DNA of 64,000 nt from Salibacter halophilus (GTDB taxonomy: Bacteria; Bacteroidota; Bacteroidia; Flavobacteriales_G; Salibacteraceae), in NCBI RefSeq assembly GCF_008806325.1, contig NZ_WACR01000006.1, positions 62,001-126,000 on the forward strand, given 5' to 3'. Below the pieces are notes generated by a model that was not told the origin of the DNA, made no database searches, and was given only the letters and a program-made list of their open reading frames with translations. A program made the translations under genes and the position numbers. This document shows positions 1 to 64,000 of the stretch, piece after piece (the first letter of the stretch is position 1; each line of letters begins with the position of its first letter).

Positions 1-2
1 CA

Positions 3-2792
3 CTTGCAGGATTTGCTTTTGGCCAAAACGTGATTGAAGGACAAATTATCGACAAAACAACTGGTGAAACGCTCATTGGCGCAACAGTTGTCATTAAAGG
101 AACATCAACAGGTAGTACAACAGATTTTGACGGCAATTTTTCTGTAAAAACAGACAAAGAGCCGCCTCTCACACTTGTTATTTCCTTCATGGGTTACAAA
201 AAGCAGGAGATTGAAGTCACTGATTTTTCTGATAAAATAAAAGTGAAACTCGAAAGCGATAACGTCCTTCTCGATGCTGTTGAAATTGTCGATACACGAA
301 TCACAGACCGCCAAAAACAAGCGCCTCTTACGGTTGAAACCATGGACGTCATCGCGATTAAAGAAGCGCCTTCGGGCAATTTTTACGAAAGCCTGGGAAC
401 ATTGAAGGGTGTCGACATGACAAGTGCTTCGCTCGGTTTCAAAGTGATCAACACCCGCGGATTTAACAGTACATCTCCGGTCAGATCCTTACAGCTCATC
501 GATGGAGTGGATAACCAGTCTCCCGGATTGAATTTTTCGCTGGGTAACTTCCTGGGAGCAAGCGACCTCGATGTAAAAAGCGTTGACATCGTTGCCGGAG
601 CGAGTTCTGCCTATTACGGACCCGGAGCATTCAACGGGGTCATCAACATGACGACTAAAGACCCGTTTGTTTTTCAGGGTTTGAGCGGATCAGTAAAAGT
701 AGGAGAAAGAAACATGCTTGAAGGCGCAATACGCTGGGCACAGGCAATTAAAAATAAAGACGGAGAAGAAAAGTTTGCTTATAAAATCAACGCTTTCTAT
801 CTACAGGCCAATGACTGGGAAGCAGAAAACTACTCGCCCGTTTACGATAGCGAGTCTGCTCGATCAAACCCCGGTGGCTACGATGCGGTTAACATCTACG
901 GTGACGAGCGAGTAGAGTCAAACGCTGATGAATCTTCAGCTTTTGGAGCTATCGACTATCCCGGACTCAACACTTTTCACAGAACGGGCTACAAGGAAGT
1001 GAATTTAGCAGATTACAACACTCAAAACGCAAAGTTGGGAGTAGCTTTTCACTATAAATTCAGGGAAGACCTCCGCGCAATTGTAGCTTCAAACTACAGC
1101 ACCGGAACTACCGTTTACCAGGGCGATAACCGATACAGCTTAAAAGACATTCAGTTTTTTCAGAACCGATTTGAAATCCGCCAGGATGACAAGTGGTTTT
1201 TCAGAGCTTACGCCACTCACGAAAACTCAGGTAATTCTTATGACATCGTCACAACAGCCATTCGCTTGCAAGAAGCCTCGATGGGTGATGTAGAATGGAA
1301 TGAAGCTTACAAACAAACGTGGGGATCAGTTTTAGGTCCGCAGGTCACAACACTACCCGGCTATCCCAATCGCTTCAATTACGACAACGCGCAACAATGG
1401 CAAGAGATTGGGCTCAACCCATTCCTCAGTCAATACAGAGACTCTATTGTTCGCTTTCATCAATTGAACAGGCAGTATATTGACTCACAACTAGTGAGTA
1501 AAGATCAGGCTCGTTATTACCCTGGAACCGCTCGATTCGACAGCGCTTTCAACAACATCACCTCTAAAAAATTCACCGATGGTGGCTCACTTTTTTACGA
1601 TCGCTCAGCTCTTTACCACGTTCAGGGTGAATACAAATTTGAGCCTTCGTGGGCTACAATTCGGGTTGGTGGATCAGCAAGACTTTACACTCCTGATACG
1701 CGCGGAACCATTTTCAATGATACATTGGAGTACACCCGTCAACAAACAGATACCGGAACGATTATAACAGATTCAGCTTACAAAGAGATCACCAACTTCC
1801 AATACGGTGTTTATGCCGGTTTAGAACGGTATTTTTTCAAAGAGCAACTCAAAGCCAGTGCGACACTCCGCATGGATAAAAACGAAAACTTCGACTATAT
1901 CTACAGCCCGGCTCTGACCATGGTTTACACACCAAATGAAAAGCACACATTCAGAACCACTTTCAGCTCGGCTGTGCGGAACCCCACAATGGCAGATCAA
2001 TTCCTGTATTACGATGTAGGTCGCGCTATTCTGCTTGGCGGGCTCAACGGCTACGATTCGCTCGTTACGACAGAATCGTTTGAGTCAACGCTTTCCTCAC
2101 TCAACCAGGATTCGCTCGATTATTTCAATGTAGACCCTATCAAGCCTGAGCAGGTTAGAACTGTTGAGTTGGGATATCGAGGAATATTCAATAAAAAAGT
2201 TTTCGTTGATGCATCTTATTACCATAGCTGGTACACGAACTTTATCGGGTATCAAATCGGTATTGATGCAGAGTTTAACAACCTCAACTTCTTATCTGGG
2301 TTTCAACCTTATCGAATTTCATCAAATGCCCAATCTACTGTGACAACGCAGGGCTTCTCAATAGGCGCAAATTACTACTTTGCTAAAAAATTAACGCTTA
2401 ATGGTAACTACAGCTGGAACAAATTAGTTTCAGGTGACGATGATCCAATTATCCCTGCGTTTAATACGCCTGAACACAAGTACAACCTGGGAATTAGCGG
2501 TCGCGAACTATCGTGGGGCTTTTTGCCAGTGCCGGGATTCTTCGGCTTTAGCGCAAACTACAAATGGGTTGAAGGGTTCATCTTTGAAGGATCCCCTCAG
2601 TTTACCGGGCCAATTGACTCATACGGATTAGTTGATGCACAAATCAATTATAACTGGCCCCGCATCAATACAACCTTTAAATTAGGAGCTTCTAATTTAC
2701 TGAATAACGAGGTTTACCAGGTTTACGGTGGACCGAGAGTAGGCAGACTCGCTTACTTCTCAATTTTGTACGAATGGAAAAGAAAAAGATAA
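3..2792 (+). CDS. TonB-dependent outer membrane receptor (5' end outside window)
   Basis: Outer-membrane active-transport receptor, powered by TonB-ExbBD. The reading frame is open from base 3. The first residues, LAGFAFGQ, look like the end of a signal peptide, so the GTG at 30 is an internal Val codon and the true start lies upstream of the window. Visible residues about 10-90 form a carboxypeptidase-regulatory-like domain (GQIIDKTTGETLIGATVVIKG). A plug domain follows (about 95-220, with TRGF and SAYYGPGAFNGVINM). The remaining roughly 700 residues are a beta-barrel rich in aromatic strands, ending in YEWKRKR. The substrate cannot be read from the sequence. The next gene, 38 bp downstream on the same strand, encodes a secreted esterase-like protein, so the two may serve the same nutrient. 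Confidence 0.93.
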   Translation, partial: LAGFAFGQNVIEGQIIDKTTGETLIGATVVIKGTSTGSTTDFDGNFSVKTDKEPPLTLVISFMGYKKQEIEVTDFSDKIKVKLESDNVLLDAVEIVDTRITDRQKQAPLTVETMDVIAIKEAPSGNFYESLGTLKGVDMTSASLGFKVINTRGFNSTSPVRSLQLIDGVDNQSPGLNFSLGNFLGASDLDVKSVDIVAGASSAYYGPGAFNGVINMTTKDPFVFQGLSGSVKVGERNMLEGAIRWAQAIKNKDGEEKFAYKINAFYLQANDWEAENYSPVYDSESARSNPGGYDAVNIYGDERVESNADESSAFGAIDYPGLNTFHRTGYKEVNLADYNTQNAKLGVAFHYKFREDLRAIVASNYSTGTTVYQGDNRYSLKDIQFFQNRFEIRQDDKWFFRAYATHENSGNSYDIVTTAIRLQEASMGDVEWNEAYKQTWGSVLGPQVTTLPGYPNRFNYDNAQQWQEIGLNPFLSQYRDSIVRFHQLNRQYIDSQLVSKDQARYYPGTARFDSAFNNITSKKFTDGGSLFYDRSALYHVQGEYKFEPSWATIRVGGSARLYTPDTRGTIFNDTLEYTRQQTDTGTIITDSAYKEITNFQYGVYAGLERYFFKEQLKASATLRMDKNENFDYIYSPALTMVYTPNEKHTFRTTFSSAVRNPTMADQFLYYDVGRAILLGGLNGYDSLVTTESFESTLSSLNQDSLDYFNVDPIKPEQVRTVELGYRGIFNKKVFVDASYYHSWYTNFIGYQIGIDAEFNNLNFLSGFQPYRISSNAQSTVTTQGFSIGANYYFAKKLTLNGNYSWNKLVSGDDDPIIPAFNTPEHKYNLGISGRELSWGFLPVPGFFGFSANYKWVEGFIFEGSPQFTGPIDSYGLVDAQINYNWPRINTTFKLGASNLLNNEVYQVYGGPRVGRLAYFSILYEWKRKR

Positions 2793-2830
2793 AAAACTAA
2801 ATTGTATCTTTCTTAAATTAAAATAGGCTT

Positions 2831-4600
2831 ATGAAACAGAAACTACTCATGACGATTGCAGCTGCAGCTTGCACTGCGTTTAGTATCTCCGCTAACGCCC
2901 AGTTGCGTTACGCTGAAGAGATCTTTGACGAAAGTGAAATCGAGGTACAAACCGATATCACTTATGGAATCAATGTTGACTTTTTGAAAAACACGTCATT
3001 ATTAGATCCAAACTACATTCAAAATAACCAGCAACAGATTGCGGGTGAAATGAGCTATCTCGACAGTACACTTCAGGCTGGTGGTAACCCGAGCATGAAC
3101 TACTTCCTTCCTTATGGAGCTGACTCCTCAACAATTGTAAAAGTATCACAGCTCGAGATGGACGTTTACATGCCAACGACCAGTGCTGATAACATGGCTG
3201 AACGCCCGGTTATTGTTTACGTTCACACCGGAAACTTTTTGCCTCCCATTATCAACGGTAGTGTTGGTGGCTCCAAAAATGACTCGGCAGCGGTTGAGTT
3301 TTGTACTCAATGGGCAAAACGCGGTTATGTAGCTGTAGCTCCAAATTATCGTCACGGGTGGAACCCGCAGGCAAACGACCCGCAAACCGGTCAAATCATT
3401 AGGCGAGCAACATTGTTGAATGCTGTTTACCGCGCTATTCACGATGTAAAGCAATCTGTTCGAGTATTGAGACAGGGCGCAAACCAGGGGCCAAACCCTT
3501 ATGGTATTAATTCAGACAAAATCGCATTATTCGGTCAGGGATCTGGTGGTTATGTAGTATTGGCATACACAACTATTGACAGCCAAAGCGAAGTGGGAAC
3601 TTCTAAGTTTTTGAACCCTCTAACTAATCAACCTTACGTTAACGAACAAGTTGTTGGGAACTACGAAGGTTTTGGTGGTTTGTTGAACCTTTATGTTGAC
3701 AATGGTGAAAGTGCCGATATTCAACACACTGTCAATGCAGGTGGTGCTTTAGGTGATATTTCATGGTTAGATGGCAATGAAGCTCCAATGATGAGTTTCC
3801 ACTGTATCAATGATCCATTTGCACCATTTGATACCAACCAGGTTGTAGTTCCAACTACAAACAACAATGTTGTTCCGGTTCCGGGACCAAACACATTTAT
3901 TCCTGAAGCCAATGCGTTAGGCCTCAACTCTGACTGGATTAACAAGAATGAGTATCAGGATCCTTATACTTCTCGTGCACGTTCGCTTTACGGCAGAACT
4001 TTTGAAACGTTCTACCCAACAGCTCCTCTCGATGAAGTAACAATTGACGCAGATGCTGAAGGTTTGTTTGCTTTCCAACTCCCATTGAAACAAGCTCGTT
4101 TTGAAAATCAGGGCGCTCCGTGGGAATGGTGGAGTGAAAGTGATGTAATCGCTTTAGCTCAGGCAGTCAACCAACAAACCGGTGGTTCTTATGACGGTGC
4201 TGCAATTCACCAAAACTCATTGATGTCAAACCCTGATATGTCAAAAGAAAAAGCACTTCGCTACATCGACACAATCCAGGGTTACATGCACCCCAGATTG
4301 ATGCTTGGAATGGGAATTGGCGACACGAATGCTGTTGGCTACGATGAGCTTTACCCATTTGCTGAAGCTGAGATCAAGATTTTCCCTAACCCATCAGTTG
4401 GTGAGGTGAATATTCAATCAAAAGGTGACGCCATTCAAATGGTAACTGTTTTTGATCTCACAGGTAAAATCGTTTACCGCTCTGAGAACATCAACAGAGA
4501 GTTTGAATCGATCAACCTGAACGAACTCAAATCAGGAATGTATTTGATCAAAGTTGAAGGTGATGAAGCCTCTTCAACGGAAAGACTTTTCTTGCACTAA
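2831..4600 (+). CDS. Secreted alpha/beta hydrolase (carboxylesterase-like) with T9SS sorting domain
   Basis: Predicted exported esterase/lipase-type hydrolase of 589 aa. Residues 1-24 are a signal peptide ending ANA|Q. The alpha/beta-hydrolase core runs from about residue 105 to 380: VIVYVHTGN (oxyanion strand, about 127-135), then IALFGQGSGGYV (about 231-242), where Ser238 lies in a nucleophile elbow of the GxSxG type. The C-terminus (about 518-589, IFPNPSVGEVNI ... LKSGMYLIKVEG) is a type A T9SS sorting domain, so the protein is probably exported and attached at the cell surface. The core resembles carboxylesterases but has long insertions; the substrate is unknown. A strong hairpin terminator follows. 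Confidence 0.88.
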   Translation: MKQKLLMTIAAAACTAFSISANAQLRYAEEIFDESEIEVQTDITYGINVDFLKNTSLLDPNYIQNNQQQIAGEMSYLDSTLQAGGNPSMNYFLPYGADSSTIVKVSQLEMDVYMPTTSADNMAERPVIVYVHTGNFLPPIINGSVGGSKNDSAAVEFCTQWAKRGYVAVAPNYRHGWNPQANDPQTGQIIRRATLLNAVYRAIHDVKQSVRVLRQGANQGPNPYGINSDKIALFGQGSGGYVVLAYTTIDSQSEVGTSKFLNPLTNQPYVNEQVVGNYEGFGGLLNLYVDNGESADIQHTVNAGGALGDISWLDGNEAPMMSFHCINDPFAPFDTNQVVVPTTNNNVVPVPGPNTFIPEANALGLNSDWINKNEYQDPYTSRARSLYGRTFETFYPTAPLDEVTIDADAEGLFAFQLPLKQARFENQGAPWEWWSESDVIALAQAVNQQTGGSYDGAAIHQNSLMSNPDMSKEKALRYIDTIQGYMHPRLMLGMGIGDTNAVGYDELYPFAEAEIKIFPNPSVGEVNIQSKGDAIQMVTVFDLTGKIVYRSENINREFESINLNELKSGMYLIKVEGDEASSTERLFLH

Positions 4601-4623
4601 GAAATAAGTAACTTCAAATAATG

Positions 4624-4658
4624 AAGCCCCGCAGCATAAATGTTGCGGGGCTTTTTAT
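4624..4658. terminator. Bidirectional intrinsic terminator
   Basis: A 10-bp perfect stem, AAGCCCCGCA (4624-4633) with TGCGGGGCTT (4644-4653), has a 10-nt loop and is followed by a T run. It lies between the convergent hydrolase gene and asd. On the minus strand it would work less well because only a short T-rich stretch follows. Confidence 0.85.
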
Positions 4659-5648
4659 TTACACAAGTTTGTTTTCAACTAAGTACTCGGCTATTTGAAT
4701 AGCGTTCAGAGCCGCTCCTTTTCTCAGGTTATCGGCTACGACCCACATGTTGAGTGTGTTTTCAAACGATTCGTCAACCCTTAGTCGACCGACAAAAACA
4801 TCGTCTTTCCCCTCGGCAAATCGAGGCATCGGGTATTGATTTACATCCGGATTATCCTGCAACTTTATACCGGGTGTGTTTTGATATTTTTTGCGGATAT
4901 CAGTCAGCGAGAACGGTTTCTCAAACGTGACATTGATCGATTCTGAGTGACCACCAACTACCGGAACGCGAACTGCTGTAGCAGTAATGCCAATGCTGTC
5001 ATCATTTAAGATCTTGCGCGTTTCATTGACCAGCTTCATTTCCTCTTTCGTGTATCCGTTTTCCTGGAATACATCACAGTGAGGAAGGCAGTTTTTATCG
5101 ATCGGATAAGGATAAGCCATCTCCGCATCAACTCCATCGCGCTCGTTATTCATCTGTTGAACAGCCGAAACTCCCGTTCCGGTTACAGATTGGTAAGTTG
5201 AAATAATGAGTCGCTTCATGCCGTACATCTCGTGGAGTGGCGCCATTGCCATAACGAGCTGAATTGTAGAGCAATTAGGATTCGCGATGATTTTATCTTC
5301 AGCGGTGAGCGATTTTGCATTGATCTCGGGAACGATGAGCTTCTTGTCCTCATCCATTCGCCATGCAGACGAATTATCGATTACTGTGGTTCCGACCGAT
5401 GCGAACTTTGGCGCCCATTCTTTGGAAATACTACCTCCGGCCGAGAACAAAGCGATGTCCGGTTCTGACCGAACCGCATCTTCAAGCGATTTAATTTCAT
5501 ATTGCCTGCCGTTGAATTCAACTTTTTTCCCAACTGATTTTTCCGATGCTACCGGAATTAATTCATCTACCTGAAACCCTCTTTGAGCAAGAGTTTTGAG
5601 CATTACCTGACCAACCATTCCGGTGGCTCCAACGACTGCAACTTTCAT
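4659..5648 (-). CDS. asd: Aspartate-semialdehyde dehydrogenase
   Basis: Reduces 4-phospho-L-aspartate to aspartate semialdehyde with NADPH, the branch point for lysine/diaminopimelate, threonine and methionine synthesis; cytoplasmic. With the start at 5648 the protein is 329 aa and begins MKVAVVGATGMVGQ, the family's N-terminal dinucleotide-binding loop. The catalytic cysteine is Cys126 in ANPNCSTIQ and the catalytic histidine is His234 in VVGGHSES. The frame stays open to 5729, but those 27 extra residues are not family-like and would run through the upstream promoter region. It is divergent from the 5730 gene, with 81 bp between start codons. Confidence 0.96.
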   Translation of the reverse strand: MKVAVVGATGMVGQVMLKTLAQRGFQVDELIPVASEKSVGKKVEFNGRQYEIKSLEDAVRSEPDIALFSAGGSISKEWAPKFASVGTTVIDNSSAWRMDEDKKLIVPEINAKSLTAEDKIIANPNCSTIQLVMAMAPLHEMYGMKRLIISTYQSVTGTGVSAVQQMNNERDGVDAEMAYPYPIDKNCLPHCDVFQENGYTKEEMKLVNETRKILNDDSIGITATAVRVPVVGGHSESINVTFEKPFSLTDIRKKYQNTPGIKLQDNPDVNQYPMPRFAEGKDDVFVGRLRVDESFENTLNMWVVADNLRKGAALNAIQIAEYLVENKLV

Positions 5649-5729
5649 ATTAAATATTTTATAACCTATTGAACCTTCGTAAAGGTGGCCAAAAGTAATA
5701 TTTTTGAACATTGACAAGAACAAAACCAC

Positions 5730-8700
5730 ATGAAACGAACGATCATATTTTTGTTTTTAACCATCACGTTTTTAAACGGATACTCTCAGTTTAATGACGA
5801 TTTTAGCGATGGCGATTTCAGTCAGAACCCAACGTGGTTTGGCGACACCTCGATCTTCATCGTGAACGCGCAAAACGAATTTCAACTCAACGATGTTGTG
5901 AGCAGCGAAGCCCATGCTGTGACACAAAGCCAGGCTATTGTGAGCGCGAGCTGGGAAGCGAAAATCAGGATGGATTTTGACCCATCATCATCAAATTATT
6001 GCAGGTTCTATTTAGTTAGTGATCAACCCGATTTAAAAGGAAGCCTCAACGGATATTTTTTGAGAATTGGCGGAGTTTCAGGAGATGGAGATGATGTTAG
6101 CCTGTACCGCCAGGATGGAACTTCAGAAACTCTTTTAATCGATGGAGCCGACAGCACCGTGGGATTAACTCCTGAAGTTCGTGTACGCGTCAATAGACAA
6201 GCAGGCGGACAATGGGAACTCGAAATTGATACGGCTTTAAACGGAACATTTCAAAGCCAGGGAATGGCAACGGATAATACTTACACAAACGCGCAATACA
6301 CGGGTGTTTTCTGTGACTACACGAGCACACGAGCCGATAAGTTCTTTTTCGATGATTTTGTGGTTACCGGAACTCCCGTTCCCGATACAACAGCTCCTTC
6401 GATCGACAGCCTGGTGATTGTGAGTAATTCAGAATTAGATGTTTTCTTTTCCGAGTCGCTCGATCAGCAATCTGCTGAAACCGATCAAAACTACTCTGTT
6501 GATCAAAGTATCGGAAACCCGTCAAATGCAACGCTCGATTCACAAAACGACCGACTCGTACACCTCACTTTTAGCTCCACTTTTTCGCAGGGATCGAGCT
6601 ACACGCTTTCAGCATCAAATATCGAAGACCAAAACAACAACATGAGCGGCACGCTACAGGAAAGCTTCGTTTATTTTATTCCGCAAACACCCATTGCAAA
6701 AGACGTCATCATCAATGAGTTTATGGCTGATCCAACTCCGCCAGTTGGGCAACCAGATGCAGAATACATCGAGCTGTACAACAACTCAAACAAATCATTT
6801 GATCTTTCAGGATGGACCATCAGCGATGCCTCTTCAACAGTTTCACTACCCGGCTACCCGCTTTTAGCCGGTGAATATGCCGTGATTATCGATAGCGATG
6901 ACAGCTCGCTGTTCAGCAACGTGAATAATCTCGTTTTAGTCAACTCATTACCTGCGCTCAACAACGGAGGTGACGACATCGTTTTAACTGACGGTCAGAG
7001 CCTGGTGATCGACTCACTCAGTTACGAAACCTCGTGGTATGGAGATCCCAACAAAAGCTCAGGCGGTTACAGCCTGGAGCTCATCAACCCAAATGCGATT
7101 TGCGGAGGAGCAAACAATTGGAAGGCCTCTGAAGATCAATCAGGCGGAACGCCCGGTGCGCAAAACTCCGTTTTCAACACCCAGCCTGATGTCACTCCGC
7201 CCGGCATAACGAGTGTGTCAATTCCAGATTCCTCAACGATCCAGCTCCAATTCAACGAGGGAATCGATACGGCTCTGAGCACGAACTCATTTATTTTGAG
7301 TCCGCTCATTCAACTATCAGGCATTACGATTAACGACCTCAGTTCGATCAGCCTTAATCTCGCATCACCGCTTGACTCGGCACAGATTTACGACCTGTTG
7401 GTCCAAAACATTTCAGATTGTCCGGGGAATACGCTCAACGACACAACCATTAAAATCGCAATCGGGAAAACGCCACAGCCTTTTGAGCTCGTTATCAACG
7501 AACTTTACCCTGATCCTGATCCGGAAATCAGCAACCTCCCCGATGCTGAGTTTGTCGAGATCTTCAACACTACCCAAAAAGCACTCAACCTCAACGGACT
7601 TTCCATAACCGATGGCACCTCAACGACTTCGTTGCCTAACGAGATTCTCCTCCCGGGCGAGTACGCCATCGTTATCGATGATGATTTCACGCTCAATTAT
7701 CTCAATCACGGCAAGTTGATTCCCGTTTCCAGCCTTCCTTCACTCAACAACAGCAGCGACCAAATCGTGATTTACAGTCTGAGCCAAACGATTGACCGCG
7801 TCAATTACAACTCCTCCTGGTATGGAAGCGCTGAAAAAGCCGGGGGCGGTTACACGCTGGAACGTATTTCTCCTTTTGATTTTTGCTCTGGAGATGAAAA
7901 CTGGAAAGGATCTGACCACCCTGATGGCGGAACTCCCGGATCTGAAAACAGCGTTTTTGATCCAAACTCAACTGTTCCAGATCCCGCTTTGACGAGTGTG
8001 AAAATTGACAGTTTAAAAGGTATCAGAGCCGTTTTCAATCGCAGAGTTGATTCTACAACAATCATCTCAGCAAATTTTGAACTATTGCCAAACCCCGGAA
8101 TTGACAGCGTTTATTATTCACCGTCAGAACCGAACGAAGCCATCATCATCATTGCTTCAGATTTGGTGGCCGGTCAAAACTACACGCTCACCGCGACAAA
8201 TATTTTGGATTGCGCAGGAGCAATAATCGGTTCGGGGAACAGCGTTGACTTTTCGCTTCCAACACGCGGAACTGTTGTAATCAATGAGGTTTTGTTCAAT
8301 CCGCGATCCGGTGGATCAGACTTTGTGGAGCTCTACAACCCAAACGACATGCCTGTTGATGTTACGGGTTGGGGATTTCAATATGTCAGCAACAACGGAG
8401 ACACATCCGTCAACGCCTTTGAAAATCAGCAATACGTCATTGAGCCTGATGGATACCTGGTTCTGACCGAAGAGCCGGAAAATATACTACTCGAATACCC
8501 AAATGCTGTTGAGGAAAACATTTACGAAAGTGATCTTCCAACCTATGCGAATGACGAAGGAAGAGTAACGCTGGTTTCGACTCTTAACGACACGATCGAT
8601 GATTTTTACTACAACGAAGATTACCATTTTGAACTTCTCAACGATCTTAATGGCATTTCGCTGGAGCGCATCAGTCACGAACGCAACACGATGGATGCTA

Positions 8701-9101
8701 CAAACTGGCACTCGGCATCTGAAGTGGTTGGCTTTGCAACACCGGGATACGAAAACTCTCAGGGAGCCAATCTGGAAGTAGAACCAAACGAAATTACCGT
8801 TAGCCCTGAAACATTCTCACCCGATAATGACGGCTATAACGATGTGGTATCGATCGGTTATGAGTTGGATGAGCCGGGTTATGTGGCAAACATCAAAATC
8901 TTTGACAGCAACGGAAGAGAAGTAAAAGAACTGGCCAACAATAAACTCCTCGATCGTAAAGGAGCATTGAGCTGGAATGGAATTAATGAAAATGGCGAGA
9001 AATGTGGTGTTGGAATCTACATCATTTATGTTGAACTGTTCAACCTTGATGGTGATGTAGAGACATTTAAAGAGGCCTGTGTTTTAGCCACTCGTTTTTA
9101 A
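5730..9101 (+). CDS. Large secreted protein with three lamin-tail domains and a C-terminal surface-anchoring domain
   Basis: Exported surface protein of 1123 aa. It has a signal peptide (residues 1-19, FLNGYSQ), an N-terminal beta-sandwich domain (about 20-215), then alternating SbsA-like Ig domains (for example TAPSIDSLVI ... SYTLSASNI) and lamin-tail domains starting near residues 325, 585 and 847. Each lamin-tail domain opens with a V/I-I/V-INE motif followed by EYIELYN or EFVEIFN and a DLSGW-type strand. The last 110 residues (PETFSPDNDGYNDVVSI ... LSWNGINENGEKCGVGIYI) resemble the gliding-motility-associated / type B T9SS C-terminal domain. The likely role is adhesion or cell-envelope structure; no enzymatic motif is seen. 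Confidence 0.87.
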   Translation: MKRTIIFLFLTITFLNGYSQFNDDFSDGDFSQNPTWFGDTSIFIVNAQNEFQLNDVVSSEAHAVTQSQAIVSASWEAKIRMDFDPSSSNYCRFYLVSDQPDLKGSLNGYFLRIGGVSGDGDDVSLYRQDGTSETLLIDGADSTVGLTPEVRVRVNRQAGGQWELEIDTALNGTFQSQGMATDNTYTNAQYTGVFCDYTSTRADKFFFDDFVVTGTPVPDTTAPSIDSLVIVSNSELDVFFSESLDQQSAETDQNYSVDQSIGNPSNATLDSQNDRLVHLTFSSTFSQGSSYTLSASNIEDQNNNMSGTLQESFVYFIPQTPIAKDVIINEFMADPTPPVGQPDAEYIELYNNSNKSFDLSGWTISDASSTVSLPGYPLLAGEYAVIIDSDDSSLFSNVNNLVLVNSLPALNNGGDDIVLTDGQSLVIDSLSYETSWYGDPNKSSGGYSLELINPNAICGGANNWKASEDQSGGTPGAQNSVFNTQPDVTPPGITSVSIPDSSTIQLQFNEGIDTALSTNSFILSPLIQLSGITINDLSSISLNLASPLDSAQIYDLLVQNISDCPGNTLNDTTIKIAIGKTPQPFELVINELYPDPDPEISNLPDAEFVEIFNTTQKALNLNGLSITDGTSTTSLPNEILLPGEYAIVIDDDFTLNYLNHGKLIPVSSLPSLNNSSDQIVIYSLSQTIDRVNYNSSWYGSAEKAGGGYTLERISPFDFCSGDENWKGSDHPDGGTPGSENSVFDPNSTVPDPALTSVKIDSLKGIRAVFNRRVDSTTIISANFELLPNPGIDSVYYSPSEPNEAIIIIASDLVAGQNYTLTATNILDCAGAIIGSGNSVDFSLPTRGTVVINEVLFNPRSGGSDFVELYNPNDMPVDVTGWGFQYVSNNGDTSVNAFENQQYVIEPDGYLVLTEEPENILLEYPNAVEENIYESDLPTYANDEGRVTLVSTLNDTIDDFYYNEDYHFELLNDLNGISLERISHERNTMDATNWHSASEVVGFATPGYENSQGANLEVEPNEITVSPETFSPDNDGYNDVVSIGYELDEPGYVANIKIFDSNGREVKELANNKLLDRKGALSWNGINENGEKCGVGIYIIYVELFNLDGDVETFKEACVLATRF

Positions 9102-9144
9102 GTCGATTTAAAGTTCCCTTAACTTTCGCCCTTTATAATCGCGT

Positions 9145-9152
9145 TACTTTTG
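9145..9152 (+). promoter_or_regulatory. Bacteroidota -7 element (TAnnTTTG)
   Basis: TACTTTTG lies 28 nt before the start codon at 9181 and matches the Bacteroidota -7 consensus. No TTG is found at the expected upstream distance, so only the -7 half is supported. Confidence 0.45.
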
Positions 9153-9180
9153 CGGCAAAATCTTTAAAATAAAAAGAGTT

Positions 9181-12100
9181 ATGAGAAAACTTTACTTCGG
9201 CTTTTTGTCGATGGTATTTGCATTAATTGCAATTAATGTTAGTGCTCAAACTGTTGTATCGCAACAGAGTTTTGAAGGCACTACATCGGATGACTGGAAC
9301 TACACCGTAACCCCTACAAACTTCAATGGTGGCGGTGATATTTGGGACACTGTAACTACACTTCCAAATGTAGCATCAATGCCTACAGCTGGTTCTTATT
9401 TTTGGGGTGTTCGGGATCTCAACAGCCCAAATGGAACTACTGGTTTTGCTGAAATCAATTTTGATACTGTTCATACTTCTTCAATTTCAACTGGCTACAT
9501 TGCCTTTGACTATGACATTTATCAATTTGATAGTGGAGATGATGTACAATACGAGGTTTTTGCAAACGGAACTTCTCTTGGCGTTGACACAATTATTGAT
9601 GGATTTTCAAATCTATCTGCAGTAGGAACTGTAAACGTTGCAATTCCGTCAAATACTGACAGTGTAAGACTTAAGCTCTATGTTAAGCAAAATGGCGGAA
9701 GTGACTACGCTGGTTTTGATAACTTTAGAGTAATGAGTGGATCTATTCCAACTCCCCCATCAACTCCATTTTACAACATTGCTGACATTAATAATGTAGA
9801 CGCAAACGGTGTTGCAGATTCTCTCAACGTTACTTGTTTCACTCAAGGGCTTGTTCTGGGAGTTGACCTCAACTCTGGCGGAGGATATTCTTTCACACTT
9901 TGGGATGGTGAAGGTATTGGCGTTTACAACAACTCTGATGTGAATGGTTACTCTGTTCAGGAAGGTGATTCAATCATCATTCGCGGAACAGTAGATCAGT
10001 TCAACGGTCTTACTCAACTAGGAAGCATCGATTCAATTTCTGTTGTAAATACTGGAAATGCACTTCCTTCTCCTGCTGTTATCACGGCACTTGATGAGAC
10101 TACTGAAAGTAAGCTTGTTCGTTTTGATAACGCTGAAATCACAGCAGACCTCGGGTTTGGTAACTGGGAAGCTGTAAGTGGTATGGATACTATCACAATG
10201 CGTATTGAAACTGAAACAAATGTTGACGACTCAGTATCTTTAGCTGTTGGTGATTCGCTTTGCTACATCATCGGCCTTGGAGGTCAGTATGACAGCAACT
10301 CCCCATACAATGAAGGCTACCAATTGATTCCTCGTTACTTTGCTGATGTTGACACAACTTGTGGTTCTTCAAGTAACCCACCAGCTCCTTCAACTGATCC
10401 TTTCTACAATATTGCTGACATCAACAATGTTGATGCAAACGGTGTTGCCGATTCTCTCAACGTTACTTGTTTCACTCAAGGCCTAGTTCTTGGTGTTGAT
10501 CTCAACTCTGGCGGAGGATACTCTTTCACACTTTGGGATGGTGAAGGTATTGGCGTTTACAACAACTCTGATGTGAATGGTTACTCTGTTCAGGAAGGTG
10601 ACTCTATCATCATTCGCGGAACAGTAGATCAGTTCAACGGTCTTACTCAACTAGGAAGCATCGATTCGATTTCTGTTGTGAACACCGGAAATGCACTTCC
10701 TTCTCCGGCTGTTATCACGGCACTTGATGAGACTACTGAAAGTAAGCTCGTTCGTTTTGACAACGCTGAAATCACAGCAGACCTCGGTTTTGGTAACTGG
10801 GAAGCTGTAAGTGGTATGGATACTATAACAATGCGTATTGAAACTGAAACAAATGTTGACGATTCAGTATCTTTAGCTGTTGGTGACTCGCTTTGCTACA
10901 TCATCGGAATTGGCGGGCAATATGACAACAACTCTCCATACACTGAAGGCTACCAAATGATTCCTCGTTACTTTGCTGATGTTGACACAACTTGTGGTTC
11001 TTCAAGTAGCACTCCTACTCCAACAGGAACTCCTTTCTACAATATTGCAGACATCAACAATGTAGATGCGAATGGTGTTGCAGACTCTTTAGGAGTTGAG
11101 TGTTTCACAAAAGGTGTTGTTTTGGGTGTTAACCTGAGAACTTCAGGATACCAATTTACACTTTGGGACAATGAAGGTATTGGTGTATTCAACTTCAGTG
11201 ACGTGAATGGTTACACTGTTCAGGAAGGTGATTCTATCATCATCAAAGGTGAAGTTGATCAATACAACGGATTAACGCAAATGGGAAGCATCGATTCAAT
11301 CCACGTTGTAAACAGCGGAAATCCACTTCCTTCTCCATCGGTTGTTACTTCTCTTGACGAGTCAACTGAAAGTGAGCCAATTCAAATCAACAACGTTCTC
11401 GTAACAGGTGTGAGTGGTTCAAACTTTGAAATTGTGAATGCTACTGACACAATGACCATGCGTATTGATACAGAGACTGGTATTTTCAATGATATCACTC
11501 CTGCTGTTGGCGATTCACTATGCTCAATAGTTGGAATTGGTGGTCAGTTTGATGGATCTTCTCCATACACATCAGGCTATCAGATTTTCCCAATGTACTC
11601 GAGTGATCTCGACACAACATGTGGTGGTGTTACTCCTCCTGCTGTTGATCTCAACATTTACCCAATTGGTGATGTAACGACTGTTGACGCTAACGGTGAG
11701 CCAGATTCATTGGGTGTTGTTTGCGGTGTACAGGGTGTTGTAACAACTATCGACTTTAGAGTAAGTGGTTACGAACTCTACATTCAGGATGCTACAGGCG
11801 GAATCAACGTATTCAGCTTTAGCGATTACAACAATGTTCAGCCATTGATGGGTGACTCTCTACTCGTTTGGGGTGAAATCGATCAGTACAATGGTTTGAC
11901 TGAAATTATTGTTGATAGCCTAGAGGTTCTTAACTCAGGAAACTCTATTCCAAATCACAAGTTAGTTAATACTATCACAGAATCTGTTGAGGGTGAAATT
12001 GTTGAGATTCAAGACTTTGTAGTTAATAGTGTGGATAGTACTAATGCTGGTACAGGAGCAATTAATTACGGAATTAATAAAGGACAAGACTCATTAACTT

Positions 12101-12504
12101 TAAGAGTTAGAGATATTACAGGTATAAATGACATGATTACCCTTAATGTAGGCGATACCCTTTGCTCTGCAAAAGGCGCTGCCAGTCAATACGATGATCA
12201 AGCTCCTTTATTTGATGAATATCAACTTCTACCAGTTCAAATGTCAGATCTCACGGTGAACAACTGTGACTCTATTGAAAACTCAATCGGTGAGGTTGCA
12301 GAAAAAACTGAGCTTCGCGCTTATCCAAACCCAACCAACAACATGTTGAATTTCAACAAAACAATTGACTTTGTGATGTTCAACGCGCTTGGTGAAGAAG
12401 TTAAGCGTGCAACTCGCGTGAGAAGAATCAATGTAAGTGATCTTACAAATGGTATTTACTTCATCAAATCTGAGGATACTGTTCTCAAGGTTATCGTGAA
12501 GTAA
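9181..12504 (+). CDS. Secreted protein with four tandem ~210-residue repeats and T9SS sorting domain
   Basis: Exported protein of 1107 aa. It has a signal peptide (about 1-22, INVSAQ), an N-terminal beta-rich domain with a SYFWGVRDLNSP segment (about 23-190), and four tandem repeats starting at residues 197, 408, 619 and 826. Each repeat contains xxIxDxxxVDANGxxDS, then FTLWDxEGIGVxN and GDSIIIxGxVDQxNGLTQ. The fold resembles OB-like domains found in secreted Bacteroidota proteins (DUF5689-type); that assignment is inference. The C-terminus (about 1032-1107, ELRAYPNPTNNMLNF ... LTNGIYFIKSED) is a type A T9SS sorting domain. Repeats 1 and 2 are almost identical, which points to recent duplication. 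Function unknown; adhesin or binding protein is the best guess. Confidence 0.87.
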   Translation: MRKLYFGFLSMVFALIAINVSAQTVVSQQSFEGTTSDDWNYTVTPTNFNGGGDIWDTVTTLPNVASMPTAGSYFWGVRDLNSPNGTTGFAEINFDTVHTSSISTGYIAFDYDIYQFDSGDDVQYEVFANGTSLGVDTIIDGFSNLSAVGTVNVAIPSNTDSVRLKLYVKQNGGSDYAGFDNFRVMSGSIPTPPSTPFYNIADINNVDANGVADSLNVTCFTQGLVLGVDLNSGGGYSFTLWDGEGIGVYNNSDVNGYSVQEGDSIIIRGTVDQFNGLTQLGSIDSISVVNTGNALPSPAVITALDETTESKLVRFDNAEITADLGFGNWEAVSGMDTITMRIETETNVDDSVSLAVGDSLCYIIGLGGQYDSNSPYNEGYQLIPRYFADVDTTCGSSSNPPAPSTDPFYNIADINNVDANGVADSLNVTCFTQGLVLGVDLNSGGGYSFTLWDGEGIGVYNNSDVNGYSVQEGDSIIIRGTVDQFNGLTQLGSIDSISVVNTGNALPSPAVITALDETTESKLVRFDNAEITADLGFGNWEAVSGMDTITMRIETETNVDDSVSLAVGDSLCYIIGIGGQYDNNSPYTEGYQMIPRYFADVDTTCGSSSSTPTPTGTPFYNIADINNVDANGVADSLGVECFTKGVVLGVNLRTSGYQFTLWDNEGIGVFNFSDVNGYTVQEGDSIIIKGEVDQYNGLTQMGSIDSIHVVNSGNPLPSPSVVTSLDESTESEPIQINNVLVTGVSGSNFEIVNATDTMTMRIDTETGIFNDITPAVGDSLCSIVGIGGQFDGSSPYTSGYQIFPMYSSDLDTTCGGVTPPAVDLNIYPIGDVTTVDANGEPDSLGVVCGVQGVVTTIDFRVSGYELYIQDATGGINVFSFSDYNNVQPLMGDSLLVWGEIDQYNGLTEIIVDSLEVLNSGNSIPNHKLVNTITESVEGEIVEIQDFVVNSVDSTNAGTGAINYGINKGQDSLTLRVRDITGINDMITLNVGDTLCSAKGAASQYDDQAPLFDEYQLLPVQMSDLTVNNCDSIENSIGEVAEKTELRAYPNPTNNMLNFNKTIDFVMFNALGEEVKRATRVRRINVSDLTNGIYFIKSEDTVLKVIVK
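9769..12260 (+). repeat. Coding tandem repeats (period 633, 633, 621 bp)
   Basis: Repeat units begin at 9769, 10402, 11035 and 11656. Units 1 and 2 are identical in protein sequence for roughly the first 165 residues and differ at only a few later positions, with scattered synonymous differences in the DNA. Units 3 and 4 are progressively diverged. This looks like stepwise unequal crossing-over within one gene. Confidence 0.93.
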
Positions 12505-12530
12505 AACGCACAATTTTCGATAAACAAAAA

Positions 12531-12560
12531 GGGCTTCAGAAATTCTGAAGCCCTTTTTTT
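12531..12560. terminator. Intrinsic terminator
   Basis: GGGCTTCAGAA (12531-12541) pairs with TTCTGAAGCCC (12543-12553). The innermost bases must form the loop. Eight T's follow. It ends the 9181 transcript. Confidence 0.85.
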
Positions 12561-12576
12561 ATGTCTGCATGATATT

Positions 12577-12631
12577 GGTCAGATCCGTCATAAATAGTGA
12601 CGAAAAGCCGGCTGTAGTTCCGGCTCTGACC
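12577..12631. repeat. Inverted pair of the GGNTCTGACC motif between convergent genes
   Basis: GGTCAGATCC at 12577-12586 and GGCTCTGACC at 12622-12631 are inverse copies of the window-wide motif, paired at 9 of 10 positions, with a 35-nt spacer that itself contains AGCCGGCT. The pair lies just past the terminator of the 9181 gene and just before the 3' end of the kinase gene. Confidence 0.75.
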
Positions 12632-12640
12632 GTTATCGTT

Positions 12641-13567
12641 TTATACTAATGAAATATCGAACTGAGTGAGGTTTACAAACTCGCGAACGCGCTCATCGAA
12701 ATCTTCCTGTGTTACGTTTTGCAGTCGCTCCGTTCCAAACTGCTCAACGCAGAAAGAAGCCATTGCAGAACCCACGATTACGGCACGCTTCATGTTTTCA
12801 AAGGAAATATCCTTCGTAGAAGCCAAATGACCGATAAATCCGCCAGCGAATGAGTCTCCGGCACCAGTTGGGTCAAAAACCTCTTCGAGCGGCAATGCAG
12901 GCGCAAAGAACACTTCATTCTCGTTATTGAAGAGAAGCGCTCCGTGTTCACCTTTTTTGATCACCAAAAACTCTGGTCCCATCCTGAGGATTTCCTGAGC
13001 TGCTTTCACAAGGCTGTACTCTCCAGAAAGCTGACGAGCTTCCTCATCGTTGATCGTCAATACGTCAACTTTTTTGAGCACTTTCTTGAGATCGTCCATC
13101 GCGATATCCATCCAAAAGTTCATGGTATCCATTGCGATGATTTGCGGCTTGCGCTCACACTGCTCGATCACTTTCAACTGAACATCAGGAGCGAGATTAC
13201 CGAGCATGAGAAACTCAGGGTTTTTGTACTCTTCAGGCAATACCGGATCGAATTTTTCCAGAACGTTGAGTTCTGTTACCAGGGTATCGCGGGTGTTCAT
13301 ATCGTTGTGATACTTACCACTCCAAAAGAAGCTTTTTTCATCTTCTTTTATTTGAAGACCCTGCTGATCGATTCCGCGCATGTCTAGCATTGCCAGGAAG
13401 TCCTTTGGGAAGTCTCCTCCCACAACGCTAACAATTCCGCTTTTCTTTTTGAAGAATGAAGAGGCGATACTGATGTAAGTACCTGCGCCTCCGACAATTT
13501 TATCACTTTTACCGAAAGGTGTTTCAATTGCATCAAATGCAACTGAGCCTACTGTAACTAATTCCAT
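12641..13567 (-). CDS. PfkB-family sugar/nucleoside kinase
   Basis: ATP-dependent kinase of the ribokinase/PfkB superfamily, 308 aa, cytoplasmic. The start at 13567 gives MELVTVGSVAFDAIETPFG; the frame is open to 13675 but the extra 36 residues are not family-like. Signature motifs: GGAGTYISIASSFF (substrate-side glycines, about 26-39), TINDEEARQL (about 171-180) and DPTGAGDSFAGG (232-243), with catalytic base Asp238. The substrate is not clear; close family members act on adenosine, ribose or fructose-type sugars. A TAnnTTTG element lies 26-33 nt upstream of the start. It is a monocistronic unit convergent with the 9181 gene. Confidence 0.9.
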   Translation of the reverse strand: MELVTVGSVAFDAIETPFGKSDKIVGGAGTYISIASSFFKKKSGIVSVVGGDFPKDFLAMLDMRGIDQQGLQIKEDEKSFFWSGKYHNDMNTRDTLVTELNVLEKFDPVLPEEYKNPEFLMLGNLAPDVQLKVIEQCERKPQIIAMDTMNFWMDIAMDDLKKVLKKVDVLTINDEEARQLSGEYSLVKAAQEILRMGPEFLVIKKGEHGALLFNNENEVFFAPALPLEEVFDPTGAGDSFAGGFIGHLASTKDISFENMKRAVIVGSAMASFCVEQFGTERLQNVTQEDFDERVREFVNLTQFDISLV

Positions 13568-13592
13568 GAAAATTTTTCGTTTAAAATTTTGC

Positions 13593-13600
13593 CAAAGATA
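13593..13600 (-). promoter_or_regulatory. Bacteroidota -7 element for the kinase gene
   Basis: On the minus strand this reads TATCTTTG, a match to TAnnTTTG, 25 nt before the ATG at 13567. No clear TTG -33 element was found. Confidence 0.45.
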
Positions 13601-13678
13601 TTGTTTAATTGGTGTCTTGTTAGTAATATTGCCTCCCATTTTGAAACAGACACCATATAAATGGTGGGAAAACAAAAT

Positions 13679-13752
13679 TCCTCAGTAGCTCAGTTGGTTA
13701 GAGCATCTGACTGTTAATCAGAGGGTCGTTGGTTCGAGTCCAACCTGAGGAG
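13679..13752 (+). tRNA. tRNA-Asn (GTT)
   Basis: A 74-nt cloverleaf. Acceptor TCCTCAG (13679-13685) pairs with CTGAGGA (13745-13751), with discriminator G13752. The D-arm contains AGCTCAGTTGGTTAGAGC. The anticodon stem TCTGA/TCAGA encloses loop CTGTTAA with anticodon GTT at 13713-13715. The T-loop is GTTCGAGTC. CCA is not encoded. The accessory cassette region begins about 270 bp downstream, so the tRNA could mark an integration hot spot, although no duplicated tRNA end was found. Confidence 0.97.
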
Positions 13753-13762
13753 CAGAAAAATT

Positions 13763-13798
13763 AAAGCGTTATAACTTTTTGTTATAGCGCTTTTTTTT
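13763..13798 (+). terminator. Terminator after tRNA-Asn
   Basis: AGCGTTATAAC (13765-13775) pairs with GTTATAGCGCT (13781-13791), including one G-T wobble, and is followed by a run of T's. Confidence 0.8.
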
Positions 13799-14022
13799 GC
13801 TTCTATTCCCGGGTTCTTCACCTCCCGCTTTTAACCAACCAACTGTATAATTTCTCTCACACTGGTTCGTGTATTCTATTCAAAGAGAACTCCTTTCAAT
13901 TTGTTTTTATTCTGGTTTTTGTAGTTTTACGGTTAAGAGAAGTAAAATTGATACAAATAAAAATTCACTTATCCCCGGTTTTAAGGTGGGTTAAAGGGAC
14001 ATTTTTTCAAGTTATAAGTTAG

Positions 14023-14666
14023 TTGGCGGGCATGCAAAAAATGACGACAAAGACAGTAAAATATAAAGATTGGACTTTTGAAGTTGACTACGGACGAACA
14101 AAAGAAGTTTACGACAAGGTTAAACACGGAAGTCCAGAAGGATGTGCTTGTAATGACTGTAAAAATTTCGCGACAAATAGGGAAAACATTTATCCAGCCG
14201 AAATTAAAAACTTGCTATCAGAATTCGGAATTGACTACAAAAAGGAATCTGAAATTTATCACATGGCACTACTTGAAAGTGGACTTCACCATTACGGTGG
14301 TTGGTTTCACTTCAAAGGAAAAATAATAGAAGGAAAGGACTGTAAAATTGACCTTGGTGGCGGTGGAAGTACTTTTGACACAGCTAAAGTTGCAGACGAC
14401 TTTGAAATTGCATTTATGAAAGGAAGTGACTTGACCTTTTTTGACAAAGAAGTAAAGGACGACTTGATTCAAATTGAGTTCATTGCTGACTCCGAATGGG
14501 TGATAGACAAAGAAATAGAAAGTGAATAAAAAAGCACGACCCGCCAACAATGGGTATAAAACATAGGGCGGACAGTGGTTTCCGCGAGTTTCGGGTTCTT
14601 AGTAAGTTTGGTTTCGGCCAGACAGAAAAGTGCTTCGTAGCGCCCTACGTTTTTTACCCGAGACCG
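14023..14666 (+). mobile_element. Gene cassette 1 (attC-like boundaries)
   Basis: The unit opens at GTTGGCGGG (14022-14030), and after its single gene carries the exact inverse, CCCGCCAAC (14540-14548), which starts an attC-like folded site ending at the next GTTGG (14666-14670). Boundaries are set by analogy with integron cassettes, where the cut lies after the G of the GTT core. No integrase gene is present in the window. The assignment as mobile is inference; the repeats themselves are seen directly. Confidence 0.55.
14041..14529 (+). CDS. Hypothetical protein, cassette 1 cargo
   Basis: A 162-aa protein of unrecognised family, starting MTTKTVKYKDWTFEVDYG. The ATG at 14041 is preferred; an in-frame ATG at 14032 and a TTG at 14023 would place the start inside the cassette-boundary repeat. 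Visible features are a Cys-x-Cys-x-x-Cys cluster (EGCACNDCKNF, about residues 34-44) that could bind a metal, a central SGLHHYGGWFHFKGK segment, and an acidic C-terminus. There is no signal peptide or membrane segment, so it should be cytoplasmic. It is the only gene of its cassette. No function is assigned. Confidence 0.75.
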   Translation: MTTKTVKYKDWTFEVDYGRTKEVYDKVKHGSPEGCACNDCKNFATNRENIYPAEIKNLLSEFGIDYKKESEIYHMALLESGLHHYGGWFHFKGKIIEGKDCKIDLGGGGSTFDTAKVADDFEIAFMKGSDLTFFDKEVKDDLIQIEFIADSEWVIDKEIESE

Positions 14667-14674
14667 TTGGTGGC
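14540..14674 (+). repeat. attC-like folded recombination site between the two cassettes
   Basis: Imperfect inverted repeat of 135 nt. Inner arms 14552-14570 and 14641-14659 pair at 17 of 19 positions. Outer arms CCAAC (14544-14548) and GTTGG (14666-14670) pair and extend by two or three bases. Between inner and outer helices the strands are unequal (3 nt against 6 nt, GAGACC), and a 70-nt loop closes the structure. This R box / spacer / L box / variable loop order is that of integron attC sites, but the core GTTGGTG does not fit the canonical GTTRRRY. Confidence 0.7.
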
Positions 14675-14686
14675 AATTTAATAACG

Positions 14687-15265
14687 ATGAGAAACGGATT
14701 TATTTACGTTATAACAAAATATGCAGTAAGGTTAGGTTACTATACTAATCTTGTTGAGCTTTTCAAGTGGATTTTTGGTTGTTTGACAAAAGATAGTAAA
14801 AGAACTTACAAGAACTTTGCTATTGACATTTTTATAATTCTAAAATGGGTATTTGTCTTGGGTATTTGGATTAAAGGCTATAATTCAAGCTTATTGACAA
14901 TTTTTACTTTATACCTGATTTGGACAAACCTCTTTACATATTTTTACTATCATTTTTGGAATGCAAAACGGATTGAAGAAATTGAACATGGTCAAAGACG
15001 ATTTATAAACCTTGTGATAGCATTTTCATTTTCAAATATTTGCTTTGCTTACTTGTACAGTCTACCGTATAAGGAGAACTTCATTATGGACAAAGGTTTT
15101 GAAAGTAAGTTTTCATTCTTAATGTATTCAAGCTTTAATTCCTTATTTTCTGACTATAATTTCATTTCATCAGCGGATCAAATAGGCTCTATTTTGACCG
15201 CGACCCAGTTAACAATCACATTCGTATTTGTTTCAATATTATTAACTAAAACAATTCCAGAATAA
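14687..15265 (+). CDS. Small membrane protein with degenerate ion-channel-like pore, partner of TIR-like protein
   Basis: A 192-aa integral membrane protein starting MRNGFIYVITKYAVRLG at the ATG 14687; a TTG at 14630 is open but lies inside the attC-like arm. Hydrophobic segments lie near residues 43-62, 66-88, 102-122 and 163-186. The C-terminal stretch SLFSDYNFISSADQIGSIL followed by TATQLTITFVFVSILL recalls the pore loop and last helix of two-TM potassium channels (SDYN where the filter motif GYGD would be), but lacks the selectivity filter. The stop overlaps the start of the TIR-like gene (TAATG), so the two are translationally coupled. The predicted role as a membrane effector is inference. 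Confidence 0.7.
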   Translation: MRNGFIYVITKYAVRLGYYTNLVELFKWIFGCLTKDSKRTYKNFAIDIFIILKWVFVLGIWIKGYNSSLLTIFTLYLIWTNLFTYFYYHFWNAKRIEEIEHGQRRFINLVIAFSFSNICFAYLYSLPYKENFIMDKGFESKFSFLMYSSFNSLFSDYNFISSADQIGSILTATQLTITFVFVSILLTKTIPE

Positions 15266-15834
15266 TGCCAAACAGAACAGGAACCTACATTGCCTTCGCA
15301 GCTGAAGGTGGAAAAAACGTAACAGAAACAGATTTCAGATATTACAACTTACTTAAAGGTTGGGATAAAATGAAGAATAGAGAATTCAAAATAGTAAACT
15401 CTCACGATAAGATTAGACTAATTCGGGGTTGGAGTTCAGAGCCTACTATTGTGAGAACTCTTAAAGAAAGAATGAAAGCCAGCAAAAGATTTATGCTTTT
15501 AGTAGGTGATAAAACTAAACTTGATGATGACTACATACCATTTGAAATTGAATATGCTGTAAAAAAATGTGGATTACCAGTAATTATTTGCTTTGTTAAT
15601 GAAAGAAACAGGCTCACTACTAAGACTTATAGAACTGAGCTAGATAAGCTGATACCAAAAACATTAAGAGATTTAATGAAGAATAAAGAAGTTAAAACGA
15701 TTCACATTCCTTTCAGAGAAAGAATCATGTCAAAAGCATTGGATGATTACGACTTTAACAATATGCCAAATCACTCAAGTGGACTCTATACTGAAAAGGT
15801 TTATGACAACTTATACGACAAAGGTGAAATATAA
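15265..15834 (+). CDS. TIR-like (ThsB/DUF1863-type) protein
   Basis: A 189-aa soluble protein resembling the TIR-like fold of Thoeris ThsB and DUF1863 proteins. Visible pattern: TYIAFAAEGG (strand A, about 7-16), YYNLLKGWDK (26-35), SHDK (46-49), a TIVRTLKERMKASKRFMLLVG block (about 61-81), then DYIPFEIEYAVKKCGLPVIICFV (about 89-111), where Glu94 and Glu96 are candidates for the catalytic acidic residue of TIR enzymes. The start is fixed by the TAATG overlap with the membrane gene. ThsB-type proteins make an NAD-derived signal that activates an effector; here the coupled membrane protein is the natural candidate effector. NADase activity is not proven by sequence. Confidence 0.7.
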   Translation: MPNRTGTYIAFAAEGGKNVTETDFRYYNLLKGWDKMKNREFKIVNSHDKIRLIRGWSSEPTIVRTLKERMKASKRFMLLVGDKTKLDDDYIPFEIEYAVKKCGLPVIICFVNERNRLTTKTYRTELDKLIPKTLRDLMKNKEVKTIHIPFRERIMSKALDDYDFNNMPNHSSGLYTEKVYDNLYDKGEI

Positions 15835-15840
15835 AAAAAC

Positions 15841-15963
15841 TGCCACCAACAATGGGTATAAAACATATGGCAGAGAAGGATTTCAGAAAGGTTCGTTCAA
15901 TTTTTTTGGTGGTCAAGTAATCGCTCCTAAATCTCGCATTACGCTTATATTTTGACGTTGAGC
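15841..15963 (+). repeat. Second attC-like site, right side degenerate
   Basis: The left arm TGCCACCAAC (15841-15850) and AATGGGTATAAAACATA (15851-15867) repeats 14544-14565. The right arm is poorly conserved: 15933-15963 keeps only parts (TTATA, GACGTTGAG) of the expected complement, and TTGGTGGTCA at 15906-15915 is an alternative partner for the outer box. This may be the decayed end of the array. Confidence 0.45.
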
Positions 15964-16003
15964 TCTAAAAACAATAGGCCATTATCTCAGGCATAAGAAC
16001 CCC

Positions 16004-16960
16004 CTAAAAAACCTCCCTCGCAATCTTCTGGATATTCTTACTCTTTCCCATAGAATAGTAGTGCAACACCGGGGATCCGTTTTTGATCAACTCTTTGGAT
16101 TGCTCAATGCACCATTCCACTCCAATTTCCCTGATAGCATCTTTCGACTTTGCTTTGTTGACCTCATCTACAAGAGCATCCGGTAAATCGAGGTGAAAAA
16201 TTTGCGGGAGTAATGACAATTGTCGCTCCGTTGAGAGCGGCTTCAACCCCGGAATAATTGGCACATCGATTCCCTCTTCGCGGCATTGTCTTTCAAACTC
16301 AAAGAACTTCGAATTGTCAAAAAACATTTGCGTCACGATGTATTCCGCCCCGTTTTCAACCTTCTTTTTGAGCCAGTACAGGTCGTTTTTCATGTTGGGA
16401 GCCTCAAAATGTTTCTCCGGGTAACCCGCTACACCAATACAAAAATTCGTTGGTGAATTGTACTTGAGGTCCTCGTCCAGATAAACCCCATCATTCAGGT
16501 TTTTCACCTGTTCCATCAAGTCAATTGCGTAAGCGTGCCCATTGGGCTCGGGAGTGAATCTCTTTTCAGATTTGATCGGATCTCCGCGCAAAACCAACAC
16601 GTTGTCAATTCCCAAAAAGTCCAGGTCGATCAACGCATCCTCAGTATCCTGCTTGGTAAAACCTCCGCAAATAATATGCGGCACCGCATCGATCTTGTAC
16701 TTGTGCATAATCGCTGCGCAAATCCCTACTGTCCCGGGTCTTTTGCGTGTCACGGTTTTTTCCAACAATCCGTTTTTGTGCGTTTTGTACACATATTCTT
16801 CGCGGTGATACGTAACATCAACAAAAGGCGGTTTGAACTCCATCAACGGATCAATCGTGCTGTAAATTCCCTCGATGTTTTGACCTTTCAATGGCGGCAA
16901 AATCTCAAATGAGAAAAGTGCTTTGCCGTTTGCTTTCTCAATGTGTTCAGTAACTTTCAT
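16004..16960 (-). CDS. metF: 5,10-methylenetetrahydrofolate reductase
   Basis: Reduces 5,10-methylene-THF to 5-methyl-THF, the methyl donor for methionine synthase. 318 aa, a FAD-dependent TIM barrel. Motifs: FSFEILPP with active-site Glu19, VDVTYHREEYVYK, NVLVLRGDPI (folate/FAD region), GAEYIVTQMFFDNSKF and PIIPGLKPL. It is the last gene of the riboswitch-controlled operon, 9 bp after the large MetH subunit gene stop, which fits joint regulation by SAM. Confidence 0.96.
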   Translation of the reverse strand: MKVTEHIEKANGKALFSFEILPPLKGQNIEGIYSTIDPLMEFKPPFVDVTYHREEYVYKTHKNGLLEKTVTRKRPGTVGICAAIMHKYKIDAVPHIICGGFTKQDTEDALIDLDFLGIDNVLVLRGDPIKSEKRFTPEPNGHAYAIDLMEQVKNLNDGVYLDEDLKYNSPTNFCIGVAGYPEKHFEAPNMKNDLYWLKKKVENGAEYIVTQMFFDNSKFFEFERQCREEGIDVPIIPGLKPLSTERQLSLLPQIFHLDLPDALVDEVNKAKSKDAIREIGVEWCIEQSKELIKNGSPVLHYYSMGKSKNIQKIAREVF

Positions 16961-16969
16961 TCAACTTCT

Positions 16970-19651
16970 TTATTTATAACTCAGTATTGGTCGGAGCCAT
17001 TTTTCAGCCTCCTCAATACTCATATTTTTTCTCGATGCATAATCTTCAACCTGGTCTTTGTCGATTTTACCCACGTTGAAATAGCGCGATTCCGGACTCG
17101 CAAAATACCAGCCACTCACTGCCGATGACGGATACATCGCCATGCTGTCGGTAAGACTCAGCCCGATGCGTTTTTCCACATCCAGCAGATCAAAAATTTT
17201 CAGCTTTTCAGTGTGATCAGGGCAGGCGGGATACCCGGGAGCGGGTCTGATCCCCTGATACTTTTCTTTGATCAACGCATCGTTATTCAGGTTTTCTGAC
17301 GGAACATATCCCCAGTACTCCTTCCTGATGCGCTCATGAAGCAGCTCTGCACTCGCTTCAGCTAATCGGTCAGCCAGCGCTTTGAGCATGATGTTTTTGT
17401 AATCATCATTCTCGCGTTCAAACTGTTCCAGCTTCTTTTCAATTCCGATTCCGGCCGTTACAGCAAATGCGCCCATGTGATCGTTGTGGCCTTTTGGCGC
17501 CACGTAATCGGCAAGTGAGCGATTCGGTCTTCCTTTGCGTTGATCCATCTGTTGGCGGATCATCTCAAAACGCTCAATCTCATTGTCATTTTCATCCAAA
17601 ACAGCCACAGAGTCGGTTTCGCTGTAAGCTCCAAACAGCCCGTAAACAGCTTTCGCCTTGAGCCATTTTTCCTGAATGATGGATTCGAGCATTACCTGCG
17701 CGTCATCAAAGAGCTCCTGTGCCTGTTCCCCAACAACCTTGTCTTTGAGGATTCTGGGGAACCTTCCGTAGAGCTCCCACGACTGAAAAAACGGACTCCA
17801 GTCGATGTAATTCCGCAGCTCCCTGATCGAAAACTCCATCTCGTAAACCCCTTTTTGTTTTGGGGGACTCACCAATGAATTTTCCCAGTCAACTTTCAAT
17901 CTATTTTCCTGAGCTACAGAGAACGGAATCAGTTTTTTCGCGCTTTTCTTTTGGTTGTAATCGTCCCTCAGTCGGTCGTATTCTTCTTTTGCTTTTGCGA
18001 GGAACTCATCCCTGTCTTTTGACAGCAGTCGCTCCACAAACGTCACAGCCCGCGAGGCATCCAAAACATTGAGCGTTGACCCCGAATAAGCCGGTGAAAT
18101 TTTCACAGCCGTGTGCGCCTTTGAAGTTGTGGCTCCACCGATCAAAAGAGGCGTTTTAAAGCCATCTTTTTCGAGGTGCTCAGCCACTGTTACCATTTCA
18201 TCGAGCGATGGCGTTATGAGTCCGCTGAGGCCGATGATATCCACATCGTTCTTTTTCGCTTCCTCGATTATTTTTTCGGTCGGAACCATAACGCCCAAAT
18301 CGATGATTTCGTAGTTGTTGCAGGCCAAAACGACACCCACAATGTTCTTCCCGATATCGTGCACATCTCCTTTTACGGTTGCCAAAAGAACTTTCCCTTT
18401 TCCTTTATCAGACGGGTTTGGGTTTTTGCGTTTTTCCTCTTCGAGATAAGGTTCCAGGTAAGCGACAGCCCGTTTCATTACGCGCGCACTTTTCACAACC
18501 TGTGGCAGAAACATTTTTCCGCTACCAAACAAGTCCCCAACCACGTTCATGCCTTTCATGAGCGGACCCTCAATCACTTCGAGCGGCTTGTCTTTTTCCT
18601 GCCTGCTCTCTTCCACATCCTCTTCGATGAACTCGGCAATTCCTTTTACGAGAGCGTGCTCAATTCGCTTTTCGAGCGGTAGCGAACGCCATTCGAGGAC
18701 CTTCTCTTTTGGTGCGCCTTTTTGCTTTACGCTTTGCGCAAAATCTAGCAGCTCCTCTGTTGCGTCTTCTCTGCGGTTGAAAAGTACATCTTCAACCTTT
18801 TCAAGGAGTTCGGGGTCGATGTCATCGTAAATCGTGAGTGTTGTGGGATTGACAATTCCCATGTCCATCCCGTTCTTAATCGCGTGATAGAGAAACGCAG
18901 AGTGCATCGCTTCGCGCACAGCGTTGTTTCCACGGAAAGAAAACGAGACATTACTCAACCCTCCACTCACGTGCGCTCCCGGCAAATTGGTTCTGATCCA
19001 GTTTGCGGCATTGAAAAAATCCACCGCGTAATTGTTGTGTTCCTCGATTCCGGTTCCGACCGGGAAAATATTGGGGTCGAAAATGATGTCGTGCGGATCA
19101 AACCCTACTTCGTTGATGAGCAAATCGTAAGACCGCTTGCAGATGGAGATTCTGCGTTCGTATGTATCGGCCTGGCCATCTTCATCAAAAGCCATAACGA
19201 CCGTTGCAGCTCCGTACTGGCGAATCTTTTTGGCTTGTTCAAGGAAGATCTTTTCACCCTCTTTAAGCGAAATTGAGTTGACTACTCCTCTTCCCTGGAT
19301 ACATTTGAGTCCGGCTTCAATAATTTCCCATTTAGAACTGTCAACCATGATAGGAACGCGAGCGATATCGGGCTCGGCAGCGATGAGATTCAAAAACTTG
19401 ACTATCGCCTCTTTCCCGTTGAGCATTCCTTCATCCATGTTGACATCGAGGATTTGCGCTCCGCCTTCAACCTGGTTGCGCGCAACCTCAACTGCTTCGT
19501 CAAAATTCTCTTCGCGAATGAGTCGCAAAAACTTGCGCGACCCCGTTACATTGCAGCGTTCGCCAACATTAACAAAGTTCGAGTCTTCGCCAGTGATCAA
19601 TGGCTCTAGACCTGATAAAACGAGTTTTGTCGGGTGGAATTGATTAGCCAT
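16970..19651 (-). CDS. metH: Methionine synthase, folate/cobalamin/activation part
   Basis: The C-terminal three modules of cobalamin-dependent methionine synthase as a separate 893-aa protein. The start at 19651 ([14 protein letters not shown]) is chosen over the open frame to 19744, which would overlap the upstream gene by 101 bp instead of 8. Order: pterin-binding domain (about 25-300, [13 protein letters not shown]), B12 cap and binding domain (about 315-600, with [10 protein letters not shown] giving cobalt-ligand His431), and SAM-dependent reactivation domain (about 630-893, ending with [15 protein letters not shown]). The homocysteine-binding module is the neighbouring gene; together they make the full enzyme. 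Such splitting is known in Bacteroidota. Confidence 0.95.
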
Positions 19652-20654
19652 TGACTGTTTCCTTTCTTTTTCTAGGTTCGTATTTCGCAGCCGTTTCGGC
19701 AATGATTTTTGTATGTTCAGGTGTTGTTCCGCAACATCCGCCAATGATGTTCACCAAATTGTTTTTCAAATACTCTTCGATTTGACCCGCCATCATATCT
19801 GGTGTTTGGTCGTATTCGCCAAACTCATTTGGCAAGCCCGCATTGGGGTGAGCACTGGTGTAGAAGTTCGTTTCTTTCGCTACGCGTTCGAGATATGGCT
19901 CGAGCTGTTCTGCTCCAAGCGCACAGTTAAACCCAACGCTGAGAAGCGGTGCGTGTGAAACACTGATGAGGAACGCCTCCGGGGTCTGACCGGAAAGTGT
20001 TCTACCACTGGCATCGGTAATCGTTCCAGAAACCATAATCGGCCATTTTTGACCTCTTTCTTCAAATACCTGTTCACAGGCAAAAAGAGCGGCTTTCGCA
20101 TTTAGCGTATCAAAAATGGTTTCGATGAGAAGGATATCGCATCCGCCATCGAGCAAACCGTTGATTTGCTCGCGGTAAGCTTCCTGCAGATCATCGAAGT
20201 TGACCGCTCTGTAACCGGGATTGTTAACATCGGGAGAGAGAGATGCCGTGCGGTTTGTTGGTCCCACAGACCCGGCAACAAATCTCGGTTTGTCAGGTGT
20301 TTTGGCTGTATATTCATCAGCCGCCTGTTTCGCCAACTTTGCCGACTGGTAATTGAGATCGTGAACCAGTTCTTCCAGTTCGTAATCGGCCTGGGCTATT
20401 GATGTACTGCTAAAAGTATTTGTCTCGATGATATCAGCTCCTGCTTCCAGGTAATCGCGATGAATATCGAGAATGATATCGGGCCGTGTGAGGGAAAGCA
20501 AGTCGTTGTTTCCCTTTAATGGCGATTCATGATCTTTTAATTGTTCATTCCGAAAGTCATCCTCAGTGAGGTCGTGCTGCTGGATCATCGTTCCCATTGC
20601 CCCATCCAGGACGAGGATTCGATCGGCTAAAGATTCTTCTAATTGATTGTGCAT
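19644..20654 (-). CDS. metH: Methionine synthase, homocysteine S-methyltransferase part
   Basis: A 336-aa homocysteine-binding TIM-barrel module of methionine synthase. It starts [25 protein letters not shown]. The zinc ligands are Cys244 (GFNCALG) and Cys307-Cys308 ([13 protein letters not shown]). It is the first gene after the SAM-I riboswitch; its 3' end overlaps the start of the second MetH gene by 8 bp, which suggests coupled translation and a two-subunit enzyme. No Shine-Dalgarno sequence is visible before the start. Confidence 0.94.
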
Positions 20655-20679
20655 AAGTCAATTGCTTTATTTGCATTTG

Positions 20680-20692
20680 GCTTATCACAAGA
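20680..20692 (-). promoter_or_regulatory. Possible anti-P1 strand of the riboswitch expression platform
   Basis: On the minus strand this reads TCTTGTGATAAGC. It can pair with the 5' part of the aptamer (GCTTATCAAGA, 20839-20829) with only a two-base bulge. That is a longer helix than aptamer P1 itself, which contains a G-T wobble. It lies 26-38 nt before the metH start. A switch by strand exchange near the ribosome entry region is inferred. Confidence 0.45.
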
Positions 20693-20738
20693 TGTTGGAA
20701 AAACTGGTTGATGTTGAGTAGCCGAAAATCTCTTTTCT

Positions 20739-20839
20739 GCTCATCTTAACTTCTCTATAGAGAAGAAAGGAATTAGCACCCAGCTAGTCTGGGTTGCTAA
20801 GACATCTACGGGCCAGTCCCTCCGTCTTTCTTGATAAGC
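20739..20839 (-). ncRNA. SAM-I riboswitch (S-box aptamer)
   Basis: The minus-strand sequence reads GCTTATCAAGAAAGACGG, then AGGGACTGGCCC, then CTTAGCAACC and GGTGCTAATTCC, the conserved core of the S-box aptamer. P1 is formed by GCTTATC (20839-20833) and GATGAGC (20745-20739), with one G-T wobble. The variable helix is CTTCTCTATAGAGAAG. It precedes the split metH-metF operon. High SAM should reduce expression. No stem followed by a U run lies between the aptamer and the start, so translational control is more likely than termination. Confidence 0.95.
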
Positions 20840-20900
20840 TCAGCCAAATATATATCAGGTTTTTATACTAGCAATATTGAGACAATAATATCTAGTTTGG

Positions 20901-23072
20901 TCAGAGCTCTTTTCGTGCTTTCAGAGCCAGTCGGATTTCATCGTAATCGTATTTGCGGTCGAGCTTTTCGCGTGCCTCGGTGAGGTTGTCGAATTTTATA
21001 TTGTCCAACCCGTGACACAGTTCGTCATAGCGCGACTCTTCGATTAAATCGGTGGGTGGGATGGTTCCGTCTTCAACGCTCTTCACGAGGTGACTGAAAA
21101 CTGTTCCTTTTGTCAGGTTGCGGTCTCGTGCTATTTCACCGATATCAGTGCCGTTCTGGAACATCCTCAGGCTGATTTTATGGCTGGGTGTTTTGTCTTT
21201 CTTTCCGGCTTTCTTCTTCGATCCGGGTTTTGAGTCGATTGATAAATCTGATGGTTTTGGTGTTTTTCCGTCAGCGGCTTTTTCAATGATAACCATTGCC
21301 CGGTAGAGCGATTGTTTTTTGCGCTCGGCAAAGTCTAGTAATTCTTCCAGCTCTTTTGAATACTGCTTGAGGCCTTCCTCCTCTTTAACTAACTTACGTT
21401 GCGCTTTCAGTTTGTTGATGAGGTCGTTGAGTGCGCTCATCACACCGGGCTTAGCATCGCTGAGAACCGATGCCAGCTGGTTGAGGTTCTGACCGTAAGC
21501 TTCTTTCAACTGGGCAATTTGCTTGAGCGGCTTTACTGTTTTGTGATAGAGTTCCTGAACTTCTTTGAACCGCTCATTTGTCCATTCAAAATATTCCTGC
21601 TTTTTAGATCGATTAGCCTGCTTGTCAAAAGTGTTGAGGTGATTGCGCCACTGCTTGCCCATGGGGACAACATCGAGCGATGAACCCGCGAGATTTGCCA
21701 GGTGATGGAAATGTTCCTTCCCGAGTTGATCTTTCAAAAAGCCTGTTTCCTGCTTCGTGCTTTCAAACTCACCCAGCTTTTCGTGAGCGGGTACGATGTC
21801 AGTAGGCATTTTAGATGCGAGGAAAAGTCCGTCAAGCGAAACGAGCCTCGACAACGCCACGTAGAGCTGACCGGGTGCAAACGACTGGTTGAGGTCGAGA
21901 ATAGCCTTTTCAAATGTGAGTCCCTGGCTCTTGTGAATAGTGATCGCCCATGCTAAACGCAATGGAAATTGCTGAAACGAACCGATTGTTTTTTCCTCAA
22001 TTTCACCTGATCTCTTGCTGGATCTGAACCGCTTGTTTTCCCACGTATTGGGCTCGAGTTCCACTACTTCACCATCCTCGCAGGAAACGGTAATGCAATT
22101 ATCATCGATGTCTTCAACTGTCCCTATTTTACCGTTGAAAAAGCGTTTTTCGGGATCGTTTCGCACAAACATGACGCGAGCACCGGTTTTGAGCTCCAAA
22201 ACGGGCGGAATCGGGTACATGGATTCGGGAAAGTCACCTGTTACAATCGCCTCAAAACTCCTGCGTTTGCCTTTGAGTTTGTTGAGTTCGCGCTCGTTCA
22301 CTTCATCGGCAATGCGGTTGTGGGTAGTGAGGTGAATAATTTTTTCTTTTTGCAGCTTATCGGCCGGGGCTACTTTTTCGTTCAGAGCCCTGCGATCCTC
22401 GGGCGTTAGTTCGTTGTCGCGAACGCGGTTGAGGAGTTCGAGGAATCTTTGATCTGATTGTCGATAAACTTTATCCAGCTCAATGTAAACCAAATCGGTT
22501 TGAGACATGACATTGGACGAGAAAAAGAACGGACTCTCGTAATACGAGTCGATGAGTGCTTTCTCTGATCGTTTCACAACCGGAGACAGTTGACTCATAT
22601 CGCCAATGAACAACATTTGAACTCCGCCAAACGGCTGCGTATTTCTTCGCACTTTTTGCAAAACGAGGTTGATACAATCGAGCATATCGGCTCTAAGCAT
22701 ACTCACCTCATCGATAACGAGCAGCTCCATTTCGCGGATCAATCTGCGCTTGGCACTGTTCATTTTGAGCTGGCGCGTAACCGTTTGGGGCGTATTGACC
22801 TTTTCTGAGACGGCCATTTGATTGGGATAATCATCAGGCGCAAATACGCCAAAAGGTAAGTGAAAAAGAGAGTGTAGTGTGACGCCTCCGGCATTGATGG
22901 CGGCTACCCCGGTAGGTGCAGCCACGACATTTTTCTTGTAGGTCGTTGCCAGTAAATGCTTGAGCAGAGTCGTTTTTCCTGTTCCGGCCTTGCCGGTCAA
23001 AAAGATGTTTTTGCCTGTTTTATTGACGTATTCCATCAATAACTCGGCATTTTGGGTTAGGGTTATCGACAT
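20901..23072 (-). CDS. Pif1-like / RecD-type DNA helicase with C-terminal HTH domain
   Basis: Superfamily 1B DNA helicase of 723 aa. The start at 23072 (MSITLTQNAELL) is the first ATG; a TTG at 23096 is open but less likely. Walker A is GKAGTGKT at residues 27-34; Walker B is LLVIDEVSM (about 97-105); a GVQMLFIGDMSQLSPV motif follows. Motif V/VI are AWAITIHKSQGLTFEKAIL and GQLYVALSRLVSLDG. Downstream come a helical linker (about 430-600) and a RecQ-C-like helix-turn-helix segment (KISLRMFQNGTDIGEIARDRNL, about 640-661). Probable role in replication-fork or G-quadruplex processing; inferred from the family. Confidence 0.9.
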   Translation of the reverse strand: MSITLTQNAELLMEYVNKTGKNIFLTGKAGTGKTTLLKHLLATTYKKNVVAAPTGVAAINAGGVTLHSLFHLPFGVFAPDDYPNQMAVSEKVNTPQTVTRQLKMNSAKRRLIREMELLVIDEVSMLRADMLDCINLVLQKVRRNTQPFGGVQMLFIGDMSQLSPVVKRSEKALIDSYYESPFFFSSNVMSQTDLVYIELDKVYRQSDQRFLELLNRVRDNELTPEDRRALNEKVAPADKLQKEKIIHLTTHNRIADEVNERELNKLKGKRRSFEAIVTGDFPESMYPIPPVLELKTGARVMFVRNDPEKRFFNGKIGTVEDIDDNCITVSCEDGEVVELEPNTWENKRFRSSKRSGEIEEKTIGSFQQFPLRLAWAITIHKSQGLTFEKAILDLNQSFAPGQLYVALSRLVSLDGLFLASKMPTDIVPAHEKLGEFESTKQETGFLKDQLGKEHFHHLANLAGSSLDVVPMGKQWRNHLNTFDKQANRSKKQEYFEWTNERFKEVQELYHKTVKPLKQIAQLKEAYGQNLNQLASVLSDAKPGVMSALNDLINKLKAQRKLVKEEEGLKQYSKELEELLDFAERKKQSLYRAMVIIEKAADGKTPKPSDLSIDSKPGSKKKAGKKDKTPSHKISLRMFQNGTDIGEIARDRNLTKGTVFSHLVKSVEDGTIPPTDLIEESRYDELCHGLDNIKFDNLTEAREKLDRKYDYDEIRLALKARKEL

Positions 23073-23159
23073 AATATGTGGGTTTTCATTAGGCAATCGG
23101 CTAAATTAAGGAAAGCTAATGAGAAATGGGGTGAGGCTAAAGAGTGAAAGTTGAAAACG

Positions 23160-23456
23160 TTATAATTTTATCCTGGATGGATTCTGACGATTATCCCAAA
23201 ATAGCAACAATTCAATATGGCTTGATTTTATTCGATAAAATAGACTCACTTGTTTTACAACAACACAACGATGTATATTGCGTTTAACATCAACTACAGG
23301 ACACATAAGTGGACTTCTACTAAGGTGGTCGACTTTATCATCTACTCTTGTAATAAACTAGCGAATTTCATTTTTACCCCAGTTTTCTTCCAGATAATCA
23401 ATCTGATTAGCAAAAGATCTTTTAGCAGTAATCGTCCATTTTACACTAAGAGGCAT
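23160..23456 (-). pseudogene. ParE/RelE-type toxin gene with premature stop
   Basis: Reading the minus strand from the ATG at 23456 gives MPLSVKWTITAKRSFANQID, then YLEENWGKNEIR, a TAG at codon 33 (23358-23360), and then the same frame continues FITRVDDKVDHLSRSPLM and RCVVVKQVSLFYRIKSSHIE to a natural stop at 23160. Total length (98 codons), the YLEENWG segment and the C-terminal LFYRIK / LLLFWDNRQNP strand fit the RelE/ParE plasmid-stabilisation toxin family. The simplest explanation is one CAG-to-TAG change. It overlaps the antitoxin stop by one base (TAATG), the normal order for such modules. Confidence 0.8.
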
Positions 23457-23689
23457 TAAAGATGCTTTTTACGATAATCCTTAATAACAGACTCATGATC
23501 CTCCAACTTCCCTTCTTCGCCTTCAGCAACAGATTGATCAATAACTTCTTTAACTTCATAAGGAAGGCTTTCCCAATAAGCTTTGCCGTCTAAAATCGAT
23601 TCAACTTGTTTTAAAAGCTCCTGGTCTTCAGTTTTCACGAGCTTTTCGATTAATCGATATTTTATGTTAATTGCAGATCCTTGTTTCAT
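23456..23689 (-). CDS. Antitoxin of a ParE/RelE-type module
   Basis: A 77-aa acidic helical protein beginning MKQGSAINIKYRLIEKLVK and ending EGKLEDHESVIKDYRKKHL. The IDQSVAEGEEG(K)LxxHESVIKxYRKK ending is typical of short addiction-module antitoxins paired with RelE/ParE toxins. It is intact while the downstream toxin frame is interrupted, so it may persist as an anti-addiction remnant or as a DNA-binding autorepressor. Its upstream 150 bp are AT-rich, with a CGATATGCTATCG partial palindrome (about 23759-23771) that could be an operator. Confidence 0.75.
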   Translation of the reverse strand: MKQGSAINIKYRLIEKLVKTEDQELLKQVESILDGKAYWESLPYEVKEVIDQSVAEGEEGKLEDHESVIKDYRKKHL

Positions 23690-23842
23690 TGCGTTTGTTC
23701 TTGTGCGAAATAAATATAACGATTTTATCTTATCTATGGTTTAATATACTTTTTTTACGATATGCTATCGTGAATGTGCGGTAGCGATGGTGAGTAGCAA
23801 AAATGGTATATTAGTTGAGAGTTAAGAGTGAAAAGACAAGTA

Positions 23843-24652
23843 ATGCCCGAAATCAGACAAAATCGCCTAATCCCTGTTGAAAACCGTATTATCAAGCTGG
23901 CTCATTTAAAAGAACTAGCTGAGATTCTGGAAAAAGAGTATAAACTGGCATCAAAGGACAACCCCAATGCTGATCTTCTTTTTTCTGTGAAGTGCTTCGA
24001 ACCTTCTTCTTATGAAGATGAAGGTTATGAAAGTGAAGGAAGCGATATCTTTAATGAAGATTCGATTATCAACAAGAAAAGAATTCGGTCTGTTACAATG
24101 ACATTTAAAGACGGAAAACGAAAAGGTGTTGTAATCAGACTCAACCATGGTTGGAAAATTATCGATGATGAACATTATACCGATAGTGATATTGAAGTCA
24201 CAGGCAGTGATCAATTTTGGGTAAGTGGCACGATAGATCATCTGCTAAACCTTATTAAGTCAATGCCCCCACAACAGTCTTTTTTATTAAATAATTCTTT
24301 CGAAATTAAGTTAGGGTTTATTTTACTCACAATCATAGGGTTCGGGTTTGGACTAAACATATTTGATGATGACCCAAGTAAGGGGTTTCTTCCTTTTTGG
24401 CAACAAGCTTTTTCTTCCATTGACTCATTTTTTCCACATGTATTTCTTATTAGCCTCCTTTCGTTCATGTTTTATCTGTTTTTTTCTAAATCAGTAATGT
24501 CAAGAATCTATGATTTATGGCCAACCATTGAATTACAAGTTGGCCCTGAACACACTTATATTGAAAAGCGGAGAAGAAACTTTCTACTATATTTTTCCTC
24601 CACTATCCTTATCCCTGTTATTTTAGCAATAATTGCTGCTTTTATAAGCTAG
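23843..24652 (+). CDS. Hypothetical membrane protein
   Basis: A 269-aa protein from the ATG at 23843 (MPEIRQNRLIPVENRI); a GTG at 23828 is also in frame. The N-terminal 150 residues are soluble, with an acidic stretch (SYEDEGYESEGSD) and a beta-rich part (VTMTFKDGKRKGVVIRLNHGW). Three hydrophobic segments follow, near residues 160-175, 207-225 and 249-268. No family is recognised. It stands alone between divergent and convergent neighbours, beside the toxin-antitoxin remnant, in a stretch without window-motif copies. It may be an accessory gene. Confidence 0.7.
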   Translation: MPEIRQNRLIPVENRIIKLAHLKELAEILEKEYKLASKDNPNADLLFSVKCFEPSSYEDEGYESEGSDIFNEDSIINKKRIRSVTMTFKDGKRKGVVIRLNHGWKIIDDEHYTDSDIEVTGSDQFWVSGTIDHLLNLIKSMPPQQSFLLNNSFEIKLGFILLTIIGFGFGLNIFDDDPSKGFLPFWQQAFSSIDSFFPHVFLISLLSFMFYLFFSKSVMSRIYDLWPTIELQVGPEHTYIEKRRRNFLLYFSSTILIPVILAIIAAFIS

Positions 24653-24654
24653 TA

Positions 24655-25056
24655 TTAATTCACAATACGAACGTTTTGTTTGGTCTTTGTCTTCCAATAC
24701 CGAACTCCACCATGATGAGAACAGGCTCCTCTACCAGTAGCCGTACTCGAAGAACCATCTTTACAAACTGCACCAGTTCTAACCTGGTAAGTACTGACGA
24801 CAGCCTCACCTTCTTTGATATAATCAGCATAAACATAGCCTTCCTGGTTATCAAAGACGACTTTTGACCAGTTATCATTCGTTTCAACTACTTCCAGATT
24901 ATCATACCTATCCAGTTTCGTAATGACTTCTGAACTGGTGTTTGGCTCACTTCTAACATTTAAAGAACTACCAGAAACATAATGGGGCCCTTCTTGAGCA
25001 AATAGGTTTACAGACCCAAATAATACAAATAGCAATAAATAAAACAGCTTTTTCAT
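24655..25056 (-). CDS. Secreted SH3-domain protein with DUF3761-like C-terminus
   Basis: A 133-aa exported protein. The start at 25056 gives the signal peptide MKKLFYLLLFVLFGSVNLFAQ; the longer open frame to 25179 has no signal-like start. Residues about 27-78 form a bacterial SH3 domain (SGSSLNVRSEPNTSSEVITK ... GYVYADYI). The C-terminal part, CKDGSSSTATGRGACSHHGGV, matches the pattern of DUF3761 domains (Cys, Gly, Ala-Cys-Ser-x-His-Gly-Gly). Probably periplasmic and cell-wall-associated; no enzymatic motif. Convergent with the 23843 gene, 2 bp apart. Confidence 0.8.
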   Translation of the reverse strand: MKKLFYLLLFVLFGSVNLFAQEGPHYVSGSSLNVRSEPNTSSEVITKLDRYDNLEVVETNDNWSKVVFDNQEGYVYADYIKEGEAVVSTYQVRTGAVCKDGSSSTATGRGACSHHGGVRYWKTKTKQNVRIVN

Positions 25057-25193
25057 AGGATTAGATTTTAACTTGTTAACACTAAGAATTTCCGCTCTAA
25101 AGTAATTCATCCTTTCATTAAACACAATGTTTCGAGTGCAACATATACCACTATCATACAGCAACCTAAATTGATTCATAAGCTATTAGTTAA

Positions 25194-25223
25194 CAAAAAA
25201 GGCCCTTCCTCGCGGAAGAGCCT
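25194..25223 (-). terminator. Terminator of the beta-helix protein gene
   Basis: On the minus strand, AGGCTCTTCC pairs with GGAAGGGCCT around a four-base GCGA loop, followed by six T's. One G-T pair is in the stem. Confidence 0.85.
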
Positions 25224-25246
25224 CTCTCTTTACAGGTTATGAAACG

Positions 25247-26920
25247 TTATTTTTTGATGAGCTTCTTTGTTACAACGGCTCCTTCAAAGTTAAGTCGAAG
25301 AATATAAGCCCCTTCTGGTAAAGGTTGAAGATCGATTCTGGAAACGTTGCCCTCGATTGAAAGCACCCTGCTACCTGTAATGGAAAAAATCTCAGCTCTC
25401 TTCACCGTTTTATCGGTTGAGATGAAAACTTCATCTTTAGTCGGATTCGGATAGATGCTTACTGAGTTATTTTCAAGTTCATCTGAAATCCCTGTAATGG
25501 TGATTTGCTCACAACTCGTTGTCACAGTTGTACAACCGTAAGTGATTTCGCAAGCGTAACTCCCCGATTGTGTGGCAGTAAACGATTGACCTGTTTCTCC
25601 GCTAATGGGAGAATTATCGGAACAATCAATCCACTGGTACTGAGCGTTGTTCTGATTTGCTGTGATTGTAGTGCCGCTTACTGAAGTTGAGGCATCAGCT
25701 TGTGTAGAGCACAGTTCGAAAGGTCCAAGGTCAATCGTTCCGTTGAAACGATCGATTCCGTTGAGGTCTTTATTAGGAATATGATCTGATATACCGGCTG
25801 TGTCTCCAGCATCGATACCGGCTGAACCCGCAACCAGTTTGAAATCGTGATTAGCAGAATCTGCAAACTGCGGATATGAATCTACACCCTGTTCAATACA
25901 ATTGCTTTTCGTGATAACCGAGTTTGAGTTGATTTTGTGAATGTGCGTATTACTGTTCGTTGTCCAAAAAACACTGTTGTGAATATCGTAATCAACAATG
26001 TTCGAGTTAATAGAGCAGCCTACACCTGCCCTTGAGTAGTTGTTAGCAAATGTTGAATTGATGATCAGAACCGGTTCTGAAATATTGTACGAATGAATTG
26101 CCGCACCACCGTATTGAGTACTAAATGATTTGTTATTGTTGAATAAACAGTTTGACAAAACATGTTTACCATTGGCAAGGATGTTATTCAAAGTAACCGC
26201 TCCTCCATAACTCGCTGACTGATTGAAGGAAAATTGCGTATTGTAAATTTTCATATCACAATAGGATGCATAAAATGCTCCGCCTTCACTAGCAGTATTG
26301 TTTCTAAACACACAACCTCTAAACTCAATACTTGAATTGCTAAAAGAGCTGCCTCCGTTTGACGCAGTTTCGTTATTTTGAATAGTTGTGTTTAGAACCT
26401 TAACACCTATTGTGCTGGTAATAAACAAGCCGTCTCCCCCAAATGGATCACTGGAAGAAGTATAACACTCTTCAACTGTAATACCATCGATCAAACTGCT
26501 ATCTGCGTCTCTTAAAACCAAAACCTGGTAGCAGTTATCAGTCTTATCAGTTGAGCTCCCTATATTTCCCGATAATATCACCGGGTTTGATTCGTGGTCT
26601 CGATTTTCCAGATCCGTTTCATTTCCCTCGTAGCCGCCCAAAAGAGTAATTGTTTTAGCGTTGATTCTAAACTGCTTTTCTCTTGGATCGGTTGGGTTTG
26701 TATCCCCTGACATATCTGCCTGTGGATAATAAGTGCCTGCGGCTACACAAATAGTGTCAAAAGAAGCGGCATTTGATATAGCATCGTGTAAATCTGAATA
26801 GGCGTTTGACCAAGTTGTTCCGTCATTGCTACCTGATGCATTAGCGTTCACATAAATAACAGCTGAAAAGGAACTAAGGGTCATGAACGACAACACAATA
26901 CCGAGTAATGTTTTTTTCAT
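25247..26920 (-). CDS. Secreted right-handed beta-helix protein with T9SS sorting domain
   Basis: Exported 557-aa protein. Signal peptide MKKTLLGIVLSFMTLSSFSA, then the YVNANASGSNDGTTWSNAYS start common to secreted beta-helix proteins. Residues about 60-385 contain parallel beta-helix turns (ILSGNIG, CVFRNNTASEGGAFYAS, NCLFNNNKSFSTQYGGAAIH) as in pectate-lyase-like and polymorphic outer-membrane proteins. A DLNGIDRFNGTIDLGPFE block ends the helix, an Ig-like segment follows (about 405-475), and the C-terminus (SIYPNPTKDEVFIST ... PEGAYILRLNFEG) is a type A T9SS domain. No catalytic residues are evident; polysaccharide binding is possible. Confidence 0.87.
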   Translation of the reverse strand: MKKTLLGIVLSFMTLSSFSAVIYVNANASGSNDGTTWSNAYSDLHDAISNAASFDTICVAAGTYYPQADMSGDTNPTDPREKQFRINAKTITLLGGYEGNETDLENRDHESNPVILSGNIGSSTDKTDNCYQVLVLRDADSSLIDGITVEECYTSSSDPFGGDGLFITSTIGVKVLNTTIQNNETASNGGSSFSNSSIEFRGCVFRNNTASEGGAFYASYCDMKIYNTQFSFNQSASYGGAVTLNNILANGKHVLSNCLFNNNKSFSTQYGGAAIHSYNISEPVLIINSTFANNYSRAGVGCSINSNIVDYDIHNSVFWTTNSNTHIHKINSNSVITKSNCIEQGVDSYPQFADSANHDFKLVAGSAGIDAGDTAGISDHIPNKDLNGIDRFNGTIDLGPFELCSTQADASTSVSGTTITANQNNAQYQWIDCSDNSPISGETGQSFTATQSGSYACEITYGCTTVTTSCEQITITGISDELENNSVSIYPNPTKDEVFISTDKTVKRAEIFSITGSRVLSIEGNVSRIDLQPLPEGAYILRLNFEGAVVTKKLIKK

Positions 26921-27132
26921 AGCGAATAAATTTTCAAATGATTTACCGCTAAAGTAAACTGACCTTACACTGTATTATTTGACGAGTTTGTGAGGGTTTG
27001 ATATGAGCTGCTGAAGCTTATTGAATTGCAGGTTTTTAATCTTTGTTTTAAAAGAGCTTTTATTGATTTATACTTTCCCGATACTCACGAAACGCGCAGT
27101 TGTATTAGCTTTGAATTGCCAAAACAAACTCA

Positions 27133-29130
27133 ATGGAAATACCTATTCTGCAGGACATCCTCATCATTTTTGCTCTATCGGTATTTGTTGTACTGGTATT
27201 TCACAGGCTAAAACTGCCCTCAGTACTGGGTTTTTTAGCGACCGGAATTATAGCCGGACCAAACGGCCTCAGCCTCGTAAAAGCAACGCACGAGGTTGAA
27301 GTCCTCTCTGAAATCGGTGTGATTCTCTTGCTTTTTGTCATTGGGATTGAGTTTTCTCTCAAACAGCTTGCCTCTATTAAAAAGACGGTCTTCTTTGGCG
27401 GTGGTATTCAGGTGGGTCTTACGATCATCGTTACTGCGCTGGTTTTTATTCTGCTCGATTTTTCATGGTCAGAGGCCGTTTTTACCGGGTTCCTCTTTTC
27501 GTTGAGTAGTACGGCTATCGTGCTCAAGCTACTGGCCGAGCGCAATGAAATTAATCTCCCGCACGGCAGAATGTCATTGGGTGTGCTCATCTTTCAGGAT
27601 GTTATTGTTGTTCCTATGATGTTGTTCACACCTATCATAGCGGGCAACACTGCCGATGTCACAACTGCATTGCTCAACCTTCTTGTGAAATCACTTATCG
27701 TATTGGCTGTAACGTACATCGGTGCACGATACATAATTCCAAAACTTTTACACGAGGTAGCGCGAACAAAAAGTAAAGAGCTCTTCCTTCTCACAACAGT
27801 TGTCATTTGTGTCGCTGTTGCGTGGACCACCTCACAGGCCGGGCTATCACTTGCACTCGGAGCTTTCCTTGCCGGGCTCATCATTTCAGAATCAGATTAC
27901 AGTCACCAGGCTACAAGTATAATCCTGCCATTCAGGGAACTTTTTACCAGCTTGTTTTTCGTGTCGATCGGGATGCTGCTGAACATCAGCTTTTTCCTCG
28001 ATCACGTTGGTTTGATTTTGGTTCTGACCGTAATGGTAATCATTACCAAAGCAGTCATTGCCGGCTTCGCAGCGAGAGTCTTGAATTATAGCCCAAGGAC
28101 GGTTTTCCTCACCGGACTCACTCTTTTCCAGGTTGGGGAATTTGCTTTTATCCTCTCAGAATTCGGGATTTCAAACGGGTTGCTCAGCGAAACCAACTAC
28201 CAATATTTCCTTTCGGTTTCAATCGCTTCAATGGCTATTACGCCTGTAGCGATTATGAATGGCCAAAGACTATCAGCTCTGTTCATGGGTACGCAGTTCA
28301 GGAAACGCGTAATGAACTGGCAAACAGCAGCTCAAAAGCAAAAGCGCAAAGATCCTGTTGACGAAGGATTATCTGATCATCTCATAATTATCGGTTTTGG
28401 TGTGAATGGTAAAAACGTTGCGCGAGCTGCTAAATACGCTAAAATCCCATACATCATCATCGAATTCAATGCTGATGTCGTTCAGGAAGAGCAAGATAAG
28501 GGAGAGCCAATTTTGTACGGAGATGCTTCACACGATCACATCCTGAAACATTGCCACGTACAAGAGGCAAGAGTTGTAGTTGTTGCCATTTCAGACTCAC
28601 AGGCGATTAAAGGAATTACATCGGCAATAAGGAATATTTCTCAGCAGGTTCATCTCATTATCAGAACCCGCTATGTGAAAGACATCGATTCGCTCATTCA
28701 ATTAGGAGCTGATGAGGTAATTCCGGAAGAATTTGAAACGAGCATCGAGATTTTCTCCCGCGTCATGCATCGCTTCCTGGTTCCGATCGATAATATTGAT
28801 ACGATGATCAACACGATCAGATCCGATAACTACGAAATGTTCAGACCCAAAACGCACCTCAAAGCAAACTCCGGTGATGTATTGCCGAGGCTCAACATCG
28901 AGTGTGTTCGTGTTTCGCGTGAAGGCGGTTTAGTTGAAGGGAAAACGGTTGAAAGTGCTGAGGTTCGCAAGGCGTTTGGAGTTTCAATCATCGCGCTGAT
29001 GCGCAAAAACGAATTGAGGTCGAGCATAAAACCATCGACCAAAATCAAGCGAGACGATCTCCTCTACATTACGGGAAATAAGAAAAATATTGAACGCTTT
29101 ATCGAAGCTGTTTCACTGCCTAAGGTTTAA
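27133..29130 (+). CDS. CPA2-family monovalent cation:proton antiporter with RCK domains
   Basis: Inner-membrane K+ or Na+/H+ antiporter (KefB/YbaL type), 665 aa. Residues 1-390 have about 12-13 membrane helices starting MEIPILQDILIIFALSV, with LGFLATGIIAGPNGL and GVILLLFVIGIEFSL typical of CPA2. Residues about 415-530 are a TrkA-N (Rossmann) domain: DHLIIIGFGVNGKNVAR (GxGxxG-type) and LYGDASHDHIL. Residues about 575-660 are a TrkA-C domain. Regulation by nucleotides is expected. A TAGCTTTG -7-like element (27106-27113) lies 19 nt before the start. Tex follows 20 bp downstream. Confidence 0.92.
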   Translation: MEIPILQDILIIFALSVFVVLVFHRLKLPSVLGFLATGIIAGPNGLSLVKATHEVEVLSEIGVILLLFVIGIEFSLKQLASIKKTVFFGGGIQVGLTIIVTALVFILLDFSWSEAVFTGFLFSLSSTAIVLKLLAERNEINLPHGRMSLGVLIFQDVIVVPMMLFTPIIAGNTADVTTALLNLLVKSLIVLAVTYIGARYIIPKLLHEVARTKSKELFLLTTVVICVAVAWTTSQAGLSLALGAFLAGLIISESDYSHQATSIILPFRELFTSLFFVSIGMLLNISFFLDHVGLILVLTVMVIITKAVIAGFAARVLNYSPRTVFLTGLTLFQVGEFAFILSEFGISNGLLSETNYQYFLSVSIASMAITPVAIMNGQRLSALFMGTQFRKRVMNWQTAAQKQKRKDPVDEGLSDHLIIIGFGVNGKNVARAAKYAKIPYIIIEFNADVVQEEQDKGEPILYGDASHDHILKHCHVQEARVVVVAISDSQAIKGITSAIRNISQQVHLIIRTRYVKDIDSLIQLGADEVIPEEFETSIEIFSRVMHRFLVPIDNIDTMINTIRSDNYEMFRPKTHLKANSGDVLPRLNIECVRVSREGGLVEGKTVESAEVRKAFGVSIIALMRKNELRSSIKPSTKIKRDDLLYITGNKKNIERFIEAVSLPKV

Positions 29131-29150
29131 TTTCAAAACAAGTTCTTTTT

Positions 29151-31274
29151 ATGTCAATCATTTCGGCAATTAGCCAAATCACAAATATTCCGGAAAACCA
29201 GGTTAAAAAGACGCTCGCCCTTTTTGATGACGGAGCTACAATTCCGTTTGTGGCACGATACAGGAAAGAAGTCACTGGCGGACTTGACGAAACGCAACTG
29301 GAAAAGATTGTCAATGAGCACGAGCGCATCCAAAACTTTGAAAAGCGCAGGAAGTACATCCTGGAAACATTGGCTGAGAAAGAGGTTCTGACCGATGAAC
29401 TGAAAAAAGAAATCGAGTCGGCACAAACTGAGCAGGAACTCGAGGACCTCTACCTTCCCTACAAAACGAAACGAGCCACTAAAGCTGAGAAAGCACGAAA
29501 AGCCGGACTTGAACCGCTGGCTAAAATGATGATGGCACAACGCGACCCTGATCTTGAAAATAAGGCACAGCGTTTTGTGAATGATCAATTTGAAAGTGTC
29601 GATGATGCACTTCAGGGAGCGCGAGATATTGTGGCGGAATGGATGAGTGAAAACTCGATCGTCCGCCAGCGATTGCGCGAGATGTTTAAAAAGTTTGCCC
29701 GTATAGAATCGAAAGTCGTGAAGTCAAAGAAAGAGGAAGCTGAACGATACCGCGATTATTGGGATATGCAACAAACGCTTTCTAAAATTCCATCTCACCG
29801 TTTACTCGCGATGCGCAGAGGTGAAAACGAAGACTTCCTCCGCGTAAAGATTGAAATCGATGAAGACCGGGCCCAGCAATTCATGGAGCGGTTTTTTGTC
29901 AAGCGCGACTCTGCTTGTCGTGAAGAAATTGAACTCGTAATTAAAGATGCTTATAAAAGACTTTTAAAACCTTCGCTGGAAAATGAGTTTGCCGCAAAAT
30001 CAAAAGAAAAAGCTGATCAACAGGCAATCAATATTTTCAAGACCAACCTTCAGCAGCTTTTGCTCACTGCTCCGGTTGGTGAAAAAAGGACACTTGCCAT
30101 CGATCCCGGTTTCAGAACCGGATGTAAACTCGTGTGTATCGATGAGCACGGAGATTTACTCCACAACGAAACCATTTATCCGCATCCGCCACAAAACGAA
30201 AAAGGACGGGCAAAATCGAAAATCAATCAGCTCGTCAACACTTTCAAAATCGATGCGATTGCCATAGGTAACGGAACAGCAGGAAGAGAAACTGAAATTC
30301 TGATCAAAGGCGTTCGGTTTGAAAAAGATGTAGAAGTATTTGTAGTGAATGAAGCGGGAGCTTCGGTCTATTCGGCCAGTTCAATTGCCAGGAAAGAATT
30401 TCCAAAGTACGATGTGACTGTTCGTGGTGCTGTGAGCATAGGGCGAAGGTTACAGGATCCGCTTGCAGAATTGGTGAAAATCGACCCAAAGTCAATTGGC
30501 GTGGGACAATATCAACACGATGTGGACCAAAAAATGCTTCAGTCTGCACTGGATCAAACGGTTATCAACACTGTGAATCAGGTTGGTGTGGAATTGAATA
30601 CTGCGAGTGAGTACTTGTTGCAGTACGTGAGCGGACTCAACAAAGGGAGCGCTCAAAAGATCGTAACACACCGAAGCAAAATAAACGGTTTTAAGAGTCG
30701 AAAAGAGCTTTTGGAGGTAAGTGGGCTCGGACCAAAAGCATTCCAACAATGTGCGGGCTTTTTACGCATTAGAAATGGAGAAAATGTTCTTGATAACACG
30801 GCAGTCCATCCAGAGAGTTACGACATCGTAAAAAAGATGGCGAAAAGCTTATCGATCAGAACCGAAGAGCTCGCTGGTAACCGCGAACTTTTGGAAAAAC
30901 TGGATCTGACCAATTTTGTCAATGAAGAAGTTGGATTGCCTACATTAAAAGACATCGTGGAAGAGCTCAAAAAGCCGGGAAGGGATCCGCGCAAAAAAGC
31001 CAAAATGTTCGAGTTCGATAAGTCGCTCAAGTCGATTGAAAGTGTTGAAGAAGGAATGATTGTGCCTGGAATTGTCACCAACCTCACGAATTTTGGTGCT
31101 TTTGTGGATATCGGCATCAAGCAAAACGGGTTGATTCATGTGAGTGAAATCGCAAATGAATTTGTCGATGATCCCACCCAACATTTACACCTCGATCAAC
31201 AAGTTAGAGTGAAAATAATCGGTGTTGATGTGGAGAGAAAACGGATTGCCTGTTCGTTGAAGCAAGTCGACTAA
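29151..31274 (+). CDS. tex: Tex-family RNA-binding transcription accessory protein
   Basis: A 707-aa S1-domain protein that binds nucleic acids and acts on transcription or ribosome-associated RNA. Order: helical Tex N-terminal domain (about 1-300; PFVARYRKEVTGGLDETQL), YqgF/RNase H-like domain (about 310-470; LAIDPGFRTGCKLVCID), helix-hairpin-helix repeats (about 480-560; SGLGPKAFQQCAGFLRI), and an S1 domain at 635-705 (GMIVPGIVTNLTNFGAFVDIG). Overlaps the convergent recO gene by 4 bp. Confidence 0.95.
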   Translation: MSIISAISQITNIPENQVKKTLALFDDGATIPFVARYRKEVTGGLDETQLEKIVNEHERIQNFEKRRKYILETLAEKEVLTDELKKEIESAQTEQELEDLYLPYKTKRATKAEKARKAGLEPLAKMMMAQRDPDLENKAQRFVNDQFESVDDALQGARDIVAEWMSENSIVRQRLREMFKKFARIESKVVKSKKEEAERYRDYWDMQQTLSKIPSHRLLAMRRGENEDFLRVKIEIDEDRAQQFMERFFVKRDSACREEIELVIKDAYKRLLKPSLENEFAAKSKEKADQQAINIFKTNLQQLLLTAPVGEKRTLAIDPGFRTGCKLVCIDEHGDLLHNETIYPHPPQNEKGRAKSKINQLVNTFKIDAIAIGNGTAGRETEILIKGVRFEKDVEVFVVNEAGASVYSASSIARKEFPKYDVTVRGAVSIGRRLQDPLAELVKIDPKSIGVGQYQHDVDQKMLQSALDQTVINTVNQVGVELNTASEYLLQYVSGLNKGSAQKIVTHRSKINGFKSRKELLEVSGLGPKAFQQCAGFLRIRNGENVLDNTAVHPESYDIVKKMAKSLSIRTEELAGNRELLEKLDLTNFVNEEVGLPTLKDIVEELKKPGRDPRKKAKMFEFDKSLKSIESVEEGMIVPGIVTNLTNFGAFVDIGIKQNGLIHVSEIANEFVDDPTQHLHLDQQVRVKIIGVDVERKRIACSLKQVD

Positions 31275-31990
31275 AGCGTATCCATTACTTCCTGTAAAAC
31301 CGTTTTCGATTTTATCTCGCGGACTCCTTCTAAATGGAGCTGATAATACATGATCAACTGGTCCAGCAATATTTGCCTGGTTTGCCGGTTGAGTTTTAAT
31401 TCATGCATGTCTTCAAAACTCGTTGACAAAAGATATTTCACCGCATCGCCATACTCTTTATCAACAGAATACTGACCTGTATTTTCGTGCGTGAAATTCC
31501 CATTGAGCAAATCAAAGTAATGGTCAGATCCGGTCTCAGGCATTATTCCCAAAAACCGCGTGATGTGCCAACCGGCAAACAAGTGAAAATTAGAAACGCC
31601 TTCGTCAGATCCGTCAAACCAAACGAGGTGAATACGCAGCCAATCGAACAGATCAATGTGAGGGTCTGACTCGTGAAGGCTTTTGTACAAAAGCTCTGCT
31701 AAAAAAATAGCCTGTGATGATTTGAGAAAATCGTATGGAATACTCGAATATGTTGTGGATAGCGAGCAGGTATTTGCGCGGTGCATATTCGCATTTTCCT
31801 TGTATCTGAAGGTTATTTCAACGAGCGATAACGGCTGAAAAAGGTTTGCTTTTGTTTTTGCTTTTTTCTTTCGAACACCCTGAACGAGAAAAGACTTCAA
31901 TCCTAAATCACGCGTAAAAACTCTAACGATAATACTCGATTCACTGTACTGAATTCGGTTGATGACAAATCCGAGCTGTTTTGTGATCAT
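31271..31990 (-). CDS. recO: DNA repair protein RecO
   Basis: A 239-aa recombination mediator that loads RecA on gaps with RecR. It begins MITKQLGFVINRIQYSESSIIV, with the N-terminal OB fold (TRDLGLKSFLVQGVRKKK) and a helical C-terminus with FLAELLYKSLHE. The zinc-finger cysteines of some RecO proteins are absent, as in many Bacteroidota. It lies 2 bp downstream of the PorZ-like gene on the same strand and is probably cotranscribed with it. Confidence 0.9.
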   Translation of the reverse strand: MITKQLGFVINRIQYSESSIIVRVFTRDLGLKSFLVQGVRKKKAKTKANLFQPLSLVEITFRYKENANMHRANTCSLSTTYSSIPYDFLKSSQAIFLAELLYKSLHESDPHIDLFDWLRIHLVWFDGSDEGVSNFHLFAGWHITRFLGIMPETGSDHYFDLLNGNFTHENTGQYSVDKEYGDAVKYLLSTSFEDMHELKLNRQTRQILLDQLIMYYQLHLEGVREIKSKTVLQEVMDTL

Positions 31991-31992
31991 GT

Positions 31993-34338
31993 TTAGCGAT
32001 TGATCAAAATCTTGGTTGCTGCTGCTTCCAATCCTTCTGAGTCTGATGCGAAAACCAGGTAAACGCCAGCCGGTACCGGACTACCATTCATGTTTTTACC
32101 ATTCCAAATTGCCTGTCCGCCATCAGCATAAGTATCGAAAACGAGATTTCCGTTGATATCAGTAATCTTCACGGCTGAGTTTGGCGCCAGCCCTTTTATG
32201 GCAATGTTTCCGGTAAATCCGGGACTTACGGGGTTCGGATAGGCGTAAACATCCTGATACAGCGGATCGCCTTCAGTAGCTGTTCCTTTGTAAGCCACAA
32301 CTCCTTCTCCGGTTGCGATCATCACTTCACCGTTGAATGGGTTTACTCCAATATCTACGATTTCATTGGAGATGAGCGGACTATTTTCTTTTGTGAAATG
32401 GAAAATTTCTTCGCTTCCGTCTTCACTCATGAGGAAAACTCCTGAGCTCTGTGTTCCAAACCATTTTCTGTTAGCTCCATCGACAGCAATTGTGGTAACA
32501 ACCTCTGTTTCGAGAAGGTAATTTGTGACACCATCTACCTCTACGAATATTCGCTGAGCATCAAAGTTTACTCCCTGTTCAAAAACACTTCCCGGAGAAT
32601 AGAAAACCACAACACCCTGATCTGTTCCAACCCAAATTCGACCTTCCAGATCTTCTTCCATCGAATAAACATTGGTGGTAGGTAATCCTCCGTTTCCACC
32701 GGCCGAATTGAGAATTTTGGCGCGATCATCCTGAGTTTGAAGTGGAGTTCCATTATCATCAAAAACGAGAATTCCCTTTCCTTTATTCGGTAAGAGCATC
32801 CACTTGTAACCGCTTTGTGTAGCTATAATATCTCCTGATGAAGCCTCAGCATCGAGGTATTCACTCAGATTGAAACTTCTGAACTCCCCATCCGGGGTTC
32901 TGACAGCAACTCCAAATTGGGTAATACTATTTGAAATCCACAGATTTCCCTGTTCGTCAAAATCGAGCCCGTTAATTCGAACATCTGTTCCTGCTGAATC
33001 ATCAACTCCGGTAACGTTTTTTAATAGGCTATTATCATTGTCGTAAATATCTATGAGGTCCTGATTCTCAAACTCTAAAATACCTGATCCGATGGTTCCG
33101 ACATAAAAATGTGATTCATCCATTGGATCAACTGCCAGAGAAATGTAATCAAATACGTTTACTAACCTATCATCATCGAGATAGCTGTATTTACTCCAAT
33201 CGCCACGGTTGCTGAGAAAATAAACGCCTTCTCTCAGATATTCATTTCCCAGTCCGCGGTTTGTAGCTCCTGATGCTACATATGTTTGCTCATTTCCAAA
33301 TGCAAACTCATTGGCGTTGTTAGTTGGTGGTCCTTCGAGCAAATACCGATCAAAGCCTTCAAGATTACTTACTTTAATCACACCTTGCTGATTATCAGCT
33401 ATCCAGTGTGTATTTTCACCGTCTTTGACAATTGCTCTCGGTTGTGCTCTTTGGTCTGTATAGTACTGGAAAATCGTTTGTTTTACCTGAAAGTTTTGAT
33501 CGACAATCACGACATCACCGTTTCTTGAAAGAAAGAGTTCCTCTGGATAAGCTGTTATATCAAAGAAGTTGGATTCATCGAGAAACTCTGGCGAAAACCA
33601 ACCGGTATCAGATTGAATTAAGATAGAATCTGCAGCGAATTTATCACTCGGTATGTTGAGTATTAACTTGTTTTGGAAAATTTCCACAAATTCATATTCA
33701 GCATTAGGGTCAGGATCGTAAGATGGTTTTTCCCATGCTATGTAGTAACTTATGTTTGGATCTGACAGTGATGCTTTATAGAGTCCTTCTTCAGTGGCAG
33801 CAAAAATGGTATCTCCTTTAAACGCAACATCAAATACCGCTAGATCTCCGTCCTGGTTGAGTCTGAAAGTTTCTGATACTTCTCGCCTTGAAATATCGTA
33901 TTGGACAATACCAAAAGTAGTTGTCAAATAAGCGAATTGCTCGTTACATTGAATATTGGTAATGCGTTTATCTCCGGCAATATTTGCTCTTTCAATATCC
34001 TGTATTGAATAGATTCTGCTCTCTGTAATGAGATCAAATATTCCATTGTCGTAACCGACTATTGCGGTATTCGTGTTCTTATCGTAACCGAGGGCTGTTA
34101 TGCCAACTTCAGATAAACCGTTTAATGCGCTCAATCTTCGAGCCGAATTATCACGCTTATCAATTTCAACAAGTGAAAATGGAGTTGCCGCATAAACTTT
34201 GTTTTTTGCAGCCACAACTTTAAAAGTTGATTTATAAGGTAGATAATCAATCCAGGTTCCAACTGAGTTTCCAGATTGACCAAAAACAGAGTTGGAGAAA
34301 ATTGTGATGGTCAGAACCAAATATAACAGGTATTTCAT
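31993..34338 (-). CDS. porZ: PorZ-like T9SS surface protein (beta-propeller)
   Basis: A 781-aa exported protein resembling PorZ, the surface component of the T9SS attachment complex that supplies the anionic-LPS anchor to cargo. Signal peptide MKYLLYLVLTITIFSNSVFG, then SVGTWIDYLPYKSTFKVVAAKNKVYAAT and LSALNGLSEVGITALGY, repeated propeller blades with two-component-propeller-like motifs (EEDLEGRIWVGTDQGVVVF, VDGANRKWFGTQSSGVF), and a C-terminal beta-sandwich (YAYPNPVSPGFTGNI ... GSPVPAGVYLVFAS). Pairing with recO is common in Bacteroidota. It fits the several T9SS cargo genes in this window. Confidence 0.85.
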   Translation of the reverse strand: MKYLLYLVLTITIFSNSVFGQSGNSVGTWIDYLPYKSTFKVVAAKNKVYAATPFSLVEIDKRDNSARRLSALNGLSEVGITALGYDKNTNTAIVGYDNGIFDLITESRIYSIQDIERANIAGDKRITNIQCNEQFAYLTTTFGIVQYDISRREVSETFRLNQDGDLAVFDVAFKGDTIFAATEEGLYKASLSDPNISYYIAWEKPSYDPDPNAEYEFVEIFQNKLILNIPSDKFAADSILIQSDTGWFSPEFLDESNFFDITAYPEELFLSRNGDVVIVDQNFQVKQTIFQYYTDQRAQPRAIVKDGENTHWIADNQQGVIKVSNLEGFDRYLLEGPPTNNANEFAFGNEQTYVASGATNRGLGNEYLREGVYFLSNRGDWSKYSYLDDDRLVNVFDYISLAVDPMDESHFYVGTIGSGILEFENQDLIDIYDNDNSLLKNVTGVDDSAGTDVRINGLDFDEQGNLWISNSITQFGVAVRTPDGEFRSFNLSEYLDAEASSGDIIATQSGYKWMLLPNKGKGILVFDDNGTPLQTQDDRAKILNSAGGNGGLPTTNVYSMEEDLEGRIWVGTDQGVVVFYSPGSVFEQGVNFDAQRIFVEVDGVTNYLLETEVVTTIAVDGANRKWFGTQSSGVFLMSEDGSEEIFHFTKENSPLISNEIVDIGVNPFNGEVMIATGEGVVAYKGTATEGDPLYQDVYAYPNPVSPGFTGNIAIKGLAPNSAVKITDINGNLVFDTYADGGQAIWNGKNMNGSPVPAGVYLVFASDSEGLEAAATKILINR

Positions 34339-34541
34339 AGCAGCAATATTAACCCTGAATTGTCATTTTTATTGTAAAAAACTCAAACAAGTATATTTAA
34401 TCATCGCAATATGTTTGTAATCAGTAATAAAAATTAACTTTTTACAAATTATCCGTTTTAATAAAATCAATCGTTCGATACTACAGAAGGCCTTCAACTC
34501 AATAGAGAGCCTAATTTTAGCTCTTCTGTAAAAAACCCTTC

Positions 34542-34557
34542 TGTTTCACGTGAAACA
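34542..34557. promoter_or_regulatory. parS site (ParB-binding palindrome)
   Basis: The perfect 16-bp palindrome TGTTTCACGTGAAACA matches the conserved chromosomal parS consensus. It lies in the 220-bp intergenic gap just past the mnmG stop codon. Together with a second parS at the other end of mnmG, it suggests the window is in the replication-origin-proximal part of the chromosome. Confidence 0.93.
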
Positions 34558-34559
34558 TA

Positions 34560-36431
34560 TCATCTTCCAAGGTGAACCAGCAAAACGCTGATATCTGCAG
34601 GTGAAACTCCACTAATTCGTGAAGCTTGAGATAGTGTTTCAGGTTTTATATTCGTCATTTTTTCGGCAGCCTCAGCAGATAATGAACTCAACTTGTTATA
34701 ATCGATGTTACCAGGAATCTTGATATTCTCGAGACGTTTCATTTTATCGGCCATCTCTTTTTCTTTTTCGATGTAACCTGCGTACTTCGATTCAATCTCA
34801 AAAAGCTGAATCTGTTCCTTATTGATATTTTCTCGATCGATGAAATCTTTAAAACTTTCAGATCCGTCAATGATATCGTTGAGTTGTAGTTCAGGTCTGT
34901 TCACTAGTGAAATTAACTTCACTTTTTGATTGAGTTTGCTCGTATTTTTTTCTTCTAAAATAGGGTTGATTTCATCAGGAACAGCACTCTCTTTTTCGAG
35001 AAAACTTTGAAGCTTTTGTTTTCCTTCTAATTTAGAATCGAGGTTACGGATTCTGTTTTCATCAACTAAACCCATCTCGTGAGCTTTTCTCGAAAGTCTT
35101 TCATCGGCATTGTCCTGGCGAAGTAAAATTCGATATTCCGCTCTGCTGGTAAACATCCTGTAAGGCTCTTCAGTTCCTTTTGTAATAAGATCGTCAATCA
35201 ACACGCCTATATAAGCTTCATCACGAGATAAGATGAAAGGTTCTTTCTCCTGAATTTTTAGTGCGGCATTTATACCGGCCATCAAACCCTGACATCCGGC
35301 TTCTTCATAACCTGTTGTTCCGTTTATTTGTCCGGCAAAATAAAGTCCGTCAACAAGCTTTGTTTCCAATGTGTACTTCAATTGAGTGGGTGGGAAATAA
35401 TCGTATTCGATAGCGTAGCCGGGTCTGAATATTTTAGCTTTCTCAAAACCTTTAATTTCGCGAATCGCTTTGAATTGTATTTCTTCAGGCAAACTCGTGC
35501 TAAAACCATTGACGTAAACCTCTACTGTTTCCCAACCTTCAGGTTCAACAAAAACCTGGTGGCGATTTCGATCTGCAAAGCGATGAATTTTATCTTCGAT
35601 ACTCGGGCAGTATCTTGGTCCAATACTTTGTATTGTTCCGTTGAACATCGGACTGCGATCAAATCCTTCACGAAGAATGTCGTGAACTGTAGAGTTTGTA
35701 TATGTAATGTGACAACTTCTCTGTTTACTCAATGGAGATGTATCGTCAGAAAAAGAAAATTTTCCAGGCTCTTCATCACCCTCTTGTTCTTCCATGACAG
35801 AATAATCTAAAGAGCGGCCATCGACACGTGGAGGTGTTCCTGTTTTCATTCTGCCAGATTGAAAACCGAACTCTTCGAGTTGTTCAGTCATGCCGTAAGA
35901 AGCTTTTTCTCCTGAGCGACCACCACCCATTTGTTTGTCTCCAATATGGATTAATCCATTGAGGAAAGTTCCACTTGAAACGATTACAGATTTACAAGAA
36001 ATCTCAATACCGAGTCCTGTTTTAACTCCCTTAATCTTTCCGTTTTCTACAATCAAAGCATTAACCATGTCCTGCCAAAAATCTACATTGGGAGTTTGTT
36101 CTAGCATGAGTCTCCAAATGTTATTGAACATGCTGCGGTCATTTTGGGTACGGGGGGACCACATTGCAGGACCTTTCGATCTGTTTAGCATTCTGAATTG
36201 GATAGCACTTTTATCAGCTACTATTGCACTATAACCACCAAGAGCATCAATTTCTCTTAGGATCTGACCTTTCGCAACACCACCCATTGCCGGATTACAG
36301 CTCAACTGTGCAGTACGGGTCATATCCATTGTAACCATCAAAACCTTTGCACCCAGTTTGGCTGCACCAACAGCTGCTTCACATCCTGCATGTCCTGCAC
36401 CAACTACAACTACATCGTAACTATCAATCAT
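34560..36431 (-). CDS. mnmG: tRNA uridine-5-carboxymethylaminomethyl modification enzyme MnmG
   Basis: FAD-binding subunit of the MnmEG complex that modifies U34 of certain tRNAs; 623 aa, the usual length. It starts [20 protein letters not shown] (GxGxxG FAD site) and has [22 protein letters not shown], the [19 protein letters not shown] block, [14 protein letters not shown], and a C-terminal helical domain for MnmE/tRNA binding. Formerly gidA, a classical origin-linked gene; the flanking parS sites agree. It is 3 bp downstream of the ybeY stop on the same strand. Confidence 0.97.
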
Positions 36432-36434
36432 AAA

Positions 36435-36860
36435 TCAATGTTTCACGTGGAACAATTCAATGTAATTATCTTCCTTTTCTCTCATTAATAACTTCTCTGA
36501 TGAAGAGTGATCATCATAACCAATCAGGTGTAAAACACCATGAACGACTACTCGTAAAAATTCGTTCTGGTATGAACCAGATTCTAAACTGTTTTCTTTT
36601 ATTCTATCAAGGCTAATAAAAATCTCTCCATTAATCGTGGTATCGACAACCTCATCAAAGGTGATGATATCGGTATAAAAATCGTGGTTGAGAAAATCTT
36701 TATTGATTCTCAAAAGCTCTTCATCATCGACAAAAGTATATGATATAATTCCGGTTTTTCTGTTTTCAAGATCTATTACTTCCCGAATCCATAATTTAAT
36801 ATCATCAGGATTAAATGGAAGAGATCTATCAGAATGAAAAGAAATATCACTTCGATTCAT
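36435..36860 (-). CDS. ybeY: Endoribonuclease / rRNA maturation factor YbeY
   Basis: Zinc-dependent single-strand RNase acting in 16S rRNA 3' maturation; 141 aa from the ATG at 36860 (MNRSDISFHSDRS), overlapping the upstream DUF4175 gene by 14 bp. The metal site is HGVLHLIGYDDH (His107, His111, His118); the last spacing is one residue longer than the HGxLHLxGYDH pattern of E. coli. NHDFYTDIITF matches the conserved TDVLSF region. Its last codons (ELFHVKH) are formed by a parS site, so the C-terminal sequence is partly dictated by ParB binding. Confidence 0.93.
   Translation of the reverse strand: MNRSDISFHSDRSLPFNPDDIKLWIREVIDLENRKTGIISYTFVDDEELLRINKDFLNHDFYTDIITFDEVVDTTINGEIFISLDRIKENSLESGSYQNEFLRVVVHGVLHLIGYDDHSSSEKLLMREKEDNYIELFHVKH
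36439..36454. promoter_or_regulatory. parS site inside the ybeY 3' end
   Basis: The plus strand reads TGTTTCACGTGGAACA; the complement TGTTCCACGTGAAACA is the commonest form of chromosomal parS. It overlaps the last codons of ybeY and ends 4 bp before its stop. It is 1.9 kb from the first parS. Confidence 0.92.
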
Positions 36861-39800
36861 CGAGTAAATATTTGTCAATTTTTCCGCGGTAATACGGATT
36901 AAAATCAAGGAGACCTCCTCTAAATAATTCGGCTTCTTGCTCCTTTTGTTTTAAATATTTTTGAAGGTAATCTGGAACTTTCTCCTGAGTCAAGTTACTG
37001 GATTCACTCTCTCTTTCTTTTTTCTTGCCCTGTTGACGAATACTCTCTTCTACTTCGAGCATCTTGGTCAATATTTCCTGTTGTCTGCGAAGAGTTTCTT
37101 CATCGATCTTCTTCTCTAAAATATCACGTTCATTCTCTTCCATCTTTTGATCGAGATTTTTCAGTTGATCTCCTGCTTTAGTTCCTTCTTGTTCATTTTG
37201 GATTTGACGAAGCGTTTGTCTTAAAGACTTTTGTCTACCCATCATCTTTCCAATTTCTTCAGACATTCTAGGTGATCCTTGCTGACCTTTCTTCTTCCCT
37301 TTTTTTCCACCAGGATTACCCTGCTCCATTTGCTTTTTGAGTTTTTCCATGTTTTTGGAAAGCTCTTTTTGCATCTGTTGCATCTTTTTCATTCCAGGTT
37401 TTGAACCTTTGCCACTTCCCGGTTTGTTGCATTGGTTCTGACCAAATTTTTGCTTGGACATTTGCTTTTGCATTTGTTCCAGCATTTCACCAATCATCAA
37501 AGCCAAATTGTTGAAGCTTGTCATTGCTTGCTGAGATTCCATCAATCCCTTGCTTTGTTTTCTATCTGCATAATTATCGACACTTGAAGCTATACTCTCA
37601 TCAATAATTTTCATCTCCTTATTGATGATAGGATCGAGGAAAAATGCCTTTTTAGCTAGAGCTCTCAATGAATCTTCAACAACCTGTACATCTTCACCAA
37701 TATCATGTTGATTTTCAATAACCGAAACATAACGTGGATCTTCACTTTTCAAGATCTTCATGGAATCAATAACAGCTTCTTGTCTAAAGCTCAATTCAAT
37801 GAGGTTTTCCTGTATTTGCCTTAGCGTTTCAATGTTCATTTCCATCTGCTTACTTGACTGCATTGATAAAGACTGACCCATACGTTGTTCGAGTTCCTTC
37901 ATCATTTCAGCAGATTTAGACTGGCTCTTTTTACCTTCTTTCTTATTTCCCTGCTTCATTTGTTGTGAAGCATTCTTCATCTCTTTATCGATGCCCTCTT
38001 TTTTATCTCCAGTAGAAAGCTCATCCATGTCGAGTTCTTCGGCTTTCTTTTCTGTTTCATCGAGCTTCTTCTTAAATTCATCAAATTCTTTATTCAGGGA
38101 ATCTTGCTTAGCAGCATTTTCTTCAGGGGAGCTTTTATCATCTTTTTGAAGTTCTTCTTGCTCTTCTCTAATTTTTTGAAGGTCCTCTTTGAGTTGATTA
38201 AAATCATTTTCGACTTTTAATCGCTCAAATAATTCGAGATTGCGATCCAGTTGTTCATTTAGTTCTTCAGGAGAAAGCTCTTCCATCTTTTCGAGAAGCT
38301 CATCTTTATTCATTTTCTCGAGCATCTCCTCCATCTCTTTCATCTGCTTTTTGAATTCTTCATCGGCAATTTCATCAAACAACTCGTTTAACTTCTGTTG
38401 CTTTTTTAGAATCTCTTCATTTAGATTAGTATTCTGCTCCCTAAAATTATTCAGCTCTTCATTTTTCTTTTTTAAATCTTCAGCTTTTTCCTGGAGATTT
38501 TTTCTTTCATTCATCAATTCCTTGAATTTCTTCTTATCGCTCCAGTCTGATTTTTCCTTTTGAAGAAGTTCTTCTTTAAAATCTTTCAGCTTCTTATCCA
38601 GTTTTTTGGCATCGTTAGATAATTGTTCAATCTCACTTTCAATGTCCTTTTCTTTTTCATTTTGTAGTTCGTTGACCTTTTCACGATCAGATTTGGCAAT
38701 AACAAAGAGTTTTGAAAAAGATGATTTGTAACCATTAACAACATCATTATCAGATACTTTAAACTTAATATTTTTAGAATATTTATACGCAGAATCGTTG
38801 ATATTCAGAGAATAGAAGAACCTTCCCTCTTTAAAACCATCATATTCAATCGGTTCTGACCGTCCATTATCAAAAACAGCAGATATATTCCTTATTCCAT
38901 GATCATCCTTAAACTCTCCTGAGAAGTAGAAAACATTGAGATTTACACTATCGCGAACCATCTCAACTTTTATTTTGGGTGCCATATCTTGCTGGACAGT
39001 AATTTTGAAATCTGAAACAACAGTGTCTGACAATGAAACTCCATGAACTACGAGGTCATAATTGAGGTTTTGATGAATCTGGTTCTCTTTGGTAGGATCA
39101 ATTCTTTGGTTTCTGCTGGTCAGAACCGTAGCTGAATCAACGTTTATCATATCCAGCTCCCATGAAACGAGCGATCCTTCTGGGATAACAATTTCAGATA
39201 AGCCGTTCTTGTTTAGCTTTTTTCCATTTTCAATGTGAGACGGATATTGAATTTGATAACTAAAACTATTTAACTCAGGAACGGCCTGAACGTTAACCTG
39301 ATAACTTTCACTTTGATATTCTCCGTCATTGAAAACAAAACTGAAGTCATTCTCAATATTTTCAAGTTTCAATGAAAATAAGCCGGCTTCTTTTTGTTCC
39401 ATTCTCCATGAACCTCTGCTATCCTTGAGAAATAGTTTTGAGGGAATTTCCTTTCCATCCAATATTACATTCACAGTTAGATCCTGACCCTTTTTAACAT
39501 TCAACTCAGTATTCATGAGTGAAAATTCATAAGGTGCCATTTTATCAAAAGGGGTGTTATACTGAATGTAATGCTTTGTGGAGCTGGAAAAGATAGATGG
39601 ATTCCAAAAATATACGACTCCACAAATAAGGAGAACTCCAAATAAGTAAGGAGCAATTTTCCAGTTTAATTTGACATTTATAGCTTGTTCAAACGGGACA
39701 GGAGAAAGCTCTTTTGCACGCTTATCAACCATAGCAAGAGCAAGTGCATTCTTATCATCTCTTCCGAGAAGTAAAGCATTGAGTAGTTTATCATCAACAT

Positions 39801-40110
39801 CGTTGAAGTGTTTCCCAATGATTGTAGCGGCTTTATCGTAGCTCAATCCCTGTTTTGGAACAAAAAGCTTGTAAGAAGGTAGAGCAATATATTTTATTAA
39901 TATAAAAATAAATGCAGCGATAAATACGATTAAACCGGTGAGCCTGATGCTTCCCGGTAATCGAAAAAAGTATTCTGAAACCGCAAGTAATAGGAACAAT
40001 CCGCCCAATAAAGCAGTTCCGATAATTGTACCCTTCAACAACTCGTTTAGATAAAATTTACGGGTAAAATCATCTAACTTTTGAATTAATTTGCTATTTA
40101 CTTTAGACAT
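36847..40110 (-). CDS. DUF4175-like membrane protein with very long coiled coil
   Basis: A 1087-aa protein starting MSKVNSKLIQKLDDFTRKFYL. Two hydrophobic helices lie near residues 28-48 and 53-73 and a third near 150-168, followed by a beta-rich domain (about 175-470), probably periplasmic. Residues about 475-1060 are almost entirely charged coiled coil (EKDIESEIEQLSNDAKKLDK; Lys/Glu/Gln/Met-rich) with low-complexity parts such as GKKGKKKGQQGSPRM. Length and layout fit the DUF4175 family of Bacteroidota, whose role is unknown. It heads a minus-strand group with ybeY and mnmG; the 14-bp overlap with ybeY suggests coupling. Confidence 0.82.
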   Translation of the reverse strand: MSKVNSKLIQKLDDFTRKFYLNELLKGTIIGTALLGGLFLLLAVSEYFFRLPGSIRLTGLIVFIAAFIFILIKYIALPSYKLFVPKQGLSYDKAATIIGKHFNDVDDKLLNALLLGRDDKNALALAMVDKRAKELSPVPFEQAINVKLNWKIAPYLFGVLLICGVVYFWNPSIFSSSTKHYIQYNTPFDKMAPYEFSLMNTELNVKKGQDLTVNVILDGKEIPSKLFLKDSRGSWRMEQKEAGLFSLKLENIENDFSFVFNDGEYQSESYQVNVQAVPELNSFSYQIQYPSHIENGKKLNKNGLSEIVIPEGSLVSWELDMINVDSATVLTSRNQRIDPTKENQIHQNLNYDLVVHGVSLSDTVVSDFKITVQQDMAPKIKVEMVRDSVNLNVFYFSGEFKDDHGIRNISAVFDNGRSEPIEYDGFKEGRFFYSLNINDSAYKYSKNIKFKVSDNDVVNGYKSSFSKLFVIAKSDREKVNELQNEKEKDIESEIEQLSNDAKKLDKKLKDFKEELLQKEKSDWSDKKKFKELMNERKNLQEKAEDLKKKNEELNNFREQNTNLNEEILKKQQKLNELFDEIADEEFKKQMKEMEEMLEKMNKDELLEKMEELSPEELNEQLDRNLELFERLKVENDFNQLKEDLQKIREEQEELQKDDKSSPEENAAKQDSLNKEFDEFKKKLDETEKKAEELDMDELSTGDKKEGIDKEMKNASQQMKQGNKKEGKKSQSKSAEMMKELEQRMGQSLSMQSSKQMEMNIETLRQIQENLIELSFRQEAVIDSMKILKSEDPRYVSVIENQHDIGEDVQVVEDSLRALAKKAFFLDPIINKEMKIIDESIASSVDNYADRKQSKGLMESQQAMTSFNNLALMIGEMLEQMQKQMSKQKFGQNQCNKPGSGKGSKPGMKKMQQMQKELSKNMEKLKKQMEQGNPGGKKGKKKGQQGSPRMSEEIGKMMGRQKSLRQTLRQIQNEQEGTKAGDQLKNLDQKMEENERDILEKKIDEETLRRQQEILTKMLEVEESIRQQGKKKERESESSNLTQEKVPDYLQKYLKQKEQEAELFRGGLLDFNPYYRGKIDKYLLDESK

Positions 40111-40122
40111 TCGTTACTTTTG
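40091..40122 (+). promoter_or_regulatory. Bacteroidota promoter for the DUF6089-like gene
   Basis: TTG (40091-40093), a 21-nt spacer and TACTTTTG (40115-40122) fit the TTG-N17-23-TAnnTTTG promoter of Bacteroidota. It lies 44 nt before the start at 40167 and overlaps the 5' end of the divergent DUF4175 gene. Confidence 0.6.
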
Positions 40123-40166
40123 CTACTTTCAACTCGCTAACCATCACAATTTTAAACCTTACAAAC

Positions 40167-41105
40167 ATGAACCTTAATTATCCCAAAATGGTTATGCGCG
40201 CCTCAATCATACGCCAAATTTCGTTGATTGTTGTTGCATTGTCAATATTCTCAACAACATATTCACAATTATGGACGAGATACCGCACTGAAATGTTCAT
40301 CGGTGGTGGTGCCAGTCAAATGTTATCTGACTTGGGTGGTGGCCCAGGTGAAGGTAGAAATGACATTAGAGATATGGATCTCGAAGCAACCAATTATTCT
40401 GCAACAATTGGTGTTCGCTATAAAATAAGTGAATACGTAAGTGGAAGATTGAGTTTTTCACATCTCCAAACACTTGCTAGTGATGAGTACTCTGAAAATG
40501 CAGGTCGTTCTATCAGAAACCTTTCGGCAAGAACAAATATTTTTGAGTTTTCACCAATGGTAGAAGTTTATCTGTTAAAGGAAAGTATTCCTATGAACAA
40601 GACTTTAGGTAGACGATATCGTCACTATGGACAGGGTGGAGACTTTTCAATTTACATGGCAACAGGATTTACGGCTCTTTATTTTAATCCACAGGCTCAG
40701 CTAAACGGAACCTGGCACGATCTTCAACCTTTAGGTACTGAAGGACAGGGATTGGAAACTGGAAATGGAAAGTACAGTAGATTTACTTTTGGATTACCTG
40801 TAGGTATTGGATTCAAATACAGCATGACGCGATACTGGTCAATTTCTCTAGAAGGTCAGGCGAGATTCACAGCTAGTGATTATCTCGATGATGTAAGTAC
40901 TGATTATTACGATAATCAGGAAATTCGTGATGCTTATGGTCCTGTAGCTGCTGAACTAGCTAACCGCAGATTAGATGGTGGTGGCGGTGAAGGCGGCATT
41001 AGAGGTAATCCTGAGAATAATGATGTTTACATGTTTCTTGAATTTCACCTCAGCAGAAGATTTGATTCAAGTAAACGCAGGGGCGGAATAAGACGTTCTT
41101 TCTAA
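40167..41105 (+). CDS. DUF6089-like outer-membrane beta-barrel protein
   Basis: A 312-aa exported protein. The N-terminus has a hydrophobic signal (about 12-33, ending STTYSQ); in-frame ATGs at 40167, 40188 and 40194 make the exact start uncertain. TEMFIGGGASQMLSDLGG, SATIGVRYKISEYVSGRLSF and GLPVGIGFKYSMTRYWSISLEG are alternating strands typical of porin-like barrels of this Bacteroidota family. The C-terminus ends in a basic tail (FDSSKRRGGIRRSF). Function unknown; outer membrane location is predicted. Confidence 0.78.
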   Translation: MNLNYPKMVMRASIIRQISLIVVALSIFSTTYSQLWTRYRTEMFIGGGASQMLSDLGGGPGEGRNDIRDMDLEATNYSATIGVRYKISEYVSGRLSFSHLQTLASDEYSENAGRSIRNLSARTNIFEFSPMVEVYLLKESIPMNKTLGRRYRHYGQGGDFSIYMATGFTALYFNPQAQLNGTWHDLQPLGTEGQGLETGNGKYSRFTFGLPVGIGFKYSMTRYWSISLEGQARFTASDYLDDVSTDYYDNQEIRDAYGPVAAELANRRLDGGGGEGGIRGNPENNDVYMFLEFHLSRRFDSSKRRGGIRRSF

Positions 41106-41133
41106 ACCCTCTAGTTCTCTATATTTCTATTCA

Positions 41134-41141
41134 TATCTTTG
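41134..41141 (+). promoter_or_regulatory. Bacteroidota -7 element before gltX
   Basis: TATCTTTG matches TAnnTTTG and lies 23 nt before the gltX start. The -33 TTG is not clear. Confidence 0.5.
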
Positions 41142-41164
41142 CGCGCTCAAAAACGAAATAAATT

Positions 41165-42688
41165 ATGAGTGCATCAGTAAGAGTGCGTTTTGCTCCAAGT
41201 CCAACCGGACCGCTTCACATGGGTGGTGTGAGAACAGCCCTTTACAACTATCTGTTTGCGAAAAAACACAACGGTACTTTCATCCTAAGAATTGAAGATA
41301 CCGATCAAACAAGGTTAGTTGGTAAGGCGGAATCTTATATTAAAGAATCACTTGAATGGTGCGGATTAAATGTGGATGAAAGCCCGTGGAAAGAAGGTGA
41401 ATACGGGCCGTACAGGCAATCTGACAGAAAACACCTCTACCGCCAGTATGCTGAACAACTCATAAAAGAAGATAAAGCATATTACGCTTTTGATACTGCT
41501 GAGGAACTCGATGCTATGCGTGAAAAAGCCAAAAAGGCTAAGATGCCTAACTGGCAATACAATAGCGTTACGCGCAATTCCATGAAAAACTCGCTTACTT
41601 TATCAGAGGATGAAGTAAAAGCTAAACTGGATAACAATGAGCCTTACACGATTCGTTTAAAAGTTCCTCGCAACGAAGAAGTGCGTTTTCACGATGAAAT
41701 TCGTGGATGGGTAGTTGTCAACTCTTCAAACATTGACGATAAAGTAATTTTCAAAGGTGATGGAATGCCAACTTATCACCTCGCAAACATTGTGGATGAT
41801 CATTTGATGAAAATCACTCACGTAATTCGTGGTGAAGAATGGCTGCCATCAGCACCATTGCATGTTTTACTATATCGTTTCCTGGGATGGGAAGATACGA
41901 TGCCAACTTTTGCTCACCTTCCACTTATCCTAAAACCAGATGGCAACGGAAAATTGAGCAAGCGCGATGGTGATCGTCTCGGTTTTCCTGTATTTCCGCT
42001 GCAATGGGAAAATGAGGAAACTGGTGAAGTATCAATGGGTTATCGCGAACAGGGATATTTTCCAGAAGCTTTCATCAATACACTCGCATTCCTGGGTTGG
42101 AATCCTGGTACAAATCAGGAGATATTTACACTGTCAGAACTCGTTGAAGCCTTCTCTCTAGAACGTGTGGGTAAAGCAGGAGCTAAGTTCGATGCAAAAA
42201 AGACAGAATGGTACAACCAACAATACCTCAGAACCAAGGACAATAAAACACTTGCTGAATTAATTGAACCTCAACTCGCTGATAATAAAATTGAAATTGA
42301 TAGAGACAGATTGTACTCCATCATTGAACTAACGAAAGAGAGAGCTACATTCCCAAGAGATATATTAAAAGAAGCTGAGTTCTTTTTTGAGGCTCCATCG
42401 ACTTACGATGAAAAGACAGTAAGTAAAAAATGGAAAGAAAACACTCCGGAATTACTCAATAAAGTAATAGATCGCTTTGGCGATACTGATTACAGCGCAT
42501 CTGAGCTGGAAGTAGCCTTCAAAGCCATACTGGAAGATGAATCCATCGGTTTTGGTAAACTAGGCCCGCAACTACGTGTGGCTCTGACCGGAAAAGGAAT
42601 GGGTCCTTCTCTCTTCCAAATTTGTGAACTCTTAGGAAAAGAAGAAACCGAAGCTCGCATTAAAAGAGCAATTGAGGAGATCGGCTAA
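41165..42688 (+). CDS. gltX: Glutamyl-tRNA synthetase
   Basis: Charges tRNA-Glu. Class I synthetase of 507 aa. The HIGH-type motif is PSPTGPLHMGG (HMGG at 18-21) and the KMSKS-type motif is GKLSKRDGDRLG (about 262-273). The anticodon-binding helical domain follows (about 340-507). The stop overlaps the folB start by one base (TAATG). Confidence 0.97.
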   Translation: MSASVRVRFAPSPTGPLHMGGVRTALYNYLFAKKHNGTFILRIEDTDQTRLVGKAESYIKESLEWCGLNVDESPWKEGEYGPYRQSDRKHLYRQYAEQLIKEDKAYYAFDTAEELDAMREKAKKAKMPNWQYNSVTRNSMKNSLTLSEDEVKAKLDNNEPYTIRLKVPRNEEVRFHDEIRGWVVVNSSNIDDKVIFKGDGMPTYHLANIVDDHLMKITHVIRGEEWLPSAPLHVLLYRFLGWEDTMPTFAHLPLILKPDGNGKLSKRDGDRLGFPVFPLQWENEETGEVSMGYREQGYFPEAFINTLAFLGWNPGTNQEIFTLSELVEAFSLERVGKAGAKFDAKKTEWYNQQYLRTKDNKTLAELIEPQLADNKIEIDRDRLYSIIELTKERATFPRDILKEAEFFFEAPSTYDEKTVSKKWKENTPELLNKVIDRFGDTDYSASELEVAFKAILEDESIGFGKLGPQLRVALTGKGMGPSLFQICELLGKEETEARIKRAIEEIG

Positions 42689-43038
42689 TGAATCAAATCA
42701 ATATTGAAGGAATAAAAGTTTACGCCTACCACGGTTGCATTGATGAAGAAGCTAAAGTTGGCGGATATTTTACCATTGATGTAGAAGTAATAGGCGATTT
42801 TTCAAAAGCAATTGAAACTGATGATTTAAAGTATGCTTTTGATTACGTGACTGTTAGCAGGATGGTAACAATCGAAATGCAACACCGGTGTAATTTGATT
42901 GAAAAAGCCGCACAAAACATAGTGGATGCTATTAAACGCCATTACATTCATGCTAAAAGCGTAAAAGTTAAAGTAACAAAGCACAGAGCCCCAATAGAAT
43001 TAGATGTTGAGCAGGTAAGTGTGATTGTACAAGGCTAA
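42688..43038 (+). CDS. folB: Dihydroneopterin aldolase
   Basis: Converts 7,8-dihydroneopterin to 6-hydroxymethyl-dihydropterin in folate synthesis; 116 aa, the normal length. Motifs: KVYAYHGCIDEEAKVGGYF, DYVTVSRMV, CNLIEKAAQNI and the C-terminal KVTKHRAPIELDVEQVSVIV containing the conserved lysine and API. Translationally coupled to gltX by the overlapping stop/start. Confidence 0.94.
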   Translation: MNQINIEGIKVYAYHGCIDEEAKVGGYFTIDVEVIGDFSKAIETDDLKYAFDYVTVSRMVTIEMQHRCNLIEKAAQNIVDAIKRHYIHAKSVKVKVTKHRAPIELDVEQVSVIVQG

Positions 43039-43054
43039 AATATTATTACATTTG
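43025..43054 (+). promoter_or_regulatory. Bacteroidota promoter for tRNA-Cys
   Basis: TTG (43025-43027), a 19-nt spacer, then TACATTTG (43047-43054), 8 nt before the tRNA 5' end. It is a complete match to the Bacteroidota consensus, and it starts within the folB stop region. Confidence 0.75.
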
Positions 43055-43062
43055 CACCGCAT

Positions 43063-43133
43063 GGTCGCGTGGCCGAGTGGCTAGGCAGAGGTCTGCAAAA
43101 CCTTGTACAGCGGTTCGAATCCGCTCGCGACCT
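43063..43133 (+). tRNA. tRNA-Cys (GCA)
   Basis: A 71-nt cloverleaf. Acceptor GGTCGCG (43063-43069) pairs with CGCGACC (43126-43132). Discriminator T43133 is the identity base of tRNA-Cys. Anticodon GCA at 43095-43097 in loop CTGCAAA. T-loop GTTCGAATC. CCA is not encoded. Confidence 0.97.
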
Positions 43134-43144
43134 CAAAAACTGTA

Positions 43145-43178
43145 AACCCGATGACAAAAAATGTCCATCGGGTTTTTT
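43145..43178 (+). terminator. Terminator after tRNA-Cys
   Basis: ACCCGATG (43146-43153) pairs with CATCGGGT (43166-43173), and a T run follows. Confidence 0.8.
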
Positions 43179-43203
43179 CATTTTGTACCAAAAATAATGA
43201 AAT

Positions 43204-43797
43204 ATGAATAAGGCATCATTCGGTTCTGAAGATTTTGAAAAAGCATATACATTTAAATCTTACAACGAGCTCATAGAATCGCTTTTAGAGGAAAATAAAA
43301 CTACCGGTACCAATCAAAGCGAAGCGATGATCAATTACACTCAAATGAACCAGAAACGCATGAAACGCTGGTTTAAAACGCTAAAGTTGAGTGATGAAAT
43401 AAAGGGATTGAATATTGATGGTCAGAACCAAAAGTGGCTCATCATCACTGAAGGTTGGTGTGGCGATGCTGCTCATAACATACCGGGAATTGAAATGATA
43501 GCCAGGGAATTAGGTATAGAAACACGTTACATCTTGAGAGATGAAAATCCTGAAATAATCGATGCTTACCTCACCAATGGTGGAAGATCAATACCAAAGC
43601 TAATTGCTGTCGATAAAGACTTCAACGAATTATTCACCTGGGGACCGCGTCCTAAAGAATGCCAGGAACTATACCTTTCACTCAAAGAAAATGGATCTGA
43701 CTGGAACGAAATTCTAGAAAAAGTACAACGCTGGTATAATTCCAATAAAGGTGCAATGCTCCAGCAGGAATTTACTCAGTTGCTAAAAACAGTTTAA
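43204..43797 (+). CDS. Thioredoxin-like protein with single-cysteine active site
   Basis: A 197-aa cytoplasmic protein of the thioredoxin superfamily. KWLIITEGWCGDAAHNIPGIE (about 78-98) is the active-site strand and helix; where thioredoxin has CxxC this protein has CGDA, so only the first cysteine is present. GGRSIPKLIAVD (about 129-140) includes the cis-proline loop. Proteins of this type occur widely in Bacteroidota; substrate unknown. A monocistronic gene after the tRNA-Cys terminator. Confidence 0.83.
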   Translation: MNKASFGSEDFEKAYTFKSYNELIESLLEENKTTGTNQSEAMINYTQMNQKRMKRWFKTLKLSDEIKGLNIDGQNQKWLIITEGWCGDAAHNIPGIEMIARELGIETRYILRDENPEIIDAYLTNGGRSIPKLIAVDKDFNELFTWGPRPKECQELYLSLKENGSDWNEILEKVQRWYNSNKGAMLQQEFTQLLKTV

Positions 43798-43824
43798 TCG
43801 GAAAAATATTGAATTTTCAACGAT

Positions 43825-44007
43825 TTAAGCTGACTGACCAGAAGATTTAGAGAAAAAATAAGCGCCTAATCCGCCTCCAACTATTGTGAGGATAAATGTA
43901 ATTAGCGTTGTTAAGTTTGGTCCCATTTTCAATAAAAAACCAATGTTAAATGGTACTATAAGCGTTATTAACCAAATAACGAGACCGATCATTTTATTCT
44001 TCTTCAT
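43825..44007 (-). CDS. Small two-helix membrane protein
   Basis: A 60-aa protein starting MKKNKMIGLVIWLITLIVPF, with two hydrophobic helices (about 6-26 and 33-52) and a short polar tail. The length, basic N-terminus and clean spacing between neighbours favour a real gene. Family unknown. Confidence 0.6.
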   Translation of the reverse strand: MKKNKMIGLVIWLITLIVPFNIGFLLKMGPNLTTLITFILTIVGGGLGAYFFSKSSGQSA

Positions 44008-44108
44008 TGTGCGCTTGTTTTAATCCGGGCTCCAAAAATAAAAAATCCATTTTTCAACAACACGAAGATCCTATTGATTTTTGCCCCACATTTGCTAAAA
44101 ATATAATT

Positions 44109-45170
44109 ATGGTTGTTTTTTCTGAAGCTGAATTACTGAAGTGTATCGTCCATAAAGTGGGGAATAAGTCGCGAAATGAGTCACTTTTTACAAGTGAAAG
44201 ATCGCTTGAATTGACTGAAGATATTCTAGACTCGCTGCATAAATATTTCTTTAAACCATTCAGAAAACAACAGGATTTCTACAAATTCACCCATAATTCT
44301 GGTGATACATCAAGAAATGATCTCTTTCATTACTGCGATATGTTGTTTCACGATCAATCGAAGTTTGAAGAGATTTCTATGCAAATTGCCCGTCATTTAT
44401 TTGAGCAGGGAACACATCCTCAAATTAAAACCGGAGAATGCTGTGTGGCTTTCTTCGATAACATGGTTATTGAAGGTGAACCGGTTGAAGCAGTCGGAAT
44501 TTTTAAAAACGAGAGTAAAGATCAATTCTTAAAGATTGTTGATGGCCACAGTCAAATCAATTTAAAACCGGATGAAGGCATCAATACCAATAAACTGGAT
44601 AAAGGTTGTATCATCTTCAATACAGAAAAAGACTCAGGTTTCAGATTACTCACAATCGATGCAAATGCTTACGATACTCAGTACTGGAATGAGAAGTTCC
44701 TGCAGGTAGTTCCCGATGCTACAGATAGTTTCTATACTGCAAAAACCTTTGAAATGGTGAATTCATTTGCCAATGAAGTAGTAAATGAGGAAGAAGCTCC
44801 ACAAGAGCGAATTCAAATGCTCGACAGAACGGTTAAGTACTTTGAGGAAAAAGAAAAGTTTGATGTTGACGATTTTGTGGATGAAGTCATACAAACAGAT
44901 GCTTACAAGGAGCAATTCAAAGACTACAAACAAAAGTTCCAGGAAGATAATCACTTTGAACCGCGCGAAGAAGAATCATTCCAAATCGATGAAAAACGCG
45001 TAAAAGAATCAAAGAAACAAATCAAGAGCACTATTAAGCTCGATGGTCAGATCCAAATCAAATTAAACTTCAACAACGAATCACAGGTTGATCACTATCT
45101 AGAACGCGGATTTGACAACGAAAAACAGATGAATTTCTACAAGGTTTACTTCAGAGAAGAGAAACACTAA
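44109..45170 (+). CDS. Nucleoid-associated protein (NdpA/YejK family)
   Basis: A 353-aa DNA-associated protein. The start at 44109 (MVVFSEAELLKCIVHKVGNK) is preferred; the open frame to a TTG at 44007 adds 34 residues without family character. HKVGNKSRNE, CVAFFDNMVIEG, VGIFKNESKDQFLKI and LDKGCIIFN are characteristic of the 37-kDa nucleoid-associated protein family. The C-terminal part (about 290-353) is charged and ends KVYFREEKH. Role in nucleoid organisation is inferred from the family. Confidence 0.85.
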   Translation: MVVFSEAELLKCIVHKVGNKSRNESLFTSERSLELTEDILDSLHKYFFKPFRKQQDFYKFTHNSGDTSRNDLFHYCDMLFHDQSKFEEISMQIARHLFEQGTHPQIKTGECCVAFFDNMVIEGEPVEAVGIFKNESKDQFLKIVDGHSQINLKPDEGINTNKLDKGCIIFNTEKDSGFRLLTIDANAYDTQYWNEKFLQVVPDATDSFYTAKTFEMVNSFANEVVNEEEAPQERIQMLDRTVKYFEEKEKFDVDDFVDEVIQTDAYKEQFKDYKQKFQEDNHFEPREEESFQIDEKRVKESKKQIKSTIKLDGQIQIKLNFNNESQVDHYLERGFDNEKQMNFYKVYFREEKH

Positions 45171-45310
45171 AACAACCGTTTGAGCCGTTATACGTCTTAG
45201 ATGTAAAGCATATATAATTCACTGTAAAGGAATTATGTTGCTTGGTTAAAAAGTTTTTCCTAAATTGTGAAAGGAAAACTTCAAGTTTAATCGTTCTAAA
45301 ACGTATTGGT

Positions 45311-45766
45311 ATGGCTACTTCAGAAACAACTCTTCACACAGAGCAAGAAAGCCTGTCGATGTGGAATTTTGCCACCGCAGGGGTGATTGCCGGTTTAGTA
45401 GCCGGTGTTCTCAACAACCTATGGATAATGATTTATCCATTGGCAACCAGTTATAAAGTACCTGGAGGAATTGATACTATGTCAGTAACAATCTTCTCCT
45501 TCTTCCCCATGTTAGTAGCTGGTATCGTTTATTACTTATTTTGCTTGTCGGGATTCAAAAAAGGAACCAGAAATTACTTAATTATTGGAGGTATTGGCTT
45601 GATCGCAAGCTTCTATTTTCCGCTATTTCCCGAAACTTTAGGTTTCATCTTTACTGAAGGTGTACCCGATGGTTTCGCAGCTTTAACCATTCCTATGCAT
45701 GTTTTTGCTGGGGCAATGGCATTGATTTTAATACCGAAATTTGTGAAAGCAAATCACGGTAAGTAG
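45311..45766 (+). CDS. Small four-helix membrane protein (DUF6069-like)
   Basis: A 151-aa inner-membrane protein from the ATG at 45311 (MATSETTLHTEQES); the frame is open to 45242, but those residues look non-coding. Four hydrophobic helices (FATAGVIAGLVAGVLNNLWIM; VTIFSFFPMLVAGIVYYLF; YLIIGGIGLIASFYFPLF; MHVFAGAMALILIPKFV). The layout recalls DUF6069 proteins. Function unknown. Confidence 0.72.
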   Translation: MATSETTLHTEQESLSMWNFATAGVIAGLVAGVLNNLWIMIYPLATSYKVPGGIDTMSVTIFSFFPMLVAGIVYYLFCLSGFKKGTRNYLIIGGIGLIASFYFPLFPETLGFIFTEGVPDGFAALTIPMHVFAGAMALILIPKFVKANHGK

Positions 45767-45787
45767 TAACTTTCAAAAAAAAATTAG

Positions 45788-45820
45788 AAAGCCGCATTGT
45801 AAATCTTTGCGGCTTTTTTA
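45788..45820. terminator. Bidirectional terminator
   Basis: AAAGCCGCA (45788-45796) pairs with TGCGGCTTT (45808-45816), with T's on the right and A's on the left. It lies between two convergent genes. Confidence 0.85.
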
Positions 45821-47347
45821 TTGTTTTATTTTTCTGCCGTCAATACGAACATTTTGTCCTCCTTCGTATTCATTTGTGAGAATCAGTATTCCATTACGAT
45901 CAAAACGTTTCCAAACACCTTCTTTCAATCCAGCCTGGTATTCACCCTGCAGCATCTTTTTTCCATTATCGTAGTAATAAGTGTGCTTACCATCAGGTAA
46001 ACCATCGATGAATGATCCTTCAAAAGCGAGTTCCTCAGTATCCAGGTAATAATGCTTCCATTCTCCGTAACGCATTCCTTCAATGAATTTTCCTACTTCC
46101 TTGTATTCTCCACTGATAATCGTCCATTCACCATCTTCTAATCCATTGATGTAATAACCTTTTACAACAACATTTCCTTCTTCATCGTATTCCAGAATTT
46201 CGCCATCTTCCTTACCGTTTCTAAAGTATTCTTCTCTGAGGATATCTCCATCTTCATAATACCATTTCCACATTCCGTGAGGTTTACCACCAGCCAGATA
46301 AGCACCATGCTGCTCAATACTACCATCTTTGAAGTAGAACTTCCATTTCTTGTAGCGAGCTCCATCCAGGTATTCACCTTCAGCACGTAATTCTCCAGTT
46401 TGATAGAACTCCTTCCATGGACCTTGTTTCAATCCTTCTTCATCGATTATTCCTTCTCCTAAAAGATTTCCTTTATCGTAGATCTTTCCGGATACAACTT
46501 GCCCTGAATCATTAAATTTCTTCCAAACGCCATGCGGTTTTCCATTCAAATAAGTCCGTTCCCACTCAACTTGTGCATTGTCGTGAAAAGTTCGTTTAAC
46601 CTCAACATTCATCAACTCTTCAGCGTTTTTAACAACCTCTCCGTTGACATATTTAGTCGTTGAGAGAAGTTCTCCATTTCGGTCATATTCACGGAAATAA
46701 CCATTTTTTAAACCATTGACATAACGACCTTCAAGCTGTTTTACTTTTTTAGTTTCTTCTATATCTTCATGATAGGTAATCCAGAGTCCTGTTTTCTTTT
46801 TCTGAGGATTGTATCGATTGATCTCATAGCGATCTTGCAAAAAGCCTTTTTCGTATTTCAAAATTGCGATTACACGGCCATCTTTACTGTATTCGTAAGC
46901 TTCACCTTCAACTTTGCCGTCAACAAATTTTTTCTCGTACTCCTTGTTTCTCCTTTCAGGAAAGTAATATGTTGCCCAACCTTGTTTTACATCATCTTCG
47001 TACGGAATTTTAGAAACGAGTAAACCTTCTTCATTGTAATTATAAGTGTATCCGTTGCGTTTTCCAGCTGTATAATTAATTTCCTGTTCAAGAGCTCCAT
47101 CTTCACGATAAAAGCGCCACAGGCTATCTAATTTAAAGTTCTTCCTGTTTCCTTTTGATTTGAGGTTGCCGTTAGGGTAGTAGGTTTTCCAGTATCCATT
47201 AGGTTTGCCATCTTTAAAATAGCCTTCGCTGGAAATAATCCCGTTATCATATCGAAATACAGTGTAACCTGTAGAATCGGTTTCTTGGCTCTGACCAATA
47301 TGAAAAAACAAGAAAGCAACGATTCCTAAAAAAGCTCTTTTTAACAT
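45818..47347 (-). CDS. Exported MORN-repeat (YwqK-like) protein
   Basis: A 509-aa exported protein with signal peptide MLKRAFLGIVAFLFFHIGQSQ. The rest is about 17 repeats of 20-25 residues of the form YxNGxxxGxWxxYYxxG (for example GYFKDGKPNGYWKTYYPNG, AYLAGGKPHGMWKWYYEDG), the MORN_2 / YwqK type. Such proteins are common in Bacteroidota, often of unknown role; database 'antitoxin YwqK' labels reflect one B. subtilis member and are not supported here. The repeats presumably form an elongated beta-sheet surface protein. Confidence 0.87.
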   Translation of the reverse strand: MLKRAFLGIVAFLFFHIGQSQETDSTGYTVFRYDNGIISSEGYFKDGKPNGYWKTYYPNGNLKSKGNRKNFKLDSLWRFYREDGALEQEINYTAGKRNGYTYNYNEEGLLVSKIPYEDDVKQGWATYYFPERRNKEYEKKFVDGKVEGEAYEYSKDGRVIAILKYEKGFLQDRYEINRYNPQKKKTGLWITYHEDIEETKKVKQLEGRYVNGLKNGYFREYDRNGELLSTTKYVNGEVVKNAEELMNVEVKRTFHDNAQVEWERTYLNGKPHGVWKKFNDSGQVVSGKIYDKGNLLGEGIIDEEGLKQGPWKEFYQTGELRAEGEYLDGARYKKWKFYFKDGSIEQHGAYLAGGKPHGMWKWYYEDGDILREEYFRNGKEDGEILEYDEEGNVVVKGYYINGLEDGEWTIISGEYKEVGKFIEGMRYGEWKHYYLDTEELAFEGSFIDGLPDGKHTYYYDNGKKMLQGEYQAGLKEGVWKRFDRNGILILTNEYEGGQNVRIDGRKIKQ

Positions 47348-47777
47348 TCCGTAGTTTTGTTCTAATTCTTCTTTTAAAATATAAGATGTTATTATTAGTC
47401 TGTTGAAAGTGTTTAAAAATAAAACGCAATTTACTTTGAATTGTGTGTTTTCAATACTTCATAACAGTGTGTTCACAATCTGTAAATATCTAAATTACTA
47501 CAAATGAAATCAAACGAGGGTTTTTAACAATATGTTAGCAACGTATAATAGTTGAATAAATTTTTGGTCAGAGCCTGTTTTACCTATTGAAGGAATGTCA
47601 GGAGATTATCAGAAACTACTGGTCTAAAAATTTTTTGTTGTGCTCATTTATATCAATTCGAATTTAAAGTGACATTTGCAAAGAATAAGTTTGAACCACT
47701 TTCAACTGTTATTAACATCGTTTTTAAACATTTTGTTAAGAACCCTGCAAGAAATATAAAATCAGTAAATTAGTGTT
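47348..47777. other. AT-rich intergenic region
   Basis: 430 bp between the divergent MORN-repeat gene and rpiB, with no gene, tRNA or clear terminator. It holds one copy of the window motif (GGTCAGAGCC, 47566-47575), one of only three copies outside genes. No DnaA-box cluster was seen, so an origin is not claimed. Confidence 0.6.
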
Positions 47778-48215
47778 ATGAAGATAGCGATTGGCAGTGA
47801 TCACGCGGGTTTTGACCTCAAAGAGTCACTTAAAAAGTACATTGAATCAATGGGGAACGAGGTTACAGACTTTGGTCCTGAAACAGATGCGAGAACGGAT
47901 TATCCTGATTATGCTCATCCGGTTGCTGAAGCGGTGCAAAAAGGAGAGTTTGATTTGGCTGTTTTAATATGCGGAAGTGGAAATGGTATCAATATGTCGG
48001 CTAATAAACATCAGGGCATTCGTGCTGCTTTGTGTTGGGAACCTGAGTTAGCTGCATTGGCTCGTCAACACAACAATGCTAACGTACTATCACTTCCCGC
48101 CAGGTTTATAGAAGAACAAACAGCTAAAGATTGTGTGAAAGCCTTTTTGACTAATGAGTTTGAGGGTGGACGACACGCAGCCAGAGTTGAAAAAATTGCT
48201 CCCGGATCTGATTGA
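47778..48215 (+). CDS. rpiB: Ribose-5-phosphate isomerase B
   Basis: Interconverts ribulose 5-phosphate and ribose 5-phosphate; 145 aa, the usual length. MKIAIGSDHAGFDLK has the Asp8-His9 substrate residues, and VLICGSGNGINMSANK carries catalytic Cys65 and the anion hole. CWEPELAALARQHNNANVLSLPAR is conserved. A zinc-ribbon DksA/TraR-type gene starts 16 bp after the stop. Confidence 0.95.
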   Translation: MKIAIGSDHAGFDLKESLKKYIESMGNEVTDFGPETDARTDYPDYAHPVAEAVQKGEFDLAVLICGSGNGINMSANKHQGIRAALCWEPELAALARQHNNANVLSLPARFIEEQTAKDCVKAFLTNEFEGGRHAARVEKIAPGSD

Positions 48216-48231
48216 GAATTTCTTCATTATT

Positions 48232-48570
48232 ATGGACAGCGATCAAAAAGCACAAATCGAAAAAGCTATTCGCGAAAAGTTGGAAAAGGTGACCAGCGAT
48301 ATTGCAATGCTCAAAGAGCAAACAAAACCAATATCGCCTGATAATGCTTATGGACGCGTATCACGAATGGATGCTATCAACAATAAAAGTGTTGCAGAAG
48401 CAAATTTGCGCCAGGCTGAGAACACCATTAAACGACTGAACATTGCGCTCGATCATTTGAAGAAAGATGATTTTGGAAAATGTATCAGTTGTGGATCTGA
48501 AATAAATCCAAAAAGACTAATGATTATGCCTGAATCGCGTAAATGTATCCGCTGTGCATCGAGAGGATAG
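48232..48570 (+). CDS. DksA/TraR-type zinc-finger protein
   Basis: A 112-aa protein from the ATG at 48232 (MDSDQKAQIEKAIREK). The N-terminal two-thirds is a coiled-coil hairpin; the C-terminus is a four-cysteine zinc finger, FGKCISCGSEI ... SRKCIRCASR, as in DksA/TraR proteins that enter the RNA polymerase secondary channel. The DxxDxA tip motif of DksA is not clear. The stop overlaps the following gene by 17 bp. Confidence 0.85.
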   Translation: MDSDQKAQIEKAIREKLEKVTSDIAMLKEQTKPISPDNAYGRVSRMDAINNKSVAEANLRQAENTIKRLNIALDHLKKDDFGKCISCGSEINPKRLMIMPESRKCIRCASRG

Positions 48571-49204
48571 TAATCAATGTTCGCTTTGTGATCAATGGTC
48601 AAATCACAAAGTACCCGGCCCATTCAATCGTACCTATTACCGCTGTAAAAACTGCGAACTGATTTTTGTAGATCCTTCAGATTTCATCTCTGAAAAAGAG
48701 GAATTGAGACGCTATGATTTACATGAAAATAATTCTGATGATGAAGGATATCAAACGTTTTTGAAAAAAGCAGTTGAGCCAGCTTTACTATATTTAAACG
48801 ATGAAATGCAAGGATTGGATTACGGATCTGGTCTTAATAAAGTGCTTTCGTTGCTGTTAAAAGAACAGGGAATAAAGTGTGATAATTTCGATTATTACTA
48901 TCATCCAGAGTTAGAAGATAAAAAATACGAGTTCATTTTTTCAACAGAAACATTCGAGCATTTCACTGATCCTAAAAAAGAACTGGAAAAAATTGATAAT
49001 CTACTCGTTGAAGGAGGTTATTTAGTAGTAATGACCAAAACATGGATCAGTGAAGAACGCTTTGAAAAATGGCATTACGCGAGAGATTATACCCATGTTT
49101 CCTTCTTTAACGTAGAAACCTTTCATTACATAGCTAAAAAATGGAAATACCGTGTTCTTGAAAATATCAGGAATACAGTATTCATTCTTCAAAAAAGCAA
49201 TTAA
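48554..49204 (+). CDS. Class I SAM-dependent methyltransferase with N-terminal zinc ribbon
   Basis: A 216-aa protein starting with GTG at 48554, because the next in-frame ATG is deep in the methyltransferase domain. Residues 9-36 hold two CxxC pairs (QCSLCDQW, YRCKNCELIF). LDYGSGLNKVLSLL is the SAM-binding loop (about 88-101), and FIFSTETFEHFTDPKKEL is the post-motif II region. Such zinc-ribbon methyltransferases often modify sugars or lipids. The 17-bp overlap with the DksA-like gene suggests translational coupling. Its 3' end overlaps the convergent SulP gene by 4 bp. Confidence 0.85.
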   Translation: MHREDSNQCSLCDQWSNHKVPGPFNRTYYRCKNCELIFVDPSDFISEKEELRRYDLHENNSDDEGYQTFLKKAVEPALLYLNDEMQGLDYGSGLNKVLSLLLKEQGIKCDNFDYYYHPELEDKKYEFIFSTETFEHFTDPKKELEKIDNLLVEGGYLVVMTKTWISEERFEKWHYARDYTHVSFFNVETFHYIAKKWKYRVLENIRNTVFILQKSN

Positions 49205-50748
49205 ACTGTTGGTTTTGCCCGATCAGATACTACCTTGTATCGAGGATCTTCAAAGTAATTTACCTCCACAATAGCCTTTGCATTGTCCAGTAAACGGAGA
49301 CAATCCTTACTCAGGTGACGTAGATGCACTTTTTTTCCTGCTTTGGCGTATCGCTCGGTTATTTTATTGAGTGCTTCGATAGCTGAGTGATCAACCACGC
49401 GAGACTCAGCAAAATCGATAATTACGTGTTCTGGATCGTTTTGAATATCGAATTTATCATTGAAAACTGATGTTGATCCAAAAAATAGCGGACCGTAAAT
49501 TTCATAGTGTTTGTAACCGTTTTCATCAACGTGCTTACGAGCTCTAATGCGCTTTGCATTTTCCCATGCAAAAGCAAGAGCAGAAATCACTACACCTATT
49601 AGTACAGCGACTGCCAGGTTGTGGAAAACAATCGTAACACCAGCAACTAAAACCATTACAATTACATCAGTGATTGGAACCTTTCTAAAAATACGTAAAC
49701 TCGCCCATTCAAACGTCCCGATGGCTACCATGAACATCAGTCCGGCCAGGGCAGCCAACGGAACCTGCTCGATCAAACTGGATCCGAAAAGAATAAAAAT
49801 CAACAAACTGATGGCAGCTACAATTCCCGATAACCTGAATTTACCTCCTGAGCTCACGTTGATAATACTTTGACCGATCATAGCGCAACCGCCCATTCCG
49901 CCAAAAAATCCATTCACGAGATTCGCAACTCCCTGTCCGATAGCTTCTTTATTACCTGATCCGCGTGTTTCAGTCATCTCGTCAATTACTGAAAGCGTGA
50001 GCAAACTCTCGATCAATCCAACAAGAGCCATAATAATGGAATAGGGAAGCACAATTTGAATAGTCTCAAAATTTATTGGCACAGATGGAATATGAAACTC
50101 AGGAAAACCACCCGATATAGAAGCGATATCACCAACTGAGCGAGTGTCAATATTGAAATAAATAACGATTGCTGAAACCACTAAAATAGCTGCCAGTGAA
50201 GAAGGAAATGCTTTGGTGAGTTTTGGTAAAAAGTGGATTATAGCCATGGTCAGAACCGCAAACCCAATCATTATCCATAGTGGAGGTCCCTGTAGCCAGG
50301 AAGCTTCACCTGTTTCAGGAATAGTCTTAAAATGACTGAATTGAGAAGTGAAAATAATGACTGCTAATCCGTTTAGGAAACCAAAAATAACGGGATGTGG
50401 AACAAGCCTGATAAACTTACCGAGCTTAAACAAACCGATGACAATTTGAATAATTCCCATCAAAACAACTGCAGTAAACAAATATTCAACTCCGTGACGA
50501 GCAACCAAACTCACTACAACAACAGCAATAGCTCCTGTAGCACCGGAAATCATTCCCGGTCTACCACCGATTAATGAAGTAATTAATCCAATGATGAAAG
50601 CGGTGTACAGCCCAATAAGCGGGTTTACATTCGCGATAATCGAAAAAGCAACAGCTTCTGGAACGAGTGCAAGGGCAACAGTAAATCCGGATAGGATTTC
50701 GTTTTTTGGATTAAAACCCCTGGTTTTCAATTGTTCAATAAAAGTCAT
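49201..50748 (-). CDS. SulP-family anion transporter
   Basis: Inner-membrane sulfate / bicarbonate-type transporter, 515 aa, with about 10-14 membrane segments. It begins [21 protein letters not shown], with [19 protein letters not shown] (the SulP signature region) and [20 protein letters not shown] cytoplasmic STAS domain lies at about 420-510 ([23 protein letters not shown]). Substrate specificity cannot be decided; bicarbonate uptake is common in marine bacteria. Confidence 0.92.
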
Positions 50749-50835
50749 ACCAAATAAAAATGCCTGTTAATAAGTGCGCAAAAATGAAGTCGCGAAAGTA
50801 CAATTTATGCTACCAGTAAAAAGTGCTGAGTGTTA

Positions 50836-52002
50836 TTAAAATGAGAAATACTTACTCAGCTCATCCTGAATGTTAGGATTCACAAGAATAGCGAGAGTTA
50901 TAGAGATCAATAAACCGATGAATGCAAAGAATGCATCTCGCAATACAAGTCTGATTGTATCCATTGATTTGCGACCTGTTGAACTGTGTTTACTGAATTG
51001 CATCGCAATTTCTCTACCTCCAAGAAGTCCAAGGAATACCCAGGTTGTACTCATCGGTATGGTACTCATTTCTTTGAAGAAGAACAGAATGATAGCGTAA
51101 ACAAGATCGATGATTGAAGCGGCTCTAACATCGGTTACTTGTGATTTTTCCTTTACAATTTGCTGGATCTTATCACCTTTCAAATAGAAGAGGAGTCCAA
51201 GACCAAAGAATATGAAACCAGTAAAAAAGATAAAGCCCCATATACTCAAGCTACGGTCCAGGAAAACAGCAATATTAGCGGCATCCTGCATAATCCACAC
51301 AGACCACAAGGCACCACTGATAATCCATTGAGCAACACGCCACAATGGATGAGGTTTTCCTTTCAGCATCTTGTTGACAATTTTACCTAGTAAGAGCCAA
51401 ACGATTATTGCCATTGTAAAAGAGACAAAGTAACCGAGCAAACTCTTTTGCGTAACACTGATAATCCCCGATGCACTTCCACTAAAGGCTGATAATAAAA
51501 GGAAAGTAGTTGATACAGGCATCCTGAGCCTCGTAATAATCAACAGAATTAACGGAGCAGCTAACTGCAAAAAATGGAATTCTGTTGGCGCTTCAGAGAA
51601 TCCTTTTGAGGATAAACGCTGATAAGAGACATCACCATCGTAAACGATCCAACTAAACAGAACAGTCGCGATAAAAATACCACCTATGTACAGCCACAAC
51701 TGCCACCAGGGCCGGTCTTCGTTACTGGCTATAAAGGTTCCGATCGTTTGAATGGAATCATTGGCAATTGCCGAATAAGCAGCGAATGTAAAACCTACCC
51801 ACATCGCAATGCGGGGATAAGGATAAAAAATAGCGGCTAAAATGATAAAGAGAACGATGAGCCTAAAAAACAAACGCTCTTTGAAAAAGAACATCCGCAA
51901 GATGCGGTATCGTTTTCGGCCGATTAAAGCTGAAGTGAAATTGTAATTCAGCTCGCTACCAACCTTCGTCTCTTCTCTTTCCTTTTCTTTCTTTTTAGAC
52001 AT
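50836..52002 (-). CDS. PiT-like inorganic phosphate transporter homologue
   Basis: A 388-aa inner-membrane protein with about 10 hydrophobic segments after a charged N-terminus (MSKKKEKEREETK). The two inverted half-repeats show PiT signatures: AAYSAIANDSIQTIGTFIAS (compare GANDxANAxGT, about 94-113) and STIPMSTTWVFLGLLGGREIA (about 308-328; compare PISTTH), with LRMPVSTTFLLLSAFSG in the middle. This indicates a divergent PiT family member; phosphate or sulfate as substrate is inference. Overlaps the upstream gene by 8 bp. Confidence 0.75.
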   Translation of the reverse strand: MSKKKEKEREETKVGSELNYNFTSALIGRKRYRILRMFFFKERLFFRLIVLFIILAAIFYPYPRIAMWVGFTFAAYSAIANDSIQTIGTFIASNEDRPWWQLWLYIGGIFIATVLFSWIVYDGDVSYQRLSSKGFSEAPTEFHFLQLAAPLILLIITRLRMPVSTTFLLLSAFSGSASGIISVTQKSLLGYFVSFTMAIIVWLLLGKIVNKMLKGKPHPLWRVAQWIISGALWSVWIMQDAANIAVFLDRSLSIWGFIFFTGFIFFGLGLLFYLKGDKIQQIVKEKSQVTDVRAASIIDLVYAIILFFFKEMSTIPMSTTWVFLGLLGGREIAMQFSKHSSTGRKSMDTIRLVLRDAFFAFIGLLISITLAILVNPNIQDELSKYFSF

Positions 52003-52774
52003 CGTAATTTTTAAATCCGCCTATTTTATTGTTCTTGATTCTTGTATCGATGTATTCTCTAACAAGATTTATCCTGATATAACCCCTGCTCACAATGAGG
52101 AAGAAAATGGGTGAGATAACGTGAATTGCGAATTCCTCTAGTGTAAAAGGAATAGCACTACCTGTTTCAAGACCGTAGAAAAACAGAGCAAAAGGATTGA
52201 TGATAGAGGTGTTGGATATCCAACCTGATGCAAAGAATAATAGCATTATGAGGATGGATAAAAACAAGGTTCCTGAGAATTCAACTTCTCTGAAAACGTA
52301 TCTTATAATGTAGTACATGTAGTAGATTATGGCTACAAGAATTCCGTTTGCAAACCCTGTAACCCATTGGCTTTCAATTGAGTACCGAATGGTGTTAAAA
52401 TGATAAACCTCACCGATGTTTGAAAGGCAACATTCGTTGAGCATTAGGAAAATTTGAACGGCAAAGAATGCTCCCAGGATCTGAAAAGGAATGTGAAGTA
52501 ATCTCCTCCATGAAAAGCCACTTTCAAATAGCTTTATCAACGTGATAAGCGGAATAACATCAACCACATACCGGTAACTGGGAGTGAACATAGCAGCTAA
52601 AAAACCCAGGCCTACATAAAAGCTGAGTTCAGCATAACTGATGTCGTATTCAGGAGAAATAAATCGATAAATGAAAATCAGGAATAAAAGAGAAAACAGG
52701 AATGACGCGAATATTTCACCACCGTAATGGGAAATGGTCATGAATTTTTGGTACCTCTTTTTACTCGTCATCAT
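51995..52774 (-). CDS. Membrane protein resembling a degenerate aquaporin
   Basis: A 259-aa membrane protein with six main hydrophobic segments, starting MMTSKKRYQKFM at the ATG 52774 (a TTG lies at 52777). The two halves recall MIP channels: YVVDVIPLITLIKLFESGFSWRR ... ILGAFFAVQIF where aquaporins have HxNPAVTxA and a QxxGA helix, and NTSIINPFALFFYG ... VISPIFFLIVS where they have the second NPA and a final VGP helix. Only NPF and VIP remain of the NPA motifs. The stop side overlaps the PiT-like gene by 8 bp, so the pair is coupled. The aquaporin relation is inferred. Confidence 0.6.
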   Translation of the reverse strand: MMTSKKRYQKFMTISHYGGEIFASFLFSLLFLIFIYRFISPEYDISYAELSFYVGLGFLAAMFTPSYRYVVDVIPLITLIKLFESGFSWRRLLHIPFQILGAFFAVQIFLMLNECCLSNIGEVYHFNTIRYSIESQWVTGFANGILVAIIYYMYYIIRYVFREVEFSGTLFLSILIMLLFFASGWISNTSIINPFALFFYGLETGSAIPFTLEEFAIHVISPIFFLIVSRGYIRINLVREYIDTRIKNNKIGGFKNYDV

Positions 52775-52896
52775 CAATGGGTGTTACCCCGTTTATTTGC
52801 GGGCAAAGATAGCGGAGCAAAAAGCACTTCATGAAATTAATGAATTGCTCAACATCAAATTTAACACAGGGTTAATATTTCATGACGAAGCAGTAA

Positions 52897-54204
52897 TCAC
52901 TTTAAAGTGGACTTGTAGGTTTCTAAAGCCCGCTCACGAGCAAACTTATGTTCTACAATTCGTTTTTGCTGATAATCGAGCTCCTGGAATTCGGGAACCC
53001 ATTTATTGATGTATTTGAGATCAGGATCAAACTTTTTGGTTTGCAGCTCTGGATTGAACACCCTGAAATACGGAGCGGCATCGCAACCGCTTCCTGCTGC
53101 CCATTGCCAGCCACCATTGTTTGAAGCCAGTTCGTAATCGATTAGTTTTTTAGCAAAATACTGCTCGCCCCAGGTCCAATGTACGAGAAGGTGTTTTGTT
53201 AAAAAGCTGGCTACGATCATGCGGACTCTGTTGTGCATAAAACCGGTTTCATTCAACTCGCGCATTCCCGCATCAACAATCGGATATCCGGTTTCTCCTT
53301 TACACCACTTTTCAAATTCTTCTTCGTTGTTTCGCCAGTTAATTTTATCGTATTCTGGACGGAAAGAAGTTGTTACAATTTGCGGATTAAAGTGAAGGAT
53401 CATCTGATAAAAATCTCGCCAAATAAGCTCATTGAGCCAAGATCCACTCAATGCTTTTCCCTTTTTCGCCATTTTGCGAATGCTAACTGTTCCAAACCGG
53501 AGATGGACACTCAATCTCGATGTTCCTCGAACTGATGGAATATCTCTTTTATCACTGTAGTTTTTGAGCAATTCATCGTCAACTCTGCTCGATGGAATGT
53601 GGTCATCTTTCCGCTCGAAACCCATGTCTTTCAACGAGGGCATATCCAATGGATCTGACCGATAAAGTTTATCTAAATTTTTACTGGACCAGTAAGTATC
53701 GAATTCGTTACCTTTTAACGTATTGAACCACATCCTTTTATAAGGACTGAAAACCGAGTACCAACCACCATCTTTCTTGACAACCTCATCTTTTTCAAAA
53801 ATCACATGATCTTTGAATGTCTTGAATTCAACATTTTTATCCTTACAAATTTGACCAATGTTTTCATCCCTATCTTTGGCATAGGGCTCGTAATCGCGGT
53901 TTGTGTAAACAGCTTCAACGTTATATTCAGAGAGGATTTCAGGGAAAATATCTTCAGGCGTACCGTATTTCACGATGATGGAACCGCCATTATTTTCGTA
54001 AGTTTCTTTGATTTCACTGAGCGCATCGTGGATAAAAGTGACGCGCCTGTCTGCTCTATCCTCCAGTTCATCGAGGATATTGCGATCAAAAATAAAGAGA
54101 GGAAGCACATTTTCTTTTTCGGTCAGAGCCCGGTACAAGCCATGATTATCGTCAGTCCGCAAATCTCTTCGATGCCAAAAGAGCGTGATTTTATCTTTAC
54201 TCAT
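52897..54204 (-). CDS. Photolyase/cryptochrome-family flavoprotein
   Basis: FAD blue-light protein, 435 aa from the ATG at 54204 (MSKDKITLFWHRRDLRTDDN). The N-terminal Rossmann antenna domain is followed by the FAD-binding C-terminus with SVHLRFGTVSIR, WLNELIWRDFYQM, GYPIVDAGMRELNETGFMHN and the WQWAAGSGCDAAPYFRVFNP signature. This fits class I CPD photolyases or related cryptochromes. It lies 2 bp from a flavin reductase gene, with an SDR gene beyond; together they probably form a light-responsive operon. Confidence 0.92.
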   Translation of the reverse strand: MSKDKITLFWHRRDLRTDDNHGLYRALTEKENVLPLFIFDRNILDELEDRADRRVTFIHDALSEIKETYENNGGSIIVKYGTPEDIFPEILSEYNVEAVYTNRDYEPYAKDRDENIGQICKDKNVEFKTFKDHVIFEKDEVVKKDGGWYSVFSPYKRMWFNTLKGNEFDTYWSSKNLDKLYRSDPLDMPSLKDMGFERKDDHIPSSRVDDELLKNYSDKRDIPSVRGTSRLSVHLRFGTVSIRKMAKKGKALSGSWLNELIWRDFYQMILHFNPQIVTTSFRPEYDKINWRNNEEEFEKWCKGETGYPIVDAGMRELNETGFMHNRVRMIVASFLTKHLLVHWTWGEQYFAKKLIDYELASNNGGWQWAAGSGCDAAPYFRVFNPELQTKKFDPDLKYINKWVPEFQELDYQQKRIVEHKFARERALETYKSTLK

Positions 54205-54206
54205 AA

Positions 54207-54860
54207 TCAAAAGAGGTCTTTAGGAAGGTGAGTCGTTTTTTCGTTGGGTTTAGCGTAGTTGAGTCTGCCCAATTTTTGCACACTGTAATAAGCATCTAAA
54301 TCGCTGTTAGCAATGACATTTGCCTTTGTGAGATCGATAAAACCATCTTTTTTGATGAATTCATTCGAAATTCTTACCTCGTTTACAGCTCCTACAATTA
54401 AAATGGTATTGTTCGCTTTTATCACATGTTCTTCCTCAAACTCCAATCCAATTTGAATTAGAGATTCTTTGACGTAAGGAGCTTTGTTGTTTCCGTATTC
54501 AGCAGTTAAACCAACTTTATCAAACTCATTTTCATCGCCTTCATATTTAGCCGCTGTTTGATGCGCTTTTTCGTAAAATGATTCGCTTACATGATTAATC
54601 GAGAAGTGCTTTGTTTTTCTGATATTCTCGAGAGTATCGCGCCTCACAGTGTGTGGCCTGAACAAAACACCCATATATGGCGGATTTGAACCAACGTGAA
54701 CGAGCTGACCAAAAATCGCCAGATTTTCAACTCCAGTTTCGCTTATGGATCCGACCAATGGAGCACTTTTAAAACCGATTAATCCATTGAAAAAATGAGC
54801 TCTGTACCGAGATGGAAATTCTTCAAAATCCTTCTTTGTAAAAGTTGATTGTTCAGTCAT
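54207..54860 (-). CDS. Flavin reductase-like FMN-binding protein
   Basis: A 217-aa protein of the flavin-reductase-like FMN-binding split-barrel family. It starts MTEQSTFTKKDFEEFPSRYR; GFKSAPLVGSISETGVENLAIFG and NPPYMGVLFRPHTVRRDTLENI are conserved flavin-contact regions. It may supply reduced flavin to the neighbouring photolyase. One base separates it from the SDR gene stop. Confidence 0.88.
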   Translation of the reverse strand: MTEQSTFTKKDFEEFPSRYRAHFFNGLIGFKSAPLVGSISETGVENLAIFGQLVHVGSNPPYMGVLFRPHTVRRDTLENIRKTKHFSINHVSESFYEKAHQTAAKYEGDENEFDKVGLTAEYGNNKAPYVKESLIQIGLEFEEEHVIKANNTILIVGAVNEVRISNEFIKKDGFIDLTKANVIANSDLDAYYSVQKLGRLNYAKPNEKTTHLPKDLF

Positions 54861-54861
54861 A

Positions 54862-55551
54862 TTAAATTTTTACGCTTCCCATACCGCCATCAAGCCCAAT
54901 TACCTGACCAGTAATCCAGGAAGACTTATCAGATAATAAAAATGCAGCCATATCGGCCAATTCATCAGGTGTTCCCACTCGCTTGAGCGGATGGCGTTCA
55001 TTTGAAGATTCGCGCTTTTTATCGTTGTTGAGTAGTTTTTCAGCCATCGGAGTGTCAGTCAATGAAGGAGCAATGACATTAGCCCTGATCTTTGGAGCGT
55101 ATTCTGCCGCAATAGTTTTCGCCAATCCTTCAACACCGCTCTTAGCAATAGCTACGCTCGCGTGAAACGGCATTCCCAGTTTTGAAGCTACTGTTGAGAA
55201 AAATACCAAACTTCCCTTTCCGGCTTTCAACTGATCGAGAACCTGCTGCGTCAATTTTATAGCTCCCAGCACATTGATTTCAAAATCATTTTGAAAATCA
55301 TCAACTTTCAATCTGTGAAAAGGTTTTAGATTTATACTTCCCGGGCAATAGGCCATTCCGTGCAATTTATCAGGTAAACCACTTATTTCAAAATCTTTCG
55401 TGACATCAATTTCGAGGTGATACACATTTTCAATTCCGTCTAAATTGTCACTTGTCCTGGAAGCAACATATACTGTATGTCCTTCACCTGCTAGTTTTTT
55501 GGTCAGAGCCAATCCAATTCCCGAACTTCCTCCTACTACTAAGTAATTCAT
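54862..55551 (-). CDS. SDR-family oxidoreductase lacking the catalytic tyrosine
   Basis: A 229-aa short-chain dehydrogenase-like protein. MNYLVVGGSSGIGLAL is the TGxxxGIG-type NAD(P) loop. The catalytic region FFSTVASKLGMPFHASVAIAKSGV has the serine and lysine, but valine where the YxxxK tyrosine should be. IAPSLTDTPM and WITGQVIGLDGGMGSV match the SDR C-terminus. It heads the SDR / flavin reductase / photolyase operon. Confidence 0.87.
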   Translation of the reverse strand: MNYLVVGGSSGIGLALTKKLAGEGHTVYVASRTSDNLDGIENVYHLEIDVTKDFEISGLPDKLHGMAYCPGSINLKPFHRLKVDDFQNDFEINVLGAIKLTQQVLDQLKAGKGSLVFFSTVASKLGMPFHASVAIAKSGVEGLAKTIAAEYAPKIRANVIAPSLTDTPMAEKLLNNDKKRESSNERHPLKRVGTPDELADMAAFLLSDKSSWITGQVIGLDGGMGSVKI

Positions 55552-55800
55552 AATTCTATTGCTTTTCTACGACAACAAGTTACTAGAGAATTAGTTTTTC
55601 TTTTCGAAAAAAGTGGATTGAAAAAATAGTGCACTCTCACAATTTAATATTCTGTTATTTAACAGGTTAACATAATATTTGAGAAAGGTAAACATCATTA
55701 TTTAAAATTCGTGATTATATTGTAATATTGGGGTTTGAAAACCTAATGATTGGAGCAAGATAATTGAAGTTGAGCTCAGTTGGCCAATCCTTCGCTTTTT

Positions 55801-57000
55801 ATGCACAGCAAAACCTTTTCTTTAAGTTCGTTAGATACTGTTAAACAGGCTAATATAGATGATCTTGTCGAGTCAAATAAAATTGCTGTGATTCATGAAT
55901 GGCTGAGCACAAAAGCCGGATCAGAACAAGTTACGAGAAGAATAATTGAGCTTCTCAAATACAAAGTTGAGGTTTTTGCTACTGTTGACTTCATGAGTAA
56001 GAAGGACAGGGAGTCAATTTTTGGGAACTTAATTCCAAAAACATCATTCATTCAAAAACTCCCAATTGCTCGTAGACATTTTCGCTATTACCTTCCAATT
56101 TTTCCATTTGCTGTGAGAAGTCATGACTTAAAAGATTATGATGTACTTATTTCGAGTTCACATGCTTTTGCACATGGAATTAAAAAGAGAAAAGGGCAAA
56201 TACACATTTCTTATTGCCACACTCCAATGCGCTATATATGGGATATGAGAGACTTGTATCTCAAGGCTAACAACCTCGATAAAGGAATTTTGTCAGTAGG
56301 AAGTAACCTTTTATCAAACATATTCAGAGCCTGGGATTCCAGAGTGTCAAAAAACGTTGACTATTACATTTCAAACTCAAAATTCACAGCCAGCAGGATA
56401 AAGCGTTTTTATGGTAGAAAAGCTAAAGTGATTTATCCTCCTGTAAATGTTGATAGGTTCGAATTAGGTGAAAAACGAGAGGATTATTATTTCACAGCTT
56501 CAAGGCTTGTATGCTACAAAAAAGTGGATTTAATAGTTGAAGCTTTCAGTAAAATGCCAGAGAAGAAGCTGGTTATTGTAGGAGATGGCAGTGACAAGGA
56601 AAAAATTGAAAAGATGGCTACTCCCAATGTCAAAGTTTTATCTCACTTAAAATTCGATGATTTTCATCGTTATTTGAGAAGAGCCAGGGGATTCATCTTT
56701 GCAGGTAAAGAAGACTTTGGTATCACAATGGTTGAAGCTCAGGCTTGTGGAACACCACTTATTGCTTACGGAAAGGGAGGAGCTTCTGAAATCGTAAAGC
56801 CGAATAAAACAGGAGTTCTTTTCAAAGAACAAACCGTTGATTCACTAACAAAAGCTGTTATTGATTTTGAAGAAAACCATGAACACAAACTTTCTCATGT
56901 AGAAATTAAAGAGAACGCAAACAGGTTTAGTATTTCAAGATTCAATGAGGAGATGAGCTCCTTTATAAACCAATGTGTAAATGAGAAATCTGGTTCATAA
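55801..57000 (+). CDS. Family 4 glycosyltransferase
   Basis: Transfers a sugar from a nucleotide donor in exopolysaccharide synthesis; 399 aa from the ATG at 55801 (MHSKTFSLSSLD). A TTG at 55780 is in frame but unlikely. IAVIHEWLSTKAGSEQV is the acceptor-side GT4 start; GKEDFGITMVEAQACGTPLIAYGKGGASEIV is the EX7E donor-site motif. It is the first gene of the polysaccharide cluster and overlaps the next gene by 20 bp. Confidence 0.92.
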   Translation: MHSKTFSLSSLDTVKQANIDDLVESNKIAVIHEWLSTKAGSEQVTRRIIELLKYKVEVFATVDFMSKKDRESIFGNLIPKTSFIQKLPIARRHFRYYLPIFPFAVRSHDLKDYDVLISSSHAFAHGIKKRKGQIHISYCHTPMRYIWDMRDLYLKANNLDKGILSVGSNLLSNIFRAWDSRVSKNVDYYISNSKFTASRIKRFYGRKAKVIYPPVNVDRFELGEKREDYYFTASRLVCYKKVDLIVEAFSKMPEKKLVIVGDGSDKEKIEKMATPNVKVLSHLKFDDFHRYLRRARGFIFAGKEDFGITMVEAQACGTPLIAYGKGGASEIVKPNKTGVLFKEQTVDSLTKAVIDFEENHEHKLSHVEIKENANRFSISRFNEEMSSFINQCVNEKSGS

Positions 57001-59230
57001 ACTCAGGCTTTTTGAAGTTAGTCTCCTGTTTTTTTGTTGTTTCCCACTTGTTATAGACCTCAAAATAAAAGCATTGATTGCTATCCTTTTTGGCCTACTT
57101 CAGGTATTTCTAATTTTTTTTCAACCCTACAAAAGCAAGTCAAAAGGCGTATTACTGCCATTTATTATGGTTTTACCGTTTCTCTATTTGCTCGTAACAT
57201 TATTGTATTCAAGCAATGTAGATCAGGGAATCAAGTCTTATGAACGGTATTCCATAATTCTGATTATTCCCTGGGTTTTTTACGCTAACAGGTCATATTT
57301 TAATGGAGCTACACTTAAAAAAGTTTTCGCCTTTTTTGCTGTAGTAATATCAATACTAGTCGTTTATGCTGTTTCTACTATGATATTTGCAGGGACATTC
57401 CACGAAATGTTAAACTCAAAAGCAGGATATTATATAGTCAGAACCAAATTTGAATCGGTAACAGGGTTACACCCAACTTACTTTTCTATTTATGCCGGCA
57501 TAGCGATAGTTGGACTCGTTCATTTCGTCATCAACACCACTAAAAGGAAATATCACTTTCCCGTTTTTGTGTTATTGTCCATTCTCACTGTAGGGTTACT
57601 GGTAGCATCTTCCAAGATGTTGATTTTTTCAACTGTATTGAGTGTCATCTTTGTTGTTAGAAAGTATCTCAAGCAGCGTAAGTATTTAATTATATCAGGA
57701 TTTTCAATTTTGATCATTGCTGTTTTATTGATTTCGCTAAAACCTACCAGGCAAAGGTTGACTGAGTTTTATTCTGCAATCACGACTAAATCTGTTGATC
57801 ACAACAACCCTGACGGAATGCGAAAGATAATTTACAGTTCTTCAGTAGACGCTGTAATAAACAACTTTTGGGTTGGATCGGGGCTTGGAGATGAGCAAAA
57901 TGAACTCAACAAAATATATTCAATAAAGGGATATGACTTTGCTGTAGAAAAAGAATACAACACCCATAACCAATACCTTCACTTTACTTTAGTTGGAGGT
58001 ATTATCGGTCTGTTTTTGTTTGTGCTTTTGCTTTTAACCCATTTGGTAATAGCTAAAATTTCAAATAATGATCTTTATAAAGCTGTGTTGATAATATTCA
58101 CTTTGAGCTTTTGTACAGAAAACATACTGAATAGGCAGGACGGAATTTTTGTCTTTGCTTTTTTTACTGCTTTACTTCCATATGCATCCTGGAAGAGTAT
58201 TGAAGGACAGGTTTTTGTTAACGGGAAATTCTTAAAACAAAAACTCACAGGCGTTCAAAGGTTTGCCGGTGAGATTATCAACCAGTTTGATAAGAATAAA
58301 ATCCAACACAAAATCATAAGACCCAATCAAAAAAACGCTATTTGGTTAATTCTATGGGAACAGGTTCTCTTGCCTTTTTACCTCCTTGTTTGCGGAAGAC
58401 CGGTGTTGGTCAATTTATGCAATATCGCTCCGGTAGTGTATCCGGCTAATATTGTCATAATCCACGACCTGGCATTTTTGGAAAACAAAAACTGGTATTC
58501 AAAACCATTTCAACTTTGGTACAACTATGCAATTCCGCGAGTTGCTTTAAAAGCTTTGAGAATAGGGTCGGTCAGTAATTTTACAAAGAATGAATTACTG
58601 GGTCATTTCGACATCCCCAGTTACAAGGTGAAGGTTCTGTACAACGGAATTCCAACGTTTAAGAGCAGTTTAGATATTGATGAGCCTATTGTAAAAGGAA
58701 ATTACGCCCTGTCTGTTGGATCAATAAACAAAAGAAAGAACCAGGAAACATTGATAAGGGCTTTTCTAGAAAACAAAGACTTGCCTGTCAAACTGGTTTT
58801 AGCTGGAAGTATTGACGAAAAGCTTTTTGGAGATTCGGATCTGACCGAAAAAATAAATACAGCAGAAAACATTGAGTTTATCGAAAGTCCGGGAGATAGT
58901 GAGTTGATCAATCTCTATAAAAATGCAGATTTGACTTTTTATATCCCTTTTTACGAGGGATTTGGACTTCCTGTACTGGAATCTTTCTATTTTAAAAAAC
59001 CAACGGTTGTGTCAAATATCGAAGTGTTCAACGAGTTATACAGCGATTTTGCAGTTTTTGCAGATCCAAATGATGTAACCGATATAGCTGATAAATGCAG
59101 AGAGACTTTTAATAATCGACACAGCATTATTGAAACAATGAACGATCAAGAGGGAAGTATTACAAATAGGTTTTCATATAAAAAGACTGCTTTAGAACTG
59201 TATAAATTAATAAAACCTCTTACCTTTTGA
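56981..59230 (+). CDS. O-antigen ligase/polymerase fused to a family 4 glycosyltransferase
   Basis: A 749-aa two-part protein. Residues 1-403 are a polytopic membrane protein with about 10-12 helices and a large external loop between later helices (LTEFYSAITTKSVDHNNPDGMR ... YDFAVEKEYNTHNQYLHFTL), as in Wzy/WaaL O-antigen ligases; GSGLGDEQNE and HNQYLH are typical. After YASWKSIEGQ a cytoplasmic GT4 domain starts (VFVNGKFLKQKLTGVQRFAGE) and ends with the donor motif YIPFYEGFGLPVLESFYFKKP. The two activities are usually separate genes. A lost stop codon or sequencing error cannot be excluded, but the frame is continuous for over 2 kb. Confidence 0.82.
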   Translation: MRNLVHKLRLFEVSLLFFCCFPLVIDLKIKALIAILFGLLQVFLIFFQPYKSKSKGVLLPFIMVLPFLYLLVTLLYSSNVDQGIKSYERYSIILIIPWVFYANRSYFNGATLKKVFAFFAVVISILVVYAVSTMIFAGTFHEMLNSKAGYYIVRTKFESVTGLHPTYFSIYAGIAIVGLVHFVINTTKRKYHFPVFVLLSILTVGLLVASSKMLIFSTVLSVIFVVRKYLKQRKYLIISGFSILIIAVLLISLKPTRQRLTEFYSAITTKSVDHNNPDGMRKIIYSSSVDAVINNFWVGSGLGDEQNELNKIYSIKGYDFAVEKEYNTHNQYLHFTLVGGIIGLFLFVLLLLTHLVIAKISNNDLYKAVLIIFTLSFCTENILNRQDGIFVFAFFTALLPYASWKSIEGQVFVNGKFLKQKLTGVQRFAGEIINQFDKNKIQHKIIRPNQKNAIWLILWEQVLLPFYLLVCGRPVLVNLCNIAPVVYPANIVIIHDLAFLENKNWYSKPFQLWYNYAIPRVALKALRIGSVSNFTKNELLGHFDIPSYKVKVLYNGIPTFKSSLDIDEPIVKGNYALSVGSINKRKNQETLIRAFLENKDLPVKLVLAGSIDEKLFGDSDLTEKINTAENIEFIESPGDSELINLYKNADLTFYIPFYEGFGLPVLESFYFKKPTVVSNIEVFNELYSDFAVFADPNDVTDIADKCRETFNNRHSIIETMNDQEGSITNRFSYKKTALELYKLIKPLTF

Positions 59231-59285
59231 ACAACTACAGTATAGAGTGAAAGCATACACCCATGAAGTTAATGGTTAAGTATTC

Positions 59286-59963
59286 ATGAAAATTAAAAAC
59301 AACATAGAGATTGTATCACTGCACATACCCAAGACTGCAGGAACCTCTTTTAGAACAATTTTAAAAGACAAAATTGGTGATAGCAGAGTGGTACGGTTAG
59401 ATATCCACAATAAAAATGATATTCGCCTCAATGAAAAGGCTTTCACTAAAGACAAACTCAGGAATAAGATCAAAGTTGTTCACGGCCATTTCAAATTTGC
59501 TGATATCAAAGAACTATTTGATCTCGATCCATCTGTAAAATATGTAACCTGGTTGAGGGATCCTGTAGATAGAGTTTTGTCTCATTATTATTATCTTATG
59601 AAAATGGCTGCTATCAAAATGGGCGAACAGGCAAAAGATGAGATATTAAGTAAGGTTGGAAAATCACTTGAAGAATATGTTGTTCACGATCAGAACCGAA
59701 ATGAAATCAGTCATTTTCTAGAAGGCTCGTCCTTTGACGACTTTGATTTCATTGGCATTCAAAAAGACTTTGAGAATGAATTGAACAGGTTTAGAAAAGT
59801 GATGGGTTGGTCTAATATTGAAAACCAGCGGCACAATGTCACGGGATCCAAAAAGCCTGCGATTGATAAGAAAACGGTAGAGCTTATTAAATCCTACAAC
59901 GAAAAGGATGTTGAAATCTATGAAGAAGCTCTCAAGAGACATCAAAAAATCGTCAATTCCTGA
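59286..59963 (+). CDS. Sulfotransferase-family protein
   Basis: Predicted PAPS-dependent carbohydrate sulfotransferase, 225 aa. The start MKIKNNIEIVSLHIPKTAGTSF has the 5'-phosphosulfate-binding loop PKTAGTS; KYVTWLRDPVDRVLSHYYY is the 3'-phosphate-binding region. It lies in the polysaccharide cluster, 3 bp before the next gene, and would sulfate the product; sulfated polysaccharides are common in marine bacteria. Confidence 0.87.
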   Translation: MKIKNNIEIVSLHIPKTAGTSFRTILKDKIGDSRVVRLDIHNKNDIRLNEKAFTKDKLRNKIKVVHGHFKFADIKELFDLDPSVKYVTWLRDPVDRVLSHYYYLMKMAAIKMGEQAKDEILSKVGKSLEEYVVHDQNRNEISHFLEGSSFDDFDFIGIQKDFENELNRFRKVMGWSNIENQRHNVTGSKKPAIDKKTVELIKSYNEKDVEIYEEALKRHQKIVNS

Positions 59964-59966
59964 TTC

Positions 59967-61949
59967 ATGGTTTGGTTAGGAGCTTATCCACAGTCGGGAA
60001 GGGAGTTGGTTGAAGACATCTTTACAGATTGCTTTGGCTTTAGCGTTAGACACTTCACTAAAAACACCGGTGAACGCCTAAAGTATGAAGACAACACATT
60101 GTACACTACCAATAATCTACCTGATGAAGTCCCGGCTCATGGGACTAAAAAAATATTTATAGTTAGAGATGGGAGATCTGCCAACACCGGACTTGTTTTA
60201 AACGCCTTATCCAACCTGGGCTCTAAAAAAACTTTCGATGACATCTTTTACGAATCTCTTGTGGCGTCAAACAGAAGCTACTTTGGCGGATGGAAAGAAC
60301 ACACAAAACAATGGTCAAAAGAGTCGGGAATTATACTCAGATATGAAGATTTAATAAAAGACTTTAAAAAAGAAATAGACCGGCTTGCTGAGTATTTAGA
60401 AGTTGAAATTAAAAAGTATCCAGAAACGCTAAACGATTATAGACATCCCAAAGAAACAGATTGGCAAAATCACCTTACGGAGTACAACCACGATCTTTTT
60501 TGGGCTTATAATCGAGAGTTTATGGAGAAGTTCGGTTATGAATACAACGGTGAGCTAAGGGATCAAATAACGGGCATCGATTACGATATATTACAAAAAC
60601 TAGGAGTCAGCCAAAACACCAGTCATCATCAAAAAGCTATTCTTATAGAGTCGAACAAGCTATTGATGCATCAAAATGACGGAGTTAAAAGATATCTCAT
60701 CGAGTTGTTAAAAGCGTTGTACCAAACTCAAAAAACAGAGAATTCACCCTGGAAAATCGACTTATTGATTACAGGAAAAGTCGTTTCGTTACGTGAATAC
60801 GGTAAAACGGCTTTTGACTCTGAAAAGCGAAAGAACAATTTCAATAAGCTCTCGAAAATACTTTTCAAGCTGAATAACGGGTTAAGAGCTGTGGTTAGCG
60901 ATAAAAAATACGACAGCATAAAAGGATTGTACAAAAAAGGAGTGGTCAAAATAGGGCTTAAACCATTCAAGAATATTGCGCGAGTTATTTATGTTATTGA
61001 TAGAGCATTAAAAGGGAAAAAGACAGCAAAAGACAATTACACCTCTAATATTGTCAACCTCGATTTGAGCCATTACGATTTAATTCATGTGCCCCTACCA
61101 CAACACTACGAACCATTTAAGAATACCTCATCAAACTTTTTGCTCACAGTTCATGATTTAACACATAAGAAACTAAAGAACTATCACACCAGGAGAAACA
61201 TCCAACTTGCAGAAAAAGGATTTAATCACTTCATTGAAAAAGAAACGAAGTTTTTATCCATTTCTAACTCTACAAAAAAGGATCTGACTGACCAGTATGA
61301 TATAGATCCACAAAGAGTACATACTGTATATGAAGCAGCTAATAACGATGCATTTAAACCTGAATTAAACTCAAACAAACTCGAGTTCATATCAGGGAAG
61401 TACAACATTCCCGATAAACCGTTTTTATTCACCTTGTCAACTCTAGAGCCACGTAAAAACTTAATCAACACGATTAAGGCATTTGAGTTGCTATTGAAAA
61501 ACCATCCACAGCTTGATATAAATCTTGTTATTGGAGGCAGAAAGGGGTGGAAAGTGAAAGAGTTGAGTAATCTTAAAAACCTCAGCAATATCTATTTTAC
61601 AGGCTTTATCGATGAAGGAGATTTGAGTTCAATTTACAGCCGGGCACTCGGTTTTTGCTACATCTCATTCTACGAAGGGTTCGGACTACCGCCATTAGAA
61701 GCCATGTCTTGTGGAGTTCCCGTTATTTTTGGAAATAACAGCTCAATGAAAGAGTTGTACACAGGGTATGGATTAGCTGCCGATCCGTCCAATGTTGAGG
61801 AGATTAGCGAAAAGATGTACGAACTGGTAGAAAATAACCAAAAAACCAATGAGCTGAAACTTAAGTCGCTAAAAAGGTCATTTGATTTTTCCTGGAGCAA
61901 AACAGCAATAGAAACGCTCAGTGTTTACGATAAACTAACAGTTGAATAA
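59967..61949 (+). CDS. Sulfotransferase-like domain fused to a family 4 glycosyltransferase
   Basis: A 660-aa two-domain protein. Residues 1-195 resemble a P-loop sulfotransferase: WLGAYPQSGRELVEDIF is a degenerate PSB loop, KKIFIVRDGRSANTGLV the 3'-phosphate-binding region, and ILRYEDLIKDFKKEIDRLAEYL the following helix. Residues about 220-660 are a GT4 enzyme: NKLLMHQNDGVKRYLIELL, LTVHDLTH, TLEPRKNLINTIKAF and YISFYEGFGLPPLEAMSCGVPV. The fusion suggests the sugar is added and sulfated by one protein. The stop TAA directly abuts the next ATG (TAAATG). Confidence 0.82.
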   Translation: MVWLGAYPQSGRELVEDIFTDCFGFSVRHFTKNTGERLKYEDNTLYTTNNLPDEVPAHGTKKIFIVRDGRSANTGLVLNALSNLGSKKTFDDIFYESLVASNRSYFGGWKEHTKQWSKESGIILRYEDLIKDFKKEIDRLAEYLEVEIKKYPETLNDYRHPKETDWQNHLTEYNHDLFWAYNREFMEKFGYEYNGELRDQITGIDYDILQKLGVSQNTSHHQKAILIESNKLLMHQNDGVKRYLIELLKALYQTQKTENSPWKIDLLITGKVVSLREYGKTAFDSEKRKNNFNKLSKILFKLNNGLRAVVSDKKYDSIKGLYKKGVVKIGLKPFKNIARVIYVIDRALKGKKTAKDNYTSNIVNLDLSHYDLIHVPLPQHYEPFKNTSSNFLLTVHDLTHKKLKNYHTRRNIQLAEKGFNHFIEKETKFLSISNSTKKDLTDQYDIDPQRVHTVYEAANNDAFKPELNSNKLEFISGKYNIPDKPFLFTLSTLEPRKNLINTIKAFELLLKNHPQLDINLVIGGRKGWKVKELSNLKNLSNIYFTGFIDEGDLSSIYSRALGFCYISFYEGFGLPPLEAMSCGVPVIFGNNSSMKELYTGYGLAADPSNVEEISEKMYELVENNQKTNELKLKSLKRSFDFSWSKTAIETLSVYDKLTVE

Positions 61950-63380
61950 ATGGTTTTTGCGAGTTCACTATTTCTGTTAGTATTCTTGCCGCTATTCCTT
62001 GTAGCCTATCATCTGGCTCCGGTAAGCAAGCGAAACCTTGTCGCATTGATTGCCAGCTTGATTTTTTATATGTGGGGAGCACCCATGTTTTTTTGGATTT
62101 TGATCACACTGCTTATTATCAATTTTTACGTGGTCAGATCCATTGACAGCAACACTAGCCATCATAAGTTCAGCAGAAAAACACTCCTCACTATTTCACT
62201 CATCATCAACCTGGGAACACTTGCTTATTTTAAATATGCTAACTTCTTCGTTGATAATGTAAACTATCTTTTGCAAAACATCGGTTTTAGCTCTGTAGGC
62301 TGGACTGAAGTTGCACTTCCAATCGGTATATCATTCTTTACATTTCAATCGATCACCTACTCACTTGATGTTTACTGGCGAAAAAATGAAGCACTAAAAA
62401 GCATATTTGATTATCTACTTTATATCTTGCTTTTCCCACAATTGATAGCCGGACCAATAATTCGGTTCAATACCATAGCAGGAGAAATTAAAGATAGATC
62501 CAGGAACTATACACTTGAAAACAAACTCAAAGGAGTGTATATCTTTATTATTGGATTATCGAAAAAGGTTTTTATTGCCAATGAGGTTGGAGGCTTTGTG
62601 GACCTGGTTTTTGAGAACAGTGGTGAGCTGTCTTTATTCTATAGCTGGCTCGGAATAGTAGCTTATGCAATTCAAATTTACTTTGATTTTTCAGGCTATT
62701 CAGATATGGCAATAGGATTGGGTAAAATCATGGGCTTTAACTTTCCTGAAAACTTCAAAAGCCCATATACATCAAAATCTATTTCTGAGTTTTGGAGAAG
62801 GTGGCACATCACACTGGGAGCTTTTATGCGTGATTATCTTTACATTCCGTTAGGTGGGAACAGAACCACTAAAACACGAAATTTAATTAATCTCGTGGTT
62901 GTGTTTTTACTTTCAGGATTATGGCATGGAGCCTCCTGGAATTTTGTCATTTGGGGAGCCTGGCACGGTGCTTTTTTGATGCTCGAGCGATTATTTTTGG
63001 GAAAACTTATCAAGAGGTCACCAGGCGTAGTTAACTTGATTTATTGCAACATATTAGTGCTCATCGGGTGGGTGTTTTTCAGAGCCGGGGATCTGACACA
63101 AGCTACAGCATATCTCAAAAATATGGCCGGTGTTAAAAACGGTATGGCTTCTATAGAACTACCGGATAACGGGTTTTTCTTTTTTCTTCTTGCAGGAATT
63201 ATCTTCTCTTTAATCACATTGACGAGTGCTGGTAAAAAAGCAGAGAACTTTTTGTTTTTCTCAGATCACACAAAAAAAGAGCACATTGTACTGAGTTCAG
63301 CGAGTGTCGTTTTATTCGTTGTTTGTGTGAGTTATATATCCGCTTCAGGCTTTAATCCATTTATTTATTTTCGGTTCTGA
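61950..63380 (+). CDS. MBOAT-family O-acyltransferase (AlgI-like)
   Basis: Membrane-bound O-acyltransferase, 476 aa and about 11 helices, which moves acetyl groups across the membrane for polysaccharide O-acetylation. SEFWRRWHITLGAFMRDYLYIPLGG is the family signature with the conserved histidine, and LWHGASWNFVIWGAWHGAFLMLE has the second histidine. It is followed 2 bp later by an AlgJ/AlgX-like gene, the usual partner. Its start codon abuts the fusion gene's stop. Confidence 0.94.
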   Translation: MVFASSLFLLVFLPLFLVAYHLAPVSKRNLVALIASLIFYMWGAPMFFWILITLLIINFYVVRSIDSNTSHHKFSRKTLLTISLIINLGTLAYFKYANFFVDNVNYLLQNIGFSSVGWTEVALPIGISFFTFQSITYSLDVYWRKNEALKSIFDYLLYILLFPQLIAGPIIRFNTIAGEIKDRSRNYTLENKLKGVYIFIIGLSKKVFIANEVGGFVDLVFENSGELSLFYSWLGIVAYAIQIYFDFSGYSDMAIGLGKIMGFNFPENFKSPYTSKSISEFWRRWHITLGAFMRDYLYIPLGGNRTTKTRNLINLVVVFLLSGLWHGASWNFVIWGAWHGAFLMLERLFLGKLIKRSPGVVNLIYCNILVLIGWVFFRAGDLTQATAYLKNMAGVKNGMASIELPDNGFFFFLLAGIIFSLITLTSAGKKAENFLFFSDHTKKEHIVLSSASVVLFVVCVSYISASGFNPFIYFRF

Positions 63381-63382
63381 TT

Positions 63383-64000
63383 ATGAAAAGGGTTGACCAC
63401 AAAAAAGGATTATTAATTGCGCTTTTGATCGTGCTTGCTTTTCCCCTTATAACCGGGTTATTTTCAATTCAAATAGGGACAAAGCTACACCGCTCTAAAG
63501 AGGCACAGCCACCTGATGAGATTACAATGAGCTCTTGGTTCAACGGTAGTTGGCAAGACCAGGTTGTGAGTTATGTTAATGATCACATTGGTTGTTTTCC
63601 ACTTTTTGTCAAAATTCACAACCAACTTGAGTATTTCTTTTTTGGCAACATCCACACTCGCGATATCATTAAAGGGAAAGAGAACTATTTATTTGAAAAC
63701 ACCTATGTAAATGCACTTTACGGAAAAGACGAAATAGATGACTCAATAGTCGTCAATAATACGAGAAAGCTGAGGCAGCTTCAGGATACTTTAAATTCGC
63801 TTGGAAAACCACTGATCTTTTGCATGGCGGCTAATAAGGCCGTTTATTTCAGCGAGTTGCTACCAAAAGTTACTTCTGCTAATACGAACTACTCAAAATA
63901 CCTGAGGGAGTTTGAGCGTCAAAATGTCAATCACATCGACTGCAATGGCTGGTTTTTAGACATGAAAGATTCACTTGACCACGCTTTATTTCCTCAGTTT
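63383..64000 (+). CDS. AlgJ/AlgX-like polysaccharide O-acetyltransferase partner (3' end outside window)
   Basis: The open frame from the ATG at 63383 (MKRVDHKKGLLIALLIVL) has no stop to the window end: 206 codons visible. A single N-terminal membrane anchor (about 9-30) is followed by WFNGSWQDQVVSYVNDHIG and IHNQLEYFFFGNIHTRDIIKGKENYLFENTYVN, the start pattern of the AlgJ/AlgX SGNH-like acetyltransferase domain (region from about residue 115 on). Catalytic residues lie beyond the visible part or are not certain. Its position after an MBOAT gene supports the call. Confidence 0.78.
   Translation, partial: MKRVDHKKGLLIALLIVLAFPLITGLFSIQIGTKLHRSKEAQPPDEITMSSWFNGSWQDQVVSYVNDHIGCFPLFVKIHNQLEYFFFGNIHTRDIIKGKENYLFENTYVNALYGKDEIDDSIVVNNTRKLRQLQDTLNSLGKPLIFCMAANKAVYFSELLPKVTSANTNYSKYLREFERQNVNHIDCNGWFLDMKDSLDHALFPQF

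Follow-up and report, generated by a model that had tools for sequence, protein, structure and literature searches.

Why should a gene for a PiT-like transporter overlap a gene for a membrane protein that resembles a MIP channel? Two minus-strand genes of Salibacter halophilus raise this question, and we analysed them within a window of 64,000 nucleotides (the whole stretch of DNA under study, positions 62,001 to 126,000 of contig NZ_WACR01000006.1) from a 3.12 Mb genome in 32 contigs with an estimated completeness of 99.97% (G000). A 388-aa PiT-like protein is encoded at 50836-52002 and a 259-aa MIP-related membrane protein at 51995-52774, the latter with its ATG start at 52774; an alternative in-frame TTG at 52777, given in the ORF list, would yield a protein of 260 aa. 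On the minus strand the 259-aa gene comes first and the PiT-like gene follows, and the 8-bp overlap noticed in an earlier, sequence-only reading of this DNA is indeed there, at 51995-52002 (ATGTCTAA, minus strand). Genes for a photolyase, a flavin-reductase-like protein and a short-chain dehydrogenase (SDR) lie upstream of the pair on the same strand, a SulP-type transporter with a STAS domain is encoded downstream, and no Na/Pi cotransporter gene (PF02690) was found adjoining the pair in the window. Elsewhere in the window, positions 45818-47347 encode a protein of 509 aa in which MORN_2 repeats were matched nine times.

The larger protein had been credited with both PiT half-motifs, and profile alignment bears this out. 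Its first PiT half contains the first motif, IANDSIQTIGT (residues 79-89, 51736-51768), and MPVSTT (residues 161-166, 51505-51522), and its second half contains the second motif, MQDAAN (residues 238-243, 51274-51291, within MQDAANIAVF), and IPMSTT (residues 315-320, 51043-51060), all on the minus strand. Both half-motifs are present in altered form, aligned to the GANDVANA-type motifs and STTH: both STT segments are shared with the PiT/PHO4 family (PF01384), but ND-SIQTIGT and QDAANIAVF replace the NDVANA-type motifs, and STT is followed by F or W where the canonical residue is H. The score against Pfam PHO4 (22.8 bits) is below the cut-off of 33.7, weak matches to PHO4 (E <= 0.1) were seen in all six members of the PiT-like family tested, and no PF01384 match above cut-off was found in the genomes of the genus or in G303, a further genome of the order. 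Against canonical PiTs, hhalign gave a full-length, colinear match with a probability of 92.7% in local and 96.7% in global mode (P 4.7e-10). Judged by these profile comparisons, the 388-aa protein is a remote, full-length PiT relative.

The PiT-like gene was detected in 45 of 296 genomes of the phylum, among which G128 has a fragment at the end of a contig and G230 matches weakly, and in only 4 of 42 genomes of the order (G303 and the three genus members). Below the PF01384 cut-off, the family recurs in dozens of phylum genomes (L005-L033, L044, L146-L158). A Na/Pi cotransporter (PF02690), itself a member of a separate family, adjoins the gene in several other phylum genomes (5 of an initial 29 loci from outside the genus), and a PhoU-domain ORF does so in a sixth locus, the Pfam test of neighbours having covered those six neighbours only; such company hints that the PiT-like family handles phosphate. 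In family f24, the gene often adjoins an HNH-type gene and mnmA (both named by eye), and elsewhere Na/Pi cotransporters.

The nature of the 259-aa protein is a matter of remote similarity. None of the three known members of its family (the window protein and one from each of two relatives in the genus) matched PF00230 up to E 10, and searches of PDB sequences with the 259-aa protein returned no aquaporin. With 15 MIPs of the order as reference, profile-profile comparison of the trio by hhalign gave a probability of 68% (local) and 72% (global); with a wider selection of MIPs drawn from the phylum, the probability was 85.2% (P 6.1e-6, score 44.3, 210 colinear columns). As controls for this last score, 120 versions with block-shuffled columns reached a maximum of 24.1, and the reversed alignment scored 16.2. 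When 72 membrane ORFs from the loci were compared as single sequences with MIP, the window protein ranked first (40.1) and its counterpart from one relative (L035) second (37.6), the best of the others scoring 31.1; an MIP HMM of our own gave the window protein an E-value of 0.0013 among the ORFs of PiT-like loci, the next best being 0.19. Profiles of canonical PiT, PiT-like, Na/Pi and TauE-like proteins (the last label assigned by eye) remained unmatched by the trio, with a best score of 19.7.

This similarity is unevenly spread along the protein. The first half alone scored 45.3 against MIP (91.9%, P 6.9e-7), compared with a maximum of 24.0 in 80 shuffles, but the second half alone scored 15.2 (0.4%) where 80 shuffles reached 18.0, and it is tied to MIP by colinearity only, through an invariant NP at the second box and a proline at the place of the TM6 proline. 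Among the true MIPs tested, even the most degenerate one (L112) has a second half that can be recognised (94.4%). The two halves of the 259-aa protein matched each other with a probability of 0.4%, in a comparison of low power with three sequences only, versus 98.9% for the halves of true MIPs. Of the internal two-half layout that the sequence-only reading had seen in this protein, the relationship to MIP thus stands by virtue of the first half, but the halves do not match each other and the second does not match MIP on its own.

Structure prediction, which had been proposed as a check, depended on the alignment supplied. A model built from the three members alone was uninformative (pLDDT 38.6), and a search of the PDB with it returned weak hits, none with E <= 0.001. 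With 25 MIP sequences in the alignment, the protein was modelled in the MIP fold (pLDDT 75.0, pTM 0.76) with half-helices at residues 75-83 and 194-204, and this model matched aquaporins and glycerol facilitators (Foldseek E 3e-4; Z up to 19.3). Because the MIP rows were supplied to the alignment, the second model indicates compatibility with the MIP fold rather than independent proof of it.

The individual residues speak for the same relationship. Across 28 aligned sequences, four residues (E20, P75, Q98, P194) never vary and five more (G23, G55, G101, N193, P222) hardly do; E20 corresponds to the TM1 Glu, Q98 and G101 to the Q..G of TM3, and P222 to the TM6 Pro. The protein therefore resembles MIPs (PF00230; AqpZ/GlpF-type) in its first-half profile, the TM1 Glu, the P of box 1, the TM3 Q..G, the NP of box 2 and the TM6 Pro, as well as in its length and apparent helix order, and differs from them in its VIP and NPF boxes, the lack of a filter Arg and of an acidic TM4 residue, an unrecognisable second half and the missing Pfam match. 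One might instead regard it as a new membrane family that is no MIP derivative, with a first half that came to look MIP-like by convergence or through a shared three-helix piece, since the second half is unmatched, Pfam MIP is not hit, no internal repeat was detected, and the model is confident only when MIP rows are supplied. We consider this very unlikely, as the hallmarks E, P, Q..G, NP and P occur in the right order and spacing, the first-half score far exceeds the maximum of its null distribution, and the other transporter families compared gave no match. As far as profile and residue comparisons can tell, the 259-aa protein is a MIP derivative, strongly related to MIP by its first half, and is not a canonical aquaporin.

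Several other matches to the 259-aa family were rejected. DUF2254 was matched with E 0.0062 and 0.16 over residues 5-62 only, below cut-offs and inconsistently between members, and matches to DUF3792, TrbC, YabQ and a phage holin family (E 0.04 for the last) were likewise short, below cut-off and different from member to member. In genomes of family f24 there is a second, shorter MIP type (L103-L110, L112). Most examples carry an FYVEPP...YQQ-like stretch, and the second box, which may read NPA, NPT or HPF, lacks a following Arg; this type is not close to the window protein, and a comparison of the two as relatives gave a probability of 0.9%. In two species of one genus (L061 in G318, L062 in G307), a minus-strand ORF of ~105 aa consists of an AqpZ-like first half and the last few residues; a third genome of that genus (G314) has a full AqpZ of 226 aa (L045), and the dN/dS of 0.10/0.14 between the two short ORFs suggests that they are probably a gene decaying after internal deletion. 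Finally, a MIP gene at G065:C1:944690-945393 was matched as two pieces with two TAG stops in the first, and looks like a pseudogene.

What, then, has become of the channel? The claim that VIP and NPF stand in place of the two NPA boxes holds, and both are invariant in all three known members: by alignment, VIP occupies residues 73-75 (52550-52558, minus strand) at the place of the first box and NPF residues 193-195 (52190-52198, minus strand) at that of the second. Relative to MIP, the protein has thereby lost the Asn and Ala of box 1 and the Ala of box 2, and it has also lost the filter Arg, the residue after NPF being A in the window protein and G in its relatives. The TM4 Glu is absent, and TM4 contains no acidic residue. 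The selectivity filter, located in the 259-aa protein by alignment with what we take to be the AqpZ sequence, is predicted to consist of V54, F180, S190 and A196, without His or Arg. The review PMC6912568, which also guided the placement of these filter positions, describes bacterial aquaporins and glycerol facilitators with substituted NPA boxes (TPV, NPI, VPA and others). Altered boxes alone are thus not unusual; it is the joint loss of the first Asn and of the Arg that would argue against a normal water channel.

Substituted boxes of this kind, the MIP relationship by profile, the co-expression implied by the overlap and the purifying selection described below would also suit an active channel of changed selectivity that works independently of the transporter and is merely co-expressed with it, for example by releasing solutes or ions to balance uptake in a salty habitat. 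We think such a channel unlikely: it would have to work with neither the Asn of box 1 nor the Arg of the filter, F180 stands at the place of the filter His in the alignment with the presumed AqpZ sequence, and the second half carries no channel signal.

The two genes are kept together throughout the genus as sampled. The 259-aa protein and the adjoining PiT-like gene are present in all three genomes of the genus examined, the other two being MAGs labelled Cryomorphaceae bacterium T3Sed10_378 (in which "T3" probably stands for Tanatar-3) and uncultured Cryomorphaceae bacterium from SRR4030052. In these relatives the genes do not overlap and are separated by a gap of 3 bp in both; the 259-aa protein is 49% and 48% identical to that of the window, and the PiT-like protein 78% and 79%. 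Beyond the genus the situation is different. Outside the three genus genomes, the 259-aa family was not found in 296 phylum genomes by single-sequence search, in 395 by profile search, or among 41 relatives and 42 genomes of the order (these four samples overlap one another), and a search of genome contigs added no further member; nor was it found in viral contigs, phages or plasmids at the sensitivities used. The short extra matches that did appear (L003, L036, L040, L041, L067-L072; best E 1.8e-4) were put down to chance, nearly all being interrupted by stops; two of them (L036 and L072) have no internal stop, yet they match over 72 and 86 residues only and were rejected as members.

Likewise, neither a relative of the partner nor any MIP protein was seen beside the PiT-like gene in the 43 non-genus genomes, within 1.5 kb or slightly more on each side (less at contig ends). 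These 43 comprise 29 loci (L005-L033), G303 (L044/L159) and 13 loci (L146-L158), with G128 and G230 dropped. The three genus genomes contain no MIP (PF00230) above the Pfam cut-off, and a MIP search of the window's own genome gave one unrelated, sub-threshold place only. The suggested check on phylogenetic co-occurrence therefore came out in favour of the pairing within the genus (3 of 3 genomes) and against it elsewhere (0 of 43), and the partner is not a general requirement of the PiT-like gene.

A pairing confined to three sequences of one genus can reflect shared descent without function, which weighs against reading the partner as a subunit. Membership of a longer same-strand run in the window that includes the SDR, flavin reductase, photolyase and SulP genes similarly suits two genes that are co-transcribed, functionally unrelated and neighbours by descent at the level of the genus. 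However, the relative with a sufficient contig (L161, the same stretch as L038) has genes for DNA polymerase III delta', phosphoglycerate kinase (PGK), a small hypothetical protein and an HflX-type GTPase around the pair and none in common with the window; the contig of the other relative, at 3,027 bases, is too short to judge. Because the compared surroundings have changed completely and the genes nevertheless lie within an overlap or 3 bp of each other, the pair has been kept together through changed surroundings, and mere neighbourhood appears to us distinctly unlikely as an explanation.

Selection has acted on both genes. Between the two relatives (L034 versus L035), the partner shows a dN/dS of 0.195/2.65 and the PiT-like gene one of 0.106/1.67, with dS near saturation in this comparison and saturating in those with the window; both genes are constrained and under purifying selection. 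The partner has evolved faster than the transporter (49% and 48% identity versus 78-79%), which also fits a loosely constrained protein. Its C-terminal residues FKNYDV (254-259; 51998-52015, minus strand) are nevertheless identical in all three members, and may form a docking tail. Since this identity holds in all three although the genes overlap in the window only, the overlap does not explain it, and constraint at the protein level is likely. On the side of the transporter, four positions separate the trio from the 43 partner-less sequences, namely the inserted R31-Y32, P249D and T296S, the last of which is not exclusive. Position 249, just after the second PiT motif (51256-51258, minus strand), is Pro in 98% of the 43 sequences and Asp only in the three partner-bearing genomes. 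Both P249D and R31-Y32 may simply have arisen by chance on a single branch. A fixed complex of channel and carrier, in which the MIP-derived protein is an obligate subunit that does not conduct water and the FKNYDV tail, P249D and the RY insertion serve as contact points, seems somewhat unlikely to us.

The less specific reading is the one that we tentatively favour, at a little under an even chance: a MIP scaffold that has lost its water pore has become a genus-specific partner subunit of a PiT-like transporter, which would most likely carry phosphate. The sequence-only reading had left a choice between a transporter subunit and a new channel type; the former is favoured here by inference, and no result supports the latter. 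The overlap, or the 3-bp gap of the relatives, suggests that the two proteins would be made together by translational coupling. The partner would then insert into the membrane as a MIP-like scaffold whose pore is blocked or has lost its selectivity, and would most likely bind the transporter there, perhaps via its conserved tail, acting as a dedicated accessory subunit in assembly, stability or gating. The transporter would move an anion, most likely phosphate, together with sodium, perhaps under salty and alkaline conditions.

PiT genes are usually accompanied by a gene for a PhoU-like accessory protein (DUF47/PhoU_div). From what is generally known of that system, the present pair resembles it in that a transporter gene has a dedicated partner gene, and differs from it in that the partner is an integral, MIP-related membrane protein rather than a soluble, PhoU-like one. 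In the part of the literature that was covered, nothing relevant was found on a pairing of PiT-type transporter and aquaporin genes.

We conclude that the 259-aa protein derives from a MIP, has diverged far from it, and has entered a new gene partnership that is limited to one genus. The PiT-like family, which falls short of the Pfam cut-off and occurs in dozens of phylum genomes, deserves a profile of its own. Should the complex be real, a secondary transporter would have recruited a bacterial channel fold as a helper, and one could test how this transporter, found by itself in 43 sampled relatives, gained a new subunit. Even if there is no complex, the protein shows how far a MIP can drift under continued purifying selection, having given up the Asn of box 1 as well as the Arg of the filter.
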